Shown here: in pieces, positions 1 through 64,000 of the stretch
Layout: each line of letters begins with the position of its first letter
Numbering within the stretch: position 1 is the first letter of the stretch
NCBI GenBank assembly: GCA_004211785.1
Contig: SHBX01000004.1
Location: 62,001-126,000 of the forward strand
Length of the DNA: 64,000 nt
Direction of reading: 5' to 3'
Source: Winogradskyella sp.
GTDB lineage: Bacteria; Bacteroidota; Bacteroidia; Flavobacteriales; Flavobacteriaceae
Made by a program: the position numbers and the translations under genes
Notes under the pieces: generated by a model
The model's input: the letters and a program-made list of their open reading frames with translations, nothing else
The model's database searches: none
Told to the model about the DNA's origin: nothing

Positions 1-522
1 TGGACTTGGGAGCTCTTTAAAAAAGACCCTAATCGTATTCATAAACTTGTAATCTTAAACACTATCATATATGAGGACGGTTTTAATCCACCAATTCGTT
101 TTGAACCTGGTTTTTTAGCTAAAACTACAATGTGGAGTTACCGTAATGGCATTACTACGAATATGATGTTAAAGGGTTTATTTAAATCTGGAATGACAGA
201 AAACACCTTAAACAAAATAGATGTCGAGGGTTATAAAAAGCCTATGAGAGAAGGCAAAACAAAAGCTATGTATTACTTCTTTTCGCAAACATGTAATGAG
301 CTTCCAGACTACAGATTGGTATTATCAAAAATCAATATTCCTGTTGTAGTTATTTGGGGTAAAAATGATTCATTTTTAAAATGGAATCCTCAAAAAGAGA
401 ATGTTATTAAGGACTTAAAAATTAAAAAAGAGAATGTTCATTTATTAGATGCTAAACATTTTATTCAAGAAGAAAAACCTGAAATTATTACTAAAATCAT
501 ATTATCTTTTTTGAAGAATTAA
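1..522 (+). CDS. Alpha/beta hydrolase, 3' part only
   Basis: The reading frame is open from base 1 with no start, so the gene begins upstream and only its last 173 codons are seen. The stretch LVILNT near the left edge is the usual strand following the nucleophile elbow in haloalkane-dehalogenase-like alpha/beta hydrolases. Residues VVVIWGKNDSFL carry the late catalytic-acid region (GKND) and HFIQEEKPE near the end supplies the probable catalytic His. The nucleophile itself lies outside the window, so the substrate cannot be judged. The family call is firm, the exact function open. Confidence 0.8.
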   Translation, partial: WTWELFKKDPNRIHKLVILNTIIYEDGFNPPIRFEPGFLAKTTMWSYRNGITTNMMLKGLFKSGMTENTLNKIDVEGYKKPMREGKTKAMYYFFSQTCNELPDYRLVLSKINIPVVVIWGKNDSFLKWNPQKENVIKDLKIKKENVHLLDAKHFIQEEKPEIITKIILSFLKN

Positions 523-563
523 ACTTTTTAGAAGCGTATTAGTCTTAAGTAAAACCTCTCTTT

Positions 564-1871
564 ATGAAATCTTACAAATGCTTACTACTGATCTTCTTTT
601 TCTCTGTATTATCATGCAATAGTGATAATTCTCCAACTTTAGTAAACATTCCTGAAAATACCGATACTAACATACTATTAATCATTGCTGATGATATGGG
701 CTTGGACGCAACGCCTAACTACAATATAGGAAGTGTAAAACCAAATATGCCTAATCTAGAATCTCTAATGAATACTGGTATTAGATTTAATAACTTTTGG
801 TCCAATCCTACTTGTACACCAACAAGAGGCAGTATTATTACTGGCAAATACGGATTTAGAACTGGTGTAACTGAGGTTGGAGATGTTATGCCGCTCTCTG
901 AAATTTCTTTACAATCACATTTAGATAATACAAGTACTGGTTATAGCCATGCTGTGATTGGAAAATGGCATTTGGCGAATAATGATGCCAGCCACCCAAC
1001 AAATCTTGGTGTAGGATATTATGCTGGTTTATTAAGTGGTGGTGTACAATCCTATACCAGCTGGAATTTTACAGAAAATGGTCAGACTAACAATTCAACC
1101 GAGTACACCACAACAAAATTTACAGATTTAGCTATAGATTGGGTTGACCAACAAACCCAACCTTGGTTTTTATGGCTAGCTTATAATGCACCTCATACCC
1201 CATTTCATTTACCACCAAGTAATTTACACAGTCAAGGAAATTTACCTACTGATCAAGCAAGTATTGATGCCAATCCATTGCCTTACTACATGGCTATGCT
1301 TGAAGCTATGGATACAGAGATAGGGCGTCTGCTTAGTTCTATGAGTAATGCCGAAAGAGAAAATACTGTTATAATTTTTATTGGCGATAATGGTACGCCT
1401 GGTCAAACAGTACAAGATTATTTAAGCTCAAGAGCAAAGGGTTCTATTTTTAATGGCGGTGTTAATGTGCCAATGGTAATCTCTGGAAAAAATGTTACGC
1501 GAATAAATGCTGTTGAGGAGGCTTTAATAAACTCAACTGACTTATTTGCAACTATCTCAGAATTAGCTGGAAACTCTACTGCTGAAATAAATGACAGCAA
1601 AAGTTTTAAAGACCTGTTAACTACAACAAATGTAGATACTAGAGACTACATCTATGCCGAAAGAGGACCAACTGGAGCACAAGATTATACGATTAGAAAT
1701 TCTACACACAAGTATATGTACTTTAATAATGGTAATGAACGTTTGTTTAACCTTAGTCAAGATGCATTTGAGAACACAAACCTATTAAATGCAAGCCAAT
1801 TACCACTTAGTCAAAATGATAGTAATGCTCTAAACGAATTAATTAATAGGTTAAATGAAATAAGAAATTAA
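564..1871 (+). CDS. Sulfatase family lipoprotein
   Basis: 435 residues, starting with a lipoprotein signal whose lipobox ends LSC (Cys18), so it is predicted to be anchored in an envelope membrane. The metal-binding ADDMG motif is at about residues 42-46. The sulfatase signature CTPTR is at 84-88; by family knowledge Cys84 is converted to formylglycine. GKWHL and GDNGTPG, further active-site motifs, follow. It would hydrolyse sulfate esters, for example from marine polysaccharides, but no carbohydrate-binding, SusCD or maturase gene lies beside it, so the substrate is unknown. It ends 4 bases before the convergent MFS gene. Confidence 0.9.
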   Translation: MKSYKCLLLIFFFSVLSCNSDNSPTLVNIPENTDTNILLIIADDMGLDATPNYNIGSVKPNMPNLESLMNTGIRFNNFWSNPTCTPTRGSIITGKYGFRTGVTEVGDVMPLSEISLQSHLDNTSTGYSHAVIGKWHLANNDASHPTNLGVGYYAGLLSGGVQSYTSWNFTENGQTNNSTEYTTTKFTDLAIDWVDQQTQPWFLWLAYNAPHTPFHLPPSNLHSQGNLPTDQASIDANPLPYYMAMLEAMDTEIGRLLSSMSNAERENTVIIFIGDNGTPGQTVQDYLSSRAKGSIFNGGVNVPMVISGKNVTRINAVEEALINSTDLFATISELAGNSTAEINDSKSFKDLLTTTNVDTRDYIYAERGPTGAQDYTIRNSTHKYMYFNNGNERLFNLSQDAFENTNLLNASQLPLSQNDSNALNELINRLNEIRN

Positions 1872-1875
1872 ACTC

Positions 1876-3144
1876 CTATTCTTCTTTTTCATGTGCTTCT
1901 ATATCTTTTGTTAGATCCAGTTTTCGAAGTGGTTTATTTCTAAAATTCATAACTGTTACTACGACCAGAGTTACAGAGCCTCCAAGAATAACAGCTAATG
2001 GTGCTCCAAAAATTCTTGCAGCAATTCCGCTTTCCAAAGCACCCAATTCGTTAGAAGAACCTACAAACATAGAGTTTACGGCACCTACGCGTCCTCTCAT
2101 TTCGTCTGGAGTTTTAAGTTGTAAAATTGTTTGACGCACAACCATTGAAATACCATCAAACACTCCGGAGAAAAACAAAGCTAAAACACTAAGCCACATC
2201 AGTTTTGAAGCACCAAAAATTATCATACAAATACCAAACCCGAAAACAGAAACCAGTAGTTTTCTTCCTGTGTTTTTTGTAATAGGAATATAAGTTGTTG
2301 CCAACATCGTGATAATGCTTCCTGATGATAGCGCAGCATTTAATATGCCAAACCCTTTAGGGCCAGCATCTAAAATATCTTTTGCGAATACAGCAAAAAT
2401 AGCGACTGCACCTCCAAATAAGACAGCAATCATATCTAGAGTTAATGCACCTAAAATGACTTTGTCATTAAATACAAATCTGATTCCCGCTTTTAAGCTT
2501 TCCTTAACCGATTCTTTAATGCCTTTATTTAAAATGGGTTTCTTGTTTATTTGAAAAACCAATAACAGCGCAACCATAACTAACAAAAATATAATCCCAA
2601 GCGTATGATTAACGCCTATCCAAGCAATAAGGAAACCGCCACATAAAGCCCCAAAGACATTAGCGCCTTTCCATGTGCTGCTACTCCACGTGGCTGCATT
2701 AGGGTAAACTTTTTTGGGAACAAGAAGTGCTATCAGCGAAAAAATTGTAGGGCCAAAAAATGCTCTCAAGACACCTCCAAAAAACACTAATCCGTATATA
2801 GAATATAAAATACTATTTGTCTCCCAGGAAGATTCAATCGTTTGTGTCGTTAACCAAAACAATCCAAAACTTATTAAAGAAAAGAGTGCGATGCAAAGCA
2901 TAAATAAGTTTCGCTTTTCTTTTCTATCCACAATATGACCTGCAAATGGCGCTAGAAAAAAAGCAGGAAGAAATTCGCATAAACCAATAATACCTAAGCT
3001 TAACTCATCATTGGTCATCGCATAGACTTGCCATTCAATAACCACAAATTGCATTGACCAAGCCAATACTAATGCAAAACGTAATAACAAAAATGTATTG
3101 AATTCTCTAAATCTTAGTGCTGCGTATGGATCGTTTTTTGCCAA
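1876..3144 (-). CDS. MFS transporter (EntS-like)
   Basis: 422 residues, strongly hydrophobic, with the predicted 12 membrane helices of the major facilitator superfamily. The loop after helix 2 carries the MFS motif A variant GHIVDRKEKRN. The overall pattern, including the FREFNTFLLLRF start and the RMRGRVGAVN-like stretch DEMRGRVGAVNSMF late in the protein, resembles the enterobactin-exporter-like MFS_3 group. It probably exports a small molecule across the inner membrane; the substrate cannot be read from sequence. It lies 3 bases downstream of recJ on the same strand and may share its transcript. Confidence 0.88.
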   Translation of the reverse strand: MAKNDPYAALRFREFNTFLLLRFALVLAWSMQFVVIEWQVYAMTNDELSLGIIGLCEFLPAFFLAPFAGHIVDRKEKRNLFMLCIALFSLISFGLFWLTTQTIESSWETNSILYSIYGLVFFGGVLRAFFGPTIFSLIALLVPKKVYPNAATWSSSTWKGANVFGALCGGFLIAWIGVNHTLGIIFLLVMVALLLVFQINKKPILNKGIKESVKESLKAGIRFVFNDKVILGALTLDMIAVLFGGAVAIFAVFAKDILDAGPKGFGILNAALSSGSIITMLATTYIPITKNTGRKLLVSVFGFGICMIIFGASKLMWLSVLALFFSGVFDGISMVVRQTILQLKTPDEMRGRVGAVNSMFVGSSNELGALESGIAARIFGAPLAVILGGSVTLVVVTVMNFRNKPLRKLDLTKDIEAHEKEE

Positions 3145-3147
3145 AGG

Positions 3148-4839
3148 TTATGCTTTAATATCTTTTAACTTTAGTTGTAAACTAATATTACCGTTCCAAT
3201 GGTTTTCATCAATTGTGTAAACCGCGCTAAATGGTTTTTTATTCTGAATTAAATCGATTTTATCTCCTAATCCAAAACCTATAGCAACAATTTTATCATT
3301 ATGAGATTGAGTTGCGGTTAGTCTCAAATGCGTTTTATCTTCACCAACACATTTACCCCAACCTGTATCTCTTAAGTTTTGTGACATAAACGTTGGCGAC
3401 ATATTACCTGGACCAAAAGGTGCAAACTGTTTTAGAATTCGCATTAAACGGTCATCAATTTCATTGAGACTAATTTCTAAATCAATTTTTAGTTCTGGAG
3501 TCAATAATTTTGGATCGATAGTTGCTTCAACAACGTCTTCAAATTTAGATTTGAAAGCTTCGTAATTTTTAGGAAGCAACGTTAAACCCGCAGCGTATTT
3601 ATGGCCTCCAAATTGCTCGATATATTCTGAGCAAGCTTCTAATGCATTATAGACATCAAAGCCTTTTACTGAGCGTGCAGATGCTGCTAATTTATCGCCG
3701 CTTTTAGTAAAAACCAATGTTGGCCTGTGGTAGGTTTCTGTGAGTCTAGATGCTACAATACCAATGACGCCTTTATGCCAATTCTCGTCGTAAACTACAG
3801 TTGTAAATCTCTCTTGTTCGTTTTTTTCTTCAATTTGTACTAAAGCTTCTTCGGTAATGCGTTTATCGGTTTCTCTTCTATCGGTATTGTATTGGTCAAT
3901 ATCAACAGCATATTCTGCTGCAAGATTAAAATCGGTTTCTGTTAGTAAAGTCACTGCGTGGTTTCCGTGTTTCATTCTACCTGCAGCATTAATGCGCGGC
4001 GCTATAATAAAAACCACATCGGTTATGGTGAGTTCATCCTTTTTAACCTCAGCAATAATAGCTTTCATTCCTGGTCTTGGATTACTATTGATAACTTGTA
4101 AGCCAAAATAAGCTAATGCTCTATTTTCGCCTACAATAGGCACAATATCTGCGCCAATTGCTGTGGCGACTAAGTCTAGATATTCAACCAAATCTTCTGG
4201 CGTTTGACCTTCTTTTTTGGCTAAAGCACAAATCAGTTTAAAACCAACACCACAACCACAAAGTTCTTTAAACGGATAGTTGCAGTCGTTTCGTTTTGGG
4301 TCTAAAACTGCTGCTGCTTCGGGAAGTCTTTCAGATGGTCTATGGTGATCGCAAATGATAAAATCGATATCTTTTTCTTTGGCATAGGCGACTTTTTCAA
4401 TGGCTTTGACACCACAATCTAAAGCAATTATTAAGCTAAAACCATTATCCTCAGCAAAGTCAATACCTTCGTAAGAGACACCGTAACCTTCATCATAACG
4501 GTCAGGAATATATGTCGCGACATTTTCGGTTTTCGTTTTTAAATAAGAAGACATTAAAGCAACAGATGTTGTCCCATCAACATCATAATCTCCGTAAACC
4601 AAAATATTTTCAGCATTGTCAATCGCGTTTTCAATTCTCTGAACAGCCTTGTCCATGTCTTTCATTAAAAAAGGGTCATGTAAATCCTCAAAACTTGGTC
4701 TAAAAAACGTCTTGGCAGCTTCGTAAGTCTCAATACCTCGCTGTAGCAATAATGTGGCTACAGTTTCATCAACTTTAAGAGTTTCCTTTAAAGTCTGTAT
4801 CTTTTCAGAGTCTGGTTTTGGTTTAATCGTCCAACGCAT
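3148..4839 (-). CDS. recJ: Single-stranded-DNA-specific exonuclease RecJ
   Basis: 563 residues, the normal length for RecJ. It degrades single-stranded DNA 5'-3' in recombination and repair. The DHH-family phosphoesterase motifs are clear: YGDYDVDG at about 82-89 and CDHHRPSE with DHH at 164-166, followed by the DHHA1 half with APRINAAGRM and GGHKYAAG (the glycine-rich motif). The C-terminal OB-like segment is present. The gene is first in a minus-strand pair with the MFS transporter and 13 bases from the OsmC gene, so it could be read through from that gene. Confidence 0.97.
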   Translation of the reverse strand: MRWTIKPKPDSEKIQTLKETLKVDETVATLLLQRGIETYEAAKTFFRPSFEDLHDPFLMKDMDKAVQRIENAIDNAENILVYGDYDVDGTTSVALMSSYLKTKTENVATYIPDRYDEGYGVSYEGIDFAEDNGFSLIIALDCGVKAIEKVAYAKEKDIDFIICDHHRPSERLPEAAAVLDPKRNDCNYPFKELCGCGVGFKLICALAKKEGQTPEDLVEYLDLVATAIGADIVPIVGENRALAYFGLQVINSNPRPGMKAIIAEVKKDELTITDVVFIIAPRINAAGRMKHGNHAVTLLTETDFNLAAEYAVDIDQYNTDRRETDKRITEEALVQIEEKNEQERFTTVVYDENWHKGVIGIVASRLTETYHRPTLVFTKSGDKLAASARSVKGFDVYNALEACSEYIEQFGGHKYAAGLTLLPKNYEAFKSKFEDVVEATIDPKLLTPELKIDLEISLNEIDDRLMRILKQFAPFGPGNMSPTFMSQNLRDTGWGKCVGEDKTHLRLTATQSHNDKIVAIGFGLGDKIDLIQNKKPFSAVYTIDENHWNGNISLQLKLKDIKA

Positions 4840-4852
4840 ATGCTAAAGAAAT

Positions 4853-5284
4853 TTATCTTTTGGTAGCGATATGAAAATGATTGTTGCTTTCAATCTTAGC
4901 AAATTGTCTGAACATTTCCATAACGCCACAATATTTATCAATAGATAATTTCACTGCTTTTTCGCATTTTTTCTTATCAATATCAGACCCATAAAAATGA
5001 TAATCTACAACAACAGAACGGTAATATCTCGGGTGCTCGTCGGTTAACTCTCCTGAAACTTCAATCTTAAAATCATCGATTTCAGATTTCATCTTATCCA
5101 AAATTGAAATCACGTCTAATGCTGAGCATCCTGCCAATGAAGACAACATCATGGCTTTGGGACTTAATCCAAAACGCTCATCCTGACCATCTATATTAGT
5201 ATCCATAACTACGTTTTTTCCACTTGGGTTATCAGATTCAAAAGTTAATCCGCCTTTCCAATGTGTTGTGATTTTATCAGCCAT
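4853..5284 (-). CDS. OsmC family peroxiredoxin-like protein
   Basis: 143 residues with the OsmC/Ohr fold signature: MMLSSLAGCSALDVISIL around residues 45-62 (redox Cys53) and a second Cys in DKYCGVM near 114-118. Family members reduce organic hydroperoxides with two cysteines. The presence of both cysteines suggests an active enzyme rather than a structural homologue. It is divergent from the AhpD-like gene next door, and the two may both belong to an oxidative-stress response, though that is inferred from position only. Confidence 0.9.
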   Translation of the reverse strand: MADKITTHWKGGLTFESDNPSGKNVVMDTNIDGQDERFGLSPKAMMLSSLAGCSALDVISILDKMKSEIDDFKIEVSGELTDEHPRYYRSVVVDYHFYGSDIDKKKCEKAVKLSIDKYCGVMEMFRQFAKIESNNHFHIATKR

Positions 5285-5352
5285 TTTCTTTTAGTTTAAA
5301 TATTAGAAATCCTATCTTGTCCTTTCAAAAGTACGACTTAAAACATACAAAT

Positions 5353-5955
5353 ATGGCATTAGTAACTCCGTTATCTGCAGAGCACGATTTAGAAACTAAA
5401 GAACTGGCAGAATTCTTTAATGAAACTCTTGGATTTTGTCCAAATTCGGTCTTAACCATGCAACGCAGACCAGCAATAAGTAAAGCATTTATAAACCTTA
5501 ATAAAGCTGTTATGGCCAATGAAGGCCGCGTAACATCAGCGCTTAAACGTATGATTGCTTGGGTAAGCAGTAACAGTACTGGTTGCCGCTATTGTCAAGC
5601 GCACGCTATTAGAGCCGCTGAACGTTATGGTGCTGAACAAGAGCAATTAGATAACATTTGGGAATACAGAACACATCCTGCTTTTTCAGAAGCTGAACGT
5701 GCGGCACTTGACTTTTCTTTACAAGCCTCAATGGTACCTAATGCTGTAGATGCAGACATTAAAGAGCGTTTATACAAGCATTGGGACGAAGGTGAAATAG
5801 TAGAAATGCTTGGTGTTATTTCTCTTTTCGGCTACCTTAACCGCTGGAACGATTCGATGGGAACAAATATAGAAGAAGGTGCGGTTGAAAGCGGAAACCA
5901 ATATTTAGGAAAGCATGGTTTTGAGGTTGGGAAGCATGATGGAAGCAAATACTAG
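5353..5955 (+). CDS. Carboxymuconolactone decarboxylase / AhpD-like protein
   Basis: 200 residues when started at the ATG at 5353; an in-frame TTG at 5317 would add 12 residues, but the ATG with A-rich upstream bases is more likely. The AhpD-type redox motif GCRYCQAHA (Cys78, Cys81, His84) is intact. The protein resembles peroxidase-related CMD-family enzymes that act as alkylhydroperoxidases. It is divergently arranged with the OsmC gene, also a peroxide-reducing family. A hairpin terminator follows at once. Confidence 0.88.
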   Translation: MALVTPLSAEHDLETKELAEFFNETLGFCPNSVLTMQRRPAISKAFINLNKAVMANEGRVTSALKRMIAWVSSNSTGCRYCQAHAIRAAERYGAEQEQLDNIWEYRTHPAFSEAERAALDFSLQASMVPNAVDADIKERLYKHWDEGEIVEMLGVISLFGYLNRWNDSMGTNIEEGAVESGNQYLGKHGFEVGKHDGSKY

Positions 5956-5988
5956 ACGATAGAACGCTTCGCTTATAGACACAAGATT

Positions 5989-6016
5989 AACCTTACCAGA
6001 AATGGTGAGGTTTTTG
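5989..6016 (+). terminator. Rho-independent terminator after AhpD-like gene
   Basis: CCTTACCA at 5991-5998 pairs with TGGTGAGG at 6003-6010 (one T-G wobble) around a GAAA loop and is followed by TTTTTG. It lies 35 bases after the stop. Confidence 0.8.
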
Positions 6017-6022
6017 TTTATT

Positions 6023-6571
6023 CTAAAATAAATCAAATCTTATTTTATTAGACTTTATTTTTTCTCCCTCGAATAGAATTATTTTAGTGGTTATAATAGC
6101 CCAAATTGAATCTTTTTTTATTGAGTTCTTTGAGACTATATCAAAATGGAGTTTCATTTTTTGTGTTGAGTCAGAAACCTGAATAAGATCTTCTTTTAAC
6201 TCTAGGTTTTGAATTATCACCTCTTCTGCAATTAAGCTTTGTTTTATCGTGTCAGTGTAATCTTTTAATTGAAGCTCTATAGATTCTGAAAATTCTGGTT
6301 TTGATTTTTGAAGACTTAATAAATCATACATTTCTTGAAGTTTTAATTGACTTAGTTCCTCATATTGGAAGGATTCTGTGGCGAAATTAAATTCTTCAAT
6401 ATCCAACATTAAATCATCTGTATCCTTGTCTTTTTCAGATTCAATACTAACTTTTTCAATTTCTAAATCTGCTTCTTCAAAATGACTCGCCTCTTTAGCA
6501 TTAGGGCTGTCATTTCTATTATTGCAAGAAAAGAGAATAAGAACTATAAAAATGTAGATTCTATTTTTCAT
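6023..6571 (-). CDS. Hypothetical lipoprotein
   Basis: 182 residues that I do not recognise. A short signal peptide ends LFSC at about residues 13-16, so a lipoprotein is predicted. The rest is acidic in the first half and rich in Lys/Glu/Ser, with predicted helices and a beta-rich C-terminus. Its start overlaps the stop of the upstream membrane-protein gene by 4 bases (ATGA arrangement), so the two are surely co-transcribed and probably work together. Function unknown. Confidence 0.7.
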   Translation of the reverse strand: MKNRIYIFIVLILFSCNNRNDSPNAKEASHFEEADLEIEKVSIESEKDKDTDDLMLDIEEFNFATESFQYEELSQLKLQEMYDLLSLQKSKPEFSESIELQLKDYTDTIKQSLIAEEVIIQNLELKEDLIQVSDSTQKMKLHFDIVSKNSIKKDSIWAIITTKIILFEGEKIKSNKIRFDLF

Positions 6572-7461
6572 TTTACAATAAATTTTAAGTTTGTAATCTT
6601 CCCATTCTTTATTTCTTTTTCAAGAATTTCGGTACGTTTCAGGCTATTAGTCGGAATAGTTAGCATTCTTATAAATTCTTCTTTTGAATAGATTTCAATA
6701 TTAATCTTGTTGTTAAAAAGCCTATAAATTTTAGCTTCATCGTCAATAATTGTTTTTAATTTATTCTTATGGGTTTTCCAATCTTTTACATTTCCATTAG
6801 CATAATAATGTAACATCAATGCATAGTCATCTGGTTTGACTTTTACAATTTGATTCTGACTAGAATTAATACTCCTAACGATTGTATCAGTTTTATGATA
6901 TGGTGATTGAATTACAAATTTTATAACATCATTTTTTGTTTTAAAAGAGAAACAACCTAGACTATCTGTTTTAAAATAGATTGGTGACTCATTGTCCTGA
7001 AGCACTTTTATGTCTAGTGGTATTGATGTAATATTTTCGTTTTTTAAAGCATCTATAAAACAAAATTCGAATGTGTTTTTTTGACTTAAGAAATACCCAA
7101 CCAACGTCATCAAAGCAGCTAATAAAAATCCCCATTTTATAAACCTCAGACTTGATTTTTTAATAGCCTTAGGGTTTTGTGTATTTGCTTTAAACGTGTT
7201 CCAATTTGTTTGACCCACATAATTGCTCAACAGATTTAAAACGTCAATTCTAGGTAATTTTTCTGGTGAATTTTTGATGTATGTATAAAACCACTTCTCG
7301 CTTACTTTTCCTTTTACCTTACTAAACAAGTCTTCTTGAAAGCTTATAATTTCTTCACCTTTCCAATTTTCAATTGAATTTGTAGTGCTATTATTTTCTA
7401 AAAAAGTAGCTTCGATGGCCTTTTTCAGTGTTTCAAAATAATATTTTTCTTCACTATTCAA
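6568..7461 (-). CDS. Single-pass membrane protein with helical N-terminal domain
   Basis: 297 residues. Residues about 40-92, including SEKWFYTYIK, LPRIDVLNLLSNYVG and NWNTF, resemble a helical module seen in many Bacteroidetes membrane proteins. One membrane helix lies at about 108-126 (WGFLLAALMTLVGYFLS). Beyond it is a beta-rich region (about 130-205, perhaps a carboxypeptidase-regulatory-like domain) and a C-terminal tail, predicted periplasmic. The plan of cytoplasmic helical module, helix and outer domain suggests a sensor or anti-sigma-like role, but I cannot name the family. It is translationally coupled to the downstream lipoprotein gene. Confidence 0.65.
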   Translation of the reverse strand: MNSEEKYYFETLKKAIEATFLENNSTTNSIENWKGEEIISFQEDLFSKVKGKVSEKWFYTYIKNSPEKLPRIDVLNLLSNYVGQTNWNTFKANTQNPKAIKKSSLRFIKWGFLLAALMTLVGYFLSQKNTFEFCFIDALKNENITSIPLDIKVLQDNESPIYFKTDSLGCFSFKTKNDVIKFVIQSPYHKTDTIVRSINSSQNQIVKVKPDDYALMLHYYANGNVKDWKTHKNKLKTIIDDEAKIYRLFNNKINIEIYSKEEFIRMLTIPTNSLKRTEILEKEIKNGKITNLKFIVK

Positions 7462-7591
7462 GTTTAATAAGTAATTGTTTTTTAGACGTTTATGATTTGT
7501 AAATTAATTTACAAATGTTTTGCAAGTGTTATTCAAACGATAACAGCTCTTGTAAAATACTTTGCTTCTGTAATTCTTAAAAATATAAATT

Positions 7592-8449
7592 ATGAAAGCA
7601 AAATCATTTAAAAACAAATTAAAAGTTTTAATAATTCTATTATGCCTGTTCTCTTTAGCATGTAATAACAATTCGGATTTGTACAAAGAAAATTTTGTTG
7701 CAGAGTCTGTGGATATCACTGAAGATTTTGAGGTTGCTGTAACGGATGATATTATATATAAGTACAGTTCTAATAAGAGTAATATTCCGATAAATTTAAA
7801 AATTATTAAATCTGCTACAGCGAGATATAAGGTAAAAAACGTAAAAGATGCGACAAATAAAATCAAAATAATTGCTCAAAAACATGGCGCTTATATTTCA
7901 GACTTACGTTTTCAGAATGACCTTTATAAAAAAGAGAATCGGTTTACCATTAAAGTCCCTAAAAAATATTTTGATAAAGTAATGGATTCTGTAAACTCAA
8001 TAGCGGACTTTGTAGAATATGAAAACATTACTACCAAGGACGTTACTGAAGAGTTTATTGATTTAGAAACTAGATTAAAAACAAAACTTGAAGTAAAAGA
8101 ACGTTATGAAATCATTCTTCGTAAAAATGCCAAAACTGTTGAAGATATTCTTAAAACAGAAGATAAACTTAGAGTGATTCAAGAAGAGATTGAATCTGCT
8201 CAAGGTCGTCTTAAATATTTGACCAATAAAGTTGCTTATAGTACAATACAAATAGATTTATATGAATCCGTAGACTATATCGAAGAGCCTGAAAGTTATA
8301 AGAAAACACTATGGGATAAAATAAAAGAAGGCGCCATAAATGGCTGGTCACTTATTGAATCTCTCTTTATTTTTCTAATTAATATTTGGCCTTTATTAAT
8401 TATTGGAATAATGTCTTATTTCTTTATCAAAAAACGATTTAAAAAGTAA
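7592..8449 (+). CDS. DUF4349 domain lipoprotein
   Basis: 285 residues. The lipobox SLAC puts the lipidated Cys at residue 24. The body (about 65-230) fits the DUF4349 family: paired beta segments (ATARYKVKNV, FTIKVPKKYFDKVMDSV), then DVTEEFIDLETRL and a coiled coil around residues 160-210 (EDILKTEDKLRVIQEEIES). A single C-terminal membrane helix (IFLINIWPLLIIGIMSYFF) precedes a basic tail. The protein is thus held in the membrane at both ends. The biological role of the family is not established. A convergent terminator follows. Confidence 0.88.
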   Translation: MKAKSFKNKLKVLIILLCLFSLACNNNSDLYKENFVAESVDITEDFEVAVTDDIIYKYSSNKSNIPINLKIIKSATARYKVKNVKDATNKIKIIAQKHGAYISDLRFQNDLYKKENRFTIKVPKKYFDKVMDSVNSIADFVEYENITTKDVTEEFIDLETRLKTKLEVKERYEIILRKNAKTVEDILKTEDKLRVIQEEIESAQGRLKYLTNKVAYSTIQIDLYESVDYIEEPESYKKTLWDKIKEGAINGWSLIESLFIFLINIWPLLIIGIMSYFFIKKRFKK

Positions 8450-8460
8450 GAGTCTTAAAG

Positions 8461-8490
8461 AAAACCTCATCATTCCCGATGGGGTTTTTT
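8461..8490 (+). terminator. Rho-independent terminator after DUF4349 gene
   Basis: AACCTCATC at 8463-8471 pairs with GATGGGGTT at 8478-8486 and runs into a T6 tract. It lies in the gap before the convergent glycosylase gene. Confidence 0.85.
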
Positions 8491-9061
8491 ATTTCAAAAT
8501 AGCTTTCACCTTATCCTGTAACTCCTGCACAATCAACTCTTCAAACCAAGGGTTTTTAGCACGCCAAAATCTATTGGTTGGTGATGGGTGAGGCACAGGG
8601 AAATATTTAGGCAGATAACTTTTGTACTCACCAACAGTTTCAGTTAACGTACGTTTTGCTTTGTCTTTTAAGTAGTACTTCTGCGCATAAGCACCAATAA
8701 GAATTACCAATTCTACATTAGCCATTTTATCAAATAAGGGTTTGTGCCATTGCGGCGCACATTCTGGTCTTGGTGGTAAATCGCCTGTTTTACCTTTGCC
8801 TGGATAACAAAACCCCATTGGTATGATGGCAAAATTCTTAGTGTTGTAAAATTGGGCGTCAGTAACACCTAGCCATTGTCTTAGCTTTTTGCCACTTTGG
8901 TCGTCCCAAGGAATACCGAACTCATGAACTTTTGTTCCTGGTGCTTGTCCAATAATTACAATTTTGGAATTAATATGAGCTGTTGCCACTGGTCGTGGTC
9001 CTAATGGCAAATGTGCTTTGCAGGTAGTACATTGGCTAATATTATGAAGTAGTTCTTGCAT
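8489..9061 (-). CDS. Uracil-DNA glycosylase family protein
   Basis: 190 residues of the UDG superfamily. Motif A appears as GQAPG at about 38-42, followed by FGIPWDDQSGKKLRQWL, and motif B as HPSPTNRFW near 158-166. Such enzymes excise uracil or other deaminated bases from DNA. Two cysteines (CTTC, 11-14) sit near the N-terminus, but the full iron-sulfur ligand set of family 4 enzymes is not obvious, so the subfamily is uncertain. It lies downstream of rsmI on the same strand. Confidence 0.88.
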   Translation of the reverse strand: MQELLHNISQCTTCKAHLPLGPRPVATAHINSKIVIIGQAPGTKVHEFGIPWDDQSGKKLRQWLGVTDAQFYNTKNFAIIPMGFCYPGKGKTGDLPPRPECAPQWHKPLFDKMANVELVILIGAYAQKYYLKDKAKRTLTETVGEYKSYLPKYFPVPHPSPTNRFWRAKNPWFEELIVQELQDKVKAILK

Positions 9062-9081
9062 ATTAAATGTGTTCTCGATAC

Positions 9082-9099
9082 ATCAAGCAAAAGCTTGAT
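9082..9099. repeat. Perfect intergenic hairpin
   Basis: ATCAAGC and GCTTGAT flank an AAAA loop between rsmI and the glycosylase gene. No T tract follows on either strand, so it may be an mRNA processing or stability hairpin rather than a terminator. Confidence 0.45.
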
Positions 9100-9116
9100 A
9101 CTTAAACTGACGTAAA

Positions 9117-9788
9117 CTATTTTTTTCCTCCTACAATAATAACTATCTCTCCTTTTGGAGGTTTATTAGTATAATGTTCTAAAAGGTCTTTGGCAGTACC
9201 TCTGATGGTTTCTTCAAATATTTTAGTCAATTCTCTTGAGACTGATACTTGTCTGTCTTCTCCAAAATATTCGCAGAAATGCAATAAAGTCTTAATGAGT
9301 TTATGAGGACTTTCGTAAAAAATCATGGTTCGAGTTTCTTCAGCAAGTAGTAATAATCGTGTTTGACGTCCTTTTTTTACTGGTAAAAAGCCTTCAAATA
9401 CAAACTTGTCGTTTGGTAAACCACTATTAACTAATGCTGGTACAAACGCTGTGGCTCCAGGTAAACATTCGACTTCGATATTATTTTCTACCGCAGCTCT
9501 AGTCAATAAAAATCCAGGGTCAGAAATAGCTGGTGTACCTGCATCGCTGATTACAGCAATTGATACTCCAGATTTTAATTTCTCCACCAAATGTGTTACC
9601 GTTTTATGCTCGTTGTGCATATGGTGGCTTTGCATCTGTGTTGTGATTTCAAAATGCTTTAAAAGTTTCCCTGAAGTTCGGGTATCTTCCGCTAAGATTA
9701 AATCAACGTCATTCAATACCTCAACAGCTCTAAAGGTCATGTCTTTTAGATTTCCTATTGGGGTTGGTACGAGATAAAGTTTACTCAT
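9117..9788 (-). CDS. rsmI: 16S rRNA (cytidine(1402)-2'-O)-methyltransferase RsmI
   Basis: 223 residues. RsmI 2'-O-methylates C1402 in the decoding centre of 16S rRNA. The signature VPTPIGNLKDMTFRAVEVL opens the protein, followed by DLILAEDTRTSGKLL, SDAGTPAISDPGF (SAM-binding) and FYESPHKL, all diagnostic of the tetrapyrrole-methylase-like RsmI family. The start codon overlaps the stop of the upstream DoxX-like gene (TAATG), so the two are translationally coupled. The length is near that of the short Bacteroidetes forms. Confidence 0.96.
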   Translation of the reverse strand: MSKLYLVPTPIGNLKDMTFRAVEVLNDVDLILAEDTRTSGKLLKHFEITTQMQSHHMHNEHKTVTHLVEKLKSGVSIAVISDAGTPAISDPGFLLTRAAVENNIEVECLPGATAFVPALVNSGLPNDKFVFEGFLPVKKGRQTRLLLLAEETRTMIFYESPHKLIKTLLHFCEYFGEDRQVSVSRELTKIFEETIRGTAKDLLEHYTNKPPKGEIVIIVGGKK

Positions 9789-10144
9789 TAATCTCTAAGA
9801 TATTTACCCAAAAAGTAAGATGGAAAAAGAGCAATTAACGCATATAATGAAAAGCCAACAATACCATGACCTGCATAATAATGTGCCACAGTCGCTAGTA
9901 CCAAATCAAAAAAGAAGCCAGCATAAGCCCATTCGGTGAGCCATTGACTCTTTCGCCATAAAATCATAATCACTCCAAGCGCTTTTAAAACTGCTAGCGG
10001 AATCACAAAATATGTTGGATAATTCATACTTTTAAAAAAGCCTTCTACCATTTCTGTATTTCTAAAATACATTTGAGCAGAATAGAGCATAATACCACAA
10101 AGGACTGCAGTCGCTACCCAGTAAATAATTTTTTTCGTCAGCAT
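9788..10144 (-). CDS. DoxX-like membrane protein
   Basis: 118 residues with four predicted membrane helices and the DoxX-like pattern (residues about 5-20, 40-60, 68-88, 92-112), including YPTYFVIPLAVLKALGV. The family is inner-membrane and poorly characterised. It lies 3 bases after the conserved hypothetical gene upstream and overlaps rsmI, so the three probably share one transcript. Confidence 0.8.
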   Translation of the reverse strand: MLTKKIIYWVATAVLCGIMLYSAQMYFRNTEMVEGFFKSMNYPTYFVIPLAVLKALGVIMILWRKSQWLTEWAYAGFFFDLVLATVAHYYAGHGIVGFSLYALIALFPSYFLGKYLRD

Positions 10145-10147
10145 TTT

Positions 10148-10897
10148 TTAGTTGAATTTACCTTCTACAATTTCCAGAAAACGTTCTTCATATTCCTCTT
10201 TGCCTTCCCAATTATTATAATCTGGTTTTACCAATTGATGTATAAAATCTTCAGCCTCTTGTAATGTTGTAGATGTATTTATCTGAGATATAACGCGGTC
10301 ATAATCTTCGTTTTTTCCGTCAAACAAATGCTTTATAAATGCAATTTTATCGTTAAGTCCAATCTGTAATCCGCCAGACTTTAGTTTATCATTTAAAGAC
10401 TTTACTTTGTTTTCTGCTTCTCGCTTTTTAGCATCTTCTATAGGCTCAAACTCTGGGATATTTGCAAAATCTTGAGTAATGGTTTCAAACTCAATAGCTT
10501 TTGTTTGCTGTCCGTTAGAACTTGCCTTTGGCACTTCTTCTTCAGCAACCTCATCTTCCTCTGGCATAAAGGCCACCATGTCCTTTATTTTGTTCATAAC
10601 TGGTTCCATAATACCATCATCTTCACGCTCGTCCATATTAACGTAGACCTTATTTTCTACCTCAATATTATCACTAATCTTATTGTTGAAAGCCGCATCT
10701 AGCATCCCAAAAAATGAGGAATCATTACCTATTGTTGGTATATCGTCTTCAAAATTTTCTTGAGCAAATTTTAAAACCGTGAGCTTCTCATACAACGCAG
10801 CAACCTCTTCGTGCATACGATTGATGTCTTCTTTTCCTGTTAATTTTAGAATCCTATGCGCTATGCTAATTAATTCTGATTCTAATTTCTTTTTCAT
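10148..10897 (-). CDS. Conserved Bacteroidetes hypothetical protein
   Basis: 249 residues. I recognise it only as a conserved protein of the phylum, without a known function. The N-terminus (about 1-45) is helical and probably coiled coil. The middle (about 85-165) is acidic and low in complexity. The C-terminal third has the conserved block LNDKIAFIKHLFDGKNEDYDRV and KPDYNNWEGKEEYEERF. There is no signal peptide or membrane helix, so it is cytoplasmic. It is divergent from tdk across an 84-base gap. Confidence 0.75.
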   Translation of the reverse strand: MKKKLESELISIAHRILKLTGKEDINRMHEEVAALYEKLTVLKFAQENFEDDIPTIGNDSSFFGMLDAAFNNKISDNIEVENKVYVNMDEREDDGIMEPVMNKIKDMVAFMPEEDEVAEEEVPKASSNGQQTKAIEFETITQDFANIPEFEPIEDAKKREAENKVKSLNDKLKSGGLQIGLNDKIAFIKHLFDGKNEDYDRVISQINTSTTLQEAEDFIHQLVKPDYNNWEGKEEYEERFLEIVEGKFN

Positions 10898-10920
10898 CTC
10901 AAATAACTTTTGATTTTTAA

Positions 10921-10928
10921 TAAATTTG
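10921..10928 (+). promoter_or_regulatory. Candidate -7 promoter motif for tdk-alr
   Basis: TAAATTTG fits the flavobacterial -7 consensus TAnnTTTG exactly, 54 bases before the tdk start, in the gap between divergent genes. No well-spaced -33 TTG is evident. Confidence 0.5.
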
Positions 10929-10981
10929 CGTCACCTTTATACAAACGAAAATCGGACACGATTTAGTGCTAAAATTACAAA

Positions 10982-11629
10982 ATGTTTCTCGAAAATACGG
11001 TAAATCAGAAAGAACAATTTGGCTGGATTGAAGTCATTTGCGGATCTATGTTTTCTGGTAAAACAGAAGAATTAATCCGCAGATTAAAGCGTGCACAGTT
11101 TGCTCGCCAGAAAGTTGAAATCTTTAAACCTGCTGTAGATGTGCGTTATGATGAAGAAAAAGTGATTTCGCATGATGCTAACGAGATACGTTCTACACCT
11201 GTTCCAGCTGCTGCCAATATTCCTATTTTGGCAGATGGTTGCGATGTGGTTGGTATTGACGAAGCTCAGTTTTTTGATGGCGAAATCGTAAGTGTTTGTA
11301 ATGATTTGGCTAATAAAGGTATCCGTGTTATTGTTGCTGGACTTGATATGGATTTTAAAGGCAATCCGTTTGGCCCAATGCCAAACCTTATGGCAACAGC
11401 CGAGTATGTAACTAAAGTACATGCCGTTTGTACCAAAACCGGAAACTTAGCGCAATACAGTTACCGTAAAGCTAAAAGTGATGACTTAGTTTTGTTAGGT
11501 GAAGTTGACGAATATGAGCCTCTGAGCAGAGCCGCTTACTACAAATGTATGCTTCGCGAAAAAGTACGTCAGATGAAAGTCAAAGACGCTGAGGAATTGA
11601 TTACAAAAGACAAAAATTCTGATGCCTAA
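10982..11629 (+). CDS. tdk: Thymidine kinase
   Basis: 215 residues. It phosphorylates thymidine with ATP in the salvage pathway. The P-loop GSMFSGKT is at 21-28, the catalytic-base motif GIDEAQFF is at 91-98 (Glu94 by homology), and the lasso region [14 protein letters not shown] follows. The usual four zinc cysteines are not all present: only Cys150 (CTKT) and Cys189 (YKCM) remain in the expected places, so zinc binding is doubtful. Its last 8 bases overlap alr, so the genes are co-translated. Confidence 0.96.
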
Positions 11630-12728
11630 AGCTCAAGAAACCATCTTAGAAATTCACTTAGATGCGTTAACGCATAACTTTAACTATTTAAAATCTAAAC
11701 TCAAACCCAAAACTAAATTTCTCGCTGTTGTTAAAGCGTTTGCTTACGGAAGTTGTTCTGTGGAAATTGCAAAACATTTAGAAACACTGAATGTCGATTA
11801 TTTTGCTGTTGCATATACCAATGAAGGTGTCGCGCTACGTGATGCGGGTATTACTACTCCGATATTAGTCTTGCATCCACAAGCTACAAATTTTAAAATC
11901 ATTATTGAACGTTGTCTGGAGCCAAGTATTTATAGTCCAAAAATCTTAAGGGAGTTTATTGCAGTTGCAGAAGAGCAAAAACAAAATGATTATCCTATTC
12001 ATATAAAATTTAATACAGGTTTAAACCGTCTTGGTTTTTGGCACAATGATGTCGATTATATCACCTCGCATTTAAAAGAAACCAAATCTATTTTGGTAAA
12101 ATCCTTGTTTTCTCATTTGGCGGCAAGCGAAGATGAAAGCGAAAAAGAATTCTCATTAAGACAAATAAAAGACTTCAAAACTATAACTACTGATTTCGAA
12201 TCTCAAATAGAATATCTCCCATGGTTACATCTATGCAATACTTCTGGTGTTATAAATTACCCCGAAGCTCATTTTGATATGGTACGTTGCGGTATTGGGC
12301 TTTATGGCTTTGGAAATTCCGCTAAAGAAGATCAAAATCTAAAACCAATAGCCAAACTAAAATCTATTATATCTCAAATTCATATGATTGAAAAAGACGA
12401 AACCGTAGGTTATAATAGAGCTTATACATCATCTGGTTTTGAGAAAATAGCAACTATTCCAATTGGTCATGCTGACGGTATTTCGAGACAATTTGGAAAT
12501 GGTGCTGGCAACGTCTTTATAAATAATCAAAAGGCACCAATTATTGGTAATGTTTGTATGGACATGATTATGGTTAATGTCACTAACATTGGTTGTAAAG
12601 AAGGAGATGAAGTTGTCATCTTTGACGGTAATCATAAAGTTTCAAATTTTGCAGAATCTATAGAAACAATCTCTTATGAGATACTTTCCGCTGTATCTCA
12701 ACGTGTAAAGCGCGTGTTTTATCGATAA
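11622..12728 (+). CDS. alr: Alanine racemase
   Basis: 368 residues, normal length. The enzyme makes D-alanine for peptidoglycan using pyridoxal phosphate. The PLP-lysine motif reads VVKAFAYGS with Lys38 and Tyr42, a variant of the usual VKADAYGHG. The second catalytic Tyr is in VGYNRAYT near residue 264, and the C-terminal beta domain shows [12 protein letters not shown]. The stand-alone form is present; the MurF-Alr fusion common in some Bacteroidetes is absent here. It overlaps tdk upstream. Confidence 0.95.
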
Positions 12729-12815
12729 TTCTTCCTTTTAGAAAAATAGATTTTTCACGAATGTTAATTTTTTAACTAAATTGCTGTGTAAATAACTAAC
12801 TAAAAACAATTTATT

Positions 12816-13220
12816 ATGCTTAAAGAATTTAAGAATTTTATAATGACAGGAAATGTCATTGACTTTGCTGTTGCCGTTATTATGGCTGGTGCCTTAGGTG
12901 CTGTTATCAATGGGTTTGTTTCTAATATTGCTATGCCTTTTGTTGGGTATTTTGCTGGCGGAATGAATTTTGAAGATCTTCATTATGCTATGGATGGTAA
13001 AGAATATGAATCTTTAGCTGCTGCAAAAGAAGCAGGAGCTGCTGTAATAGCTTATGGTGCATGGATAAATACTATAATCAATTTATTAATTGTAGGTTTA
13101 GTTATGTTCATGATTGTAAAAGCTTACAATAAAACTAAAGCGCCCGCTGAAGAACCAGCTCCAGCAGGACCTTCTGAAATCGACTTATTAACTGAAATCA
13201 GAGACTCATTAAAAAAATAA
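12816..13220 (+). CDS. mscL: Large-conductance mechanosensitive channel MscL
   Basis: 134 residues. MscL forms a pentameric pore in the inner membrane that opens under hypo-osmotic tension. The family signature is at the start (FIMTGNVIDFAVAVIMAGALGAVINGFVSNIAMP, given here in part as FAVAVIMAGALGAVI). The second helix is at about 76-98 (INTIINLLIVGLVMFMIVK), and a C-terminal helix ends the chain (SEIDLLTEIRDSLKK). The periplasmic loop is somewhat long and acidic. A strong terminator follows. Confidence 0.97.
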   Translation: MLKEFKNFIMTGNVIDFAVAVIMAGALGAVINGFVSNIAMPFVGYFAGGMNFEDLHYAMDGKEYESLAAAKEAGAAVIAYGAWINTIINLLIVGLVMFMIVKAYNKTKAPAEEPAPAGPSEIDLLTEIRDSLKK

Positions 13221-13253
13221 TATAGCAACCGCTACATTACATATTTTTAACAA

Positions 13254-13286
13254 AACCGCTTCATTCTGTGAAGCGGTTCTTTTTTA
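13254..13286 (+). terminator. Rho-independent terminator after mscL
   Basis: AACCGCTTCA (13254-13263) and TGAAGCGGTT (13269-13278) form a perfect 10-bp stem with a TTCTG loop, followed by CTTTTTT. Confidence 0.95.
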
Positions 13287-13320
13287 GGAAAAAATTTAAG
13301 ATTTCAATTATAGAAATAAC

Positions 13321-13328
13321 TAATTTTG
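13321..13328 (+). promoter_or_regulatory. Candidate -7 promoter motif for asd
   Basis: TAATTTTG matches TAnnTTTG exactly, 21 bases before the asd ATG and after the mscL terminator. Confidence 0.5.
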
Positions 13329-13349
13329 AACTTATAAATTTATTATTAG

Positions 13350-14339
13350 ATGAAGATTGCTATTGTTGGTGCTACTGGACTTGTCGGTAGTGTTATGCTT
13401 AAAGTTTTAGAGGAAAGAAATTTTCCGATGGATGAATTATTATTGGTGGCCTCTCCAAGGTCGGTTGGTAAAGAAATTTCATTTAAAGACAAACCTATTA
13501 AAGTTATTGGTATTCCAGAGGCAATTGTACAAAAGCCAGATATAGCATTGTTTTCTGCTGGAGGAGGCACATCTTTAGAATGGGCACCAAAATTTGCCGA
13601 AGTTGGTACAACGGTTATTGATAATTCTTCTGCTTGGCGCATGGATTTAGACAAAAAACTTGTAGTGCCAGAGATTAATGCCAATCAACTTTCTAAAAAA
13701 GACAAAATTATTGCCAACCCAAATTGCTCTACAATACAGATGGTAATGGCTTTGGCTCCTCTTCATAAAAAATATAAAATGAAGCGTGTTGTTGTCTCTA
13801 CCTATCAATCAGTGTCAGGCACAGGCGTAAAAGCCGTTGAGCAATTAGAAAACGAAATTGCTGGTAAAAAAGGCGAAATGGCTTATCCATATCCTATTGC
13901 AAAAAACGCAATACCGCATTGCGATATTTTTGAAGACACAGGATACACCAAAGAAGAAATGAAGCTGGTTAGAGAAACCCAAAAAATACTTGATGATAAA
14001 ACAATTGCGGTTACTGCAACCGCGGTTCGTATTCCAACTGCTGGCGGCCATAGTGAATCCGTAAACATTGAGTTTGAAAACGATTTTGATGTGACTGATG
14101 TTCGTAAATTATTAAGCGAAACTGATGGTGTTGTTGTACAAGACAACATCGATGTAAATACGTACCCAATGCCAATGTATGCCAACGGAAAAGATGATGT
14201 TTTTGTTGGTCGTATTCGTCGAGATCTATCGCAACCTAATTCTTTAAATATGTGGATAGTTAGTGATAATCTCAGAAAAGGAGCAGCAACAAATACGGTA
14301 CAAATAGCTGAATATCTTGTGGCTAATAAACTCGTTTAA
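13350..14339 (+). CDS. asd: Aspartate-semialdehyde dehydrogenase
   Basis: 329 residues. It reduces aspartyl phosphate to aspartate semialdehyde with NADPH, the branch point to lysine/diaminopimelate, threonine and methionine. The Rossmann start IVGATGLVGSVMLKVL, the active-site motif NPNCSTIQ (Cys126), and the substrate-binding GGHSESVNIEFE near residue 231 are all seen. The length and motifs place it in the bacterial Asd family. It is a single gene between terminators. Confidence 0.96.
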   Translation: MKIAIVGATGLVGSVMLKVLEERNFPMDELLLVASPRSVGKEISFKDKPIKVIGIPEAIVQKPDIALFSAGGGTSLEWAPKFAEVGTTVIDNSSAWRMDLDKKLVVPEINANQLSKKDKIIANPNCSTIQMVMALAPLHKKYKMKRVVVSTYQSVSGTGVKAVEQLENEIAGKKGEMAYPYPIAKNAIPHCDIFEDTGYTKEEMKLVRETQKILDDKTIAVTATAVRIPTAGGHSESVNIEFENDFDVTDVRKLLSETDGVVVQDNIDVNTYPMPMYANGKDDVFVGRIRRDLSQPNSLNMWIVSDNLRKGAATNTVQIAEYLVANKLV

Positions 14340-14341
14340 TG

Positions 14342-14402
14342 CTTAGCTTCCATAAAAAAATCTTAAAAAAATAGCTTTCAATATCTGGAAGGTGCTTTTT
14401 TC
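14342..14402 (+). terminator. Probable terminator after asd
   Basis: CTTCCA near 14347 can pair with TGGAAG near 14391 around an A-rich loop of about 38 bases, then GCTTTTTT. The long loop makes it a weaker call than the other terminators. Confidence 0.45.
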
Positions 14403-14435
14403 ACTAATTTTAGAAAAATAAACCACCTTGAAATA

Positions 14436-16601
14436 ATGAAAAACATATCTTATGTGCTTATTGCACTCGTATTTTTTATGTCTTGTAAAAACGAAGCTAA
14501 ACCAAAAAAAATCATTAAAGTAGATTATCCTGAAACTGCAAAAGTAGAACACACTGACACCTATTTTGGTGAACAAGTAAGCGACCCTTACCGTTGGTTA
14601 GAAGATGATAGAAGCCCAGAAACCGAAGCTTGGGTAAAAACTCAGAATGCAACTACTGGAAGTTTTTTAGATAGCATTCCTTATCGTGAAGAATTAAAAG
14701 AACGCTTATCTAAACTATGGAACTATGAAAAAGTAGGTGCTCCTTTTGTTGAAGGTGATTATACATATTTCTATAAGAATGATGGTTTGCAAAATCAATA
14801 TGTGATTTACCGCTATAAAAATGATGCTGACCCTAATACGGCAGAAGTGTTTATAGACCCAAACACCTTTACAGAAGATGGTACTATTTCTTTAGGCGGT
14901 ACAAGCTTTTCTAAAAATGGTAAAATCCTAGCTTATTCTATCTCTGAAGGTGGAAGCGATTGGCGTAAGATTTTAATTATGGATGTAGAATCCAAAAAAA
15001 TAGTTGAAGATACTTTAATAGATATCAAATTCAGCGGGATGTCTTGGTACAAAAACGAAGGCTTCTACTATTCTAGTTATGACAAACCAAAAGGAAGTGA
15101 ATTATCTGCTAAAACAGACCAACATAAGGTCTACTACCATAAACTAGGCACAAAACAATCTGATGACCAATTAATTTATGGTGGTACAGCTGAACAAAAG
15201 CACCGATATATTTACGGTGGTGTAACAGAAGATGACCGTTACCTAATCGTAACGCCTCGTGTTTCAACATCTGGAAATAAGCTAATGATTAAAGATTTGA
15301 CGCAGCCAAATTCAGAATTCATTACCATTTTAGATCATACAGATACTGACTCTAATATTATTGAAAATGTAGGTTCTAAATTATACATCATGACCAATAT
15401 GGAAGCGCCAAATCAACGTATCGTTACGGTTGACGCTAGTAATCCTGCACCAGAAAATTGGGTAGATTTTATTCCAGAAACTGAAAACGTGTTAAGTCCT
15501 TCAACTGGTGGTGGCTATTTCTTTGCAGAATATATGGTAGATGCCGTATCAAAGGTTTTACAATATGATTACGACGGAAAATTGGTGAGAGAAGTAAAAT
15601 TGCCTGGCGTTGGTTCTGTCGGTGGTTTTGGCGCTAAAAAAGAAGATACAGAATCCTATTACTCCTTTACAAATTATGTCACTCCAGGAAGCATATATAA
15701 ATACAATATTAAAGATGGTACTTCAGAATTATTCCGTAAGCCTGATATTGATTTCAATCCTGAAGATTACGAAAGTAAACAAGTATTTTATACCTCAAAA
15801 GATGGTACAAAAGTGCCAATGATAATAACGCACAAAAAAGGGCTTGAGCTTAATGGTAAAAACCCAACAATCCTTTATGGTTATGGTGGTTTTAATATTA
15901 GCTTAACTCCAAGTTTTAGTATTACAAATGCTGTTTGGATGGAGCAAGGTGGTATTTACGCTGTACCTAATCTTCGAGGTGGTGGTGAATACGGAAAAGC
16001 TTGGCATGATGCAGGTACTAAAATGCAAAAGCAAAATGTATTTGACGATTTTATTGCTGCTGGAGAATATTTAATTAAAAACAACTATACCTCATCAGAT
16101 TATCTAGCAATTAGAGGTGGTTCTAACGGAGGTTTATTAGTTGGTGCAACCATGACGCAACGTCCAGACTTAATGAAGGTAGCCCTTCCTGCGGTTGGGG
16201 TTTTAGATATGTTGCGTTATCATACCTTTACGGCTGGTGCTGGTTGGGCATACGATTACGGAACATCTGAAGATAGTAAGGAAATGTTTGATTACTTAAA
16301 AGGCTACTCACCTGTACACAATGTAAAAGAAGGTGTTGAATATCCTGCAACTATGGTAACAACAGGAGACCATGATGACCGTGTGGTTCCAGCACATAGT
16401 TTTAAATTTGCGGCTGAGTTACAAGCTAAACAAACTGGAGATAATCCAACATTAATACGTATCGAGACTGATGCTGGTCACGGCGCTGGAACACCAGTAA
16501 GTAAAACTATTGAGCAATACGCAGATATTTATGGGTTTACACTCTTTAATATGGGCTTTGATGATTTGCCAAGCAAGTCTAAAGAAAAGCTAAAAGATTA
16601 A
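14436..16601 (+). CDS. Prolyl oligopeptidase family serine peptidase (S9), lipoprotein
   Basis: 721 residues, typical of S9A prolyl oligopeptidase plus a signal. The N-terminus ends in a lipobox-like MSC near residue 15, so the protein is likely a periplasmic lipoprotein. Residues about 30-85 contain [13 protein letters not shown], diagnostic of the family. A seven-bladed propeller follows, then the alpha/beta hydrolase domain with GGSNGG (Ser563), DHDDRVVP (catalytic Asp region about 645-648) and DAGHGAG (His682). It would cleave short proline-containing peptides. Confidence 0.96.
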
Positions 16602-16623
16602 AACAATAAATTAATAATACATT

Positions 16624-16654
16624 AAGCCTACTTAAAATTAAGTGGGCTTTTTTA
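16624..16654 (+). terminator. Rho-independent terminator after prolyl oligopeptidase
   Basis: A 12-bp stem runs from AAGCCTACTTAA at 16624-16635 to TTAAGTGGGCTT at 16638-16649, with one T-G pair, followed by a T tract. Confidence 0.9.
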
Positions 16655-16657
16655 TGG

Positions 16658-16665
16658 TATTTTTG
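16658..16665 (+). promoter_or_regulatory. Candidate -7 motif immediately upstream of ABC ATPase start
   Basis: TATTTTTG fits TAnnTTTG. Only 4 bases separate it from the ATG at 16670, so if it is used the mRNA would start at or inside the start codon (leaderless) or a downstream start would be used. Confidence 0.4.
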
Positions 16666-16669
16666 CAGC

Positions 16670-17593
16670 ATGCTTAAAGTGAAAAACATTCATTTTGCTT
16701 ACGATAAAAGCTCGGTTTTAGAACAGATTTCGTTCTCTCTAAATCCAGGAGAAAATCTAGCTATTATTGGCGAAAGTGGTTCAGGTAAAAGCACCCTTCT
16801 AAAATTGCTTTATGGTGAGTATGATTTATCTCAAGGTGAAATTTTCTGGAAAGAGGAACAAATTCTAGGACCAAAATACAATCTGGTTATTGGTTATGAT
16901 TTTATGAAATATGTCACCCAAGAATTTAATTTGATGCCTTTTATTACTGTTGAAGAGAATATTGGGAAATTTCTGTCTCGTTTTTTCCCAGAAGAAAAGC
17001 AAAAACGTACCGAAGAACTCATTAAAGTTGTTGAGCTTGAAGCTTTTGCTAAAACAAAAGTCAAAAACCTCAGTGGTGGTCAAAAACAACGTGTGGCATT
17101 GGCTAGAGCATTGGCAAAACAACCTGAAATTCTTTTACTTGACGAGCCTTTTAGCCACATTGATAATTTTAAAAAGCAGTCGCTTCGTAGAAGTGTCTTC
17201 AAATACCTAAAAGAAAAAAATATAGCTTGTATTGTTGCCACACACGACAAAAATGATGTTCTTGGGTTTGCTGATGAAATGTTAGTCTTATACAACAAAA
17301 ACGTTATTGCAAAAGACACACCTCAACAACTCTATAGAAATCCACAATTACCATTAATTGCGTCTTTTTTTGGCGAGTTTAATAGTATTAATGGTAAAAT
17401 CTATTATGCGCATCAACTTCAAATAGTAGAAAAATCTGAACTAAAAGGTGTTGTGAAAAGTTCCTATTTTAATGGAGAATCTTGGTTGTTAGAAGTTGAA
17501 CATCACTCAAAATCTGTTTTTATTGAGCATGAAAAAGAGATTGAAAAGGGAACTAAAATAAGTTTTCTCGCTCAGCATAATATAGACCATTAG
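16670..17593 (+). CDS. ABC transporter ATP-binding protein
   Basis: 307 residues. Walker A GESGSGKST is at about 39-47, the signature LSGGQKQR near 138-145, and Walker B ILLLDEPF near 158-165, with the H-loop in VATHDKND. After about residue 220 comes an extra C-terminal region of some 85 residues, as in ATPases of importers with a TOBE-like regulatory domain. No permease gene is adjacent, so the substrate and partner are unknown. Its last 41 bases overlap the convergent WYL fusion gene. Confidence 0.9.
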   Translation: MLKVKNIHFAYDKSSVLEQISFSLNPGENLAIIGESGSGKSTLLKLLYGEYDLSQGEIFWKEEQILGPKYNLVIGYDFMKYVTQEFNLMPFITVEENIGKFLSRFFPEEKQKRTEELIKVVELEAFAKTKVKNLSGGQKQRVALARALAKQPEILLLDEPFSHIDNFKKQSLRRSVFKYLKEKNIACIVATHDKNDVLGFADEMLVLYNKNVIAKDTPQQLYRNPQLPLIASFFGEFNSINGKIYYAHQLQIVEKSELKGVVKSSYFNGESWLLEVEHHSKSVFIEHEKEIEKGTKISFLAQHNIDH

Positions 17594-19277
17594 GTAGCTC
17601 AATAGATGAGAATTCTAAATGTAAAACTCTTCGCCTTTTTTGAACTTTAGAAACTGATGACGCATGCAATAAAAGGGGTTTTAATAATTGAACTCCTCCA
17701 GAGTTAACTTCACTTGTAAAAGGAATAGAACTCTGAGAAATTAACTTAATCTCATCATCATTTAAACGTTTTTTATGTGATCCAGGAATTACTTTTAAAG
17801 CCCCATTCTTTATTGTGGTATCATCTAAGTGAATTCGCATCGAAAATGTGTTTTTTGAAATTTCTTCTGGAGGCCTAACACTTATAACTCCCTTTTTATT
17901 TGTCCAAGAACTAAAATTTTCAGTTTCAATTTTTCTAGTGACATTTATTGGTACGTCTTGATGCCAAGTCACGTACCAATTATCCTGAGGAGACTTATCA
18001 AAATAAATTGCTTTAGTTAAAAAAGTATTCTTATCAATAGACTTAATCAGCTTTTTAAAATTTTTATTAAATAAAATCTCTTTTAGCTCAGGCATTTTCT
18101 TAAGCACTTCTCTCATTCCAAAACCTTGTTCATTATGCTCTTTTATATAAAAATCTAGTTTAGATTTTAGTTTTCTAATGTCTCTTTTAGTGTATACATG
18201 GTTCAAAATTCCAAAACCTTTGTATTCTAGCCGGTTAGAAATTGTTCTTAAGCTCTTATCATTAATTTCGGTTTCATAAGAATCAATAGCGTCATATAAA
18301 CGTTCTTTTATATTTCTCTTTAAACGTTCAGGCGCAATCACTTTTATGCCTTCTCCTAACCCTAATATTTCTTTCTCTAATTCAAAATTTAATTGAACAT
18401 CTAAAGAAATAGTAACTCCATAATTATCACGAGACACTTCTTTTTGTGAATGATGAAAAGGTTTCGTTAGCACATATGGTGCTTGTTTGTGTTTGATGTA
18501 AAGTATTACTGTTTCTGATTCTAAAGTTGGGCTTATAGAAACACCAATGGCTTTTTTATAATACAATTCTGAATCAAAATCAGAGTCTTCTAAAAAAGAT
18601 TTACTGCTTTTTTCGACAGAAATAATCCTATCTAAGGCCAAATTCATAATGCCTTCAGATGCTTTTCTTTTTCCAATAACAAACCATCTGTTTCTATATT
18701 CTTTAAGTAAATAAGGATAAAAATCAAATGTATTTTCTTGTCGCGCTTTAAATGACTGATACGTCATTTTAATGGTCTGTTTTTTAAGTATAAATTGATA
18801 TAATTTATCTAAAAACTCTAAGCCTTTAAGATTATCGTTCTTTTCAAAATCAATCAATGGTTTTTCATGCGTTTTTTGAGTATAAACATGGTCTTCTAAT
18901 TTTTGAACCATAGTGCCTAATTCTGAAAAATGTGAAAACCCTTGAAACTGCTTTAAAAAAGATACCGCTTCTGATAACTTGGCTAAGTCTTGATTAGAAA
19001 TTGGGCTGTTAGTGATACTATAATTCTCATACTCATATTTATAAAATTTACGGTCATATACCACAATAGGCGCATTATAACCTAGCTTATCGCTCCGCAT
19101 CATTTGAATGTCTAGTTGTACCGTACGCTTACTTACATCTACATCTTTACCTTCAAACTCATAAAGTGCATCAGAACAGGCTTCAATCAAGTCATTCAAT
19201 GTCCATTTTCTGTAGTTGTTCTGAAGACATTTATCAATGGTTTTATATCTAATTAACGCATTTTTATTAACTGCCAT
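17553..19277 (-). CDS. WYL-type regulator fused to phytanoyl-CoA-dioxygenase-like domain
   Basis: 574 residues in one uninterrupted frame. The N-terminus (about 8-62) is a winged-helix-like DNA-binding region (WTLNDLIEACSDAL, then SKRTVQLDIQMM). Residues about 150-335 look like a WYL domain and its C-terminal extension (FYPYLLKEYRNRWFVIGKR). From about 345 the sequence becomes a PhyH-type Fe(II)/2-oxoglutarate oxygenase: WHQDVP gives HxD (His439, Asp441), then GALKVIPGSHK at 493-502, LLHAS with distal His538, and Arg549/550 for 2-oxoglutarate. WYL domains usually bind a ligand or nucleic acid. Joining a regulator to an oxygenase is unusual; the oxygenase may act as sensor or effector (inference). 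A copy of the 21-bp element shared with the tRNA-like array and rtcB lies just upstream, so autoregulation is plausible. Confidence 0.82.
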   Translation of the reverse strand: MAVNKNALIRYKTIDKCLQNNYRKWTLNDLIEACSDALYEFEGKDVDVSKRTVQLDIQMMRSDKLGYNAPIVVYDRKFYKYEYENYSITNSPISNQDLAKLSEAVSFLKQFQGFSHFSELGTMVQKLEDHVYTQKTHEKPLIDFEKNDNLKGLEFLDKLYQFILKKQTIKMTYQSFKARQENTFDFYPYLLKEYRNRWFVIGKRKASEGIMNLALDRIISVEKSSKSFLEDSDFDSELYYKKAIGVSISPTLESETVILYIKHKQAPYVLTKPFHHSQKEVSRDNYGVTISLDVQLNFELEKEILGLGEGIKVIAPERLKRNIKERLYDAIDSYETEINDKSLRTISNRLEYKGFGILNHVYTKRDIRKLKSKLDFYIKEHNEQGFGMREVLKKMPELKEILFNKNFKKLIKSIDKNTFLTKAIYFDKSPQDNWYVTWHQDVPINVTRKIETENFSSWTNKKGVISVRPPEEISKNTFSMRIHLDDTTIKNGALKVIPGSHKKRLNDDEIKLISQSSIPFTSEVNSGGVQLLKPLLLHASSVSKVQKRRRVLHLEFSSIELPNGLYYAERENLF

Positions 19278-19315
19278 TATGAGAAAATTTTGATTGAATT
19301 TATAATAAATATTTC

Positions 19316-19353
19316 ACTGCGCAAAAAGATTGCGTATTTGTAATTGAGATTTG
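19316..19353 (+). promoter_or_regulatory. Shared 21-bp direct-repeat element, copy A, with -7 motif
   Basis: Two half-sites, CTGCGCAA and TTGCGTA, lie at 19317-19336 separated by AAAGA. A -7-like GAGATTTG begins 13 bases after the TTG of the second half-site. Copy A is identical over 21 bases to copy B at 20990. It sits between the divergent WYL fusion and the unknown 204-residue gene, so it could control both. Confidence 0.7.
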
Positions 19354-19371
19354 CTTCAGATTCAAAAAACA

Positions 19372-19986
19372 ATGAAAGCATTAAAAAATAAAATATATCA
19401 ACTCTTAATTGAAAAAATAACAGTATCCGAATTTGAAAACTGGCTTTACAACTCGGAAGAAATTCTAAGTAAACTAAATAGTAATGCATTCTGTTTTGAT
19501 GTTATCTCAATTGACTATAGGTCTAGCGATTGGCATGAGGAATTGAACAAATTAATCCAAACAAACTTTGAAGATGATTACCTAGAGATTATAAGAATTA
19601 GAAAATGGTGCAGTAAAATTTTAAAATCACAAACTTTTACTGAAATCAATGATGTTTTTGAAATTGTTTACCAGAATTTTGACTTTGACACAGAATATTC
19701 AATATACTGGGAGTTTTATACACTTCGTGACTATTTCGGACTAGTAGAAGATGGAATATGGAAAGTTGGGACTCTTATACAACAAGCCAAACACCACTCT
19801 AACCAAACAATAAAAATAATTGCGAAATATGACGATTTTAAAAGTGTAAAAAAAGCTTTAGAAGGAAACTTAATTCCTTTTAAAAAAGAAACATTAACAG
19901 ATGAATTTTTAGACAAGATTGAAACCAAATCAATTCTAAAACAAACCTTAAAACAAAAAATATTTGCTTTTTTCAAAAAAATATAA
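19372..19986 (+). CDS. Hypothetical protein of the RtcB locus
   Basis: 204 residues from the ATG at 19372; a TTG at 19351 would add 7 residues but overlaps the promoter. I do not recognise the family. It starts with a helical segment (KIYQLLIEKITVSEFENWLYNSEEIL) resembling the N-termini of several small immunity-type or uncharacterised Bacteroidetes proteins. It is acidic, with a basic tail ending FFKKI, and has no signal peptide or membrane helix. It follows the shared promoter element A, which ties it to the array and rtcB. Function not assigned. Confidence 0.65.
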   Translation: MKALKNKIYQLLIEKITVSEFENWLYNSEEILSKLNSNAFCFDVISIDYRSSDWHEELNKLIQTNFEDDYLEIIRIRKWCSKILKSQTFTEINDVFEIVYQNFDFDTEYSIYWEFYTLRDYFGLVEDGIWKVGTLIQQAKHHSNQTIKIIAKYDDFKSVKKALEGNLIPFKKETLTDEFLDKIETKSILKQTLKQKIFAFFKKI

Positions 19987-20033
19987 TACTTCGTATTATG
20001 CGTCTAATTTTTGAGAGAATTAAAAAATAAATT

Positions 20034-20064
20034 TTGAAAAACGAAAAATTAATTTAAATCTTTG
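20034..20064 (+). promoter_or_regulatory. Promoter of the short-ORF unit
   Basis: A -33-like TTG (20034-20036) and a -7-like AATCTTTG (20057-20064) are 20 bases apart. The -7 has AA for TA, as in copies B and C of the shared element. The bases that follow (TTGCAACGCAAT) contain an inverted half-site, ATTGCGT on the other strand. Confidence 0.5.
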
Positions 20065-20078
20065 CAACGCAATTTTTA

Positions 20079-20100
20079 TGCTGAGCGTTGTCGAAGTGCA
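20079..20100 (+). repeat. REP-like repeat (GAGCG..GTCGAAGTGC)
   Basis: CTGAGCGTTGTCGAAGTGC belongs to a dispersed family with copies at about 20342-20388, 21051-21073, 29055-29078 and 29405-29427. Confidence 0.55.
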
Positions 20101-20135
20101 ACCAAAAACAGAAGTTGAATTAAAATTTAAAAACT

Positions 20136-20210
20136 ATGAGTTTATTTATAACATATCAAGACATACCAAAGGCAATACTGCCTATGGTGCCGCTTCGTGA
20201 TTATCGTTAG
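20136..20210 (+). CDS. Possible 24-residue peptide
   Basis: An ATG preceded by an A-rich stretch (AAAAACT) opens a 24-codon frame beginning MSLFITYQDI and ending VPLRDYR. It sits between a plausible promoter at 20034-20064 and a good terminator at 20241-20274, so the region is very likely transcribed. Whether the RNA is translated or works as a small RNA cannot be told; GGCA and TGCC at 20171-20182 form a small hairpin inside it. I do not recognise the peptide. Confidence 0.35.
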   Translation: MSLFITYQDIPKAILPMVPLRDYR

Positions 20211-20240
20211 ATAAACTTTTCAGAATTATAAATGAAAAAC

Positions 20241-20274
20241 CCGAAGCAAATTAAAAACTGTTTCGGATTTTTTG
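20241..20274 (+). terminator. Rho-independent terminator of the short-ORF unit
   Basis: CCGAAGCA (20241-20248) pairs with TGTTTCGG (20259-20266), one G-T pair, 10-nt loop, preceded by AAAAA and followed by ATTTTTTGTTTT. Confidence 0.85.
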
Positions 20275-20341
20275 TTTTCAGTCATTAGCAAGTCTGCTAA
20301 ACATTTCCAAAACAGTAATTACAATAATTGAATGAATATGT

Positions 20342-20388
20342 CACGTTGAGCGTGGTCACTGAGCGAAGTCGAAGTGCAGTCGAAACGT
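20342..20388 (+). repeat. REP-like repeat cluster
   Basis: CACGTTGAGCGTGGTCACTG and CGAAGTCGAAGTGCAGTCG lie in tandem. They are relatives of the repeats at 20079, 21051, 29055 and 29405. They lie 66 bases before the TPR gene and may lie in its leader. Confidence 0.55.
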
Positions 20389-20453
20389 CTTGTCATATAT
20401 CAAACAAAAATTAAACATTTCCTGAGAAATTCAGGATTAAAAACATAAAAACA

Positions 20454-20984
20454 ATGGACACGAATTTGTTAAACAATTACGTGCTTAAAGCGATAGATGC
20501 TTATCCATATGAGTTAGAAGAAACTGTAGAGAATCTAAACTATGCGTTGTCTTACGAAAGTAATAACGCTTACGCCTTATATTTAATGGGGCGTTTGCAA
20601 GCAGAGCAGTTTGGAGATTACGAAAAAGCCAAGCAATTTTATGCTGAAGCTTTAGCTAACAAAATGGATTTTCATAAAGTGTATCAACACTATATTTTGG
20701 TTTTGATATGGAATGAAGATTACGACGAAGCTCAAAAATTAATAGACTTCGCCTTTACTGTAAAAGGGCTTAACAAAGGCGTTGTGTTTTTATATCAAGG
20801 GCAGCTTTTAGAAAATCTTCAAGACTTTAAAGCCGCTTTAAAAGCGTTGAAACAAGCAAAGCTTTTTGGCTACAACGATGGTTTTATCAGTTATATCAAT
20901 TCTGAAATATCCAGAATTAAAAATAAAATCAAGCCAAAAAAAAGGAAAGCCAAGAAGAAAAAAAAGAAGAAAAAGAAAAAATAA
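20454..20984 (+). CDS. TPR protein with polylysine tail
   Basis: 176 residues. Residues about 15-150 form roughly four TPR-like helical pairs (for example NNAYALYLMGRLQAEQFGDY and KGVVFLYQGQLLENLQDF). The last 20 residues are almost all Lys and Arg, encoded by a long purine run. Such a tail would favour binding to RNA or another polyanion. The gene lies between the short-ORF unit and the tRNA-like array in the RtcB locus. The last codons abut element B, 5 bases after the stop. A role in RNA handling is inferred only from the tail and context. Confidence 0.75.
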   Translation: MDTNLLNNYVLKAIDAYPYELEETVENLNYALSYESNNAYALYLMGRLQAEQFGDYEKAKQFYAEALANKMDFHKVYQHYILVLIWNEDYDEAQKLIDFAFTVKGLNKGVVFLYQGQLLENLQDFKAALKALKQAKLFGYNDGFISYINSEISRIKNKIKPKKRKAKKKKKKKKKK

Positions 20985-20989
20985 TTTTT

Positions 20990-21027
20990 ACTGCGCAAAA
21001 AGATTGCGTAATAGTGTAAAATATTTG
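20990..21027 (+). promoter_or_regulatory. Shared 21-bp element, copy B, promoter of tRNA-like array
   Basis: Bases 20990-21010 are identical to copy A: half-sites CTGCGCAA and TTGCGTAA with a 5-base gap. A -7-like AATATTTG starts at 21020, 13 bases after the TTG, exactly as in copies A and C. The predicted transcript begins near 21033 and enters the array. Confidence 0.72.
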
Positions 21028-21050
21028 CATAGTAATTGGCAGTTAACTGT

Positions 21051-21073
21051 CACACTGAGTGTAGTCGAAGTGT
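21051..21073 (+). repeat. REP-like repeat
   Basis: CACACTGAGTGTAGTCGAAG is a member of the dispersed family, placed at the start of the predicted array transcript. Confidence 0.5.
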
Positions 21074-21116
21074 ATTACAAATGTCTAGATTTTGGAATCA
21101 GACTTTTTAAAGTAGC

Positions 21117-21146
21117 GCTCCGTCAGACACAAGAAGCTGACGGAGC
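21117..21146 (+). ncRNA. Perfect 10-bp stem-loop at the head of the array transcript
   Basis: GCTCCGTCAG (21117-21126) and CTGACGGAGC (21137-21146) pair perfectly around ACACAAGAAG. It lacks a following T run (TTAATAAAAG), so it is more likely a structured leader or a processing site than a terminator. Confidence 0.6.
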
Positions 21147-21174
21147 TTAATAAAAGTTCTTTTAAATTTTAAAC

Positions 21175-21314
21175 GGAAGTATTGAGCAATTGGCTGGCTC
21201 TCGAGATTGAAATGCGTTATACGCATTCAACGATTCTCATTTAATTAAATAAAAATTGTTGAGTTAAAATCTCGTTTCATTGAGAACGTGTAGGTTCGAG
21301 TCCTACTACTTCCA
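21175..21314 (+). ncRNA. tRNA-like element 1, class II fold with 56-nt anticodon-loop insertion
   Basis: The acceptor stem GGAAGTA (21175-21181) pairs perfectly with TACTTCC (21307-21313). The D arm is GAGC/GCTC (21184-21187/21197-21200) with loop AATTGGCTG. The anticodon stem is CGAGA (21202-21206) with TCTCG (21270-21274). A variable arm TTTC/GAGA lies at 21275-21285, and the T arm is GTAGG-TTCGAGT-CCTAC (21290-21306), then discriminator A. Between the anticodon-stem strands are 63 bases instead of 7. Removing 21213-21268 leaves loop TTGAAAA (anticodon GAA if read conventionally) in an 84-nt class II tRNA. The first bases of the insert pair with the loop (TTGAA with TTCAA). RtcB, a known tRNA ligase family, is encoded 1.9 kb downstream. 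No CCA is encoded. Confidence 0.6.
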
Positions 21315-21316
21315 CA

Positions 21317-21406
21317 TCAAGCAAGTCTTGTTAGGCGTTTCGGTATAACGCCATTGTATAAATCCTTACCAAACGGTATGAGGTTTTTATGTCCAACTTG
21401 ACTTGA
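21317..21406 (+). ncRNA. Three-way-junction-like fold between tRNA-like elements
   Basis: TCAAGCAAGT (21317-21326) pairs with ACTTGACTTGA (21396-21406) with one bulge. Inside are a hairpin GGCGTT/AACGCC (21334-21339/21347-21352, 7-nt loop TCGGTAT) and a second, TACC/GGTA (21367-21370/21375-21378), extended by CCT/AGG. The arrangement resembles a tRNA-like branch fold but lacks a canonical T loop. Confidence 0.4.
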
Positions 21407-21475
21407 AGGCTTTGATTATTAGCCAAATAAATAATCTCACTCTATGTGTCATGGGTTCGACTCCCATTTTCTTCA
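21405..21475 (+). ncRNA. tRNA-like element 2, incomplete
   Basis: A canonical T arm is present: ATGGG-TTCGACT-CCCAT (21451-21467), followed by TTTCTTC and A. The 5' side GAAG (21405-21408) can pair with CTTC only over four bases. GATTATT and AATAATC (21414-21420/21430-21436) form an anticodon-like arm with a 9-nt loop, and CAC/GTG a short variable arm. No D arm is seen. It is either a degenerate tRNA or a specialised mimic. Confidence 0.45.
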
Positions 21476-21478
21476 AAA

Positions 21479-21541
21479 GGGGAAATAGCTCAGTTGGTTA
21501 GAGCAATAGAAATTCAATTAAGAAGGTTCGACTCCTTCCCA
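21479..21541 (+). ncRNA. tRNA-like element 3, anticodon arm collapsed
   Basis: The 5' half is fully tRNA-like: TA at positions 8-9, then D arm GCTC-AGTTGGTTA-GAGC (21488-21504). A T loop follows after only 17 bases (GAAGG-TTCGACT-CCTTC, 21522-21538), so a real anticodon arm is missing. The acceptor can pair only as GGGAA (21480-21484) with TTCCC (21536-21540), which competes with the T stem. Confidence 0.45.
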
Positions 21542-21547
21542 CAAAAC

Positions 21548-21637
21548 GTGGTGGCAGAACGGTAATGCACTGTATTATAACTACAGCAATTGATAAAGAA
21601 GGGCAACTTTAAAAATGCCCACCAGAAGTGCGCCACA
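21548..21637 (+). ncRNA. tRNA-like element 4 with intact anticodon arm
   Basis: GTGGTG (21548-21553) pairs with CGCCAC (21631-21636, one T-G pair) as acceptor. The D arm is GCA-GAACGGTAA-TGC (21554-21568). The anticodon arm is perfect, CTGTA-TTATAAC-TACAG (21570-21586), and would read anticodon ATA. The T arm is replaced by GGGCA/TGCCC with a 10-nt loop (21601-21620) that lacks the TTCGANT sequence. Confidence 0.45.
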
Positions 21638-21692
21638 CTTAACATGGCAATAAAACGTTGCAAAAGGCGACTGGTCAATACAAATTGTTGTT

Positions 21693-21739
21693 GCGGCAGT
21701 CTAGAAAACACCTTGAAATACAATAGCATTTCGAGCCGC
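21693..21739 (+). ncRNA. Possible fifth array element
   Basis: GCGGC (21693-21697) and GCCGC (21735-21739) enclose a hairpin TTGAAAT/ATTTCGA placed like a T arm next to an acceptor stem. There is no D or anticodon arm. It is the weakest member of the array. Confidence 0.25.
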
Positions 21740-21796
21740 TTTAAATGTTCTTTTAAAGATTAATTTTTCAGTATCTCTGTTTGAAAAATTTCAAAC
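21739..21796 (+). repeat. Two A/T-rich hairpins after the array
   Basis: CTTTAAA/TTTAAAG near 21739-21758, followed by ATTAATTTTT, could end the array transcript. GTTTGAAA/TTTCAAAC (21779-21796) follows with a two-base loop. Confidence 0.4.
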
Positions 21797-21906
21797 TAAA
21801 ATTGATTAATCATCTGCAAAACAATTTTTAAAACACTTTAAATCCATCGTATTTCCGTAGTTGAAAAGATGGTTGTCTTTTGCTTTGTTTTACTATAGAA
21901 TAGTCA

Positions 21907-21973
21907 TTTCAGAATACTGAAACTCTATTATAAATGTTTAATCGTTCTGACTAAAAAAAGAAAACATCAGAAC
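21907..21973 (+). promoter_or_regulatory. Stem-loops in the slipin leader
   Basis: TTTCAG-AATA-CTGAAA (21907-21922) and GTTCTGA/TCAGAAC (21944-21950/21967-21973, 16-nt purine-rich loop) lie just before the slipin ATG at 21990. They are likely 5'-UTR structures; their role is unknown. Confidence 0.4.
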
Positions 21974-21989
21974 ACAAAAATTAGAAATC

Positions 21990-23090
21990 ATGAAGAGAGT
22001 AAGAATTCATGCAGGAAACGTAGGTTTAGTTTTTAAAAATGGTAATTACAAATGTGTAATTACTCAAGGTTCACATTGGTTAAGCTTTAACGAACGTGTC
22101 ATAAACTATAGCTTAACCGCAGCATTTAATGCGCCTAAAGCTTTGGATATCTTACTAAAAGACCAAGCTTTAGCAAATATGTTACATGTCGTAGACATTG
22201 CCGATAACCAGATTGTTTTGGTATACAGCAATGGTAACTTTAAGCATGTGTTGCATGCTGGTCGTCACGCGTACTGGAACGGATTAATGGAGTACAAATT
22301 TATTACGGTAAATTTTAATGATATTAATATCCCAGACACAATTGACAAAGCTTTATATAACAACGCCGCTTTAAGAGGATACATTAGAACCTTTGAGGTT
22401 GCCGCTTACGAAAAAGCAGTATTGATTGTAGATGATACCTTTGATAAAATCTTAGAACATGGCACATACCATTTCTGGAGAAATAACCAAACTATCAAAA
22501 TTGCAAAAGCAGATTTACGCCAGTTGCAATTAGAAGTCGCTGGTCAAGAATTATTGACTAAGGATAAAGCTACAGTTCGTATTAACTTTTACGCACAATA
22601 CAAGGTTACAGATATTGAAACTGCGTTAATGCATAACAAAGATTACGAAAAGCAATTGTACACAAGCTTGCAGTTAGCATTAAGAGCTTTTGTTGGTGGT
22701 TTTACTTTAGACGAATTGTTAGAGCAAAAAGACCAAATTGCCAAAGCAGTTTTAGATGCTGTAAAGACGCAAGCCAACACATTGGGTGTCGTTGTTTTAC
22801 ATGCAGGAATGCGAGATATTATTTTGCCTGGTGACATGAAAAATATTATGAACCACGTATTAATTGCTCAAAAAACAGCGCAAGCTAATGTTATTACAAG
22901 ACGTGAAGAAACAGCGTCTACACGTAGCTTGTTAAATACAGCAAAATTAATGGAAGACAACGATATGTTGTTTAAATTAAAAGAGATGGAATACGTAGAA
23001 AAGATTGCCGACAAAATTGGCGAAATTACAGTCTCTGGAAACGGAAACGTAATTAAACAATTAAAGGATATTTTCTCGGTGAATAAGTAG
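21990..23090 (+). CDS. Slipin / SPFH (band 7) domain protein
   Basis: 366 residues. The central part (about 125-290) has the SPFH/band-7 pattern, with ELLTKDKATVRINFYAQYKVTDIE, RAFVGGFTLDELLEQKDQI and LGVVVLHAGMRDIILPGDMK. The C-terminus is a helical, probably coiled-coil region (ITRREETASTRSLLNTAKLM). No N-terminal membrane helix is seen, unlike typical slipins, so it may be cytosolic or peripherally membrane bound; two repeat-like segments precede the SPFH part. Slipin genes are known neighbours of rtcB in bacterial RNA-repair loci. It has its own terminator and so is probably not co-transcribed with rtcB. Confidence 0.85.
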   Translation: MKRVRIHAGNVGLVFKNGNYKCVITQGSHWLSFNERVINYSLTAAFNAPKALDILLKDQALANMLHVVDIADNQIVLVYSNGNFKHVLHAGRHAYWNGLMEYKFITVNFNDINIPDTIDKALYNNAALRGYIRTFEVAAYEKAVLIVDDTFDKILEHGTYHFWRNNQTIKIAKADLRQLQLEVAGQELLTKDKATVRINFYAQYKVTDIETALMHNKDYEKQLYTSLQLALRAFVGGFTLDELLEQKDQIAKAVLDAVKTQANTLGVVVLHAGMRDIILPGDMKNIMNHVLIAQKTAQANVITRREETASTRSLLNTAKLMEDNDMLFKLKEMEYVEKIADKIGEITVSGNGNVIKQLKDIFSVNK

Positions 23091-23095
23091 AAGCT

Positions 23096-23125
23096 ACCTG
23101 CGGGTAATATTATCCGCAGGTTTTT
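23096..23125 (+). terminator. Rho-independent terminator after slipin
   Basis: ACCTGCGG (23096-23103) pairs with CCGCAGGT (23114-23121), then TTTT. It separates slipin from the rtcB promoter. Confidence 0.92.
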
Positions 23126-23137
23126 ATAAGATATTTT

Positions 23138-23175
23138 ATTGCGCAAAAACATTGCGTAATACACTACAATATTTG
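23138..23175 (+). promoter_or_regulatory. Shared 21-bp element, copy C, promoter of rtcB
   Basis: Half-sites TTGCGCAA (23139-23146) and TTGCGTAA (23152-23159) match copies A and B at 19 of 21 bases. A -7-like AATATTTG (23168-23175) follows with the same 13-base gap. TTGCGCAA is itself a palindrome. The ATG of rtcB is 22 bases beyond. Confidence 0.75.
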
Positions 23176-23191
23176 TGGTGTAAAAAATTAG

Positions 23192-24598
<1,407 letters not shown>

Positions 24599-24609
24599 GT
24601 CTAGATTTT

Positions 24610-24643
24610 AAAAGCAAATTGACTTTAGGTTGATTTGCTTTTT
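24610..24643. terminator. Bidirectional terminator between rtcB and MMPL gene
   Basis: AAAAGCAAAT (24610-24619) pairs with ATTTGCTTTT (24633-24642). T runs on both strands suit the convergent genes. Confidence 0.75.
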
Positions 24644-26891
24644 ATTTATCAAATCTCTTCAATAAAGCCGGCAAATAAAAGATGTCAGTAATCAAAGCAA
24701 TAGCTACAGTTACGGCGCAAAGCAATCCAAAATCTCTAACAGAAGGTACAGCACTAGAGGCTATAATTAAGAAGCCTCCAACAAGTGCAATTGTAGTAGA
24801 AAATAAAGCATTGCCTGTATAATGCATGGCCCGATCCATACGTTCTTCTGATGTGCCTTGCACACGTTTACTTTTTCGGTATTTATGAACTAAATGTATG
24901 GTATCATCCATAGCAATCCCTAGCATTATTGGTGTAATCATAGCAGTTGAAACATCTAAAGGAATGTCCAGTAAGCTCATAAAAATTGCTAGAATAGCTA
25001 ATGGCAGAATATTAGGAATCAATACTAAAATTGTAGTTTTAAAACGCTTGATAAAAAACCACAAGCAACAAAACGCTACAAAAAATGCAGCAAAAAAGGA
25101 CTTGAACTGTGTCTCAAGAATAAAGTTATTTAATTGAGAAAATACTACTGAGAAGCCATTGATTTTTAATTCGTACTTATCCGTTTCAAAATGAGTTTGA
25201 AATGCTGTTTTGATATCTGACAAAACCAATTCTAACTCCGATGTTTTTATCTCTTTGACGCCAAGCGTTATTCCTGCTGTTTTAAAATCTTCAGAATACA
25301 ACTTAAAGAATTCACTACTATTATCACCAATATCTGTTAATGTTGCATTTATGGTCTCTGTCGATATATTAGATTGAAATAAAACAGGTGAACGTTTTTC
25401 TAAAAATTGCTTGATATTGACTACAGAGACTGGTGCAGAAAGTAAAGGATTATCATTTAATTCTGTTTGTAATTTCTCTAACTGAAAAATAGCTTCTCGC
25501 TCTAACATTGTTCCGTTTTTAGACGTAATATTTAACTGCAAGCGCGAACTACTATTCAGTTTACTTTCAACATACCGTAAATCTTGTTTGGCTTTTCCTT
25601 CTGCTAACAAATCCAAAGAATTAGTGTCAATTTTTACTTTAAAAATCGAATACAAACCAAATAACAATATCATAGTTGATACGGTGATAATACTGTTCTT
25701 ATACCGAGAACTAAATTGGTTTAACCAGTTAATAGTCTTCGTCTGGCTATAGCGTTTTAAGGTTAAAATAGGTTTGGCTGTTTTAAAATCTAGAGACATA
25801 AAACTGAAACCTATAATGGTAATAACATACACCAACACAAAGGCCATAACTAAACCTATGCAAGTAAAAACACCCATATTTTTAAATGCTGGTAATGGAG
25901 ACAAGTACAAGGCAAAATAGCCAACAAACGTAGTTAAGGTTGTATAAAAACATGGTGTAATGCTTTTTCTTACTGCAAGCGTTAATAAGTCTAGTTTTGA
26001 AAAGTTTTCGTTGTCTATTCCTTCTTTATGATAGATATTAATAATATGCACCGCATCACTCACAGAATACACCATGAGTATTGTTGGAATTAGCATAGAA
26101 ATCATATTCAACGCAAAACCAAAGGATGTAATAATTCCAAATAAAATAGAAATAGGCACTGCAACACATAACAGGGATACTATTAAATATCGTTTACTCG
26201 GCAATAGAAATAACAGCATTATGGTAATGACCAAAACGGTTAAAATACCAAAGACCAAACTCTCTTTATAAATCCCTTTACTATAGGCTTCGTTAAGCAC
26301 AGGAGCACCAGTTAAGTAATAATCATCGTAATAATTTTCGATAACAGTTCTAATGTCTCCAGCAATAACTTCGCGTTTTTCTTCTATAGTTGGTGTGGGA
26401 TTAAGCTGTATGTAAAAGAACAAATTCTTGTAATCTTTTGTAACCAATTGCCGTGTGATATTGGGTAGTTTTCCAAATAGGTTTTTGAGTCCTTTTTCAC
26501 TGCGTTTAGACGTGTATAAATCATCGAAACGTAGTTTGTTCTTTGCGTAAATTGGGTACTTAGCTGTCGCCAAGCTAAACGATGTTTTAACGTACCATAA
26601 TGAATCTAAAGCGGTATGTAGTTTTTTAAGTTGAAGAATATTTGCTTCTTCTATAGCATTTTCAACAGGAATCATACCCACAAAAATCTCATCGGAACCA
26701 AACTGCTCTTGATAATCGATATAAGCCTTGTAGCTTGGGTCGTCTTCTAAAAACCAAATGCCTAGCGAATTATCAACGCTTAATTTGTTCATGGTTTGGT
26801 AACCAGAAAATCCCATAGCAATAAGTAAAACAGCAATAATCGCTATTCTGAATTTTATAATGAATGCTATGATATTTTTTAGTCTTTCCAT
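24642..26891 (-). CDS. RND/MMPL family transporter
   Basis: 749 residues with two repeats of one membrane helix, a large periplasmic loop and a five-helix bundle, as in MMPL and hopanoid/lipid exporters. SMLIPTILMVYSVSDAVHI and MLGIAMDDTIHLVHKY carry the Asp residues of the proton-relay helices. It is the last gene of the polyketide operon, 1 base after the phosphopantetheinyl transferase. I infer that it moves the lipid-like product across the inner membrane; no outer-membrane partner is next to it. Confidence 0.9.
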   Translation of the reverse strand: MERLKNIIAFIIKFRIAIIAVLLIAMGFSGYQTMNKLSVDNSLGIWFLEDDPSYKAYIDYQEQFGSDEIFVGMIPVENAIEEANILQLKKLHTALDSLWYVKTSFSLATAKYPIYAKNKLRFDDLYTSKRSEKGLKNLFGKLPNITRQLVTKDYKNLFFYIQLNPTPTIEEKREVIAGDIRTVIENYYDDYYLTGAPVLNEAYSKGIYKESLVFGILTVLVITIMLLFLLPSKRYLIVSLLCVAVPISILFGIITSFGFALNMISMLIPTILMVYSVSDAVHIINIYHKEGIDNENFSKLDLLTLAVRKSITPCFYTTLTTFVGYFALYLSPLPAFKNMGVFTCIGLVMAFVLVYVITIIGFSFMSLDFKTAKPILTLKRYSQTKTINWLNQFSSRYKNSIITVSTMILLFGLYSIFKVKIDTNSLDLLAEGKAKQDLRYVESKLNSSSRLQLNITSKNGTMLEREAIFQLEKLQTELNDNPLLSAPVSVVNIKQFLEKRSPVLFQSNISTETINATLTDIGDNSSEFFKLYSEDFKTAGITLGVKEIKTSELELVLSDIKTAFQTHFETDKYELKINGFSVVFSQLNNFILETQFKSFFAAFFVAFCCLWFFIKRFKTTILVLIPNILPLAILAIFMSLLDIPLDVSTAMITPIMLGIAMDDTIHLVHKYRKSKRVQGTSEERMDRAMHYTGNALFSTTIALVGGFLIIASSAVPSVRDFGLLCAVTVAIALITDIFYLPALLKRFDK

Positions 26892-26892
26892 A

Positions 26893-27456
26893 TTAAGCTA
26901 TTGCATAAGCACCATAATTACCATGATGTGTTAAACTAATGTTTACTTTTCTATTGTTGAATTCCATGGCTGGAACACCATGATTGTTCTTTTTTATATT
27001 GAATTGTACCTCTGAACCATAAAACCGTTTTGAAGCTGATGTTATTAATTTTCTCTTCAAGAATTCACTTTGATTTGTAAGACATTCAGAATCCAATTTA
27101 ACTACTTTAGACTTTAATTTTGATAGTTTTAATGATGACTCAGATACAATGTAATCTGACGTAGTTTTAGTGACTACATAACATTTGAAATTTTGGAATT
27201 TTACAATTCCAGAATTGCCATCAATAATACATTCAAATTTTTTTGGGTTATAAAATCGACTTGGATGACATTGAGTATACAGTTTATAAGCAGCTTCTTT
27301 CATACTCCATAGTCTCCAAACTATTAGAAATGAGTTTTCGGAACTATGAATTATTTGCTGTTCTTTTTCAGTAAAAAGCTTATCTAAAAATCGTGGTCGT
27401 TGCCAGTTAGACTCTTTTTTAGCCTGAGCGATATCTACAATATCGTTACCAACCAT
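26893..27456 (-). CDS. 4'-phosphopantetheinyl transferase
   Basis: 187 residues. The family motifs are visible: GNDIVDIAQA near the start (metal-binding Asp), and WRLWSMKEAAYKLY around residues 47-60 with the WxxKEA signature. It transfers phosphopantetheine from CoA to a carrier-protein serine. The start overlaps the stop of the ACP gene by one base, so the ACP next door is its likely substrate. The sequence LSLTHHGNYGAYAIA at the C-terminus resembles the usual SLSHH motif. Confidence 0.88.
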   Translation of the reverse strand: MVGNDIVDIAQAKKESNWQRPRFLDKLFTEKEQQIIHSSENSFLIVWRLWSMKEAAYKLYTQCHPSRFYNPKKFECIIDGNSGIVKFQNFKCYVVTKTTSDYIVSESSLKLSKLKSKVVKLDSECLTNQSEFLKRKLITSASKRFYGSEVQFNIKKNNHGVPAMEFNNRKVNISLTHHGNYGAYAIA

Positions 27457-27707
27457 TACGAATTTAGCTTGGTATTTACGATTTCCATGGCGGATTTTAC
27501 ATCTAACATTTTCTCCATGTCTTCGTTTTCTAATCTAATATCAAATTCATCTTCAATATCAAGAATTATATCTACCAGATTGGCTGAATTAATCTTTAAG
27601 TCTTTTACAAAATCTGTGTCTTCATTAAGATTTGCAAAAGCAGCTTCATCTTGCACATAAGGTGAAACAATAGCTTTTAGTTTGACAATTAATTCTTGGT
27701 GAGTCAT
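27456..27707 (-). CDS. Acyl carrier protein
   Basis: 83 residues, the size of an ACP. The attachment site reads KINSANLVDI (Ser41), where most carriers have DSLD; an Asn replaces the Asp before Ser. The rest (VDIILDIEDEFDIRL, then MLDVKSAMEIV) is a normal four-helix carrier. With its own PPTase gene immediately downstream, it is likely a pathway-specific carrier rather than the fatty-acid AcpP. Confidence 0.9.
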   Translation of the reverse strand: MTHQELIVKLKAIVSPYVQDEAAFANLNEDTDFVKDLKINSANLVDIILDIEDEFDIRLENEDMEKMLDVKSAMEIVNTKLNS

Positions 27708-27729
27708 AGTGTGATTTTATAATGTAAAG

Positions 27730-29004
27730 TTACGCTATATATCGCTTAAATAAAACACAGGCATTAACGTCTCCAAAGCCAAAACTAGCTTTGGCAATAA
27801 CATCAAAACTTATGTTCACTTTTTCTGTTGGAATACGTTCTTTACTTACTATTGCCTCTATTTCTGGGTGTAAATCATCACAATTAATATTAGGTGCCAC
27901 AAACTGTTCTTTAAGCTGGATAATACTCGCCACACACTCAATAGCTCCAGCAGCGGCTAGGCAGTGCCCAACCATTGATTTTGTAGAATTGATATAAGGG
28001 AAATTATTGCCACTTTTGTTTAAAGCCTTTGTCCAGTTTTCAATTTCTAAAGCATCTTTTGACGTTGCGGTCAAGTGCCCATTTATAACATCGATTTCAG
28101 AAGAACTTACTCCAGAATTTTCAATGGCGCCTTTAATACATCGCTGAACAGCTTCCGCATTTGGAGCAGTTAATGTTCCGCCTTGACGTTGGCCGCCAGA
28201 ATTAACTTCACCGCCTAAAACCTCGGCATAAATTTTAGCGCCACGTTCTAAAGCACTTTCTAAAGATTCTAATACTAAAGCGCCTGCACCGCTTCCTGGT
28301 GCAAATCCTGAAGCAGTTCCGCTCATTGGTCTTGAACCTTGCTCTGGTTTATCATTGTGCTTATACGTCATGACACGCATAGCATCGAAACCACCCCAAA
28401 CGTAAGGTCCGTGGTCACTGCAACTACCAACAAGCATTCGTTTTGCTTTTCCGTTTTGAATCCGTTCAAACCCCATTAATAGTGCTTCTGTACCTGTCGT
28501 GCATGCTGAAGAGTTTGTGGTAACTTGATTACCCAAACCCAACATGCCGCTTAGGTAAGCGCTTACGCCACTGGCCATGGTTTGTAATACAACCGTGCTT
28601 CCTAAACGTCTTACCTGACCGTCGTCTAATTTGTAAATTGCTTCTCGAAATTTTTCTACGCCTGACGTTCCTGTCCCAAATATTAAACCTGTATCGTAAT
28701 CTAATTCACTATCTGGATTCATTTCAAAACCAGCATCTTTCCATGCGTCAATACCAGAAATACATCCGTATAATATTCCTGAACTATTAAAGCCACGTAA
28801 TTGTAAGTCTGTAAAATATTTCGATTTTAATTCCTCTGAAATTTTTGGAATTCCTCCTATTTGGCATGAGAAATTAAGGTCTTTGAGTTGTTGATGAAAT
28901 GAAATTCCTGATTCACCTTGTTTTAACGCCTTTGTAAATTCAGATACGCCAACACCATTTGGAGCAACTACACCTAAGCCTGTTATGACGACTCTCTTTT
29001 TCAT
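27730..29004 (-). CDS. Beta-ketoacyl-ACP synthase (KAS II-like)
   Basis: 424 residues of the condensing-enzyme family. The Cys-His-His triad is intact: TNSSACTTGTEA (Cys168), NGHLTATSKD (His310) and MVGHCLAAAGA (His347). The first His motif differs from the usual NAHGTST. It would elongate an acyl chain on the adjacent ACP with malonyl units. It lies 22 bases upstream of the ACP and downstream of the inserted GIY-YIG gene. Confidence 0.92.
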   Translation of the reverse strand: MKKRVVITGLGVVAPNGVGVSEFTKALKQGESGISFHQQLKDLNFSCQIGGIPKISEELKSKYFTDLQLRGFNSSGILYGCISGIDAWKDAGFEMNPDSELDYDTGLIFGTGTSGVEKFREAIYKLDDGQVRRLGSTVVLQTMASGVSAYLSGMLGLGNQVTTNSSACTTGTEALLMGFERIQNGKAKRMLVGSCSDHGPYVWGGFDAMRVMTYKHNDKPEQGSRPMSGTASGFAPGSGAGALVLESLESALERGAKIYAEVLGGEVNSGGQRQGGTLTAPNAEAVQRCIKGAIENSGVSSSEIDVINGHLTATSKDALEIENWTKALNKSGNNFPYINSTKSMVGHCLAAAGAIECVASIIQLKEQFVAPNINCDDLHPEIEAIVSKERIPTEKVNISFDVIAKASFGFGDVNACVLFKRYIA

Positions 29005-29054
29005 TCTCTTTTTTTATTCAAAATCTCCTTCAATGACACTAATTTAGTTAATAT

Positions 29055-29078
29055 GTCAGTCTGAGCTTGTCGAAGACT
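29055..29078 (+). repeat. REP-like repeat, left flank of GIY-YIG gene
   Basis: GTCAGTCTGAGCTTGTCGAAGAC, given here as GAGCTTGTCGAAG, is an inverted partner of 29405-29427. The same motif with more changes recurs at 29492-29524, including the neighbouring GACTATT and GTTTAATTCTATTT-like bases. Confidence 0.65.
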
Positions 29079-29391
29079 ATTTTCGTTTAATTCTATTTCC
29101 ATATTCCTTATAATTTTTAGAAAACTCAACTAAGTCATCCCAGTTCTCTTGAATCAAAGCCTCTTTTTTCCTATGAGACCAACCTTTTATTTGTTTTTCA
29201 TACTTAATTGCTTCAGATGGGTCTGTTAATTGTAGGTGCCATTTTAATTCTACAGGTCGCTTTGTATAAGTATAACTGTCTTTTTTGTAGCCAGACTTGT
29301 GCTGTGACACTCGTCTCTCTAAATCATTTGTCATTCCTGTATAAAAAGTATCATCAGAACAAAGCAATATGTAAACGTAATAGAATTTCAT
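29077..29391 (-). CDS. GIY-YIG nuclease superfamily protein
   Basis: 104 residues, the single-domain form. FYYVYILLCSDDTFYTGMTN gives the GIY-YIG core (YVY...YTG), followed by LERRVSQHKSG with the conserved Arg and His, and YEKQIKGWSH with the catalytic Glu. It sits between the FabZ and ketosynthase genes, where it breaks an otherwise tight operon, and inverted REP-like repeats flank it. I infer that it is a mobile or repeat-associated gene rather than part of the pathway. Confidence 0.9.
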   Translation of the reverse strand: MKFYYVYILLCSDDTFYTGMTNDLERRVSQHKSGYKKDSYTYTKRPVELKWHLQLTDPSEAIKYEKQIKGWSHRKKEALIQENWDDLVEFSKNYKEYGNRIKRK

Positions 29392-29404
29392 TATAATTTA
29401 TACG

Positions 29405-29427
29405 CTTCGACAAGCTCAGCGTGACAT
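29405..29427 (-). repeat. REP-like repeat, right flank of GIY-YIG gene
   Basis: CTTCGACAAGCTCAGCGTGA is the inverted counterpart of the repeat at 29055-29078; together they bracket the GIY-YIG gene. Confidence 0.65.
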
Positions 29428-29491
29428 ATAGGTTTTAATTGTAATCTCCTTTAATTTAGAAATTTTCAATTTATTATCACAGACATTTCAT

Positions 29492-29524
29492 AGTTCGACT
29501 GACAGTCTGAGTCTGTCAAAGACT
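29492..29524 (+). repeat. Degenerate REP-like repeat after FabZ-like gene
   Basis: AGTTCGACTGACAGTCTGAG and GTCTGTCAAAGACTATT match the 29055 copy imperfectly, continuing into the end of the FabZ-like gene. This suggests that 29055-29100 and 29492-29550 are duplicated boundaries. Confidence 0.45.
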
Positions 29525-29532
29525 ATTCTTGT

Positions 29533-29988
29533 TTAATTTCTATGTATTTTCAATGCTTTCAACATGCCTGAAATTTGACCTCTAGCCACTAAGTCGCCTT
29601 TAATATTTAGCATTTTTACTTCGCACTTTAGTTTATTAAAACGAAAGACTTTTTTTTCTGAAACCACGGTTACTTTCTCACCTGGTAGAACGGGCAAATA
29701 AAAATCCATTTGATATGATGTAAGTGCTATCTGTGGGTTTTGATTCTCATTAATTTCATCTTTCAACATATAAATACCTAAACAAACCAAACCTATTTGT
29801 GCCATACATTCTGTCAAAATCACACCTGGTGTAATAGGGTTGTTTTTAAAATGACCTTCATAAAAGGATTCCTCTTTTTTGAAAGTATAATGTCCTGTTA
29901 CGCCTTCATCAGAAATCGTCTCAATATCATCCACAAATAAAAATGGTTTTTGATAGGGCAAAAGCTTTATGATTTCTGATATTTCCAT
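29533..29988 (-). CDS. 3-hydroxyacyl-ACP dehydratase, FabZ-like hotdog protein
   Basis: 151 residues. The hotdog core reads LLPYQKPFLFVDDIETI, then YEGHFKNNPITPGVILTECMAQIG, which matches the FabZ/FabA-type pattern GHFPxxPxxPGVxxxE with the catalytic His and Glu. It would dehydrate 3-hydroxyacyl chains on ACP. It stops 2 bases before the SDR gene upstream ends, so the genes are co-transcribed. A pathway-specific enzyme is likely because the locus has its own KS, ACP and reductase. Confidence 0.9.
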   Translation of the reverse strand: MEISEIIKLLPYQKPFLFVDDIETISDEGVTGHYTFKKEESFYEGHFKNNPITPGVILTECMAQIGLVCLGIYMLKDEINENQNPQIALTSYQMDFYLPVLPGEKVTVVSEKKVFRFNKLKCEVKMLNIKGDLVARGQISGMLKALKIHRN

Positions 29989-29989
29989 A

Positions 29990-30784
29990 TTAACTCAAAT
30001 GTTCTCCTCCATCAACAGGGATTACGGTTCCTGTTATCCAAGAGGCTTCATCCTTACTCAATAGATACACCGCATTAGCAACATCTTCTGGTAAGGTTAA
30101 GCGCTTATTTGGGTTTCTTACAAGGCTGTGCGCTATTATTTTTTCGCTCCCTGGAATCATCCGTAACGAAGACGTATCTGTTACACCTGCTTGTATACAA
30201 TTGGCTTTTATCCCAAAAAGTGCGAATTCCAAGGCAATGTTTCTTGTAATCGCTTCTAGTGTCACTTTAGCTGCGGAAACCGCAGCATAATTTTGCCATG
30301 CTTTACTATTTCCTTCGCTGGTAAAACTTATGATTCGTGCATCATCTGCAAACAATTTGGCTTCGAAAAGCGCCTTTGTCCAGTCGTATAAACTAATGCC
30401 CATAGCGTTAATGGTTAAGGCAAAATCATCGTGTTTTAAAACAGGCTTTTCATTAGAAACCATAGGTTTTAAATTTCCTTTTGCCACACTGTGAACTAAG
30501 GTTCTGATTTTTTCTTTATTCCCAAATTCATTTTGTAATGCTTCAATCACTGCATCACGCTTTTCAGATTTAAAAGCATCTGTATTGAATGCTTTAAGCT
30601 GAACACCTTCATTTTTTATAGTTTCAAATTCTGCATTAATCTCCTTTTCTTGCATGCGGGAATTACGATGAACAATACAAATATTCATGCCATGCTTGGC
30701 TAATTTTTTTGCAGTTGCTAAACCAAGTCCACTGCTGCCGCCGAGAATTAAAGCCCAATAATTTTTATTTTGAAATTCTTTCAT
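29990..30784 (-). CDS. SDR family oxidoreductase (FabG/FabI-like)
   Basis: 264 residues. The nucleotide-binding GGSSGLGLATAKKL is at about 15-28, and the active site YAAVSAAK at about 166-173 gives Tyr and Lys in YxxxK spacing. ITGTVIPVDGGEH closes the chain as in SDR reductases. It probably reduces a keto- or enoyl-ACP intermediate; overall look (LVHSVAKGNLKPM, IKANCIQAGVTDT) leans to the enoyl reductase FabI side, though a short YxxxK spacing also fits FabG. Confidence 0.85.
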   Translation of the reverse strand: MKEFQNKNYWALILGGSSGLGLATAKKLAKHGMNICIVHRNSRMQEKEINAEFETIKNEGVQLKAFNTDAFKSEKRDAVIEALQNEFGNKEKIRTLVHSVAKGNLKPMVSNEKPVLKHDDFALTINAMGISLYDWTKALFEAKLFADDARIISFTSEGNSKAWQNYAAVSAAKVTLEAITRNIALEFALFGIKANCIQAGVTDTSSLRMIPGSEKIIAHSLVRNPNKRLTLPEDVANAVYLLSKDEASWITGTVIPVDGGEHLS

Positions 30785-30785
30785 A

Positions 30786-31838
30786 TTACCACTCTAATAA
30801 AATTCGCTGTGCCGAAAAACCAGGACCAAAACTTAGCATTACACCTTTATCTCCTTTAGGCAATTCTCTATCCATAAATCGTTCTAAAACATACAATACT
30901 GTTGCACTACTCATATTACCATAAAGTCGTAAAACTTCTTTTGTATCGTCTATGTTTTTGCCTAATTCACCAAACAAATCTTCAACTGTTTGCACTATTT
31001 TCTTCCCACCAGGATGAAACACCAAATGGTCTACATCTTCGATTGTTAAATTATTCTTTTCTAAAAACGGATGTATGATTTTAGGAAAATGGTCTGCGAT
31101 GGTTTGGGGTACAGATTGGTCTAGTACCATTTGCAGACCTGTATTTCTCAGTTTAAAACCCATCATGTGATTTGCATCATAAAAATGATACATCGATTCG
31201 TCTATAATTTCTGGTCCAGTTTCATCTTCATGCGATGATAAAATAACACTTGCACAACCGTCGCCAAATATGGCGGCACTCACAATATTTACCATAGAAT
31301 AATCTTCTAACTGAAAAGTTGCTGTAGGTGATTCTACAGCAATCACAGCAGCACGCTTATTAGGATTAGCTTTTAGGAAATTCTTTGCATAAATAATCCC
31401 AGAAACTCCTGCAGCACAACCCATTTCTGTGACTGGCAAACGTACAATGTCTTGTTTCATCTTGAGACTATTAATCAAATAAGCATCTAATGATGGAATC
31501 ATAATTCCAGTACAACTTACTGTTATGATGTAATCAATGTCTTCAGGTCCTAAGTTTGCTTTATCTAAAGCTTTTATTAAGCTTTTCTCTGCAATTTTTA
31601 CACTTTCTCTTATGTAGATATCGTTCTTTTCTTCAAAAGAGGTGTTTAAAAAAACCTCTTCAGCATCCATTATCGAGTAGCGCTTATCTACGGCGGCGTT
31701 TTCAAAAATCTTAAGTACTTTTCTTTTAAAACGGTCTTCTTGACCATCAAGCCATGCTTCAACAAAAGGTAATATGTCTTTTGTTTCTCTGGTATATTTC
31801 GGCAGTTGCTTTGCAACCGATGTTATTTTTACAGCCAT
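30786..31838 (-). CDS. Type III polyketide synthase
   Basis: 350 residues of the chalcone-synthase-like superfamily. The Cys-His-Asn triad is intact: VTEMGCAAGVSG (Cys141), LVFHPGGKK (His275) and YGNMSSATV (Asn308). Type III PKSs extend a CoA or ACP starter with malonyl-CoA and cyclise the product to pyrones, resorcinols or similar. A methyltransferase and an FAD oxidoreductase gene follow upstream in the same operon, the usual tailoring pair in Bacteroidetes type III PKS clusters. The product is not known from sequence. Confidence 0.95.
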   Translation of the reverse strand: MAVKITSVAKQLPKYTRETKDILPFVEAWLDGQEDRFKRKVLKIFENAAVDKRYSIMDAEEVFLNTSFEEKNDIYIRESVKIAEKSLIKALDKANLGPEDIDYIITVSCTGIMIPSLDAYLINSLKMKQDIVRLPVTEMGCAAGVSGIIYAKNFLKANPNKRAAVIAVESPTATFQLEDYSMVNIVSAAIFGDGCASVILSSHEDETGPEIIDESMYHFYDANHMMGFKLRNTGLQMVLDQSVPQTIADHFPKIIHPFLEKNNLTIEDVDHLVFHPGGKKIVQTVEDLFGELGKNIDDTKEVLRLYGNMSSATVLYVLERFMDRELPKGDKGVMLSFGPGFSAQRILLEW

Positions 31839-32549
31839 CTAGGTTTTTATTAACCACTGGTATCGGAATGCCCATTTCCAGCGGATTTGAGATTTGAGAT
31901 TTAGTTTTTGAGCCAGGCTTTCTAAATCTTTTCTTTTAAAAGCTCTTAAAATTGATGTCAACCCATCTTCTTTAATCATGCGGTTTGAAATCGTTAAACT
32001 TAACAATTTAAACAAACCATAGGCGACTTCACTTCTGTGTAAGTCGTTAATTACGAGTCCTAATTTCGCTTTGCTTGATAATTGTTTCAACAACTCTTCT
32101 ATTTCTTCTGTTTTAAAATGATGTAAAAACAAGGTCGCCAAGGCAATATCATAATCTAGGTTATTAAAATCCTCTGAAAAAATATCTTTATTTTCAAAAG
32201 ATAATTCGGGATAAGCCGTCGATAATTCATTAGCATAATCAATCGCGTCTTGGTTAGCATCTATACCTATTAGCTTAAATTTATATTGCTCATCTCTTCC
32301 AAAATCTGCTATAACACGAAGAATATCACCATGACCACAACCTAAATCTACAATAGTATATATTTTATCTTTTGATTTTCCTTTTAAGAATTGTTTTATA
32401 CCGCTTAAGGTCACACGATTTCCTCCAAGCCACTTATTAATATTTCCCAACTTGTCTAAAGTATCACGAAGCAATTCGCCTTTCATGGAAAAATCGTCCA
32501 TGATTTCAGTTTTATTGCTGCGATATGCCGTGTCAATGAATAAGGCCAT
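31839..32549 (-). CDS. SAM-dependent methyltransferase
   Basis: 236 residues, class I fold. Motif I is TIVDLGCGHGDILRVI at about 66-80, followed by KLIGIDANQDAIDYA. NDIALATLFLHHF-like text (YDIALATLFLHHF) is the motif between strands 4 and 5. It abuts the type III PKS gene and overlaps the FAD oxidoreductase gene by 1 base. A tailoring O- or C-methylation of the polyketide is inferred from the arrangement. Confidence 0.9.
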   Translation of the reverse strand: MALFIDTAYRSNKTEIMDDFSMKGELLRDTLDKLGNINKWLGGNRVTLSGIKQFLKGKSKDKIYTIVDLGCGHGDILRVIADFGRDEQYKFKLIGIDANQDAIDYANELSTAYPELSFENKDIFSEDFNNLDYDIALATLFLHHFKTEEIEELLKQLSSKAKLGLVINDLHRSEVAYGLFKLLSLTISNRMIKEDGLTSILRAFKRKDLESLAQKLNLKSQIRWKWAFRYQWLIKT

Positions 32550-33679
32550 TATACTTTCATGGGTTTTCCGTGCGTCATTTTTATGATTAACGGTACTAAA
32601 AACGGAAAGATTCTAAGCAATGTTAATAGCTTTGGTGCTAGCCAATCTTTACGAAATAAATAGGCAATAGCATGTCCAACTTTTAATCGTAGATGAAATG
32701 TTTTTCTCCATTGCTTGGTATATTGCTTTTCTAAACGAGCACGTGTTTTAATTTTTCCTTCAAGGTAGTCAATTATGAGCTGTGATACTAATTGCGAGCT
32801 TCTTATAGCCATGCCCATACCGTTACCACATAGTGGATGAATCATCCCAGCAGTATCGCCACTCATTAGCATATGATTTTCTACTGGGTTTTTAGTCTCA
32901 AAAGAAATTTGACTTATTGTCAATGGCCTATCAAACTCTTGGTTTGTATTCTGAAAAATAGTTTTTAAGGCTTTATTTTTAAAAACTACTTCCTCTTGAA
33001 ACGTTTCAATATTCTTATACTTTTTAAACGCTTCGTAATTAGTAATATAACATAAATTGATGTGGTTGTTCTCAACTTTGGAAACGCCGCAATAACCGCC
33101 TTTAAAATTATGCAATGCGACTTTGTTTTCAGGGAATTCTCCAGAAACATGGATTTTAACCCCTAAATACGGTGATTTTTTTGTGATAAATTTTCGTTGG
33201 AATTTGATATCTAGATTGGAGCGTTTACCAAAAGCACCAATAACAATTTTAGATTGAAATTGTCCATTTGATTTTGTTTCAACTTGAAACATGTCTGAAG
33301 AAAATTGAACATCATTAACTATATCTTGACAAACGACAACTCCGTTTTTTAATGCTAATTTATAAAGCTGAAAGTCTAACTCATAACGGCTCATGCCAAA
33401 ACCGCCTAATGGTAATTTGGCTGTTACTTTTTTATTGTTGTGTGTTGTGAGTTCGAATTCTGAAATACGTTTTGCACCAAACTCAAAAGGATTGAAGCCT
33501 AAACAATTAAGATATGGCAATACTTCATTGGACACATATTCGCCACAAACTTTGTGCTTAGGGTAGCTGTTTTTCTCAATCAGTAAAACATTATAGTTGA
33601 ATTTTGATAGATGAATTGCGCAAGTTAATCCGGCTAAACCGCCACCAATAACAATTACATCTATTTTGTTTCTACTCAT
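32549..33679 (-). CDS. FAD-dependent oxidoreductase (geranylgeranyl-reductase-like)
   Basis: 376 residues. An FAD-binding GxGxxG is at about 12-17 (IGGGLAGLTCAIHL), followed by KHKVCGEYVS (a motif of the GGR/halogenase-like family), and the second FAD motif GDTAGMIHPLCGNGMGMAI is at about 274-292. It resembles flavin monooxygenases and reductases that tailor polyketides or prenyl chains. It overlaps YceI by 4 bases and the methyltransferase by 1 base, so it belongs to this operon. Confidence 0.9.
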   Translation of the reverse strand: MSRNKIDVIVIGGGLAGLTCAIHLSKFNYNVLLIEKNSYPKHKVCGEYVSNEVLPYLNCLGFNPFEFGAKRISEFELTTHNNKKVTAKLPLGGFGMSRYELDFQLYKLALKNGVVVCQDIVNDVQFSSDMFQVETKSNGQFQSKIVIGAFGKRSNLDIKFQRKFITKKSPYLGVKIHVSGEFPENKVALHNFKGGYCGVSKVENNHINLCYITNYEAFKKYKNIETFQEEVVFKNKALKTIFQNTNQEFDRPLTISQISFETKNPVENHMLMSGDTAGMIHPLCGNGMGMAIRSSQLVSQLIIDYLEGKIKTRARLEKQYTKQWRKTFHLRLKVGHAIAYLFRKDWLAPKLLTLLRIFPFLVPLIIKMTHGKPMKV

Positions 33680-34191
33680 TGACGTGTTTCAACATGAACT
33701 ACTTTAATTTTCACTGTTTTACTCATCACAAAGCTACTGCCTCCGACTCCAAAATCTTTTCGGTTTATTTGAAATTCTGAAGTTATTTTTCTTTGCAAAT
33801 CAGAGATTTCGACTTTTAGCGGAATTGTAAATTGTTTTGATTTTCCTTTGATTCTAAGATTAACTTTTGCAGAATAAGTGTTGTTGGGTTTTTTATAGAG
33901 TTCCGCCACATCCAAAGTAATTAAAGGATATTTTGACACGTGAAAGTAGTCTTCCTCTAAAAGATGTTCGTCTCGGCTATCAATACCTGTTTCGATAGAA
34001 TTGGCTTTGATTTCGCCGCTAAAATCTTCAAGATTATTAGCGTCGTCAAATTTAGTAGTTACCGAAAAGGTTTTAAAAAATCCATCGACATTAATCCCTA
34101 AGTTTCTAATTACAAAATCAATGGAAGAGTTTTGAGTAAAACCAAACATCGATAATGCTACAAATGATAGTGAGATTAATAGTTTTTTCAT
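33676..34191 (-). CDS. YceI family protein
   Basis: 171 residues. A Sec signal peptide (LLISLSFVALSMFGFTQ) precedes a lipocalin-like beta-barrel with SIETGIDSRDEHLLEEDYFHVSKYP, typical of YceI. Family members bind polyisoprenoid or other lipid-like molecules in the periplasm. It is the first gene of the polyketide operon, overlapping the next by 4 bases. A role in binding a lipid-like product or precursor is inferred. Confidence 0.9.
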   Translation of the reverse strand: MKKLLISLSFVALSMFGFTQNSSIDFVIRNLGINVDGFFKTFSVTTKFDDANNLEDFSGEIKANSIETGIDSRDEHLLEEDYFHVSKYPLITLDVAELYKKPNNTYSAKVNLRIKGKSKQFTIPLKVEISDLQRKITSEFQINRKDFGVGGSSFVMSKTVKIKVVHVETRQ

Positions 34192-34299
34192 AACTTAATT
34201 TTTTATTGTGAAGTTATAACAATAATCAATAGTATACTGAGACAAAACCGACAAATCATTGTACAAGAACAAATAATTGCTTTTGTATACGTATAATCT

Positions 34300-34749
34300 T
34301 TATAGAATCTCGATTATCGTGAAATGTTGTGACCTAAACTGAATAGTATCTCCTACTTGTTTAGACAATAACAATTGACCAATAGGTGTCGCTGCTGAAA
34401 TGCCAAAATAGCCTTTGCCTTTTATCTTTATTTCTCCAACACTGACGGCTATAAAATAGTTGGCTTCTGACGTTTTAACAACACTGCCTAATGCAACTTT
34501 TTTAGTTACAAGTTCTGGATTAATTTTATGAAGTAGCTCTATCTGCTTTTGAAGCTGAGCCATTTGATTGCCTGCTTTCTCACGCTCTAATTGTAGCATG
34601 GCGCGACCTGTTTCATGTTTGTCTCCTGCTGTGCTTTTTGTTTCAGATTGGAGAGCGTTTTGAACATCAGAAATTTTGTGCTTAATGACTTCTAAACGTT
34701 GATTTAGTCTGTCTTGGCATTGATTATATAGTTGTTGCTTAATATTCAT
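34300..34749 (-). CDS. GreA/GreB C-terminal domain protein
   Basis: 149 residues. The N-terminal half (about 1-80) is a long coiled coil, with the C-terminal half showing the FKBP-like GreA/GreB domain: GYFGISAATPIGQLLLSKQVGDTIQF. True Gre factors have acidic residues at the coiled-coil tip; here the middle of the coil (ETKSTAGDKHETGRAM) lacks a clear acidic pair. It is thus either a Gre-like RNA polymerase modulator or a paralogue with another role. It lies 2 bases after the FAD gene. Confidence 0.8.
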   Translation of the reverse strand: MNIKQQLYNQCQDRLNQRLEVIKHKISDVQNALQSETKSTAGDKHETGRAMLQLEREKAGNQMAQLQKQIELLHKINPELVTKKVALGSVVKTSEANYFIAVSVGEIKIKGKGYFGISAATPIGQLLLSKQVGDTIQFRSQHFTIIEIL

Positions 34750-34751
34750 TA

Positions 34752-35864
34752 CTAGACAATATCCGCTAACTCTTTACCAACTAAGCTACCAATAGCAACG
34801 CCCATTCCTCCTAGTCTTACGCCACAAAAAACGTTTTCACTTAACTGCTTTATTATTGGTTTTTTCTGTGAGCCAATGCCCATAATCCCTGACCAGTAAT
34901 GGTCAATTTTAACATCTTGATTTGGTAAGATGACTGTTTTTAATAAATCTTCAAGTCTGTTTTTTACGAGTTCTGTTTGGGCAAACGCTGTGGTTTCTTC
35001 AGTTTTAAAGTCTAGATTTCGTCCACCGCCTAACAGAATACGGTTGTCTATATTTCTGAAATAGTAATAACCTTTTTCTAAATGAAATGTGCCTTTAATT
35101 TTTAAATCTTTTATTGGCTCCGTAATTAAAATTTGGGCTCGTGCTGGCTTTACGTTTTCGTCCAGTAATTTTGAAGCAAATCCGTTTGTTGCAATTAATA
35201 ATTTGTTGGTTGAAAACTCAAAATGATTGGTTTTAACTTTTACAGAGTTATTGTTTTCTGAAAAACTTTCAACCTCTGTCGCATTTAAAATTTTAATGCC
35301 TTTTTGTAATACTAAACGCGTCAATGAAGCCATCATTTTACCAGTGTCTATCTGACCTTCAAATTGGTTAAACCCTTGTTTTTTTTGAATATTCTGAAAC
35401 TCAAATTGATTGTCCTTTAAGCTAAACACATCTGCTTGAAATATGTGCTTCAGTAAATTGTTTATCTCGTCTTTTCGGCTTAAACATTCTTCATAAAGGG
35501 GTTTGTCTGCTCTGGTAAACAACTCATAACCGCCTAATTCTTGATAATCGATGTTTGTATCGCCTAGCGTTTTTCGTAATAATTGTAACCCTTGAACGCG
35601 TTGTTTTATAAGTGCAATAACTTCGTTTTCAGAATGGGTCTTTAGGTCTTCAATTAATTCGCTTAAACTACCAAAACAAGCGAAACCTGCATTTTTTGTA
35701 CTTGCGCCTTGAGGTAAAATTCCCTTTTCTAGAATCAAAATTTTTGCTTTTGGAAAACGCTCTTTGAGTTGCAATGCGCAATTTAAACCTACAATACCAC
35801 TACCAGCTATCGTAAAATCGACATTGGTTAACCATGTTTTTATTTCCCAGTAAGATAAATTCAT
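34752..35864 (-). CDS. FAD-dependent oxidoreductase (DAO family)
   Basis: 370 residues. The dinucleotide-binding GSGIVGLNCALQL is at about 21-33, with ILILEKGILPQGASTKNAGF following, and the second FAD region GGRNLDFK and GIMGIGSQKKP later. The pattern fits glycine or D-amino-acid oxidase-like enzymes. Substrate cannot be inferred. It lies 60 bases downstream of lepA, separated from it by a terminator. Confidence 0.88.
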   Translation of the reverse strand: MNLSYWEIKTWLTNVDFTIAGSGIVGLNCALQLKERFPKAKILILEKGILPQGASTKNAGFACFGSLSELIEDLKTHSENEVIALIKQRVQGLQLLRKTLGDTNIDYQELGGYELFTRADKPLYEECLSRKDEINNLLKHIFQADVFSLKDNQFEFQNIQKKQGFNQFEGQIDTGKMMASLTRLVLQKGIKILNATEVESFSENNNSVKVKTNHFEFSTNKLLIATNGFASKLLDENVKPARAQILITEPIKDLKIKGTFHLEKGYYYFRNIDNRILLGGGRNLDFKTEETTAFAQTELVKNRLEDLLKTVILPNQDVKIDHYWSGIMGIGSQKKPIIKQLSENVFCGVRLGGMGVAIGSLVGKELADIV

Positions 35865-35866
35865 CG

Positions 35867-35894
35867 TGCAAAAAAGCCTCTAAAATAGAGGCTT
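35867..35894 (-). terminator. Terminator of lepA (minus strand)
   Basis: AAGCCTCT (35874-35881) and AGAGGCTT (35887-35894) form a perfect stem with loop AAAAT on the plus strand. On the minus strand it runs into a T6 tract. Confidence 0.9.
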
Positions 35895-35924
35895 CAAAGT
35901 ATAAAATATATTTTAGATAAGACC

Positions 35925-37721
35925 TTAATCATTCAACTTTAAGACCGCCATAAACGCTTGCTGTGGAATTTCTACATTTCCTACTTGGCGCATACGTTTC
36001 TTTCCTTTTTTCTGCTTTTCTAGAAGTTTACGCTTACGTGAAATATCACCACCGTAACATTTTGCAGTTACATCTTTACGCAACGCTTTTACGGTTTCAC
36101 GTGCAATGATTTTTGCGCCAATAGCCGCTTGAATAGGAATATCGAACTGTTGTCTCGGGATTAATTCCTTCAACTTCTCGCACATTTTTTTACCAATATT
36201 ATGTGCATTATCTGCGTGGATTAATGCCGAAAGCGCATCAACTGGCTGGGCGTTTAATAGCACATCTAGACGTACTAATTTAGAAACCTTCATACCTATT
36301 GGTGAATAATCGAAAGAGGCATACCCTTTAGAAACGGTTTTTAATCTGTCGTAAAAATCGAATACTATTTCGGCCAATGGCATCTCGAAAATAAGCTCCA
36401 CGCGCTCAGTCGTTAAATAGGTCTGATTGATAATCATTCCGCGTTTTTCGATACATAAACTCATCACGTTACCAACAAAATCAGCTTTTGTGATAATGGT
36501 TGCTTTTATGTAAGGTTCTTCAACACGGTTTACGGTCGTGACTTCAGGTAAATCACTTGGGTTATTGACGATAAATGCTTCGTCAGGATTTTTATTTGTG
36601 TAAGCGTGATATGATACGTTAGGTACGGTTGTAATCACCGTCATGTCAAACTCTCGTTCCAAACGTTCTTGAATGATTTCCATATGTAGCATACCTAAGA
36701 ATCCACAACGGAAACCAAAACCTAAAGCGGCAGAGCTTTCTGGCTGAAACACTAATGAGGCATCATTAAGTTGGAGTTTCTCCATGGAGTTTCTCAACTC
36801 TTCGTAATCTTCTGTATCTACTGGGTAAATGCCCGCAAATACCATTGGTTTTACGTCCTCAAAACCTTCTACAATATTAGTCGTAGGATTTGCAAAATCC
36901 GTAATCGTATCTCCTACTTTTACTTCTTTAGCTGTTTTAATCCCAGTTATTAAATACCCAACATCTCCAGCTTTAACACTTTGCTTTGCAACTTGATTTA
37001 GCTTTAAAGTTCCGACCTCATCTGCAAAATATTCTTTATCAGTGGCAACAAATTTTATTTTTTGCCCCTTTTTTATTTCGCCATTAAAAACCCTAAAATA
37101 GGTTTCAATACCTCTAAATGTATTGTAAACCGAATCAAAGATTAAGGCTTGCAATGGTGCCTTTAGATCACCTTCTGGAGCAGGAATACGCTCGATGATT
37201 GCTTGTAAAATATCGTCAACACCAAAGCCTGTTTTTCCACTTGCATGAATCACCTCTTCTGGATCGCAACCTAATAAATCAACAATATCGTCAGTAACCT
37301 CTTCAGGATTTGCACTTGGCAAATCGACCTTATTTAAAACTGGAATAATTTCTAAATCATTCTCTAACGCTAAGTATAAATTTGAAATGGTTTGAGCTTG
37401 TATGCTTTGCGCTGCATCAACAATTAGCAAAGCGCCTTCACAAGCAGCAATAGATCGTGACACTTCGTATGAGAAATCTACGTGACCTGGTGTGTCAATA
37501 AGATTTAATACGTATTCTTGACCTTCAAAAACATACTCCATTTGTATGGCATGCGATTTAATGGTAATACCACGTTCACGTTCCAAATCCATACTGTCCA
37601 ACAACTGATCTTGCTTTTCACGCGCTGTAACTGAGCCTGTGTAATCTAACAATCGATCTGCCAAGGTGCTCTTTCCGTGGTCAATATGCGCAATGATGCA
37701 AAAATTCCTAATATGCTTCAT
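35925..37721 (-). CDS. lepA: Elongation factor 4 (LepA)
   Basis: 598 residues, standard length. The GTPase motifs are clear: [15 protein letters not shown] (G1), RGITIKS (G2), DTPGHVDF (G3) and NKVDLP (G4). The C-terminal half carries the LepA-specific domain with [14 protein letters not shown]. LepA is a ribosomal GTPase acting in back-translocation or 30S assembly. A perfect TATATTTG promoter motif lies 30 bases upstream on its strand. Confidence 0.98.
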
Positions 37722-37750
37722 GTAATCTTCTCTAATGCAATTTTGATTTG

Positions 37751-37758
37751 CAAATATA
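37751..37758 (-). promoter_or_regulatory. -7 promoter motif of lepA
   Basis: TATATTTG on the minus strand fits TAnnTTTG exactly, about 30 bases before the lepA start. A TTG lies 25 bases further upstream, slightly far for a -33. Confidence 0.6.
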
Positions 37759-37874
37759 GTTGTTTTATAAGCCTCTAACCTACCAAAAGTTATAAGAAAA
37801 TAGCTATTAACTGCCTAATTTCTTCGTTTTAAAGTAAAAAACTATTTATATATTGTGAGCCACAACTAACTAAA

Positions 37875-40280
37875 ATGTCAATCAGATTGAAGCCCCTAAT
37901 TTCTGCTGTACTTTTAATGTTCAGCCTTTTTGCGTTCTCGCAAGAGTTTACCTTAACTGGTAAAGTCGTTGATGAGAAACAACGACCTATATCATTTGCT
38001 AATATTACACTCTTTTCTTCGGATTCTGAAACTTTTATAAAAGGAACAAGTACAGATGACAATGGTGTCTTTGAATTACTATCTATCTCTCAAGGTAATT
38101 ATGTTTTAAAAGTAAGTTTTATTGGTTTTAAAACTATTGAAAAAACTATTGAAATCACAAAAAATATCACTATTGAAGCCATTGTTCTAAAAGAAGATTC
38201 TGAGGCTTTAGATACTGTAACCATTACAGCAAAACGTCCAACCATTACCAGAAAACCAGACCGATTAACTTTTAATATTGAAAATACCGCTTTGACGGAA
38301 GGCACAACGCTACAAGTTTTAAAAAGTACACCAGGAATTATCGTTTCAGAAGGCAGTATTAATATAAAAAGTGCTCCTGCTACGGTTTTTATAAATAATC
38401 GTCGAGTACAATTGACCTCTGATGAGTTAATTCAACTTTTAGAAAGCGCTCCTGCAAATAGTATAAAATCTGTTGAAGTTATTACAAATCCACCTGCGAG
38501 TTATGATGCCGACAGTGGTGCTGTGATAAACATTATTATGAGTAAAAACCTCGTCACTGGATATCGTGGCAGTGTTGCTGCTAACTACACGCAAGGTGTT
38601 TTTCCTAGATATAATGGGGCTACGAGTCATTATTTTAAGAATAATAAAATTAATTTTAACATTAATTACAGTTACACCAAACAGAAGATTAATCGTGATG
38701 AGGAAAATGAAATAGATTATTTTAATACCTCTGGGATTATCGACCAAATCTGGACATCTAATATAAACCGTAATACAGAGTCAGAGACGCATAATGCCAA
38801 TCTTAATTTTGATTATTACTTGAGTGATAAAACTACCCTAAGTCTAACTTCGACTGCATTGTTTACGCCATATTTTAAATATAGAATTTCGAATAATACC
38901 GATATTAATGATGCTAATTCTGTGTTTATAGAAAACTTTACGGCAAATAACTTATCACGAGATGATAAATTTAATTTAGGTACTGATTTAAATTTAAGAA
39001 CTGAGTTTGATAGTGGCAGTAGCTTGTCTTTTAATGGACATTATACCTCTTACACGTATAATCGCGACCAAAATGTGTTTCAGGATAATCAAAACAATCC
39101 AGATTCTGAGTTTAAGACAATAGCAAATCAGGATACCGAAATATATACAGCTAAAGCTGACTATAATTTACCTATTAGTGAAACTTCTTCTTTCGATGCT
39201 GGTGTGAAATTATCAAACATTAAAACTGAAAGCAACATTACGCGATTAGATATTATTAACGGTTCTGAAGTCATAAATACTGCTAACAGTAATGTCTTTG
39301 ACTATGATGAGAATATATTTGCTGCATATGCTAATTATAGTAAATCTTGGGAAAATTGGGATTTAGTTTTAGGTGTAAGAGCAGAGCAAACAGACGTTGA
39401 AGGATTTTCGCCAACACTAAACCAAACGAATACTCAAGATTATTTTGAGTGGTTTCCTAATGCTAGTCTTTCGCATAGCTTTTCTGATAACTTTAGTTTG
39501 TACGGAAATTATAAAAGAAGCATTACGCGCCCAAACTATACTAGCTTAAATCCATTTACGTTCTTCTTAAATGAAAATACTACTGTTGAGGGTAACCCTG
39601 CTTTGCAACCTACATTTCAAGATCATTTAGTTATAGGCACAAGCTTTTTAGAACATTTTACAATTGAAGCGTATTATATTAATTATGATGGTGCTATTAA
39701 TGAAATTCCGCGACAAGACAACATTACAAATATATTGGCATACACACCTGTAAACCTTGATAAAACTGTTGATTTTGGGTTTGATTTTGCATTTGATATT
39801 AATCCAACGGATAAATGGAACTTATACCTTGTAACTTCATTTTACAACATAACTGAAGAAAATGGTTTTGGGACTGATAAAATTGAGCTAGACCAATGGT
39901 CTAATTATAGCGTGCTAGCAAACAATCTTTCATTTTTAGAAGACAATAGTTTGAATGTAAACTTTACGCTGACTTGGGTTGGAAAAAATCTTCAAGGGTT
40001 TCAAACAGTTGAAAATAGGTTGGTTTCTGAATTAAGTATCACAAAGAGCATCTTTAAAAAACAAGGTACACTATCTTTATCTGTAGAAGATATGTTTAAT
40101 GAGCAAGATTACAGAATCAGTACTCGATATTCTAACCAATCGAGTAGACAATTTACAAACGCAGACAATCGTTTTATAAAACTTGGTTTCCGTTACAAGT
40201 TTGGTAATACTAAGCTAAGCACAAACGAACGCGCTACTACAGCAGAAGAACGCGACAGATTAAACGAAGGAAGAAACTAA
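37875..40280 (+). CDS. TonB-dependent receptor, outer-membrane beta-barrel
   Basis: 801 residues. A signal peptide (LLMFSLFAFSQ) leads into a carboxypeptidase-regulatory-like domain (about 22-105), then a plug-like domain (PDRLTFNIENTALTEGTTL, then VFINNRRVQLTSDELIQLLESAP) and a large barrel with many alternating aromatic strands. The short plug fits the outer-membrane beta-barrel group of Bacteroidetes TonB receptors. The substrate is unknown. It converges with a propeller lipoprotein gene, leaving 4 bases. Confidence 0.9.
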   Translation: MSIRLKPLISAVLLMFSLFAFSQEFTLTGKVVDEKQRPISFANITLFSSDSETFIKGTSTDDNGVFELLSISQGNYVLKVSFIGFKTIEKTIEITKNITIEAIVLKEDSEALDTVTITAKRPTITRKPDRLTFNIENTALTEGTTLQVLKSTPGIIVSEGSINIKSAPATVFINNRRVQLTSDELIQLLESAPANSIKSVEVITNPPASYDADSGAVINIIMSKNLVTGYRGSVAANYTQGVFPRYNGATSHYFKNNKINFNINYSYTKQKINRDEENEIDYFNTSGIIDQIWTSNINRNTESETHNANLNFDYYLSDKTTLSLTSTALFTPYFKYRISNNTDINDANSVFIENFTANNLSRDDKFNLGTDLNLRTEFDSGSSLSFNGHYTSYTYNRDQNVFQDNQNNPDSEFKTIANQDTEIYTAKADYNLPISETSSFDAGVKLSNIKTESNITRLDIINGSEVINTANSNVFDYDENIFAAYANYSKSWENWDLVLGVRAEQTDVEGFSPTLNQTNTQDYFEWFPNASLSHSFSDNFSLYGNYKRSITRPNYTSLNPFTFFLNENTTVEGNPALQPTFQDHLVIGTSFLEHFTIEAYYINYDGAINEIPRQDNITNILAYTPVNLDKTVDFGFDFAFDINPTDKWNLYLVTSFYNITEENGFGTDKIELDQWSNYSVLANNLSFLEDNSLNVNFTLTWVGKNLQGFQTVENRLVSELSITKSIFKKQGTLSLSVEDMFNEQDYRISTRYSNQSSRQFTNADNRFIKLGFRYKFGNTKLSTNERATTAEERDRLNEGRN

Positions 40281-40284
40281 ATAA

Positions 40285-41394
40285 TTAATCCTGCCACTCG
40301 GCAATAAACAAATTAGTGTCTCTGCCACCGCCATTGTTACGGTTAGATGAGAAGGCTAAATACTTGCCGTCGTTAGAAAATACAGGAAAGGCATCAAACG
40401 TTTCGCCATGAGTGATACGTTTTAGGTTTTTTCCGTCAGTATCAATTATATATAAATTAAACGGAAAACCACGCTCAGCCTCAAAGTTAGATGAGAACAA
40501 TACCTTGTCTCCTGAAGGTAAAAAGAATGGACTCCAGTTTGCGTTTCCTAAGTCAGTTAGTTGTCTTAAGTCACTACCATCTGCATTACAGATGTAAAGT
40601 TCCATCTCTGTTGGTTCTACTAAACCTTCAGCTAATAGATCTTTATAATCTTTTATTTCTTGTTCGGTTTTGGGACGTGAAGAGCGGAAAATTAATTGGC
40701 TTCCGTCTGGCGAAAAGAATGCGCCGCCATCATAACCAAGCTCATTAGTTATTTGTTTTACATCGCTGCCGTCAATATTCATCGTGTATAGTTCTAAGTC
40801 GCCACTTCTCGTTGATGTGAATACAATTTTATCGCCTTTTGGAGAAACGGTTGGCTCCGCGTCGTAACCAACTTCATTGGTTAATTGCTTAACAATATTA
40901 CCTTCTAAATCCGCAACAAAAATATCGTAGCTGTCGTAGATTGGCCAAATGTATTTTCCATTTTTACGCAATGGCATATCTGGACATTCGTCTTGCTCTA
41001 AATGCGTTGATGCATAAATAATATGCTTATTGTCTGGTAAAAAATAAGCGCACGTTGTTCGGCCTTTTCCCGTGCTAATCATTGGAGGTACTTTGTCCTT
41101 AAAGGTTTCATCAGCATTCATTAAGAACATTTGGTCACAACCTACGTTCCAAGCCGAATTATTAGATTGAAACACGAGTTGCTTATCATCAAAACTCCAG
41201 TACGCTTCGGCATTATCACCGCCAAATGTGACTTGTCTTATAGACTTAAAGTGAACTTCTTCTGGATAAATCAAAGAGTCCTTTCCCGCAATAAGAACCT
41301 TTTCTTCATTATTTGTGCTCTCCTTTTGAGGTGTCTCGTTCTTGCAAGAAAGAATTGAAATTCCGATTAAAAGACTAAAAAACAGCTTTTTCAT
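40285..41394 (-). CDS. TolB-like beta-propeller lipoprotein
   Basis: 369 residues. The lipobox ILSC gives a lipoprotein signal at the N-terminus (Cys17). Repeats of the PD40/WD40-like motif follow, for example SPKGDKIVFTSTRSGDLELY, SPDGSQLIFRSSRP and SNDGKYLAFSSNRN, about six blades. The fold is that of TolB, a periplasmic propeller, but it lacks the TolB N-terminal domain. It probably serves as a binding scaffold in the periplasm or at the cell surface. Confidence 0.88.
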   Translation of the reverse strand: MKKLFFSLLIGISILSCKNETPQKESTNNEEKVLIAGKDSLIYPEEVHFKSIRQVTFGGDNAEAYWSFDDKQLVFQSNNSAWNVGCDQMFLMNADETFKDKVPPMISTGKGRTTCAYFLPDNKHIIYASTHLEQDECPDMPLRKNGKYIWPIYDSYDIFVADLEGNIVKQLTNEVGYDAEPTVSPKGDKIVFTSTRSGDLELYTMNIDGSDVKQITNELGYDGGAFFSPDGSQLIFRSSRPKTEQEIKDYKDLLAEGLVEPTEMELYICNADGSDLRQLTDLGNANWSPFFLPSGDKVLFSSNFEAERGFPFNLYIIDTDGKNLKRITHGETFDAFPVFSNDGKYLAFSSNRNNGGGRDTNLFIAEWQD

Positions 41395-41413
41395 AGATAT
41401 AAGATTTAATGCC

Positions 41414-41421
41414 TAATTTTG
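41414..41421 (+). promoter_or_regulatory. -7 motif upstream of M28 peptidase
   Basis: TAATTTTG fits TAnnTTTG, 20 bases before the ATG in the gap between divergent genes. Confidence 0.5.
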
Positions 41422-41441
41422 TGCAAAAATAAGATAAACCT

Positions 41442-42686
41442 ATGAGAAAGATTGCAATATTGCTTTTGGTGTTTATGGTTTTTTCGTGTAAAAACGAACC
41501 AAAAACTGCCGAAAATAAGATAAAAGAAGATGTTACTTTTTTAGCTGACAATAAATTGGAAGGCCGACAAACAGGAACTGATGGTGAGAAAAAAGCAGCT
41601 GATTATATCATAAAGCGTTTTAAAGAAGTTGGTTTATCTCCCAAGGGAACCGATGGGTTTTTGCAGCCATTCTCATTTAAACCAAAAACAGACCCACACA
41701 AAGAAGTAGAATTTACTACAAATGCAGATAGTACTATTACAGGTCGAAACGTCATCGGTTATATTAATAATGGCGCAAAAAAAACTATAGTTATAGGCGC
41801 ACATTACGATCATTTGGGGTTTGGTGGCGAAGGTTCTTTATATCGCGAAAAAGATAAAGCAATTCATAATGGCGCAGACGATAATGCTAGTGGTGTTGCG
41901 GTTATGTTGAATTTAGCAAGTCGCTTAAACGTAAAAAATAACCTAGCCGAAACTAAAGACAACAACAACTATTTGTTTATGGCTTTTTCTGGGGAAGAAA
42001 TGGGATTATTAGGGTCAAATTACTTTTCTAAAAATCCAACGATTGAAGCTGAATCCATCAATTATATGATTAATATGGATATGGTAGGTCGCATGAAAGC
42101 TGATAGCACTTTGGCGGTTTATGGTGTTGGAAGTTCGCCTATGTTTAAGCAAACATTGAAAGCTAATAACGAGAAATTTAAACTTGTACAAAACGAAAGT
42201 GGTGTTGGACCAAGTGACCACACATCTTTTTACTTAATAGATATTCCTGTACTTCATTTTTTTACAGGTCAGCATGAAGACTATCACAAACCAGGAGATG
42301 ATTCTGAAAAGTTGAATTACGGTGGTATGAATTTAGTTTCGGAATATCTATTCGCCATTATAAATGATCTAGACGATAATGGTAAAATGGCCTTCCGAAA
42401 AACCAAAAACGAAAGTGATAATGTACCTACTTTTAAAGTTGGTTTAGGGGTTGTGCCTGATTATTTATTTGACGGAAAAGGGATGCGTATCGATGGTACT
42501 CGCGAGGACACACCTGCTGTAAATGCTGGTTTACAAAAAGGAGATGTTGTCATTAAACTTGGTGATGCAGAGGTAACAGATATGATGAGTTATATGGCAG
42601 CACTTTCAACATACGACAAAGGTGATGAAACAGCGATTAGGGTAAAACGTGGTGATTCCATTATCGACACTAAGGTGAAGTTTTAA
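41442..42686 (+). CDS. M28 family metallopeptidase with PDZ domain, lipoprotein
   Basis: 414 residues. The lipobox ends FSC (Cys16). The two-zinc aminopeptidase motifs are intact: GAHYDHLGFG (His121), GADDNASG (Asp146), GEEMGLLGS (Glu185/186), NMDMVGR (Asp213) and SDHTSFY (His260). A C-terminal PDZ domain (about 320-410) follows, with DTPAVNAGLQKGDVVIKLGD. It would trim amino-terminal residues of peptides in the periplasm. A DUF4345 gene follows within 6 bases. Confidence 0.93.
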   Translation: MRKIAILLLVFMVFSCKNEPKTAENKIKEDVTFLADNKLEGRQTGTDGEKKAADYIIKRFKEVGLSPKGTDGFLQPFSFKPKTDPHKEVEFTTNADSTITGRNVIGYINNGAKKTIVIGAHYDHLGFGGEGSLYREKDKAIHNGADDNASGVAVMLNLASRLNVKNNLAETKDNNNYLFMAFSGEEMGLLGSNYFSKNPTIEAESINYMINMDMVGRMKADSTLAVYGVGSSPMFKQTLKANNEKFKLVQNESGVGPSDHTSFYLIDIPVLHFFTGQHEDYHKPGDDSEKLNYGGMNLVSEYLFAIINDLDDNGKMAFRKTKNESDNVPTFKVGLGVVPDYLFDGKGMRIDGTREDTPAVNAGLQKGDVVIKLGDAEVTDMMSYMAALSTYDKGDETAIRVKRGDSIIDTKVKF

Positions 42687-42691
42687 ACGCT

Positions 42692-43075
42692 GTGAAAACC
42701 AAAAAGGATTTCATCCTAAAAATTCACCTCGTTATTTCCGTAATAATTGTAGTGCCAGTTGCAATTATGTATGGCTTTTCTCCGAATTTAGAATTTGATT
42801 TATTCCCAAAAACTATTGATGAGCATAATTTTCACAAAGCTATAATGGGCTTGTATTTGGCGTTTTCTGTCGTTTGGCTTCTAGGTGTTTTTAAGAACTC
42901 TTATCTAAAAATAGCCCTAGTAAGTAATATTGCTTTTATGCTTGGATTGGGTTTTGGAAGATTATTAAGTTTGTTTATTGACGGTATGCCAACTCAAGGA
43001 TATCTATTGGGTACTGTAGGCGAATTTATTCTAGGGTTTTATGGGGTTTGGGTGTTGAATAGTAAAAAAGTATAA
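42692..43075 (+). CDS. DUF4345 family membrane protein
   Basis: 127 residues from a GTG start 6 bases after the M28 gene stop. Four membrane helices are predicted, with the conserved LGFGRLLSLFIDGMPTQG block of DUF4345 at about 85-104. The family has no assigned function. It is coupled to the peptidase by its tight spacing, and the dusB promoter overlaps its end. Confidence 0.8.
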   Translation: MKTKKDFILKIHLVISVIIVVPVAIMYGFSPNLEFDLFPKTIDEHNFHKAIMGLYLAFSVVWLLGVFKNSYLKIALVSNIAFMLGLGFGRLLSLFIDGMPTQGYLLGTVGEFILGFYGVWVLNSKKV

Positions 43076-43080
43076 CTTTG
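43073..43080 (+). promoter_or_regulatory. Promoter motif for dusB
   Basis: TAACTTTG matches TAnnTTTG exactly. A -33-like TTG at 43048-43050 is 22 bases upstream. It overlaps the end of the DUF4345 gene. Confidence 0.6.
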
Positions 43081-43097
43081 CATCAAAATATATAGAT

Positions 43098-44090
43098 TTG
43101 GTAAAAATTGGAGACATAGAATTAGGCGAATTTCCACTGCTTTTAGCACCGATGGAAGACGTTAGCGACCCGCCTTTTCGTGCATTATGTAAAGAGCAAG
43201 GTGCCGATGTTGTGTATACTGAATTTGTCTCTAGCGAAGGGTTAATCCGCAACGCTGCCAAAAGTGTTATGAAACTTGATATCTATGAGAAAGAGCGTCC
43301 TGTTGGTATTCAGATTTTTGGCGCTAATATGGAGAGTATGTTGCAAACCATTGATATTGTTGAGAAATCTAATCCAGATATTATTGACATTAACTTTGGT
43401 TGTCCTGTAAAAAAAGTGGTAAGTAAAGGTGCTGGTGCTGGTATCTTAAAAGATATCTGCTTGATGGAAAAACTCACTGCCGAAATGGTAAAGCGCACCA
43501 ATCTTCCTGTTACTGTAAAAACACGATTGGGCTGGGATCACGACTCCATTAAAATTGTAGAAGTTGCTGAAAGATTACAAGATGTTGGTATAAAATCTAT
43601 TGCCATTCATGGTCGTACGCGTGCTCAGATGTACAAAGGTAGTGCCGATTGGAAGCCTATTGCTGCCGTAAAAAATAATCCTCGTATGCATATTCCTGTT
43701 TTTGGAAATGGCGATATTAACACACCAGAAAGTGCTGTAAAAATGCGTGACGAATATGGCTTAGATGGTGCAATGATTGGTCGTGCTACAATTGGTAACC
43801 CTTGGTTTTTTAAACAAGTAAAACACTTTTTTGAAACTGGCGAACATTATAGGCCAATTACCATGCAAGAGCGTGTGGAAGCTGCAAGACGGCACTTACA
43901 AATGTCTATTGACTGGAAAGGCAAAGTCCTTGGTGTTTTTGAAACTCGTCGTCATTATACCAATTACTTTAAAGGTATTCCCGACTTTAAGCCTTACCGC
44001 ATGAAAATGGTCACGAGTGATGATGCTAAAGATGTTTTTGCTGCTTTTGACGAAGCGCTCGAAAAGTTTGGAAATCATCAGTTTGCCTAA
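43098..44090 (+). CDS. dusB: tRNA-dihydrouridine synthase (DusB type)
   Basis: 330 residues from a TTG start; the protein begins MVKIGDIELGEFPLLLAPM, as in related flavobacterial proteins, which supports the TTG over internal ATGs. The FMN-binding start LLLAPMEDVSDPPFR, the active site INFGCPVKKV (Cys102) and KTRLGWDHDSI and GRATIGNPW are all present. It reduces specific uridines in the D loop of tRNA. Convergent and overlapping by 4 bases with the permease gene. Confidence 0.94.
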   Translation: MVKIGDIELGEFPLLLAPMEDVSDPPFRALCKEQGADVVYTEFVSSEGLIRNAAKSVMKLDIYEKERPVGIQIFGANMESMLQTIDIVEKSNPDIIDINFGCPVKKVVSKGAGAGILKDICLMEKLTAEMVKRTNLPVTVKTRLGWDHDSIKIVEVAERLQDVGIKSIAIHGRTRAQMYKGSADWKPIAAVKNNPRMHIPVFGNGDINTPESAVKMRDEYGLDGAMIGRATIGNPWFFKQVKHFFETGEHYRPITMQERVEAARRHLQMSIDWKGKVLGVFETRRHYTNYFKGIPDFKPYRMKMVTSDDAKDVFAAFDEALEKFGNHQFA

Positions 44091-45295
44091 GCTACTGTTT
44101 TAATCAAATCTTTGGTGATTCTTTGGGAAGCTAATTTTGAAGCTATTATTCCTAACCCAAAAATGGTGACGATTACCACAACAATATTCATTCCCTCAAG
44201 TTTTACAGGATAAGGAAATTCTGGAGTTAGCATTATCCATTCTAATTGTATCTGAGAATATATAACTATTAGACCAATAGCTATGCCTATTATTCCACTT
44301 AAAATAGTCATTAAGCTTCCTTGTAAAAAGAAAACAGATTTAATTAGTTTAGGCTCAGCACCCATATTAAATAGAGTGTTTAAAGATTTCTTTTTGTCTA
44401 AAATCATCATAATTATAGCGCCAATAACATTAAAAAGAGAAATGATAATAACTAAAGTAAATATGAGATAAACGGCTAAGTTTTCAGTATTCAGCATTTT
44501 AAATAAAGCATCATTAAGTTGTGCTCTATTCTTTATCAGATATTGATTTGGAAAAGCTAATTCTATAGCGTTTCTAACCGTCTCTTCATCAGCTTCAGAA
44601 TTTAATTTAAACTCCATAGCGCTGATTTGATTCGGTTTATAATTCAATAAAGAACTTGCTAACTCAATGTTTGAAAACACATATTTGTTATCTAATTTTT
44701 CATTCACATTAAAAAGTCCAACATTTGTCACTACTTCAGAATTAAAATAACTTGTGCGACTACTGCCTTGACCTTGACCTGGTTTTGGGACATAAATAGT
44801 TAATGGTTTTAAGAAATTAAAAACGCCAAAAGACAAGTTATTCGATATTCCCCAACCAGAAACCACATCATTACTTTCTGGACTAATCCATTGTCCTTTT
44901 GACACCATACTATCTATCTGCGTTACTTTTAGATAATTTTCATCTACACCTTTAAGTGTCGCTAAGAGGTTTTTGTTTTCAGATTTTATAACAATGCGTT
45001 CTTCAATTATTTTTGAAATGGTCTGAACACCATCAATAGCATTAAGTGTATTCCAATCTGTTTCTGAAAGTTGAAAAGACTTACCTTCTATTGGAAGTAG
45101 TTTTAAATCTGGGTCCGTAAAGTTTGAAAAATCTAAACTGTATTCTTTAAGTCCAGCAAAAACAGATAGTACAACTAACAATGCTGCCGAGGCTACTATT
45201 ACGCCGCCAGAAGCAATAAGGCTCATAATATTAATAGCATTATTGCTGCTTTTAGAAAACAGATATCGCTTAGCTATGTAAAATGAGGTGTTCAT
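44087..45295 (-). CDS. ABC transporter permease, FtsX/LolC-like
   Basis: 402 residues. The first helix is at about 18-45 (NIMSLIASGGVIVASAALLVVLSVFAGL), followed by a large periplasmic domain and three C-terminal helices (about 270-395) with the FtsX domain pattern. This is the MacB/LolCE type III topology of lipoprotein or efflux permeases. No ATPase gene is next to it; it may pair with a LolD-like ATPase elsewhere. It lies 64 bases downstream of rbfA. Confidence 0.9.
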   Translation of the reverse strand: MNTSFYIAKRYLFSKSSNNAINIMSLIASGGVIVASAALLVVLSVFAGLKEYSLDFSNFTDPDLKLLPIEGKSFQLSETDWNTLNAIDGVQTISKIIEERIVIKSENKNLLATLKGVDENYLKVTQIDSMVSKGQWISPESNDVVSGWGISNNLSFGVFNFLKPLTIYVPKPGQGQGSSRTSYFNSEVVTNVGLFNVNEKLDNKYVFSNIELASSLLNYKPNQISAMEFKLNSEADEETVRNAIELAFPNQYLIKNRAQLNDALFKMLNTENLAVYLIFTLVIIISLFNVIGAIIMMILDKKKSLNTLFNMGAEPKLIKSVFFLQGSLMTILSGIIGIAIGLIVIYSQIQLEWIMLTPEFPYPVKLEGMNIVVVIVTIFGLGIIASKLASQRITKDLIKTVA

Positions 45296-45359
45296 TGACT
45301 ACAGTCTTGGCATAAAATTAGGCATAAAACGACTGTAATAGCTGAGAATTAAAGAAGAA

Positions 45360-45752
45360 TTAAGATTTTTTTCTTCGGCCTAATAAATCTTCATCTTTAA
45401 TTGGGTTCTCTTCCCCTTTTAAAGAGCGTTCAATATTATCTATATACTCAAGAGAGTCGTCAATAAAAAATTCTAAAGTTGGCATACGTCTTAACTGATG
45501 ACGTGTACGTTGTGCCAATTCATGACGAATTAACGGCGTGTTAGAACGAATGCCTTTTAGTAATTCCCCAGCTTCTTTGTTAGGAAAGATACTCAGGTAC
45601 ACTTTAGCAATTGATAAATCTGTTGTAACACTTACTTTAGATACAGAAATAATTACACCACGCAAGCCACCATCAGAAGCTGCGCGTTGTAATACATCAA
45701 CTAAATCTTGCTGAAGTATTCCTGCTATTTTTTTTTGTCTTTGTGTTTCCAT
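45360..45752 (-). CDS. rbfA: Ribosome-binding factor A
   Basis: 130 residues. RbfA is a KH-like factor for 16S rRNA maturation and cold adaptation. METQRQKKIAGILQQDLVDVLQ at the start and VSVTTDLSIAKVYLSIFP (the central strand) and RTRHQLRRMPTLEFFIDDSLEY match the family. The length is normal. It is divergent from mce. Confidence 0.95.
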   Translation of the reverse strand: METQRQKKIAGILQQDLVDVLQRAASDGGLRGVIISVSKVSVTTDLSIAKVYLSIFPNKEAGELLKGIRSNTPLIRHELAQRTRHQLRRMPTLEFFIDDSLEYIDNIERSLKGEENPIKDEDLLGRRKKS

Positions 45753-45814
45753 TTTGCAAAAGTATATGTTATTTAAGTATTATAGTATTTTTACACCACA
45801 AAATTGAAGTCATA

Positions 45815-46219
45815 ATGAATAAAATAGAACATATTGGTATAGCTGTCAAAGATATAGAGAACTCAAACCGTTTATTTGCCGCTCTTTTTGGAAAAGAACA
45901 TTATAAAATTGAAGCTGTTGAAAGTGAAGGTGTAATGACTTCATTTTTTAAGTGTGGCCCTAATAAAATTGAATTATTACAAGCCACATCTGAAGATAGC
46001 CCAATAGCAAAATTTATTGAAAAAAAGGGAGAAGGTATCCATCATATTGCTTTCGCAGTAGATAATATTGAAGATGAAATTGAAAGATTAAAAGAAGAAG
46101 GCTTTAAAATGATACTCGAAAAACCTAAAAAGGGTGCTGATAATAAGTTGATTGCTTTTTTACATCCAAAATCTACAAACGGCGTACTTATTGAGTTGTG
46201 CCAAGATATTGATGATTAA
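45815..46219 (+). CDS. mce: Methylmalonyl-CoA epimerase
   Basis: 134 residues from the ATG at 45815; an upstream in-frame ATG at 45743 would add 24 residues that look like non-coding sequence and overlap rbfA. The VOC-fold motifs are seen: KIEHIGIAVKDIENS, SPIAKFIEKKGEGIHHIAFAVDNIE and a terminal GVLIELCQ. It interconverts methylmalonyl-CoA epimers in propionate metabolism. No mutase gene is near. Confidence 0.93.
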   Translation: MNKIEHIGIAVKDIENSNRLFAALFGKEHYKIEAVESEGVMTSFFKCGPNKIELLQATSEDSPIAKFIEKKGEGIHHIAFAVDNIEDEIERLKEEGFKMILEKPKKGADNKLIAFLHPKSTNGVLIELCQDIDD

Positions 46220-46266
46220 ATTGGTTTAATTTTCTTGTAGAGTATTAAAATATATAGTAATATTGC

Positions 46267-46290
46267 ACACTCTTTATAAATAAAGAGTGT
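46267..46290. repeat. Perfect inverted repeat before tRNA
   Basis: ACACTCTTTA and TAAAGAGTGT flank a TAAA loop, 10 bp perfect. It lies after mce and before the tRNA. With no T run, it could be a processing hairpin or weak terminator. Confidence 0.5.
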
Positions 46291-46304
46291 TGGCAATGCC
46301 ATCA

Positions 46305-46378
46305 GGTCCTATAGCTCAGTTGGTTAGAGCACCTGACTCATAATCAGGTGGTCCATGGTTCGAGTCCATGTGGGACCA
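46305..46378 (+). tRNA. tRNA with CAT anticodon (Ile2 or Met)
   Basis: A full cloverleaf: acceptor GGTCCTA/TGGGACC, D arm GCTC/GAGC, anticodon stem CCTGA/TCAGG with loop CTCATAA (CAT at 46339-46341), T arm CATGG-TTCGAGT-CCATG, discriminator A; no encoded CCA. Acceptor positions 4 and 5 are C-G pairs, which in E. coli favour the lysidine-modified Ile2 identity over elongator Met, so Ile2 is slightly preferred. Confidence 0.95.
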
Positions 46379-46386
46379 CAAACTTT

Positions 46387-46420
46387 AAAAGACTTTAGTA
46401 TTATACTAAGGTCTTTTTTA
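46387..46420 (+). terminator. Terminator of the tRNA
   Basis: GACTTTAGTA (46391-46400) pairs with TACTAAGGTC (46404-46413) with one T-G, flanked by AAAA and TTTTTT. Confidence 0.92.
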
Positions 46421-46697
46421 TTTTATAAAAACACTTAAAAGTTAACTATTAACAATTTGATAATTATTAATGTTAATAGCTTTTTATTTTCTTAAACATA
46501 TTATCTAACAATTATAATATTTTAGCTATGGCTATTAATTAAAATTCAATTGTAAGAAAAAGAATACAAAAATAAAAATTTAAACAAAAAAAATGCTTTT
46601 TGTCGGATTTTTTTACGTTTAAAAGGTGTTTTTTAAGGCTTAAAATTTTGTTGGCATACTTTTTTTTATACATTTGCGTTAGTCTTTTATAATAAAT
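46421..46697. other. A/T-rich intergenic region before Cys/Pro-rich gene
   Basis: About 277 bases with no gene. Apart from a good promoter at its right end (46669-46676), I see only A/T runs and several T tracts. Confidence 0.6.
46669..46676 (+). promoter_or_regulatory. Promoter of small Cys/Pro-rich gene
   Basis: TACATTTG is a perfect TAnnTTTG -7; a TTTTG ends at 46650, 18 bases upstream, as -33. This is the best-formed flavobacterial promoter of the window. Confidence 0.8.
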
Positions 46698-46934
46698 ATG
46701 AAGATTGCCTCAATAATTTATAACTTAATCTTACTAGTTCAAACTGGTCCTTGTGCTGGTTGCCCAAGTGGTACTCCTTGTGCTCCTTGCTGTTTTGACC
46801 CAATGCCATGTGGTGGTGGTCCACCTCCACCTCCAGGTTTCTCAATCGATAATTATATCTTTTTCTTGTTTTTTGCAGCTTTAGCTTTTGGTATATATAC
46901 CATTAAAAAAAGACAGAACAACTTATTGTCTTAA
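46698..46934 (+). CDS. Small Cys/Pro-rich membrane protein
   Basis: 78 residues. The N-terminus is a short hydrophobic segment, then a run of Cys, Gly and Pro (CAGCPSGTPCAPCC, later GGGPPPPPGFSID), and a C-terminal membrane helix (IFFLFFAALAFGIYTI) ending in Lys/Arg. I know flavobacterial small proteins with a Pro-rich PPPPPGLxID stretch and helix, but not with this many cysteines. It overlaps the convergent riboflavin synthase gene by 12 bases. The strong promoter argues it is a real, expressed gene. Function unknown. Confidence 0.75.
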   Translation: MKIASIIYNLILLVQTGPCAGCPSGTPCAPCCFDPMPCGGGPPPPPGFSIDNYIFFLFFAALAFGIYTIKKRQNNLLS

Positions 46935-47513
46935 ATCGTTTAAGCGTTTTACGTACTTTCCGATAACATCAAATTCTAAGTTTACATTACCACCTGCTTT
47001 CAAATCTTTAAAGGTAGTATGCTTATATGTATATGGTATTATGGCTACAGAAAATTCATTCATCTTAGAATTAACAACAGTTAAGCTTACGCCATTAACA
47101 GTAATAGAACCCTTTTCAATAGTTACATTGCTCAAAGCGGTATCATAATTAAAAGTATAAGACCAACTGCCATTTTGTTCAATTACTTTTATACAGGTTG
47201 CTGTTTGATCTACATGCCCTTGTACAATATGCCCATCTAACCGGTCTCCAAGCTTCATAGCGCGCTCTAAATTTACAATATCTCCAACCTTAAGCTCACT
47301 AATATTGGTTTTGTCCAAAGTTTCTTTTATAGCTGTTACGACATATTGGTCATTATTTATAGAAACGACCGTTAAGCAAACACCATTATGAGCAACACTT
47401 TGATCTATCTTTAGTTCTCCTGTAACACTGCTTTTAATTGTAATATGCAAGTTGCCCTTATCTTTTTCAAGCGCTATTACAATTCCTAAATCCTCAATAA
47501 TGCCAGTAAACAT
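46923..47513 (-). CDS. ribE: Riboflavin synthase, alpha subunit
   Basis: 196 residues. The duplicated lumazine-binding repeats are clear: MFTGIIEDLG...NGVCLTVV (about 1-90) and DGHIVQGHVDQTATC...NGVSLTVV (about 95-185). It converts two 6,7-dimethyl-8-ribityllumazine molecules to riboflavin. It is convergent with the small Cys-rich gene and divergent from pdxA. Confidence 0.95.
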   Translation of the reverse strand: MFTGIIEDLGIVIALEKDKGNLHITIKSSVTGELKIDQSVAHNGVCLTVVSINNDQYVVTAIKETLDKTNISELKVGDIVNLERAMKLGDRLDGHIVQGHVDQTATCIKVIEQNGSWSYTFNYDTALSNVTIEKGSITVNGVSLTVVNSKMNEFSVAIIPYTYKHTTFKDLKAGGNVNLEFDVIGKYVKRLNDLRQ

Positions 47514-47604
47514 AATTCTATTTTATAATGGTTAAATTTGCGACGTAAAGTTAAGGACAAAAAAGCACTATGCTTATATCCGCGTTAATATTAAAATTCC
47601 TTTT

Positions 47605-48645
47605 GTGAAAAAAGAAGACATTATAAAAGTAGGTATCTCTATAGGTGACCTCAACGGCATTGGGTCAGAAATTATATTAAAAACATTTGAAGACCAGCGC
47701 TCGCTGGATTTATGTACTCCGGTAATATTTGCCTCATCAAGAGTGATGAATTTCTTTAAAAAACATTTTTCTAGTAAGATTAATTTTTATGAAATAAACT
47801 CATTAAATCAAATTGCTCACGGAAAAGTCAATGTTATAAATGTTTGGAAAGAAGGTGTAAACATTCAGTTTGGTCAAGAAGACAAAAAAATAGGTGAATA
47901 TGCCATTAAGTCACTCGAAGCATCAGTTTCCGCATTAAAAGAAGGGCAAATAGACGTATTGGTTACTGCGCCAATCAATAAGCATAATATACAATCGGAA
48001 ACTTTTAAATTCCCTGGTCATACCGATTATCTCAATCAACAACTTGAGGGCGACAGTCTTATGTTTATGGTTTCTGAAAATCTAAGAGTAGGCCTATTAA
48101 CTGATCACGTCCCTGTAAAAGACATACCTAGCCACATTACTGAAGAATTAATACACCAAAAAATAAAAACTGTTTCTACTTCACTTAAACAGGATTTCGC
48201 AATTAGTAAGCCAAAAATTGCTGTCCTTGCGGTTAATCCTCATGCTGGTGATAATGGTGTTATTGGTAACGAAGATGACACAGTATTAAGACCCGCTTTA
48301 GAAAAATTAAGAAAAGAAGGTGACTTAGTTTATGGTCCATACTCTGCCGATAGTTTTTTTGGCTCTAACAATTATCAAAAATTCGATGCTGTTATTGCTT
48401 CCTATCACGACCAAGGGCTTATTCCTTTTAAGACCATTACCTTTGGAAACGGTGTGAACTTCACGGCTGGTCTGGATAAGGTCAGAACCTCACCAGATCA
48501 TGGCACTGCCTATGAAATTGCAGGAAAAGGCGAAGCGGACGAAGGTTCTTTTAAACGTGCTATGTTTACTGCAATTGAGATTTTTAGAAAGCGAAGAGAT
48601 TATAATTTCTATTCAAAAAATCCACTAAAGAAAATGTCACGTTAG
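47605..48645 (+). CDS. pdxA: 4-hydroxythreonine-4-phosphate dehydrogenase
   Basis: 346 residues from a GTG start. PdxA works in vitamin B6 synthesis. VGISIGDLNGIGSEIILKTF starts the protein, and the metal-binding region FPGHTDYLNQQL and LAVNPHAGDNGVIGNED, YHDQGLIPFKT are typical. The GTG is preferred because the family homology begins at that point. It is followed by DUF177-rpmF. Confidence 0.94.
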   Translation: MKKEDIIKVGISIGDLNGIGSEIILKTFEDQRSLDLCTPVIFASSRVMNFFKKHFSSKINFYEINSLNQIAHGKVNVINVWKEGVNIQFGQEDKKIGEYAIKSLEASVSALKEGQIDVLVTAPINKHNIQSETFKFPGHTDYLNQQLEGDSLMFMVSENLRVGLLTDHVPVKDIPSHITEELIHQKIKTVSTSLKQDFAISKPKIAVLAVNPHAGDNGVIGNEDDTVLRPALEKLRKEGDLVYGPYSADSFFGSNNYQKFDAVIASYHDQGLIPFKTITFGNGVNFTAGLDKVRTSPDHGTAYEIAGKGEADEGSFKRAMFTAIEIFRKRRDYNFYSKNPLKKMSR

Positions 48646-48694
48646 ATATTAACATTTTTTGTTGATATCTAGGCTTCTATATAGAAAAAAGTAT

Positions 48695-48702
48695 TATATT
48701 TG
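48695..48702 (+). promoter_or_regulatory. -7 promoter motif for DUF177-rpmF
   Basis: TATATTTG matches TAnnTTTG; the transcript would start near 48709, before the DUF177 start codon. This makes the upstream in-frame ATG at 48659 unlikely as a start. Confidence 0.65.
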
Positions 48703-48724
48703 CACGCTCAAAATGAATGTGATA

Positions 48725-49267
48725 ATGAAAGCAATGAAAGCGTATACAATACAATTTGTAGGGCTAAAAGTAGGAGAGCACCATTTTGATTATCATATTG
48801 ACAATACGTTCTTTTTAGAATTTGATTTTGATGAATTTAATGAGGCAGACCTAAAAGTAAATCTTCTTTTTGAAAAGAAAACCACTCTTTTAGAGTTAAC
48901 CTTCAATGTTAAAGGCACAATCAATGTTAACTGTGATGTTTCAAATGAACCCTTTAATCAAAAGATTAAAGATACGTTTAAGCTAGTGGTGAAATTTGGT
49001 GAAGCTTATAATAATGATAATGAAGAGATATTAATTATCCCTCATGGAGAATATCAAATTAATGTTGCTCAGTACATTTATGAACTCATTGTTTTAGCTG
49101 TACCTGCAAAAAAAGTTCATCCAGGTATAGAAGATGGTACATTACAATCTGATATACTAAATAAACTAGAAGAACTGAGTCCTGAAGAGGGCAATACAGA
49201 AGAAAATAACACTGAGGAAACAGATCCTCGTTGGGATACATTAAAAAAACTATTAACGGATAAATAA
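48725..49267 (+). CDS. DUF177 (YceD) family protein
   Basis: 180 residues from the ATG at 48725. Starts at 48713 and 48734 are also possible; the one at 48659 lies before the promoter. The family block [17 protein letters not shown] near the start and [15 protein letters not shown] in the middle match DUF177. Such genes almost always precede rpmF, and in E. coli YceD has a role in 23S rRNA processing. An acidic tail precedes the end. It is 8 bases upstream of rpmF. Confidence 0.85.
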
Positions 49268-49275
49268 CATTTAAA

Positions 49276-49479
49276 ATGGCACATCCAAAACGTAAAATAT
49301 CTAGAACAAGAAGAGACAAAAGAAGAACTCATTACAAAGCTTCAGTTCCTCAAATTGCAACTTGCCCTACAACTGGTGAGCCTCACCTTTACCATAGAGC
49401 GCACTGGCATGATGGTAAACTTTATTACAGAGGTCAAGTTCTTATAGACAATTCTGCTGAAGAAGAAAACTTAGCATAA
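49276..49479 (+). CDS. rpmF: 50S ribosomal protein L32
   Basis: 67 residues, [20 protein letters not shown], which is the L32 start. [19 protein letters not shown] follows. The zinc cysteines of some L32 forms are mostly absent (only CPTTGEP), as in other Bacteroidetes. It follows DUF177 and is ended by a strong terminator. Confidence 0.97.
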
Positions 49480-49501
49480 ATATTATGCGCGCATATAATA
49501 A

Positions 49502-49528
49502 AACGCCCACTTTTGGGCGTTTTTTTTG
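49502..49528 (+). terminator. Rho-independent terminator after rpmF
   Basis: AACGCCCA (49502-49509) and TGGGCGTT (49514-49521) form a perfect 8-bp stem, then TTTTTTT. Confidence 0.95.
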
Positions 49529-49657
49529 TTTTATTGCTTCTAATCGTTCAAAAACCACTTAATTTGCATAATTATTTGCTTAAAATGGCGAAAAATGCCA
49601 AAAATGAACGATTTTTAGCTGATTTTTCGATAGTTTTAATTAATCTAAACGCTAATA

Positions 49658-50653
49658 ATGAGTAAAATCACAGCGGCTATAACAGCTGTAGGTGGCTATT
49701 TGCCTGATTTCGTTTTATCTAACCAGATTTTAGAAACAATGGTTGATACTAATGACGAATGGATTACTACACGCACAGGAATTAAAGAAAGACGTATTCT
49801 TAAAGGAGAAGGCAAAGGCACTTCTTTTTTAGCAATAAAAGCAGCAGAAAACCTTATAGAAAAAAGTGGTGTTGACCCTAAAGAAATTGATTTAGTTATT
49901 GTTTCAACAGCGACACCAGATATGAAAGCGGCATCTACCGCTGCATATACAGCTACTCAAATTGGCGCTACAAATGCTTTTTCTTATGACTTAGAAGCGG
50001 CTTGTTCAAGTTTCCTTTTTGGTATGTCTACAGCAGCAGCATATATAGAGTCTGGAAGGTATAAAAAGGTTCTACTTATTGGTGCAGATAAAAACTCATC
50101 ATTTATTAATTATAAAGATCGTGCAACATGCATCATTTTTGGTGATGGTGGTGGCGCTGTTCTTTTTGAGCCTAACGAAGAAGGTTTAGGGCTTCAAGAT
50201 GAGTTGCTAAGAAGCAATGGTGAGGGAAGAGAGTTTTTAAGAGCGCAATATGGCGGTTCTTCTTATCCTATTACTTCAGATACTTTTAACGATGGTTCTC
50301 ATTACGTTTTTCAAGATGGTAAAACCGTTTTTAAAAATGCCGTTTTTAATATGGCAGATGTGGCAGAACGCATCTTAAAAAGAAATAATCTTACTAACGA
50401 TGATGTTAATTGGTTGGCTGCTCATCAAGCCAACAAACGTATTATAGACGCAACAGCTAACAGAATTAACCTTGAACAAGAAAAGGTGATGATGAATATA
50501 CAGAAGTACGGAAATACAACTTCTGCAACCTTACCTCTTTTATTAAATGATTACGAATCGCAGCTTAAAAAAGGTGACACAATAATATTCGCTGCTTTTG
50601 GTGGTGGATTTACTTGGGGCTCTATTTATTTTAAATGGGCCTATAATTCTTAA
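49658..50653 (+). CDS. fabH: 3-oxoacyl-ACP synthase III
   Basis: 331 residues. FabH starts fatty-acid synthesis by condensing an acyl-CoA with malonyl-ACP. The triad is intact: LEAACSSFLFG (Cys116), WLAAHQANKRI (His near 255) and KYGNTTSATLPL (Asn near 285). It lies 130 bases after the rpmF terminator and 30 bases before accB, so it is the first gene of a fatty-acid operon. Confidence 0.96.
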   Translation: MSKITAAITAVGGYLPDFVLSNQILETMVDTNDEWITTRTGIKERRILKGEGKGTSFLAIKAAENLIEKSGVDPKEIDLVIVSTATPDMKAASTAAYTATQIGATNAFSYDLEAACSSFLFGMSTAAAYIESGRYKKVLLIGADKNSSFINYKDRATCIIFGDGGGAVLFEPNEEGLGLQDELLRSNGEGREFLRAQYGGSSYPITSDTFNDGSHYVFQDGKTVFKNAVFNMADVAERILKRNNLTNDDVNWLAAHQANKRIIDATANRINLEQEKVMMNIQKYGNTTSATLPLLLNDYESQLKKGDTIIFAAFGGGFTWGSIYFKWAYNS

Positions 50654-50683
50654 AAACTAACTAATTATAACAACTGAATAACT

Positions 50684-51133
50684 ATGGATTTAAAGGAAAT
50701 TCAAAACTTAATTAAATTTGTTGCTAAATCTGGCGCAAGTGAGGTTAAGTTAGAAATGGACGATGTTAAAATTACCATTAAAACTGGCTCAGAAAATGAG
50801 ACAACTATCGTTCAACAAATGCCTGTTGCTGCGGCTCCTATGGTGCCACAAGCAGCTCCGATTGCAGCTCCTGCAGCATCAGATGATTCTAAATACGTTA
50901 CTATAAAATCACCAATAATCGGTACTTTTTACCGCAAGCCATCACCAGACAAACCTGTGTTTGTTGAAGTTGGTACGGATATTAAAGAAGGTGATGTGTT
51001 GTGTGTCATCGAGGCTATGAAACTTTTTAATGAAATTGAATCTGAAATCTCAGGTAAAATTGTAAAAGTGTTAGTAGATGATTCATCTCCAGTAGAATTT
51101 GATCAACCATTATTCTTGGTTGACCCATCATAA
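50684..51133 (+). CDS. accB: Biotin carboxyl carrier protein of acetyl-CoA carboxylase
   Basis: 149 residues. The biotinyl domain (about 70-148) has VIEAMKLFNEIE with Lys113 as the biotin site. An Ala/Pro-rich linker (residues about 45-68) and an N-terminal helix precede it, as usual. It is followed by accC with 82 bases between. Confidence 0.97.
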   Translation: MDLKEIQNLIKFVAKSGASEVKLEMDDVKITIKTGSENETTIVQQMPVAAAPMVPQAAPIAAPAASDDSKYVTIKSPIIGTFYRKPSPDKPVFVEVGTDIKEGDVLCVIEAMKLFNEIESEISGKIVKVLVDDSSPVEFDQPLFLVDPS

Positions 51134-51215
51134 CAATTGAAAATTCCAATCCACAAATCCCAAACCCAATTCTTGGAATTTGGTGCTTGGAAGTTGAATT
51201 TTTAAATTAAAAGTT
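51134..51215. repeat. Imperfect inverted repeat between accB and accC
   Basis: AATTGAAAATTCCAATCC on the left and TTGGAAGTTGAATTTTTAA on the right are rough inverted partners around a repeated CCCAA/TTGG motif. It lacks a T run and does not look like a terminator. Confidence 0.4.
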
Positions 51216-52565
51216 ATGTTTAAAAAAATATTAGTTGCCAATCGAGGAGAAATAGCATTGCGTGTTATTAGAACCTGTAAAGAAATGGGCATAAAAACTG
51301 TAGCTATTTATTCTACAGCAGACGCAGATAGTTTACCTGTAAAATTTGCCGATGAAGCTGTCTGTATTGGTCCTGCGCCAAGTAACGAGTCTTATTTAAA
51401 AATGGCAAATGTAATCGCTGCAGCAGAGATTACTAACGCTGATGCCATACATCCAGGTTATGGTTTTCTGTCAGAAAACGCTAAATTTTCTAAAATTTGT
51501 GAAGAGCACGATATCAAATTTATTGGTGCTTCTCCAGAAATGATTGACCGTATGGGAGATAAGGCTAATGCCAAAGCGACCATGAAAGCTGCTGGTGTAC
51601 CGTGTGTGCCAGGAAGCGAGGGTGTTATTGAAGATTATAAAGAGTGTGAAAAACTTGCCAAAGAAACTGGTTATCCGGTAATGCTTAAAGCGTCTGCAGG
51701 TGGCGGTGGAAAAGGTATGCGAGCTGTTTGGAAGCAAGAAGGCTTAAAAGACGCATGGGATTCTGCTAGACAAGAATCTAAAGCAGCTTTTGGAAATGAT
51801 GATATGTATATGGAAAAACTTATTGAAGAGCCTCGCCATATCGAAATTCAAATTGTTGGAGACTCTACAGGTAGAGCTTGTCATTTATCTGAGCGCGATT
51901 GTTCTGTACAAAGACGTCATCAGAAACTAACCGAAGAAGTACCTTCTCCATTTATGACAAATGCATTGCGTAAAAAAATGGGGGAAGCTGCTGTAAAAGC
52001 TGCCGAATACATTAAATACGAAGGCGCAGGAACTGTTGAGTTCTTAGTAGATAAGCATCGTAACTTCTACTTTATGGAAATGAATACACGGATTCAAGTA
52101 GAGCACCCAATTACAGAACAGGTAATAGATTTTGACTTGATTAGAGAACAAATTAAGGTGGCTGCTGGTATTCCGATTTCTGGAAAGCACTATACGCCAA
52201 ACTTACACTCTATTGAATGCAGGATTAATGCTGAAGATCCATATAACGACTTTAGGCCTTCTCCCGGTAAAATTACCGTTTTACATGCGCCAGGTGGTCA
52301 TGGGGTGCGTTTAGACACGCATGTATATGCTGGTTATAGTATTCCGCCTAATTACGATTCTATGATTGCAAAGTTGATTACTACTGCGCAAACTCGTGAA
52401 GAAGCAATTAACAAAATGAAACGTGCTTTAGACGAGTTCGTTATCGAAGGTATTAAAACCACAATTCCTTTTCATAGAGAATTGATGGATCATCCAGATT
52501 ATTTAGCAGGTAATTATACTACTAAATTTATGGAAGATTTTGAAATGCCTAAAGAAAATAACTAA
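51216..52565 (+). CDS. accC: Biotin carboxylase of acetyl-CoA carboxylase
   Basis: 449 residues. It carboxylates biotin on AccB with ATP and bicarbonate. The start [20 protein letters not shown], the ATP-grasp glycine-rich motif [12 protein letters not shown] near 157-168, and [14 protein letters not shown] near 285-298 are seen. Length is normal. The gene is last in fabH-accB-accC and ends at a bidirectional terminator. Confidence 0.98.
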
Positions 52566-52570
52566 TAAAA

Positions 52571-52597
52571 AAAGCCCTCTGTTGAGGGTTTTTTTAT
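52571..52597. terminator. Bidirectional terminator between accC and antiporter
   Basis: CCCTC-TGTT-GAGGG (52575-52588) is flanked by A7 and T7, which suits the convergent genes. Confidence 0.9.
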
Positions 52598-54432
52598 TAG
52601 TTTATCTTTTCTATATCGATAGGTTTTCCTAGGTAGACCAATTTCCAGTTTTCGCCAATATCTTCTGTTTGATTGTTGTGAGAGGAAATGATAATTAATT
52701 CGTCTTTATCGTCCTTTAAAAATATAGGTATAACATCTTTATCAGATCTTGTCAATTCAATTATACTTTTATAATGCTCCTTATTCTCAACTACAATTTC
52801 TTGAACACTTGGATAATTTTTACTCACATTCATTAGTGACTCATAATCATCAGTGTGAGAAAATAAACCTTCTTTAGGGTTATTGTTTTCGTCGCGCATT
52901 TCTTCTTTAGACACTAAACGGAATGACCCATTTTCTCCAAACTGCTTACTAAACTTTGTTATAGCATATCTGTTAATATCTGGACTACCTGTTAACGCCA
53001 TTAAATAACCAATGTCGTTTAATTCAATATTGTCAGATAATGTATTAGAATATATATCCGTAGAAATAGCGTCTAGCCCCATTTCTTTGGCTTTTTCGAT
53101 ATTGGTTTGATTACTATCAATAAGGACCACATTTCTGTCGTTGGAATCTAAATAATGTGCTAATAAACGAGACACTTTAGATGCGCCAACGATTAAAATC
53201 CCGTCAGATTTTGTCAAAAATACACCAACCACTTTTGCAAAAAGCCTTGCCGTTGTAGCATTAAGTAAAACTGTACCTAAAACAATCATAAAGACTAATG
53301 GTGTAATATATTCTGCACCTTCTACACCTTGTTTTATGAGTTTGCTGCCGAATAAAGAGGCGATACCTGCCGCTACAATTCCTCGAGGTCCAACCCAACT
53401 AACAAAAAGGCGTTCGTTAAGATTTAAGCTAGATTTATGTGTGCTCGCAAATACTGCAAGCGGTCTAATAATTAAAACCACCACCAAAAATAAAACAGCG
53501 GTTTTCCAATTGTATAACAATTCAAGATCTTCAATATTAATATTTGCAGACAGCAAAATGAATAATATTGAAATCAATAATACGCTAAGCGATTCTTTAA
53601 AATAGAGGAGTTCTTTTAGATTTTCTAATTTACTATTTCCAAGTACCATTCCCATAACCACTACTGCTAAAAGACCTGACTCGTGAGCAAAAATCTCAGA
53701 CTCTACAAACACTAAAAGCACAACTGAAAGTGAAACAACGTTCAATAAATAATGAGGAATTAATTTTTTATTAATAGCAAAGGCTAATCCGTGGGCAAAG
53801 GTAAATCCAAAAGTTGTTCCGAATAAAACGATTTTCCCAAACTCCATAAAAGCTGTTTTTGTAAAACCACTATCGCCTTCAACACTTATAAATTCGAAAA
53901 CCAAAACAGCAACTAATGCGCCTATTGGGTCAATTAAAATACCTTCCCATTTTAAGACTGCAGATACATCTTTCTTTAATGGAATGTTTCTTAGAATAGG
54001 AGTAATTACTGTTGGCCCCGTAACTATAATTAGTCCGGAAAACAAGAATGAAAGCTCCCAACTTAATCCAAATAAAAAATGTGCAGCAAAACCTGCGCCA
54101 AAAAAGGTGATGATTGCGCCTACTGTTATCAATTTTGTAATAACTGGACCAACATTTTTAACCTCGTTTCGCTTTAGTGTAAGGCCGCCCTCAAAAAGAA
54201 TGATACTTATGGCAAGGGACACAAAATAGTAAAGACTGTCTCCAGGAAAAAGACCTGTTTCTCCATTCCAAATAGGTTCTATCCATTTTTTTCCGTCTTC
54301 AGATAATTCTGCAGCAATTGGCCCAACTAATAAGCCAATAAGGATTAAAGGTAAAATAGCTGGTATTTTAAAACGCCACGCCACCCATTGCGCCAAAATG
54401 CCTAAAATGATGATTCCTGCTAACTCTAACAT
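52597..54432 (-). CDS. CPA-family cation:proton antiporter with TrkA-N domain
   Basis: 611 residues. About 12 membrane helices (residues 1-400) contain the Na+/H+ exchanger pattern, with GPTVITPILRNIPL and FVSWVGPRGIVAAGIASL as key segments. From about 405 a RCK/TrkA-N nucleotide-binding domain begins (GILIVGASKVSRLLAHYLDS), then a C-terminal region (to 611). It would exchange Na+ or K+ for protons and be gated by a nucleotide. It starts 144 bases from the divergent MBL gene. Confidence 0.9.
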   Translation of the reverse strand: MLELAGIIILGILAQWVAWRFKIPAILPLILIGLLVGPIAAELSEDGKKWIEPIWNGETGLFPGDSLYYFVSLAISIILFEGGLTLKRNEVKNVGPVITKLITVGAIITFFGAGFAAHFLFGLSWELSFLFSGLIIVTGPTVITPILRNIPLKKDVSAVLKWEGILIDPIGALVAVLVFEFISVEGDSGFTKTAFMEFGKIVLFGTTFGFTFAHGLAFAINKKLIPHYLLNVVSLSVVLLVFVESEIFAHESGLLAVVVMGMVLGNSKLENLKELLYFKESLSVLLISILFILLSANINIEDLELLYNWKTAVLFLVVVLIIRPLAVFASTHKSSLNLNERLFVSWVGPRGIVAAGIASLFGSKLIKQGVEGAEYITPLVFMIVLGTVLLNATTARLFAKVVGVFLTKSDGILIVGASKVSRLLAHYLDSNDRNVVLIDSNQTNIEKAKEMGLDAISTDIYSNTLSDNIELNDIGYLMALTGSPDINRYAITKFSKQFGENGSFRLVSKEEMRDENNNPKEGLFSHTDDYESLMNVSKNYPSVQEIVVENKEHYKSIIELTRSDKDVIPIFLKDDKDELIIISSHNNQTEDIGENWKLVYLGKPIDIEKIN

Positions 54433-54575
54433 TGCATTTTTTGATTTAAAATATAAAGATTATAAAGATACATTAAAAAAGAAGTTTCTTTAAAAAGGTA
54501 TTATTAAAACCAAAAAACTTAATAAACTCTAAAGTTTATAAGGTATTTATACCATATTTCTTATTTTCGTTTTTA

Positions 54576-55433
54576 ATGAAACTATACCCTATAGAAGCTG
54601 GAAACTTTAAACTTGATGGTGGCGCCATGTTTGGTGTGGTTCCAAAATCACTTTGGCAACGCACCAATCCAGCTGATAATAACAATATGATAGATATTGC
54701 GGCACGTTGTTTATTAATAGAGGATGGTAATCGTCTTATTTTAATCGATACCGGAATGGGCGACAAACAAAGTGAAAAATTTTATGGGTATTATTATCTT
54801 TGGGGTGACGACTCAATAGATAAATCTTTAGACTCTTTTGGGTTTCATCGAGATGATATTACTGATGTGTTTATGACGCATTTACACTTTGACCATTGTG
54901 GCGGAAGTGTTCAGTACAATAAAGACAAAACCGTGCTTGAGCCTGCATTTAAAAATGCACATTTCTGGAGCAATAAAGACCATTGGACATGGGCAACTCA
55001 ACCTAATAGACGCGAGAAAGCATCTTTTTTAAAGGAAAATATATTACCTATGGAAGAAAGTGGACAGCTTAAATTTACGGCGCTTCCTAATGATTCAGTC
55101 TTAAAAAAATCGGAATTAGGTTTTGATATTTTCTTTGCCAACGGCCACACCGACAAGCAAATGATACCCATGATTAATTACAAAGACAAAACCATTTGTT
55201 TTATGGCAGATTTATTACCAACAGCTGGACATTTACCGATTCCGTTTGTTATGGGTTACGACACAAGACCATTATTATCGCTTGGTGAAAAAGAACAATT
55301 TTTAAATCTAGCTGCAGACAACAATTATTATTTATTTTTAGAGCATGATGCTCATAACCAAATTATAACCGTTAAACATACTGAAAAAGGTGTTAGACTA
55401 AATGAAGTTTACGCCTGTAAAGACATTTTCTAA
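54576..55433 (+). CDS. MBL fold metallo-hydrolase
   Basis: 285 residues. The zinc motif THLHFDHCGG gives His102, His104, Asp106 and His107, with further ligands in FANGHTDKQM and LEHDAHN. The pattern fits the lactonase or glyoxalase-like branch of the family. Substrate is unknown. It is 12 bases upstream of the S8 peptidase gene and possibly co-transcribed. Confidence 0.9.
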   Translation: MKLYPIEAGNFKLDGGAMFGVVPKSLWQRTNPADNNNMIDIAARCLLIEDGNRLILIDTGMGDKQSEKFYGYYYLWGDDSIDKSLDSFGFHRDDITDVFMTHLHFDHCGGSVQYNKDKTVLEPAFKNAHFWSNKDHWTWATQPNRREKASFLKENILPMEESGQLKFTALPNDSVLKKSELGFDIFFANGHTDKQMIPMINYKDKTICFMADLLPTAGHLPIPFVMGYDTRPLLSLGEKEQFLNLAADNNYYLFLEHDAHNQIITVKHTEKGVRLNEVYACKDIF

Positions 55434-55445
55434 ACTAAATATATT

Positions 55446-57050
55446 ATGAATTACAACAAAAAACTCTTAGTTGCTTATGCATTCTTAGCTTCTGTTTTAG
55501 TAAGCTGTGGTGGAGCACCACTTATTTCTACTCCAGTAGAAAACATAGACTCCTCTCCACTTAAAGTCGCCGAATTAACCAAAGCTGAAAAAGAAAATTG
55601 GGGACATCTCGATCTTGAAAAAGACACTATTCCCGGAATGGGAGTTGACCGGGCTTATGCAGAAGTTATCAAAGGTAAAAAAGGTAAAAAAGTTATTGTA
55701 GCTGTTATAGATTCTGGTATTGATATCGACCATGAAGATTTAGATGGTGTTATTTGGACTAACAAGGATGAAATCCCTAACAATGGAAAAGATGATGATA
55801 ATAACGGATATGTGGATGATATCCATGGCTGGAATTTCTTAGGTGAAGCTTACGATGAGCAATTAGAATTAACACGTATAGTGGCAAATGGAAATGTTAA
55901 TGCGCCTAGATATGCTGAAGCTAAAGCTGAACTAGATAAAACCGTTACTGAAAATCAAGCTTACAAAACTAGAATAGAGCAAATAAACACAGCATTTTTA
56001 CAAGCAGATAAGGCTGTTGCAGCGCACCTTAAAAAAGAAGATTACACGCCAAAAGAAGTCAATGAAATAAAAACTGAAGATGAAACGCTTACTAACCACA
56101 TCGCAGTTTTAAACCAGATTTATGGTTTTGGCTTAGAAGATTCTAAGGCAGCAAAAAAAGCCTTAAATGGTGAAGTTGAGCGTATTAACGAAAGTCTAAA
56201 CTACAACTACAATGTCAACTTTAAGGGTCGTAAAACTGGTGATAATCCAGATGACTTTGACAACAATCCTGGTTATGGAGATGGTAACGTAAAGCCTGTG
56301 AAAAAATCAGAAAGTCACGGTACTCACGTAGCTGGTATTATTGCTGCAGAGCGTAATAATGGTAAAGGTGCTAATGGCGTAGCTAACAATGTTGAAATTA
56401 TGTCTATTAGAGCTGTGCCTAATGGCGATGAGTACGACAAGGATGTTGCAAAAGCAATCCGCTACGCTGTAGATAATGGCGCAACTGTTATTAACGGAAG
56501 CTTTGGTAAATCTTTTTCGCCACATAGTGACTGGGTAAGAGAGGCTATTAAGTATGCCGCCGATAAAGATGTGTTAATTGTACACGCAGCGGGTAACTCA
56601 AGTGAGGATATTGATGTGGCGCCTAATTTCCCTGCGGATAACATTAATGGAAATGAAGTAGCGGATAATTATATTTCTGTTGGTGCTTTAGCTCCAAAAT
56701 ACGGAAGCGGAATGGTTGCTGGTTTTTCTAACTATGGTAATAAAAATGTAGATATTTTTGCGCCTGGTGCTAGTGTTTACTCTACCACTCCAGAAAATGA
56801 ATACGATACTAAAGGCGGAACTTCGATGGCAGCTCCAGCCGTTGCTGGTGTTGCTGCTTTAGTGCGTTCATATTATCCAAAGTTAACTGCTGTGCAGGTT
56901 AAAGAGGTTATTTTAAGTTCTGGTCTTCAACTCACCACTAAAGTTGTTGTTGGTGGAGATGCAAATGATGTTCAACCATTTTCAAATTTATCAAAAACAG
57001 GTCGTATCGCTAATGCGTATAATGCATTAATTGTGGCTTCAAAACTATAA
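55446..57050 (+). CDS. S8 family serine peptidase, lipoprotein
   Basis: 534 residues. The lipobox ends VSC (Cys21), so it is an envelope protein. Subtilisin motifs are intact: AVIDSGIDIDHEDL (Asp89), ESHGTHVAGI (His291) and GGTSMAAPAVAG (Ser460). A long insertion of about 190 residues lies between the Asp and His motifs, partly helical and charged, larger than in simple subtilisins. The neighbour downstream is an M1 peptidase gene, suggesting shared protein degradation in the periplasm. Confidence 0.94.
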   Translation: MNYNKKLLVAYAFLASVLVSCGGAPLISTPVENIDSSPLKVAELTKAEKENWGHLDLEKDTIPGMGVDRAYAEVIKGKKGKKVIVAVIDSGIDIDHEDLDGVIWTNKDEIPNNGKDDDNNGYVDDIHGWNFLGEAYDEQLELTRIVANGNVNAPRYAEAKAELDKTVTENQAYKTRIEQINTAFLQADKAVAAHLKKEDYTPKEVNEIKTEDETLTNHIAVLNQIYGFGLEDSKAAKKALNGEVERINESLNYNYNVNFKGRKTGDNPDDFDNNPGYGDGNVKPVKKSESHGTHVAGIIAAERNNGKGANGVANNVEIMSIRAVPNGDEYDKDVAKAIRYAVDNGATVINGSFGKSFSPHSDWVREAIKYAADKDVLIVHAAGNSSEDIDVAPNFPADNINGNEVADNYISVGALAPKYGSGMVAGFSNYGNKNVDIFAPGASVYSTTPENEYDTKGGTSMAAPAVAGVAALVRSYYPKLTAVQVKEVILSSGLQLTTKVVVGGDANDVQPFSNLSKTGRIANAYNALIVASKL

Positions 57051-57055
57051 GAATT

Positions 57056-58864
57056 ATGAAAAAAATAGTTTCGGTTATTGCTATTGCTTATCTTTTTGCA
57101 TCTTGCGATAGTGGCAAAGAAGCTGTTCAGAATAATACTCCAAAGCAACAAATAACAACAAGTTCTACTGGAGGTTATTGGCAGCAACATGTCGATTATA
57201 AAATGAATATCGACATGAACACAAACAACTATAAATACAAAGGCGACCAGACTTTAATGTATACCAATAATTCACCTGATGTATTAAATCGTGTGTATTA
57301 TCATTTATACTTCAATGCTTTTCAACCTGGTAGTGAAATGGATGTGCGCTCACGCACAATTTCAGACCCTGATCGTCGTGTGGGAAACAGAATTAGTAAG
57401 CTAAAACCAAGTGAAATAGGTTTTATAAAAGTGAATTCGTTAACTCAAAATGGAACGGCTTTAACACACGAAACTGTAGGAACTGTATTAGAGGTAAAAC
57501 TTAACAAACCTATTCAACCGGGAGAAAAAGTGACTTTTAAAATGGATTTTGATGCGCAAGTGCCTGTTCAAATTCGTCGTTCTGGCAGAAATAATGCAGA
57601 GGGTGTAGCATTGTCTATGACACAATGGTATCCTAAATTAGCTGAATACGATGATGAAGGTTGGCATGCTGATCCATATATTGGGAGAGAGTTTCATGGT
57701 GTTTGGGGTGATTTTGATGTGTCTTTGACTATTGATAAAGATTATGTAGTTGGCGGAACGGGATATCTCCAAGGAGAACCGTCTATTAATGGGTCTAAAA
57801 AAACAATGCGTTTTTTAGCGCCTAATGTTCATGATTTTACTTGGGCGGCCGATAAGGATTATATTCATGACACTTACAAAATGACAAATGGCCCTGTTTT
57901 AAACTTCTACTACAAAAAAGATTTGCCGGCAGAAAATTTAAAAAACTGGAAAGATTTACAAGCAGATACAGCAAAGCTGATGTCCTTTTTCTCAGAAAAT
58001 GTGGGTAAATATCCTTATGACCAATATTCGGTTATCCAAGGTGGCGATGGCGGTATGGAATATGCCATGTCTACCCTAATTACTGGTAAAAGAAGTTACG
58101 GTAGTCTACTTGGTGTTACAGCTCATGAGCTAGCCCACACTTGGTTTCAGTTTTTATTAGCAACTAATGAGGCTAAACATGAGTGGATGGATGAGGGTTT
58201 TACAAGTTATATTTCAGCTTTAGCAATGAATGAGTTACGTGATGAGCCGAGAGACAATCCAACTTCGGGATCTTATCGTGGTTATTTAGGTCTTGCAAAA
58301 TCAGGTTTTGAGCAACCATTAACAACTCATGCTGACCGATATGCCTTAAACGGTGCTTATGGCGCTTCTGCATATAGTAAAGGTGCTGTTTTTATAGCTC
58401 AATTGGGATATGTTATAGGAAATGATAATTTAAAGAAAACACTAAAGAAATATTATAATGACTTCGCGTTTAAGCATCCTAAACCAATGGACATTATAAG
58501 AACAGCTGAAAAAGTCACAGATTTTGAGTTAGATTGGTACCTTATCGATTTTGCTCAAACAACAAATACAATTGATTACGGTGTTAAATCTATAAACGGT
58601 TCTACAGTAACTTTAGAGCGTATCGGTCAAATGCCAATGCCTCTAGATATAAGTGTAACCTATGTTGATGGCTCAACAGAAGACTTTTATATTCCGTTAC
58701 AAATGATGCGTGGTGAAAAACCTACCAAAGCTACTGTTGTTGGTGATTGGGCTTGGGCATATCCAACTTATGATTTAAAAACGGCTAAAGATGTAAAATC
58801 TATAGAAATTGACGCATCTCAAATGATGGCTGATATAGATAGAACTAATAATGTATCTAACTAA
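57056..58864 (+). CDS. M1 family metallopeptidase, lipoprotein
   Basis: 602 residues. The lipobox is FASC (Cys17). HELAHTWFQ gives the zinc motif HExxH at 357-361, with WMDEGFTSY (third ligand Glu) about 20 residues on, and GGMEYAMSTLI just before, the GxMEN-like site. It is an aminopeptidase of the gluzincin family. It follows the S8 gene within 6 bases, so the two are likely an operon. Confidence 0.94.
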   Translation: MKKIVSVIAIAYLFASCDSGKEAVQNNTPKQQITTSSTGGYWQQHVDYKMNIDMNTNNYKYKGDQTLMYTNNSPDVLNRVYYHLYFNAFQPGSEMDVRSRTISDPDRRVGNRISKLKPSEIGFIKVNSLTQNGTALTHETVGTVLEVKLNKPIQPGEKVTFKMDFDAQVPVQIRRSGRNNAEGVALSMTQWYPKLAEYDDEGWHADPYIGREFHGVWGDFDVSLTIDKDYVVGGTGYLQGEPSINGSKKTMRFLAPNVHDFTWAADKDYIHDTYKMTNGPVLNFYYKKDLPAENLKNWKDLQADTAKLMSFFSENVGKYPYDQYSVIQGGDGGMEYAMSTLITGKRSYGSLLGVTAHELAHTWFQFLLATNEAKHEWMDEGFTSYISALAMNELRDEPRDNPTSGSYRGYLGLAKSGFEQPLTTHADRYALNGAYGASAYSKGAVFIAQLGYVIGNDNLKKTLKKYYNDFAFKHPKPMDIIRTAEKVTDFELDWYLIDFAQTTNTIDYGVKSINGSTVTLERIGQMPMPLDISVTYVDGSTEDFYIPLQMMRGEKPTKATVVGDWAWAYPTYDLKTAKDVKSIEIDASQMMADIDRTNNVSN

Positions 58865-58890
58865 CCTATAATTATAGGTTTACTTAACAT

Positions 58891-58918
58891 AAAAAGGTGC
58901 CTATCTGGCGCCTTTTTT
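58891..58918 (+). terminator. Terminator after M1 peptidase
   Basis: GGTGCC (58896-58901) pairs with GGCGCC (58907-58912) with one T-G, flanked by AAAAA and TTTTTT. A palindrome AACCTATA/TATAGGTT precedes it at 58863-58880. Confidence 0.9.
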
Positions 58919-58976
58919 ATATCAATACTTTTCATGCATTTCGTTTGTATTATATTTACTTTGCTAAATCTATTTA

Positions 58977-59369
58977 ATGAATTTTAGTTACTCTAAAAAA
59001 GACAAGCTTAAAAGCAAAAAGCTTATAGAACAACTCTTCTCTGAAGGAAAGGCAATATCGGCTTTTCCTCTGCGCTTAGTTTATCTAAAAACAATGTTTG
59101 ATGACGATTCAGTGTTAAAAACTGGAGTTTCTGTTAGTAAACGGCTTCACAAAAATGCTGTAGACAGGAACAAAATAAAACGCTTAATGCGTGAGGCTTA
59201 TCGACTAAATAAGCCAAAATACTTTAACAAAAGTTCAACATCGTACGCTTTTATGATTTTGTACATTAGTAAAGACAAAATAACTTTTGAAGAATTAGAT
59301 ACTAAAACTAATCTTCTTTTTCAGAAATTTTTAAAACATACACCTAAAGATGAAACGGTTTCTAAATAA
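58977..59369 (+). CDS. rnpA: Ribonuclease P protein component
   Basis: 130 residues. RnpA assists the RNA subunit in 5' maturation of tRNA. The start FSYSKKDKLKSKKLIEQLFSEG and the RNR-like motif VDRNKIKRLMREAYR (about 62-76) are family marks. The last 20 bases overlap the S41 peptidase gene. The rpmH gene usual in other phyla is not next to it, as is common in Bacteroidetes. Confidence 0.95.
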   Translation: MNFSYSKKDKLKSKKLIEQLFSEGKAISAFPLRLVYLKTMFDDDSVLKTGVSVSKRLHKNAVDRNKIKRLMREAYRLNKPKYFNKSSTSYAFMILYISKDKITFEELDTKTNLLFQKFLKHTPKDETVSK

Positions 59370-60984
59370 AAAAATAATCCTTCCAGTTACTCTGGTAATA
59401 GTGTTTTTAAGCACAACAGCTTTCAATTCAAATTTCTTTGAGATTGCAAAGCAAATAGAGATTTTCACCACGATGTTTAAAGAATTAAATATGAACTACG
59501 TGGATGATACCAATCCAGGAGATTTAATGGATACGGCAATAAAGAGTATGCTTAATGAGCTCGACCCTTACACTAGGTTTTATAACGAGCAAGATGTGCA
59601 ATCTTCAAGAATTAATAATGCTGGTGATTATACTGGTATAGGCGCAAAGGTGAGAACCTTAAAGGATAAGCTAGTAATTGTTGAGCCCTATAAAGATTAT
59701 GCAGCTGATAAAGCGGGTTTAAAGGCAGGAGATGAAATTATTAAAATTGACAATGTAGACATAACTGACTTTAAAGATGATGCTGGCAATCTACTTCAAG
59801 GTGCCGCTGGAACTGAAGTGGTTTTAACCTACAGAAGACAAGACAAAATTAATACGGTTAAAGTTACAAGAGAGTCTCTTGAAATTAATGCGGTGCCGCA
59901 CTACTCTATGATTAATGAAGATACTGGATATATCGTTCTTAGAAAATTCAATAAAAAGGCGTCTTCTCAAACTGTAAAAGCACTTAATTCTCTCAAGAAT
60001 TTAGGTGCAAAAAATATTGTTTTGGATTTAAGAGGAAATCCGGGAGGTTTACTAAATGAAGCGGTAAATATTGTAAATATTTTTGTGCCAAAAGGACAAT
60101 TGGTAGTAACCACAAAATCTAAAGTAAAAAAATACAACAAAACCTATTATACAAATCGTGAGCCTGTTGATTTAGATATTCCTGTAGTGGTTTTAATAAA
60201 TGGCAGATCAGCGTCAGCAAGCGAGATTGTTTCTGGTGCATTACAAGATTTAGATCGTGCTGTTGTTATAGGTGCGCGCAGCTTTGGTAAAGGTTTAGTT
60301 CAGCGACCTAAACCCTTGACATATGGTACACAAATGAAGATTACCATCTCAAGATATTATACACCTTCTGGTCGTTGTATACAAGCATTGGATTACTGGA
60401 ATAGAGATGAGAAAGGCAACGCTACACGTACTAAAAAAGAAAACTATAAAGCTTTTAAAACTAAAAAAGGCCGTGCTGTTTTTGATGGCGGTGGTGTACA
60501 ACCAGATATAGAAATTGCAGAATCTAAACAAACACCTATCACAAAGGCGATTGAAGGCGAAAATCTGATTTTTGACTTTGCTACTGAGTATTTCTATAAA
60601 AACAAGGTTTCAGATTTAAAAGGATATGCGTTTTCAAACGCAGATTTTGAAGCTTTTAAAAACTATTTAAAAAACAATAATTTTAATTTTGAAACCAAAA
60701 CAGAGGAGGCGCTTAGTAAAGCTATTGAAGTTGCAAAGGGAGAAGAATTAGATAACACTATTGCTTCAGAATATAATCAATTGGTTTCAGCTTTAGAAGA
60801 TTATAAAACCTCAGCTGTTAATAAGGATAAGGAAAAATTATCATTGCTTTTAAGAGATGAAATTATAAAGCGCTACTTCTATTCTGAAGGGCTTTACGAT
60901 TATTATAAAGCGAACAATACTGAAATAAAAGAAGCTTTAGATATTCTTTCTAACCCATCTAAATACAATAAGATTTTAAACTAA
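59350..60984 (+). CDS. S41 family C-terminal processing peptidase
   Basis: 544 residues. An N-terminal signal or anchor (IILPVTLVIVFLSTTAF) is followed by a PDZ domain at about 85-170 (DYAADKAGLKAGDEIIKID). The S41 core shows LDLRGNPGGLLNEAV and GRSASASEIVSGAL (Ser289), then FGKGLVQ (Lys). It is related to CtpA/Tsp, which trims proteins in the periplasm. Its first codons overlap rnpA, a common arrangement in flavobacteria. Confidence 0.95.
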   Translation: MKRFLNKKIILPVTLVIVFLSTTAFNSNFFEIAKQIEIFTTMFKELNMNYVDDTNPGDLMDTAIKSMLNELDPYTRFYNEQDVQSSRINNAGDYTGIGAKVRTLKDKLVIVEPYKDYAADKAGLKAGDEIIKIDNVDITDFKDDAGNLLQGAAGTEVVLTYRRQDKINTVKVTRESLEINAVPHYSMINEDTGYIVLRKFNKKASSQTVKALNSLKNLGAKNIVLDLRGNPGGLLNEAVNIVNIFVPKGQLVVTTKSKVKKYNKTYYTNREPVDLDIPVVVLINGRSASASEIVSGALQDLDRAVVIGARSFGKGLVQRPKPLTYGTQMKITISRYYTPSGRCIQALDYWNRDEKGNATRTKKENYKAFKTKKGRAVFDGGGVQPDIEIAESKQTPITKAIEGENLIFDFATEYFYKNKVSDLKGYAFSNADFEAFKNYLKNNNFNFETKTEEALSKAIEVAKGEELDNTIASEYNQLVSALEDYKTSAVNKDKEKLSLLLRDEIIKRYFYSEGLYDYYKANNTEIKEALDILSNPSKYNKILN

Positions 60985-61067
60985 AATTCTAAAATTCATA
61001 TATTTATAAGGCGAATAGGCTATATATTTTACCTAACAAGTAAAAGTTTATGGTAAAACCCTTTATA

Positions 61068-61892
61068 ATGAAAAGGTTATTTTTTCTTGCTTTTTTTTGT
61101 TTTCAATTGGTATTATCTCAAACCGATATAAAACACATTGTCTATTTTGAAACAGACAAATACTCTATTCCTGAAACGGAAATGCATAGGCTTCTTCTCT
61201 TTTTAGATGATATAGAATCTGTAGATATAAACAAGATTTCTATTTACGGGTTTTGTGATGATCGTGGTAGTCATTCTTATAACATGAAACTATCTCAAAA
61301 TCGAGCAGATGTCATTAAAGAAGTGTTAACCAATAATGAATTTGATAAGTCCTTAATCACCAATACAGACGGAAAAGGAGAATTACTACTTAAAATTATT
61401 AAAGAAAATGAAGTAAAAAAAATTAGAGGTCTTAATAGAAAGGTAGAGGTTATTGTGTCTCCCGTTTTTCCTGCTAGGAAAAATAATTTCGATTCCAAAA
61501 ACTTAGAAGCTATTTTAAGTGGAGATTTAAAAGTAGGAGATAAAATACTTTTAGAAAACTTATTATTTGAGCGTGGTTACAGTTATTTAATACCAGAATC
61601 TAGGGTTATATTAAGTAAAATTGCATCCATTTTAACAAAGCGAAGTGATATCTATTTTACAATTGAAGGACATGTTTGTTGCACAAGTGGAGAAAGAGAT
61701 GCTATTGATGGTAAGACAAAAAAAAGAAACCTGTCTTATGCACGAGCAAAATATATTTATGATTATCTAGCGAGTAAAGGTGTTAGTAGACATCGAATGA
61801 AATATATGGGTATGAAACGTAAGTTTCCATTAGGTGGCCCTCAACGACTTGATCGCCGTGTTGAGTTTTTAGTCACAAAAGTGGGGTATTAA
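61068..61892 (+). CDS. OmpA family protein with two OmpA-like domains
   Basis: 274 residues from the ATG at 61068, chosen because it opens a clear signal peptide (LFFLAFFCFQLVLSQ); the ATG at 61050 adds six residues. Two OmpA-C-like peptidoglycan-binding modules appear: about 20-130 (IVYFETDKYSIPETEM, SQNRADVIKEVL, RGLNRKVEVIV) and about 165-274 (YLIPESRVILSKIASIL, SYARAKYIYDYL, DRRVEFLV). Some key residues vary, so binding of both is uncertain. It lies after the S41 gene. Confidence 0.85.
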   Translation: MKRLFFLAFFCFQLVLSQTDIKHIVYFETDKYSIPETEMHRLLLFLDDIESVDINKISIYGFCDDRGSHSYNMKLSQNRADVIKEVLTNNEFDKSLITNTDGKGELLLKIIKENEVKKIRGLNRKVEVIVSPVFPARKNNFDSKNLEAILSGDLKVGDKILLENLLFERGYSYLIPESRVILSKIASILTKRSDIYFTIEGHVCCTSGERDAIDGKTKKRNLSYARAKYIYDYLASKGVSRHRMKYMGMKRKFPLGGPQRLDRRVEFLVTKVGY

Positions 61893-61893
61893 T

Positions 61894-62337
61894 TTAACTC
61901 TTCTGCATTTTTATATGCGGAATACCATCTTCTAAATACGTCTCTCCTATTTCAAAAAAACCAAGGCTATTATAAAATCGCTTAAGATAAACTTGTGCGG
62001 AAATTAAAATAGTTTCGGTATTATAATAAGTTTTTACAGCATCAATAGAAACTTTCATTATATCATAACCGTACTTATGCTTCCTTTCATTTTTATCTAC
62101 CACTACTCTACCAATACTTGCTTCTATAAAATAGTCTCCTGGTTTAAAAATACGAGTATAAGCGACTAACCTATCATCTTTATATCCTAATATGTGTAAT
62201 GCCTTTTGATCTTTACCGTCTATATCTTGATAAACGCAATCTTGCTCAACTACAAAGACTTCACTCCTGAGTTGAAGCATATCGTATAATTGTTGCGTGT
62301 TGAATTCAGAAAATTGTTTTGTGAAGATTTCTAACAT
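61894..62337 (-). CDS. GNAT family N-acetyltransferase (ElaA-like)
   Basis: 147 residues when started at the ATG at 62337; an in-frame ATG at 62358 adds 7 residues without homology. LRSEVFVVEQDCVYQDIDGKD is diagnostic for ElaA, and IGRVVVDKNERKHKYGYDIM is the acetyl-CoA-binding stretch. The acceptor is unknown. It ends 2 bases from the convergent OmpA-type gene. Confidence 0.9.
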   Translation of the reverse strand: MLEIFTKQFSEFNTQQLYDMLQLRSEVFVVEQDCVYQDIDGKDQKALHILGYKDDRLVAYTRIFKPGDYFIEASIGRVVVDKNERKHKYGYDIMKVSIDAVKTYYNTETILISAQVYLKRFYNSLGFFEIGETYLEDGIPHIKMQKS

Positions 62338-62371
62338 TATTTTATTTATTCTGTACAAAATTAAGTTAAAT

Positions 62372-62404
62372 AAAAAAAACCTAGAGATTAATCTCTAGGT
62401 TTTA
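62372..62404 (-). terminator. Terminator of rpiB (minus strand)
   Basis: AAACCTAGAGAT and ATCTCTAGGTTT (62377-62402) form a perfect 12-bp palindrome with a TA loop. On the minus strand a T8 run follows, as expected for the rpiB transcript. Confidence 0.9.
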
Positions 62405-62568
62405 GTAGGTATAATTAATCCCCCAATAAATTATACATATTTACATACGATAAAATTAAATAACACAATTTCAATAACATAACAAAAATTGTTATTTTTT
62501 TGTAAATATTATAATAGATATAACTAATTAAAAATATTAACTTCTTACATTCTAGAAGTCTAATATTT

Positions 62569-63003
62569 TTAGCAACTCATAGGTATTTTATCGACGCGGT
62601 TTTGATGACGCCCACCTTCAAAAGTAGTATTAAGAAAAGTATCTACCATTTTTAGAGCTTGTGGTATAGCCGTATAACGAGCCGGGATACAAATAATATT
62701 AGCATTATTATGTTGTCTTGTAAATTCTGTTATTTCATTCATCCAGCAAATACCTGCCCGTACATTCGGATATTTATTAGCTGTCATCGCTACACCATTG
62801 GCGCTACCGCAAATAAGAATACCAAAATCAACTTTATTATCATTAACATCTTTTGCTACAGGATGTACAAAATCTGGGTAATCAACGCTATCAAAAGTAT
62901 CGGTTCCATAATTGTTTACTGTAATACCTTTTGTTTCAAGATGTTTTACAATAGCTTCTTTGTAGTCTGGACCTGCATGGTCATTTCCAATAGAAATAGT
63001 CAT
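62569..63003 (-). CDS. rpiB: Ribose-5-phosphate isomerase B
   Basis: 144 residues. RpiB interconverts ribose-5- and ribulose-5-phosphate in the pentose phosphate pathway. ISIGNDHAGPDYKEAIVKHL starts the protein, and GILICGSANGVAMTANK at 61-77 has the catalytic Cys65. The conserved NNANIICIPARY follows. It points away from the putative oriC region. Confidence 0.95.
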   Translation of the reverse strand: MTISIGNDHAGPDYKEAIVKHLETKGITVNNYGTDTFDSVDYPDFVHPVAKDVNDNKVDFGILICGSANGVAMTANKYPNVRAGICWMNEITEFTRQHNNANIICIPARYTAIPQALKMVDTFLNTTFEGGRHQNRVDKIPMSC

Positions 63004-63454
63004 TTTTGTTGTGTATTTTAGTTAGCGTAAAGTTACAATTATTTCAAATTGGTTGATAGGAGTATTCATTACTTGTTAATAAGTGTTGACAAGTATTTAG
63101 AAGTAAAATTTTATTTTCTCAATAAAAATTACAAACCATAATTATATCTAGACCACCAAAAAAGTTAGCCTCTAATTTTAGATGAGTTATTAAGTATAAA
63201 ACTGGAGTTACTAATAGAAAATTACGTTTTAGTTATTAATAATTTTAAGTTAACTATGGTTATTAACATCTGTGAATAGAAGTTAAAATTCACCTGATTT
63301 TTAAGACTTTAAAACCATGATAAGTTGTTAATAGAAAACGGTAAGTGATATTTACAATCAATGTTTAAAAAAGTTATACCTGTTATTAACAGACTATAAT
63401 AACCATCATTTTTATTTAAAATTTTTAAAAAGAAAATATATATTATAATATAAT

Positions 63455-63463
63455 TGTGGATAA
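63455..63463 (-). promoter_or_regulatory. Perfect DnaA box
   Basis: TGTGGATAA is the complement of TTATCCACA, the strongest DnaA site, next to the A/T-richest part of the window. Confidence 0.55.
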
Positions 63464-63517
63464 CTGTAATTTTCAGTTGATTTAACTTTAATTATACGTG
63501 ATTAAAAATTAATACCT

Positions 63518-63525
63518 TAGCTTTG
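63518..63525 (+). promoter_or_regulatory. -7 promoter motif of rnr
   Basis: TAGCTTTG is a perfect TAnnTTTG, giving a leader of about 85 bases before the ATG at 63618. No -33 TTG at normal spacing is seen. Confidence 0.55.
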
Positions 63526-63530
63526 TACCA

Positions 63531-63596
63531 ACTTAATATAATTACTTCACCTGATATTAAGTGGATTATAGAAAGAATTCCTGACACTTTCAGGAA
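63531..63596 (+). promoter_or_regulatory. Two stem-loops in the rnr leader
   Basis: ACTTAATAT/ATATTAAGT (63531-63539/63554-63562) and TTCCTGA/TCAGGAA (63578-63584/63590-63596) are perfect. They fill the leader after the promoter and could regulate rnr mRNA stability. Confidence 0.45.
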
Positions 63597-63617
63597 AATG
63601 AAATGACGAAAATATAA

Positions 63618-64000
63618 ATGACAAAAAGAAGAAAAAAGAAATCCAAAAAAGGAATTTCTAACCTTACAAATACAATTCTAAGTATTCTAAAAAAAGAACG
63701 AAACAAATCCTTTAATTACAAACAAATAGCAGCTATACTTGGTGTTAATGACGCTAGTAGTCGCAATCAAATTATAAAAACACTTGCAAAATTAACAGCA
63801 AGAGAAGAGATAGAACAAGTAGACCGTGGTAAATACAAAGCTATTGTTACTGCAGAATATTATTCAGGTATTCTTGATCTTGCTAGTAAAGGAAATGGTT
63901 ATATCATATCAGATGATTTTGAAGACGATATCTTTATCGCATCAAACAATATCAATAAAGCATTACATGGCGATGAAGTAGAATTTTATGCCTATAAACG
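63618..64000 (+). CDS. rnr: Ribonuclease R, N-terminal part
   Basis: 127 codons are seen before the window end. The protein starts MTKRRKKKSKKG, a basic tail, then a winged-helix-like region (KSFNYKQIAAILGVNDASSRNQI) and the first cold-shock/OB-like domain with IISDDFEDDIFIASNN and KALHGDEVEFYAYK, which is typical of RNase R. The catalytic RNB domain lies outside the window. RNase R degrades structured RNA 3'-5', so it is relevant to RNA quality control. Confidence 0.92.
   Translation, partial: MTKRRKKKSKKGISNLTNTILSILKKERNKSFNYKQIAAILGVNDASSRNQIIKTLAKLTAREEIEQVDRGKYKAIVTAEYYSGILDLASKGNGYIISDDFEDDIFIASNNINKALHGDEVEFYAYK

Follow-up and report, generated by a model that had tools for sequence, protein, structure and literature searches.

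Among bacterial RNA-repair genes, the standard example of an adjoining RNA-protein pair is Ro60 and its Y RNA. A slipin is encoded at other loci of RNA repair. In Salmonella, damaged tRNAs cause RtcR to turn on rsr-yrlBA-rtcBA; YrlA has a tRNA-like domain and adjoins rtcBA (consulted part of PMC7790460). In Anabaena, a tRNA operon, rtcB and a slipin gene are repressed by TrcR until translation stress (consulted part of PMC10272220). GOLLD assembles into a 14-mer cage; phages and prophages are its known sources (consulted part of PMC12286853). No description of an RNA upstream of slipin was found in the open-access literature searched, a scope outside which key subscription papers lie.

The window is the whole stretch of Winogradskyella sp. 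DNA analysed, 64,000 nucleotides in length. It contains a conserved RNA of about 330–410 nt with two permuted tRNA-shaped domains (TLD1 and TLD2), located directly upstream of the slipin gene. Sequence comparison makes the existence of a conserved RNA at this place nearly certain. The order is TPR gene, region 21150–21750, slipin gene, rtcB. Features of the locus are as follows.

17553–19277, minus strand: gene of a protein with a WYL/WCX domain and, C-terminally, a PhyH-like part (Pfam)
19317–19337, plus strand: operator-like near-palindrome, site 1, adjoining the divergent WYL gene (two mismatches)
20454–20984, plus strand: gene of a TPR-repeat protein, just 5' of the tRNA/RNA region (Pfam)
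20991–21011, plus strand: operator-like near-palindrome, site 2, preceding the tRNA/RNA unit (one mismatch; same element in relatives)
21175–21315, plus strand: interrupted tRNA-Tyr, unit 1 of the initial annotation (alignment with six relatives; ARAGORN with introns allowed)
21317–21406, plus strand: 5' domain of the RNA, in which the long stem P1 encloses hairpins P2 (21335–21351) and P3 (21358–21390) (model R2, 126.9 bits)
21408–21436, plus strand: pseudoknot 1, H-type, GGC/GCC with GATTATT/AATAATC (alignment, covariation)
21441–21510, plus strand: TLD1, permuted tRNA-like domain 1 (alignment, covariation; model R1, 82.6 bits)
21514–21593, plus strand: TLD2, permuted tRNA-like domain 2 (alignment, covariation)
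21595–21620, plus strand: probable pseudoknot 2, AAAG/CTTT with GGGCA/TGCCC (pattern finder, 48 of 52 loci against 61 of 208 shuffles, a high null rate; some of the 48 loci match at another place)
21626–21640, plus strand: hairpin AAGTG-CGCCA-CACTT (by eye)
21641–21723, plus strand: 3' part of the RNA, conserved in sequence among close relatives (alignment; about 21723 is the limit of conservation, not a mapped RNA end)
21990–23090, plus strand: slipin gene, SPFH/Band 7 (Pfam Band 7, 1.8e-29; PDB profile; SPFH fold)
23139–23159, plus strand: operator-like near-palindrome, site 3, preceding rtcB (no mismatches)
23198–24598, plus strand: rtcB, RNA ligase gene (Pfam)

From 21317 to about 21723 the sequence is that of a single conserved structured RNA, not a row of decayed tRNAs. 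The initial annotation had read the region as a tandem array of degenerate tRNA-like RNAs. All tRNA parts named there are present: in unit 1 the 7-bp acceptor stem (21175–21181/21307–21313), the D arm GAGC/GCTC at 21184 and the T arm at 21290; farther downstream the T arms at 21451 and 21522, the D arm at 21488–21504 and the anticodon arm at 21570–21586. They exceed chance, as judged from T arms recurring in relatives, covarying stems and 0 of 500 shuffles. The array itself was not borne out: unit 1 is separate from the conserved RNA and is the sole degenerate unit, and the rest is one RNA under selection. The grouping of parts into units had to be redrawn, the parts being real but the T arm at 21451 and the D arm at 21488 forming one domain, and the T arm at 21522, the D arm at 21554–21568 and the anticodon arm at 21570 the next. 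Each unit seemed to miss something because T arm, capped acceptor stem and D arm are permuted within one RNA.

Parts of the RNA are arranged in the order 5' domain, pseudoknot, TLD1, TLD2, probable second pseudoknot and hairpin. TLD1 is composed of the anticodon-stem 3' strand, T arm (to 21467), acceptor stem (21468–21474/21479–21485, AAAA cap), D arm and anticodon-stem 5' strand, without a closed anticodon loop. Across the alignment its acceptor stem is closed by a cap or a linker; by eye, the linker carries ACCA or ACA after the acceptor strand in four loci (L015, L016, L026, L059). TLD2 is composed of the T arm (to 21538), capped acceptor stem (21539–21542/21548–21551), D arm, anticodon-like arm and closing stem. 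Many copies of the RNA are unable to mature into tRNAs, because acceptor stems are often closed by short caps. Anticodon-like triplets of TLD2 vary widely (46 of 50 loci; the pattern imposes pyrimidine-U at loop positions 1–2, and L031 and a few others are doubtful). A TGGA...TCCA hairpin is present in 38 of 50 loci and absent from the window copy. Stem types of pseudoknot 2 vary together across loci (by eye).

Relatives of the slipin comprised 26 named loci and 30 loci taken from a genus search. With the window, these 56 loci gave 57 upstream regions, of which 52 remained once identical ones were removed. All 52 regions carry the motif GNG-TTTCNGTATAG-CNC with at most two mismatches (four allowed), followed by two T arms in 50; the two Roseivirga loci L029 and L032 have one T arm instead of two. 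T arms are located at similar offsets from the slipin start across relatives.

Covarying stems in homologues, which the initial annotation had proposed as a check, were found in every domain. For the 5' domain with pseudoknot 1 (alignment A1, 40 of 52 rows), 91.0% of cells are paired and both sides change at 23 of 37 pairs (shuffle mean 13.2). For TLD1 (A2, 42 of the 50 sequences with two T arms) the values are 95.7% and 18 of 21 pairs. For TLD2 (A3, 31 of 50) they are 94.5%, which describes Flavobacteriaceae-type rows owing to row choice, and 19 of 30 pairs; the closing stem of TLD2 is weaker, with 75.8% of cells paired. In all three, observed values were reached by 0 of 500 shuffles, a test inflated by kinship of the sequences. 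Slid controls were paired in 36–46%, 41–51% and 28–43% of cells, respectively, a comparison that favours the structures, which were drawn on rows of the same alignments. A1 and A2 omit mainly near-duplicates, and A2 also L055 (extra arm); A3 also omits distant or odd rows (L023, L024, L025, L028, L030, L031, and several others in which TLD2 differs). Columns 18 and 32 of the TLD1 T stem are UA in 24 sequences, CG in 15, and AU, GC and GU in one each; a single inherited change would scarcely account for such pairs. The earlier proposal of tRNA mimicry is upheld, in the form of two permuted tRNA-like domains with covariation.

Slipin is encoded in 32 of 68 genus genomes. Model R2 matches the same 32, once each, and none of the other 36; it was built partly from genus loci, and there tests mainly for copies at other places and in genomes that lack slipin. 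In 345 phylum genomes R2 gives 15 matches, all directly upstream of slipin. Slipin is present in 19 of the 345, with the RNA (R2 or R1) upstream in 19 of 19. The four that need R1 score 57.0, 55.3, 54.5 and 32.1 bits just upstream, two of them with weak R2 matches; R1, the model of TLD1, also responds to pairs of ordinary tRNAs in tandem, one of which, at another place in this genome, reaches 40.1 bits. The 5' domain is present in one Chlorobiota MAG (L024) and was not found elsewhere outside Bacteroidota in a search that included five slipin loci of other phyla. Phage origin was rejected; the exact P2 motif pattern gave no match in viral contigs. In the phage collection slipin gave one weak match, with 33% coverage.

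The tRNA-Tyr just 5' of the RNA keeps its acceptor, D, anticodon and T stems, and 63 nt (21207–21269) replace the 7-nt anticodon loop in the alignment with six relatives. ARAGORN calls no tRNA in 21150–21750 at default settings and, with introns allowed, one tRNA at 21175–21315 with a 56-nt insert. In relatives tRNA-Tyr(gta) is intact, and it ends within about 15 nt of the RNA in 8 of 26 named loci. No second copy of the insert is present elsewhere in the genome, and a repeated mobile insert was rejected on this ground. From its sequence the insert could be an intron sealed by RtcB; damage is the plainer reading.

The Rfam tRNA and Y RNA models, also proposed earlier as a check, gave weak sub-threshold matches at E ≤ 10: YrlA (RF02553) at 21420–21537 with 39.3 bits (threshold 69), and tRNA twice in the region with 25.1 and 17.9 bits (threshold 29). 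Together with the default ARAGORN result, the tRNA scores reject ordinary tRNA genes in a row, in agreement with the initial annotation. The YrlA model scores the RNA of relatives at 29.9–45.6 bits in 9 of 10 scanned, where ordinary tandem tRNAs reach 28.5–30.1 bits; at E ≤ 10 it also matches in 13 of 14 control genomes, with none above threshold. GOLLD (RF02032) gave no match within 20990–21990 at E ≤ 10. No Rfam family covers the 5' domain. Ro60 (TROVE) gave no match in this genome (assembly 89.7% complete), in line with the initial annotation, which noted no Ro60 gene here, and is present in 1 of 299 family genomes. A plain member of YrlA was rejected, the score being below the 69-bit threshold and Ro60 not found. 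The slipin-linked RNA is unannotated, and is neither GOLLD nor an ordinary tRNA.

The earlier link to RNA repair was sustained by rtcB in the window and by relatives. In the stretches fetched around the 26 named loci, RtcB is encoded in 17 and an RlaP-type nucleotidyltransferase in 6 (one cut), and one or the other in 20; neither was found in six (L014, at a contig end, L018, L021, L023, L030, L031). At least one tRNA gene is located upstream in 19 of the 26, and 8 to 19 tRNAs in seven. The Rfam GOLLD model matches just upstream of the RNA in L016 (133.1 bits, E 5.1e-35) and L018 (128.0 bits, E 1.7e-33), both below the threshold of 150. With a profile of these two, GOLLD is found at at least 14 unique loci in all (flanks short), in L015 by no more than 60 nt. 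This places the GOLLD cage on chromosomes beside tRNA arrays, the slipin-linked RNA and RNA-repair enzymes.

An element common to the region and rtcB, also claimed earlier, was recovered as operator-like sites before both, in relatives as well. The near-palindrome TRCGCAA-N5-TTGCGYA is present in 19 of 26 named loci, frequently ahead of the RNA/tRNA unit and ahead of rtcB or rlaP, and was not found in seven; the reversed pattern gave one match over all 26. This genome has four such sites (up to three mismatches), three within this locus. The WYL/WCX protein is the candidate regulator of the locus. Homologues of its gene are located near 10 of 26 named loci; in PADLOC the protein matches CRISPR-associated WYL or Cas3c profiles only.

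Full-length slipin homologues were drawn from a plasmid collection. Pieces resembling tRNA lie upstream of slipin in five of the five first examined, namely Photobacterium, Subdoligranulum, Burkholderia stagnalis, Escherichia coli and Citrobacter, and in three further Burkholderia (by eye and ARAGORN). R1 scores are 36.8, 34.1, 27.0, 19.7 and 15.0 bits, respectively (Citrobacter E 0.026). Because R1 scores tandem tRNAs, the Photobacterium, Subdoligranulum and Burkholderia matches indicate tRNA-like units, not homology to TLD1. R2 gave no match in the five loci. The units of Photobacterium and Burkholderia keep the canonical order and have odd anticodon arms; 'tRNA-???' is the ARAGORN call for L092, L094, L095 and L096, alongside tRNA-Met in L094 and tRNA-Phe in L097, and it is possible that some of these units are real tRNAs. 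In E. coli and Citrobacter the element is reduced to a T arm and a capped stem, and in one E. coli variant a T-stem pair is altered on both sides. Citrobacter has rtcR divergent and a nucleotidyltransferase gene 3' of slipin; E. coli has the same slipin-nucleotidyltransferase pair, and rtcR is not adjacent. The E. coli stretch upstream of slipin matches 1624 of 5426 complete genomes, at one place each, all chromosomal, and no annotated feature lies beneath it among the 25 matches listed. In E. coli, Citrobacter and Burkholderia the element is preceded by a -24/-12 sequence, found by eye, which we take to be sigma54-like. Position and content suggest that these leaders may be homologous to the Bacteroidota RNA.

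The model of the slipin (mean pLDDT 78.4, low after residue 280) consists of three five-stranded beta units, an SPFH domain and a long helix. Its best PDB matches are stomatin and HflK/C-type assemblies. By this predicted structure the slipin belongs with the ring- or cage-forming SPFH proteins. Between residue 3 or 4 and residue 305 the full model can be aligned with the major vault protein, MVP (Z 11.4–11.9, rmsd 7.2–8.3, four entries), which hinted at direct vault kinship. Residues 1–175 alone did not single out MVP, and the kinship was set aside as an analogy: no row reaches Z 5, SPFH proteins score up to 4.9 and MVP 2.6–2.8, and Foldseek gave zero matches at E ≤ 0.001. The three predicted N-terminal beta units resemble other SPFH proteins weakly.

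On sequence grounds, the RNA is best read as the partner of a slipin-based RNA-repair particle; this is the likeliest of several readings, and we place it slightly short of an even chance. The unit would be turned on by a regulator responding to stress, in this genome the WYL protein and in enterobacteria RtcR. The RNA would associate stably with slipin, the SPFH relatives of which assemble into membrane-bound rings or cages, and the tRNA-shaped domains of the RNA would be docking sites for tRNA-binding factors. The particle would gather damaged tRNAs and the RtcB/RlaP repair enzymes in one place, RtcB or RlaP would mend the broken tRNAs, and the neighbouring tRNA genes would refill the pool with spare tRNAs. 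Such a particle would be analogous to Ro60 and Y RNA, with slipin replacing Ro60. In its favour count the covariation of each of the three domains, set against shuffles and slid controls; the co-occurrence of RNA and slipin in the genus and in all 19 slipin-bearing genomes of the phylum set; the repair genes and upstream tRNA genes at most named loci; the operator common to the upstream sides of the RNA and rtcB/rlaP; the tRNA-like pieces that precede slipin in five additional genera, and the adjoining rtcR of Citrobacter; and the short acceptor caps, together with the YrlA-rtcBA and Anabaena parallels in the consulted parts of PMC7790460 and PMC10272220. Against it count the six loci with neither RtcB nor RlaP in the flank (one at a contig end), the RNA binding of slipin, which is putative, its modelled beta units having a weak likeness to other SPFH proteins, the failure to find the 5' domain beyond Bacteroidota and one Chlorobiota MAG, and the scoring of tandem tRNAs by R1.

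The position of the RNA, 5' of slipin wherever examined, also counts against the particle, and is explained equally well if the slipin mRNA has the RNA as its 5' leader. Its tRNA-like domains would then sense the tRNA pool and set slipin expression, for example through competition for enzymes that bind, process or cleave tRNAs. RNA and slipin are on the same strand in every locus examined, a scan for terminator-like sequences between them found none, and in E. coli a presumed sigma54-like promoter (by eye) stands ahead of the element, which slipin follows within about 150 nt. In Flavobacteriaceae, however, the slipin start lies about 270 nt beyond the conserved part, no alternative pairing that would hide a ribosome site came to notice, and two whole tRNA-like domains exceed the needs of a simple sensor; we regard such a leader as rather unlikely. 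Alternatively, the tRNA-shaped domains would occupy tRNA-cleaving toxins or anticodon nucleases and spare the real tRNAs while RtcB mends, as the authors of PMC7790460, in the part consulted, propose for YrlA. The freely varying triplets of the anticodon-like arms (pattern-based, a few doubtful) would suit such a bait, but TLD1 offers no closed anticodon loop, no nuclease is known at the locus and the strict linkage to slipin is unneeded; this too is unlikely, and more so than the leader. Particle, leader and bait are not firmly separated by the evidence.

The two remaining readings fare worse. Permuted tRNA genes occur in some algae and archaea, and the domains would accordingly be precursors cut and re-joined by RtcB into working tRNAs. 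The permuted order, the adjoining RtcB and the ACCA or ACA in the linker of some loci point this way; many acceptor stems, however, are capped by few nucleotides, the anticodon triplet is unconserved and TLD1 lacks an anticodon loop; we hold such precursors to be very improbable. That the whole is a functionless relic of a tRNA array is barely credible. Ordinary tRNAs do lie just upstream in relatives and unit 1 is a broken tRNA-Tyr, but both sides change at most pairs, beyond every shuffle, and the RNA is kept with slipin across the phylum; drift of dead tRNAs is contradicted by covariation for 21317–21593, and decay holds for unit 1 alone. Of the slipin-based repair particle a wider form may be stated, which we consider doubtful: an undescribed class of tRNA-mimic RNAs in several phyla would supply slipin (SPFH) assemblies with their RNA subunit, making of them an RNA-repair particle that is bound to the membrane and resembles Ro or the vault. 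If so, two-domain forms would be canonical tandem (Photobacterium, Burkholderia), permuted (Bacteroidota) and reduced (E. coli, Citrobacter), and would illustrate a route from tandem tRNAs to permuted tRNA modules of the kind found in Y RNA.

Compared with known systems, the locus shares with GOLLD a large structured RNA adjoining tRNA arrays; the two are different RNAs, GOLLD having no match at the window RNA. In the Anabaena trn operon and TrcR regulon, a single stress control covers a tRNA operon, rtcB and slipin, a feature that the locus would share; there the genes are scattered, no tRNA-like RNA is mentioned and the repressor is of the RHH type (consulted part of PMC10272220), whereas the candidate here is a WYL protein. 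Enterobacterial RtcR-rtcBA and RtcR-slipin-nucleotidyltransferase operons likewise combine slipin with a repair enzyme and a regulator, and have a tRNA-like piece before slipin, but this is a T arm and capped stem only and the 5' domain was not found. The eukaryotic vault (MVP and vault RNA) also has an SPFH protein with N-terminal beta units; this is analogy only, slipin matching stomatin and HflK/C better than MVP. The earlier comparison with Y RNA holds for the permuted module: as in YrlA, the T arm, capped acceptor stem and D arm are permuted inside a closing stem, and RNA-repair genes adjoin. Unlike YrlA, the slipin-linked RNA has two domains, a 5' domain and pseudoknots, and its partner gene is slipin, not Ro60. 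It is not classed as a Y RNA because of its sub-threshold score and the lack of a Ro60 match; by analogy, it may work like a Y RNA without being filed as one. Slipin thereby gains a candidate partner, a closely linked RNA with two tRNA-shaped domains, with a foothold in E. coli.

The conserved structured RNA upstream of slipin (21317 to about 21723 in the window) is retained in two Winogradskyella slipin-locus records, L019 and L022, despite disruption of the slipin gene itself (L019:5001-6098 and L022; in-frame stop, gene in two frames). A TROVE (Ro60-type) gene is present in only one genome (G079, records L005 and L006) among 299 genomes of the family. An extra TGGA-loop-TCCA hairpin lies 3' of the second permuted tRNA-like domain in 38 of the 50 unique slipin upstream regions with two T arms after the 5' motif; it is not present in the window. 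Its loop resembles an anticodon loop.

Three records carry copies of Flavo-1 RNA, an Rfam family (RF01705), most of them between slipin and rtcB on the minus strand:
L007:6131-6213, Flavo-1 RNA
L008:6141-6216, Flavo-1 RNA
L010:6130-6201 and 8942-9016, Flavo-1 RNA

The tRNA-Tyr adjoining rtcB contains a 56-nt insert in the anticodon loop (21207-21269), flanked by a preserved anticodon stem. The insert may be an intron or may represent damage. The tRNA is preceded by AAAAGTTCTTT (21152-21162), which is conserved in L007 and L019 and is similar to a boxA antitermination element.

A near-palindromic operator-like element occurs at three sites of the slipin/rtcB locus (19317, 20991 and 23139); outside this locus, only one weak site was found in the same genome. 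The three sites mark a candidate WYL regulon. The WYL protein (17553-19277) has a PhyH-like (2-oxoglutarate oxygenase) C-terminal part, matched in L007, L008, L019 and L020; no match to this part was found in six other loci having the WYL part.

In E. coli, slipin is preceded by an element with a T arm and a capped stem (L091:5690-5997; also L098). Of the 5426 complete genomes of this species, 1624 have such an element ahead of slipin. No annotated feature underlies the element among the 25 matches listed. In one strain, a zeta-toxin-family gene occurs near it.

Chromosomal GOLLD RNA is located between the tRNA arrays and the conserved RNA in two records (L016:3561-4038 and L018:3423-3909); GOLLD profile matches were obtained in 12 further loci. 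Near 3631-3690 of L016, inspection by eye recognizes a T arm, a capped stem and a D arm in permuted order within GOLLD. This tRNA-like part is unpaired in the Rfam consensus.
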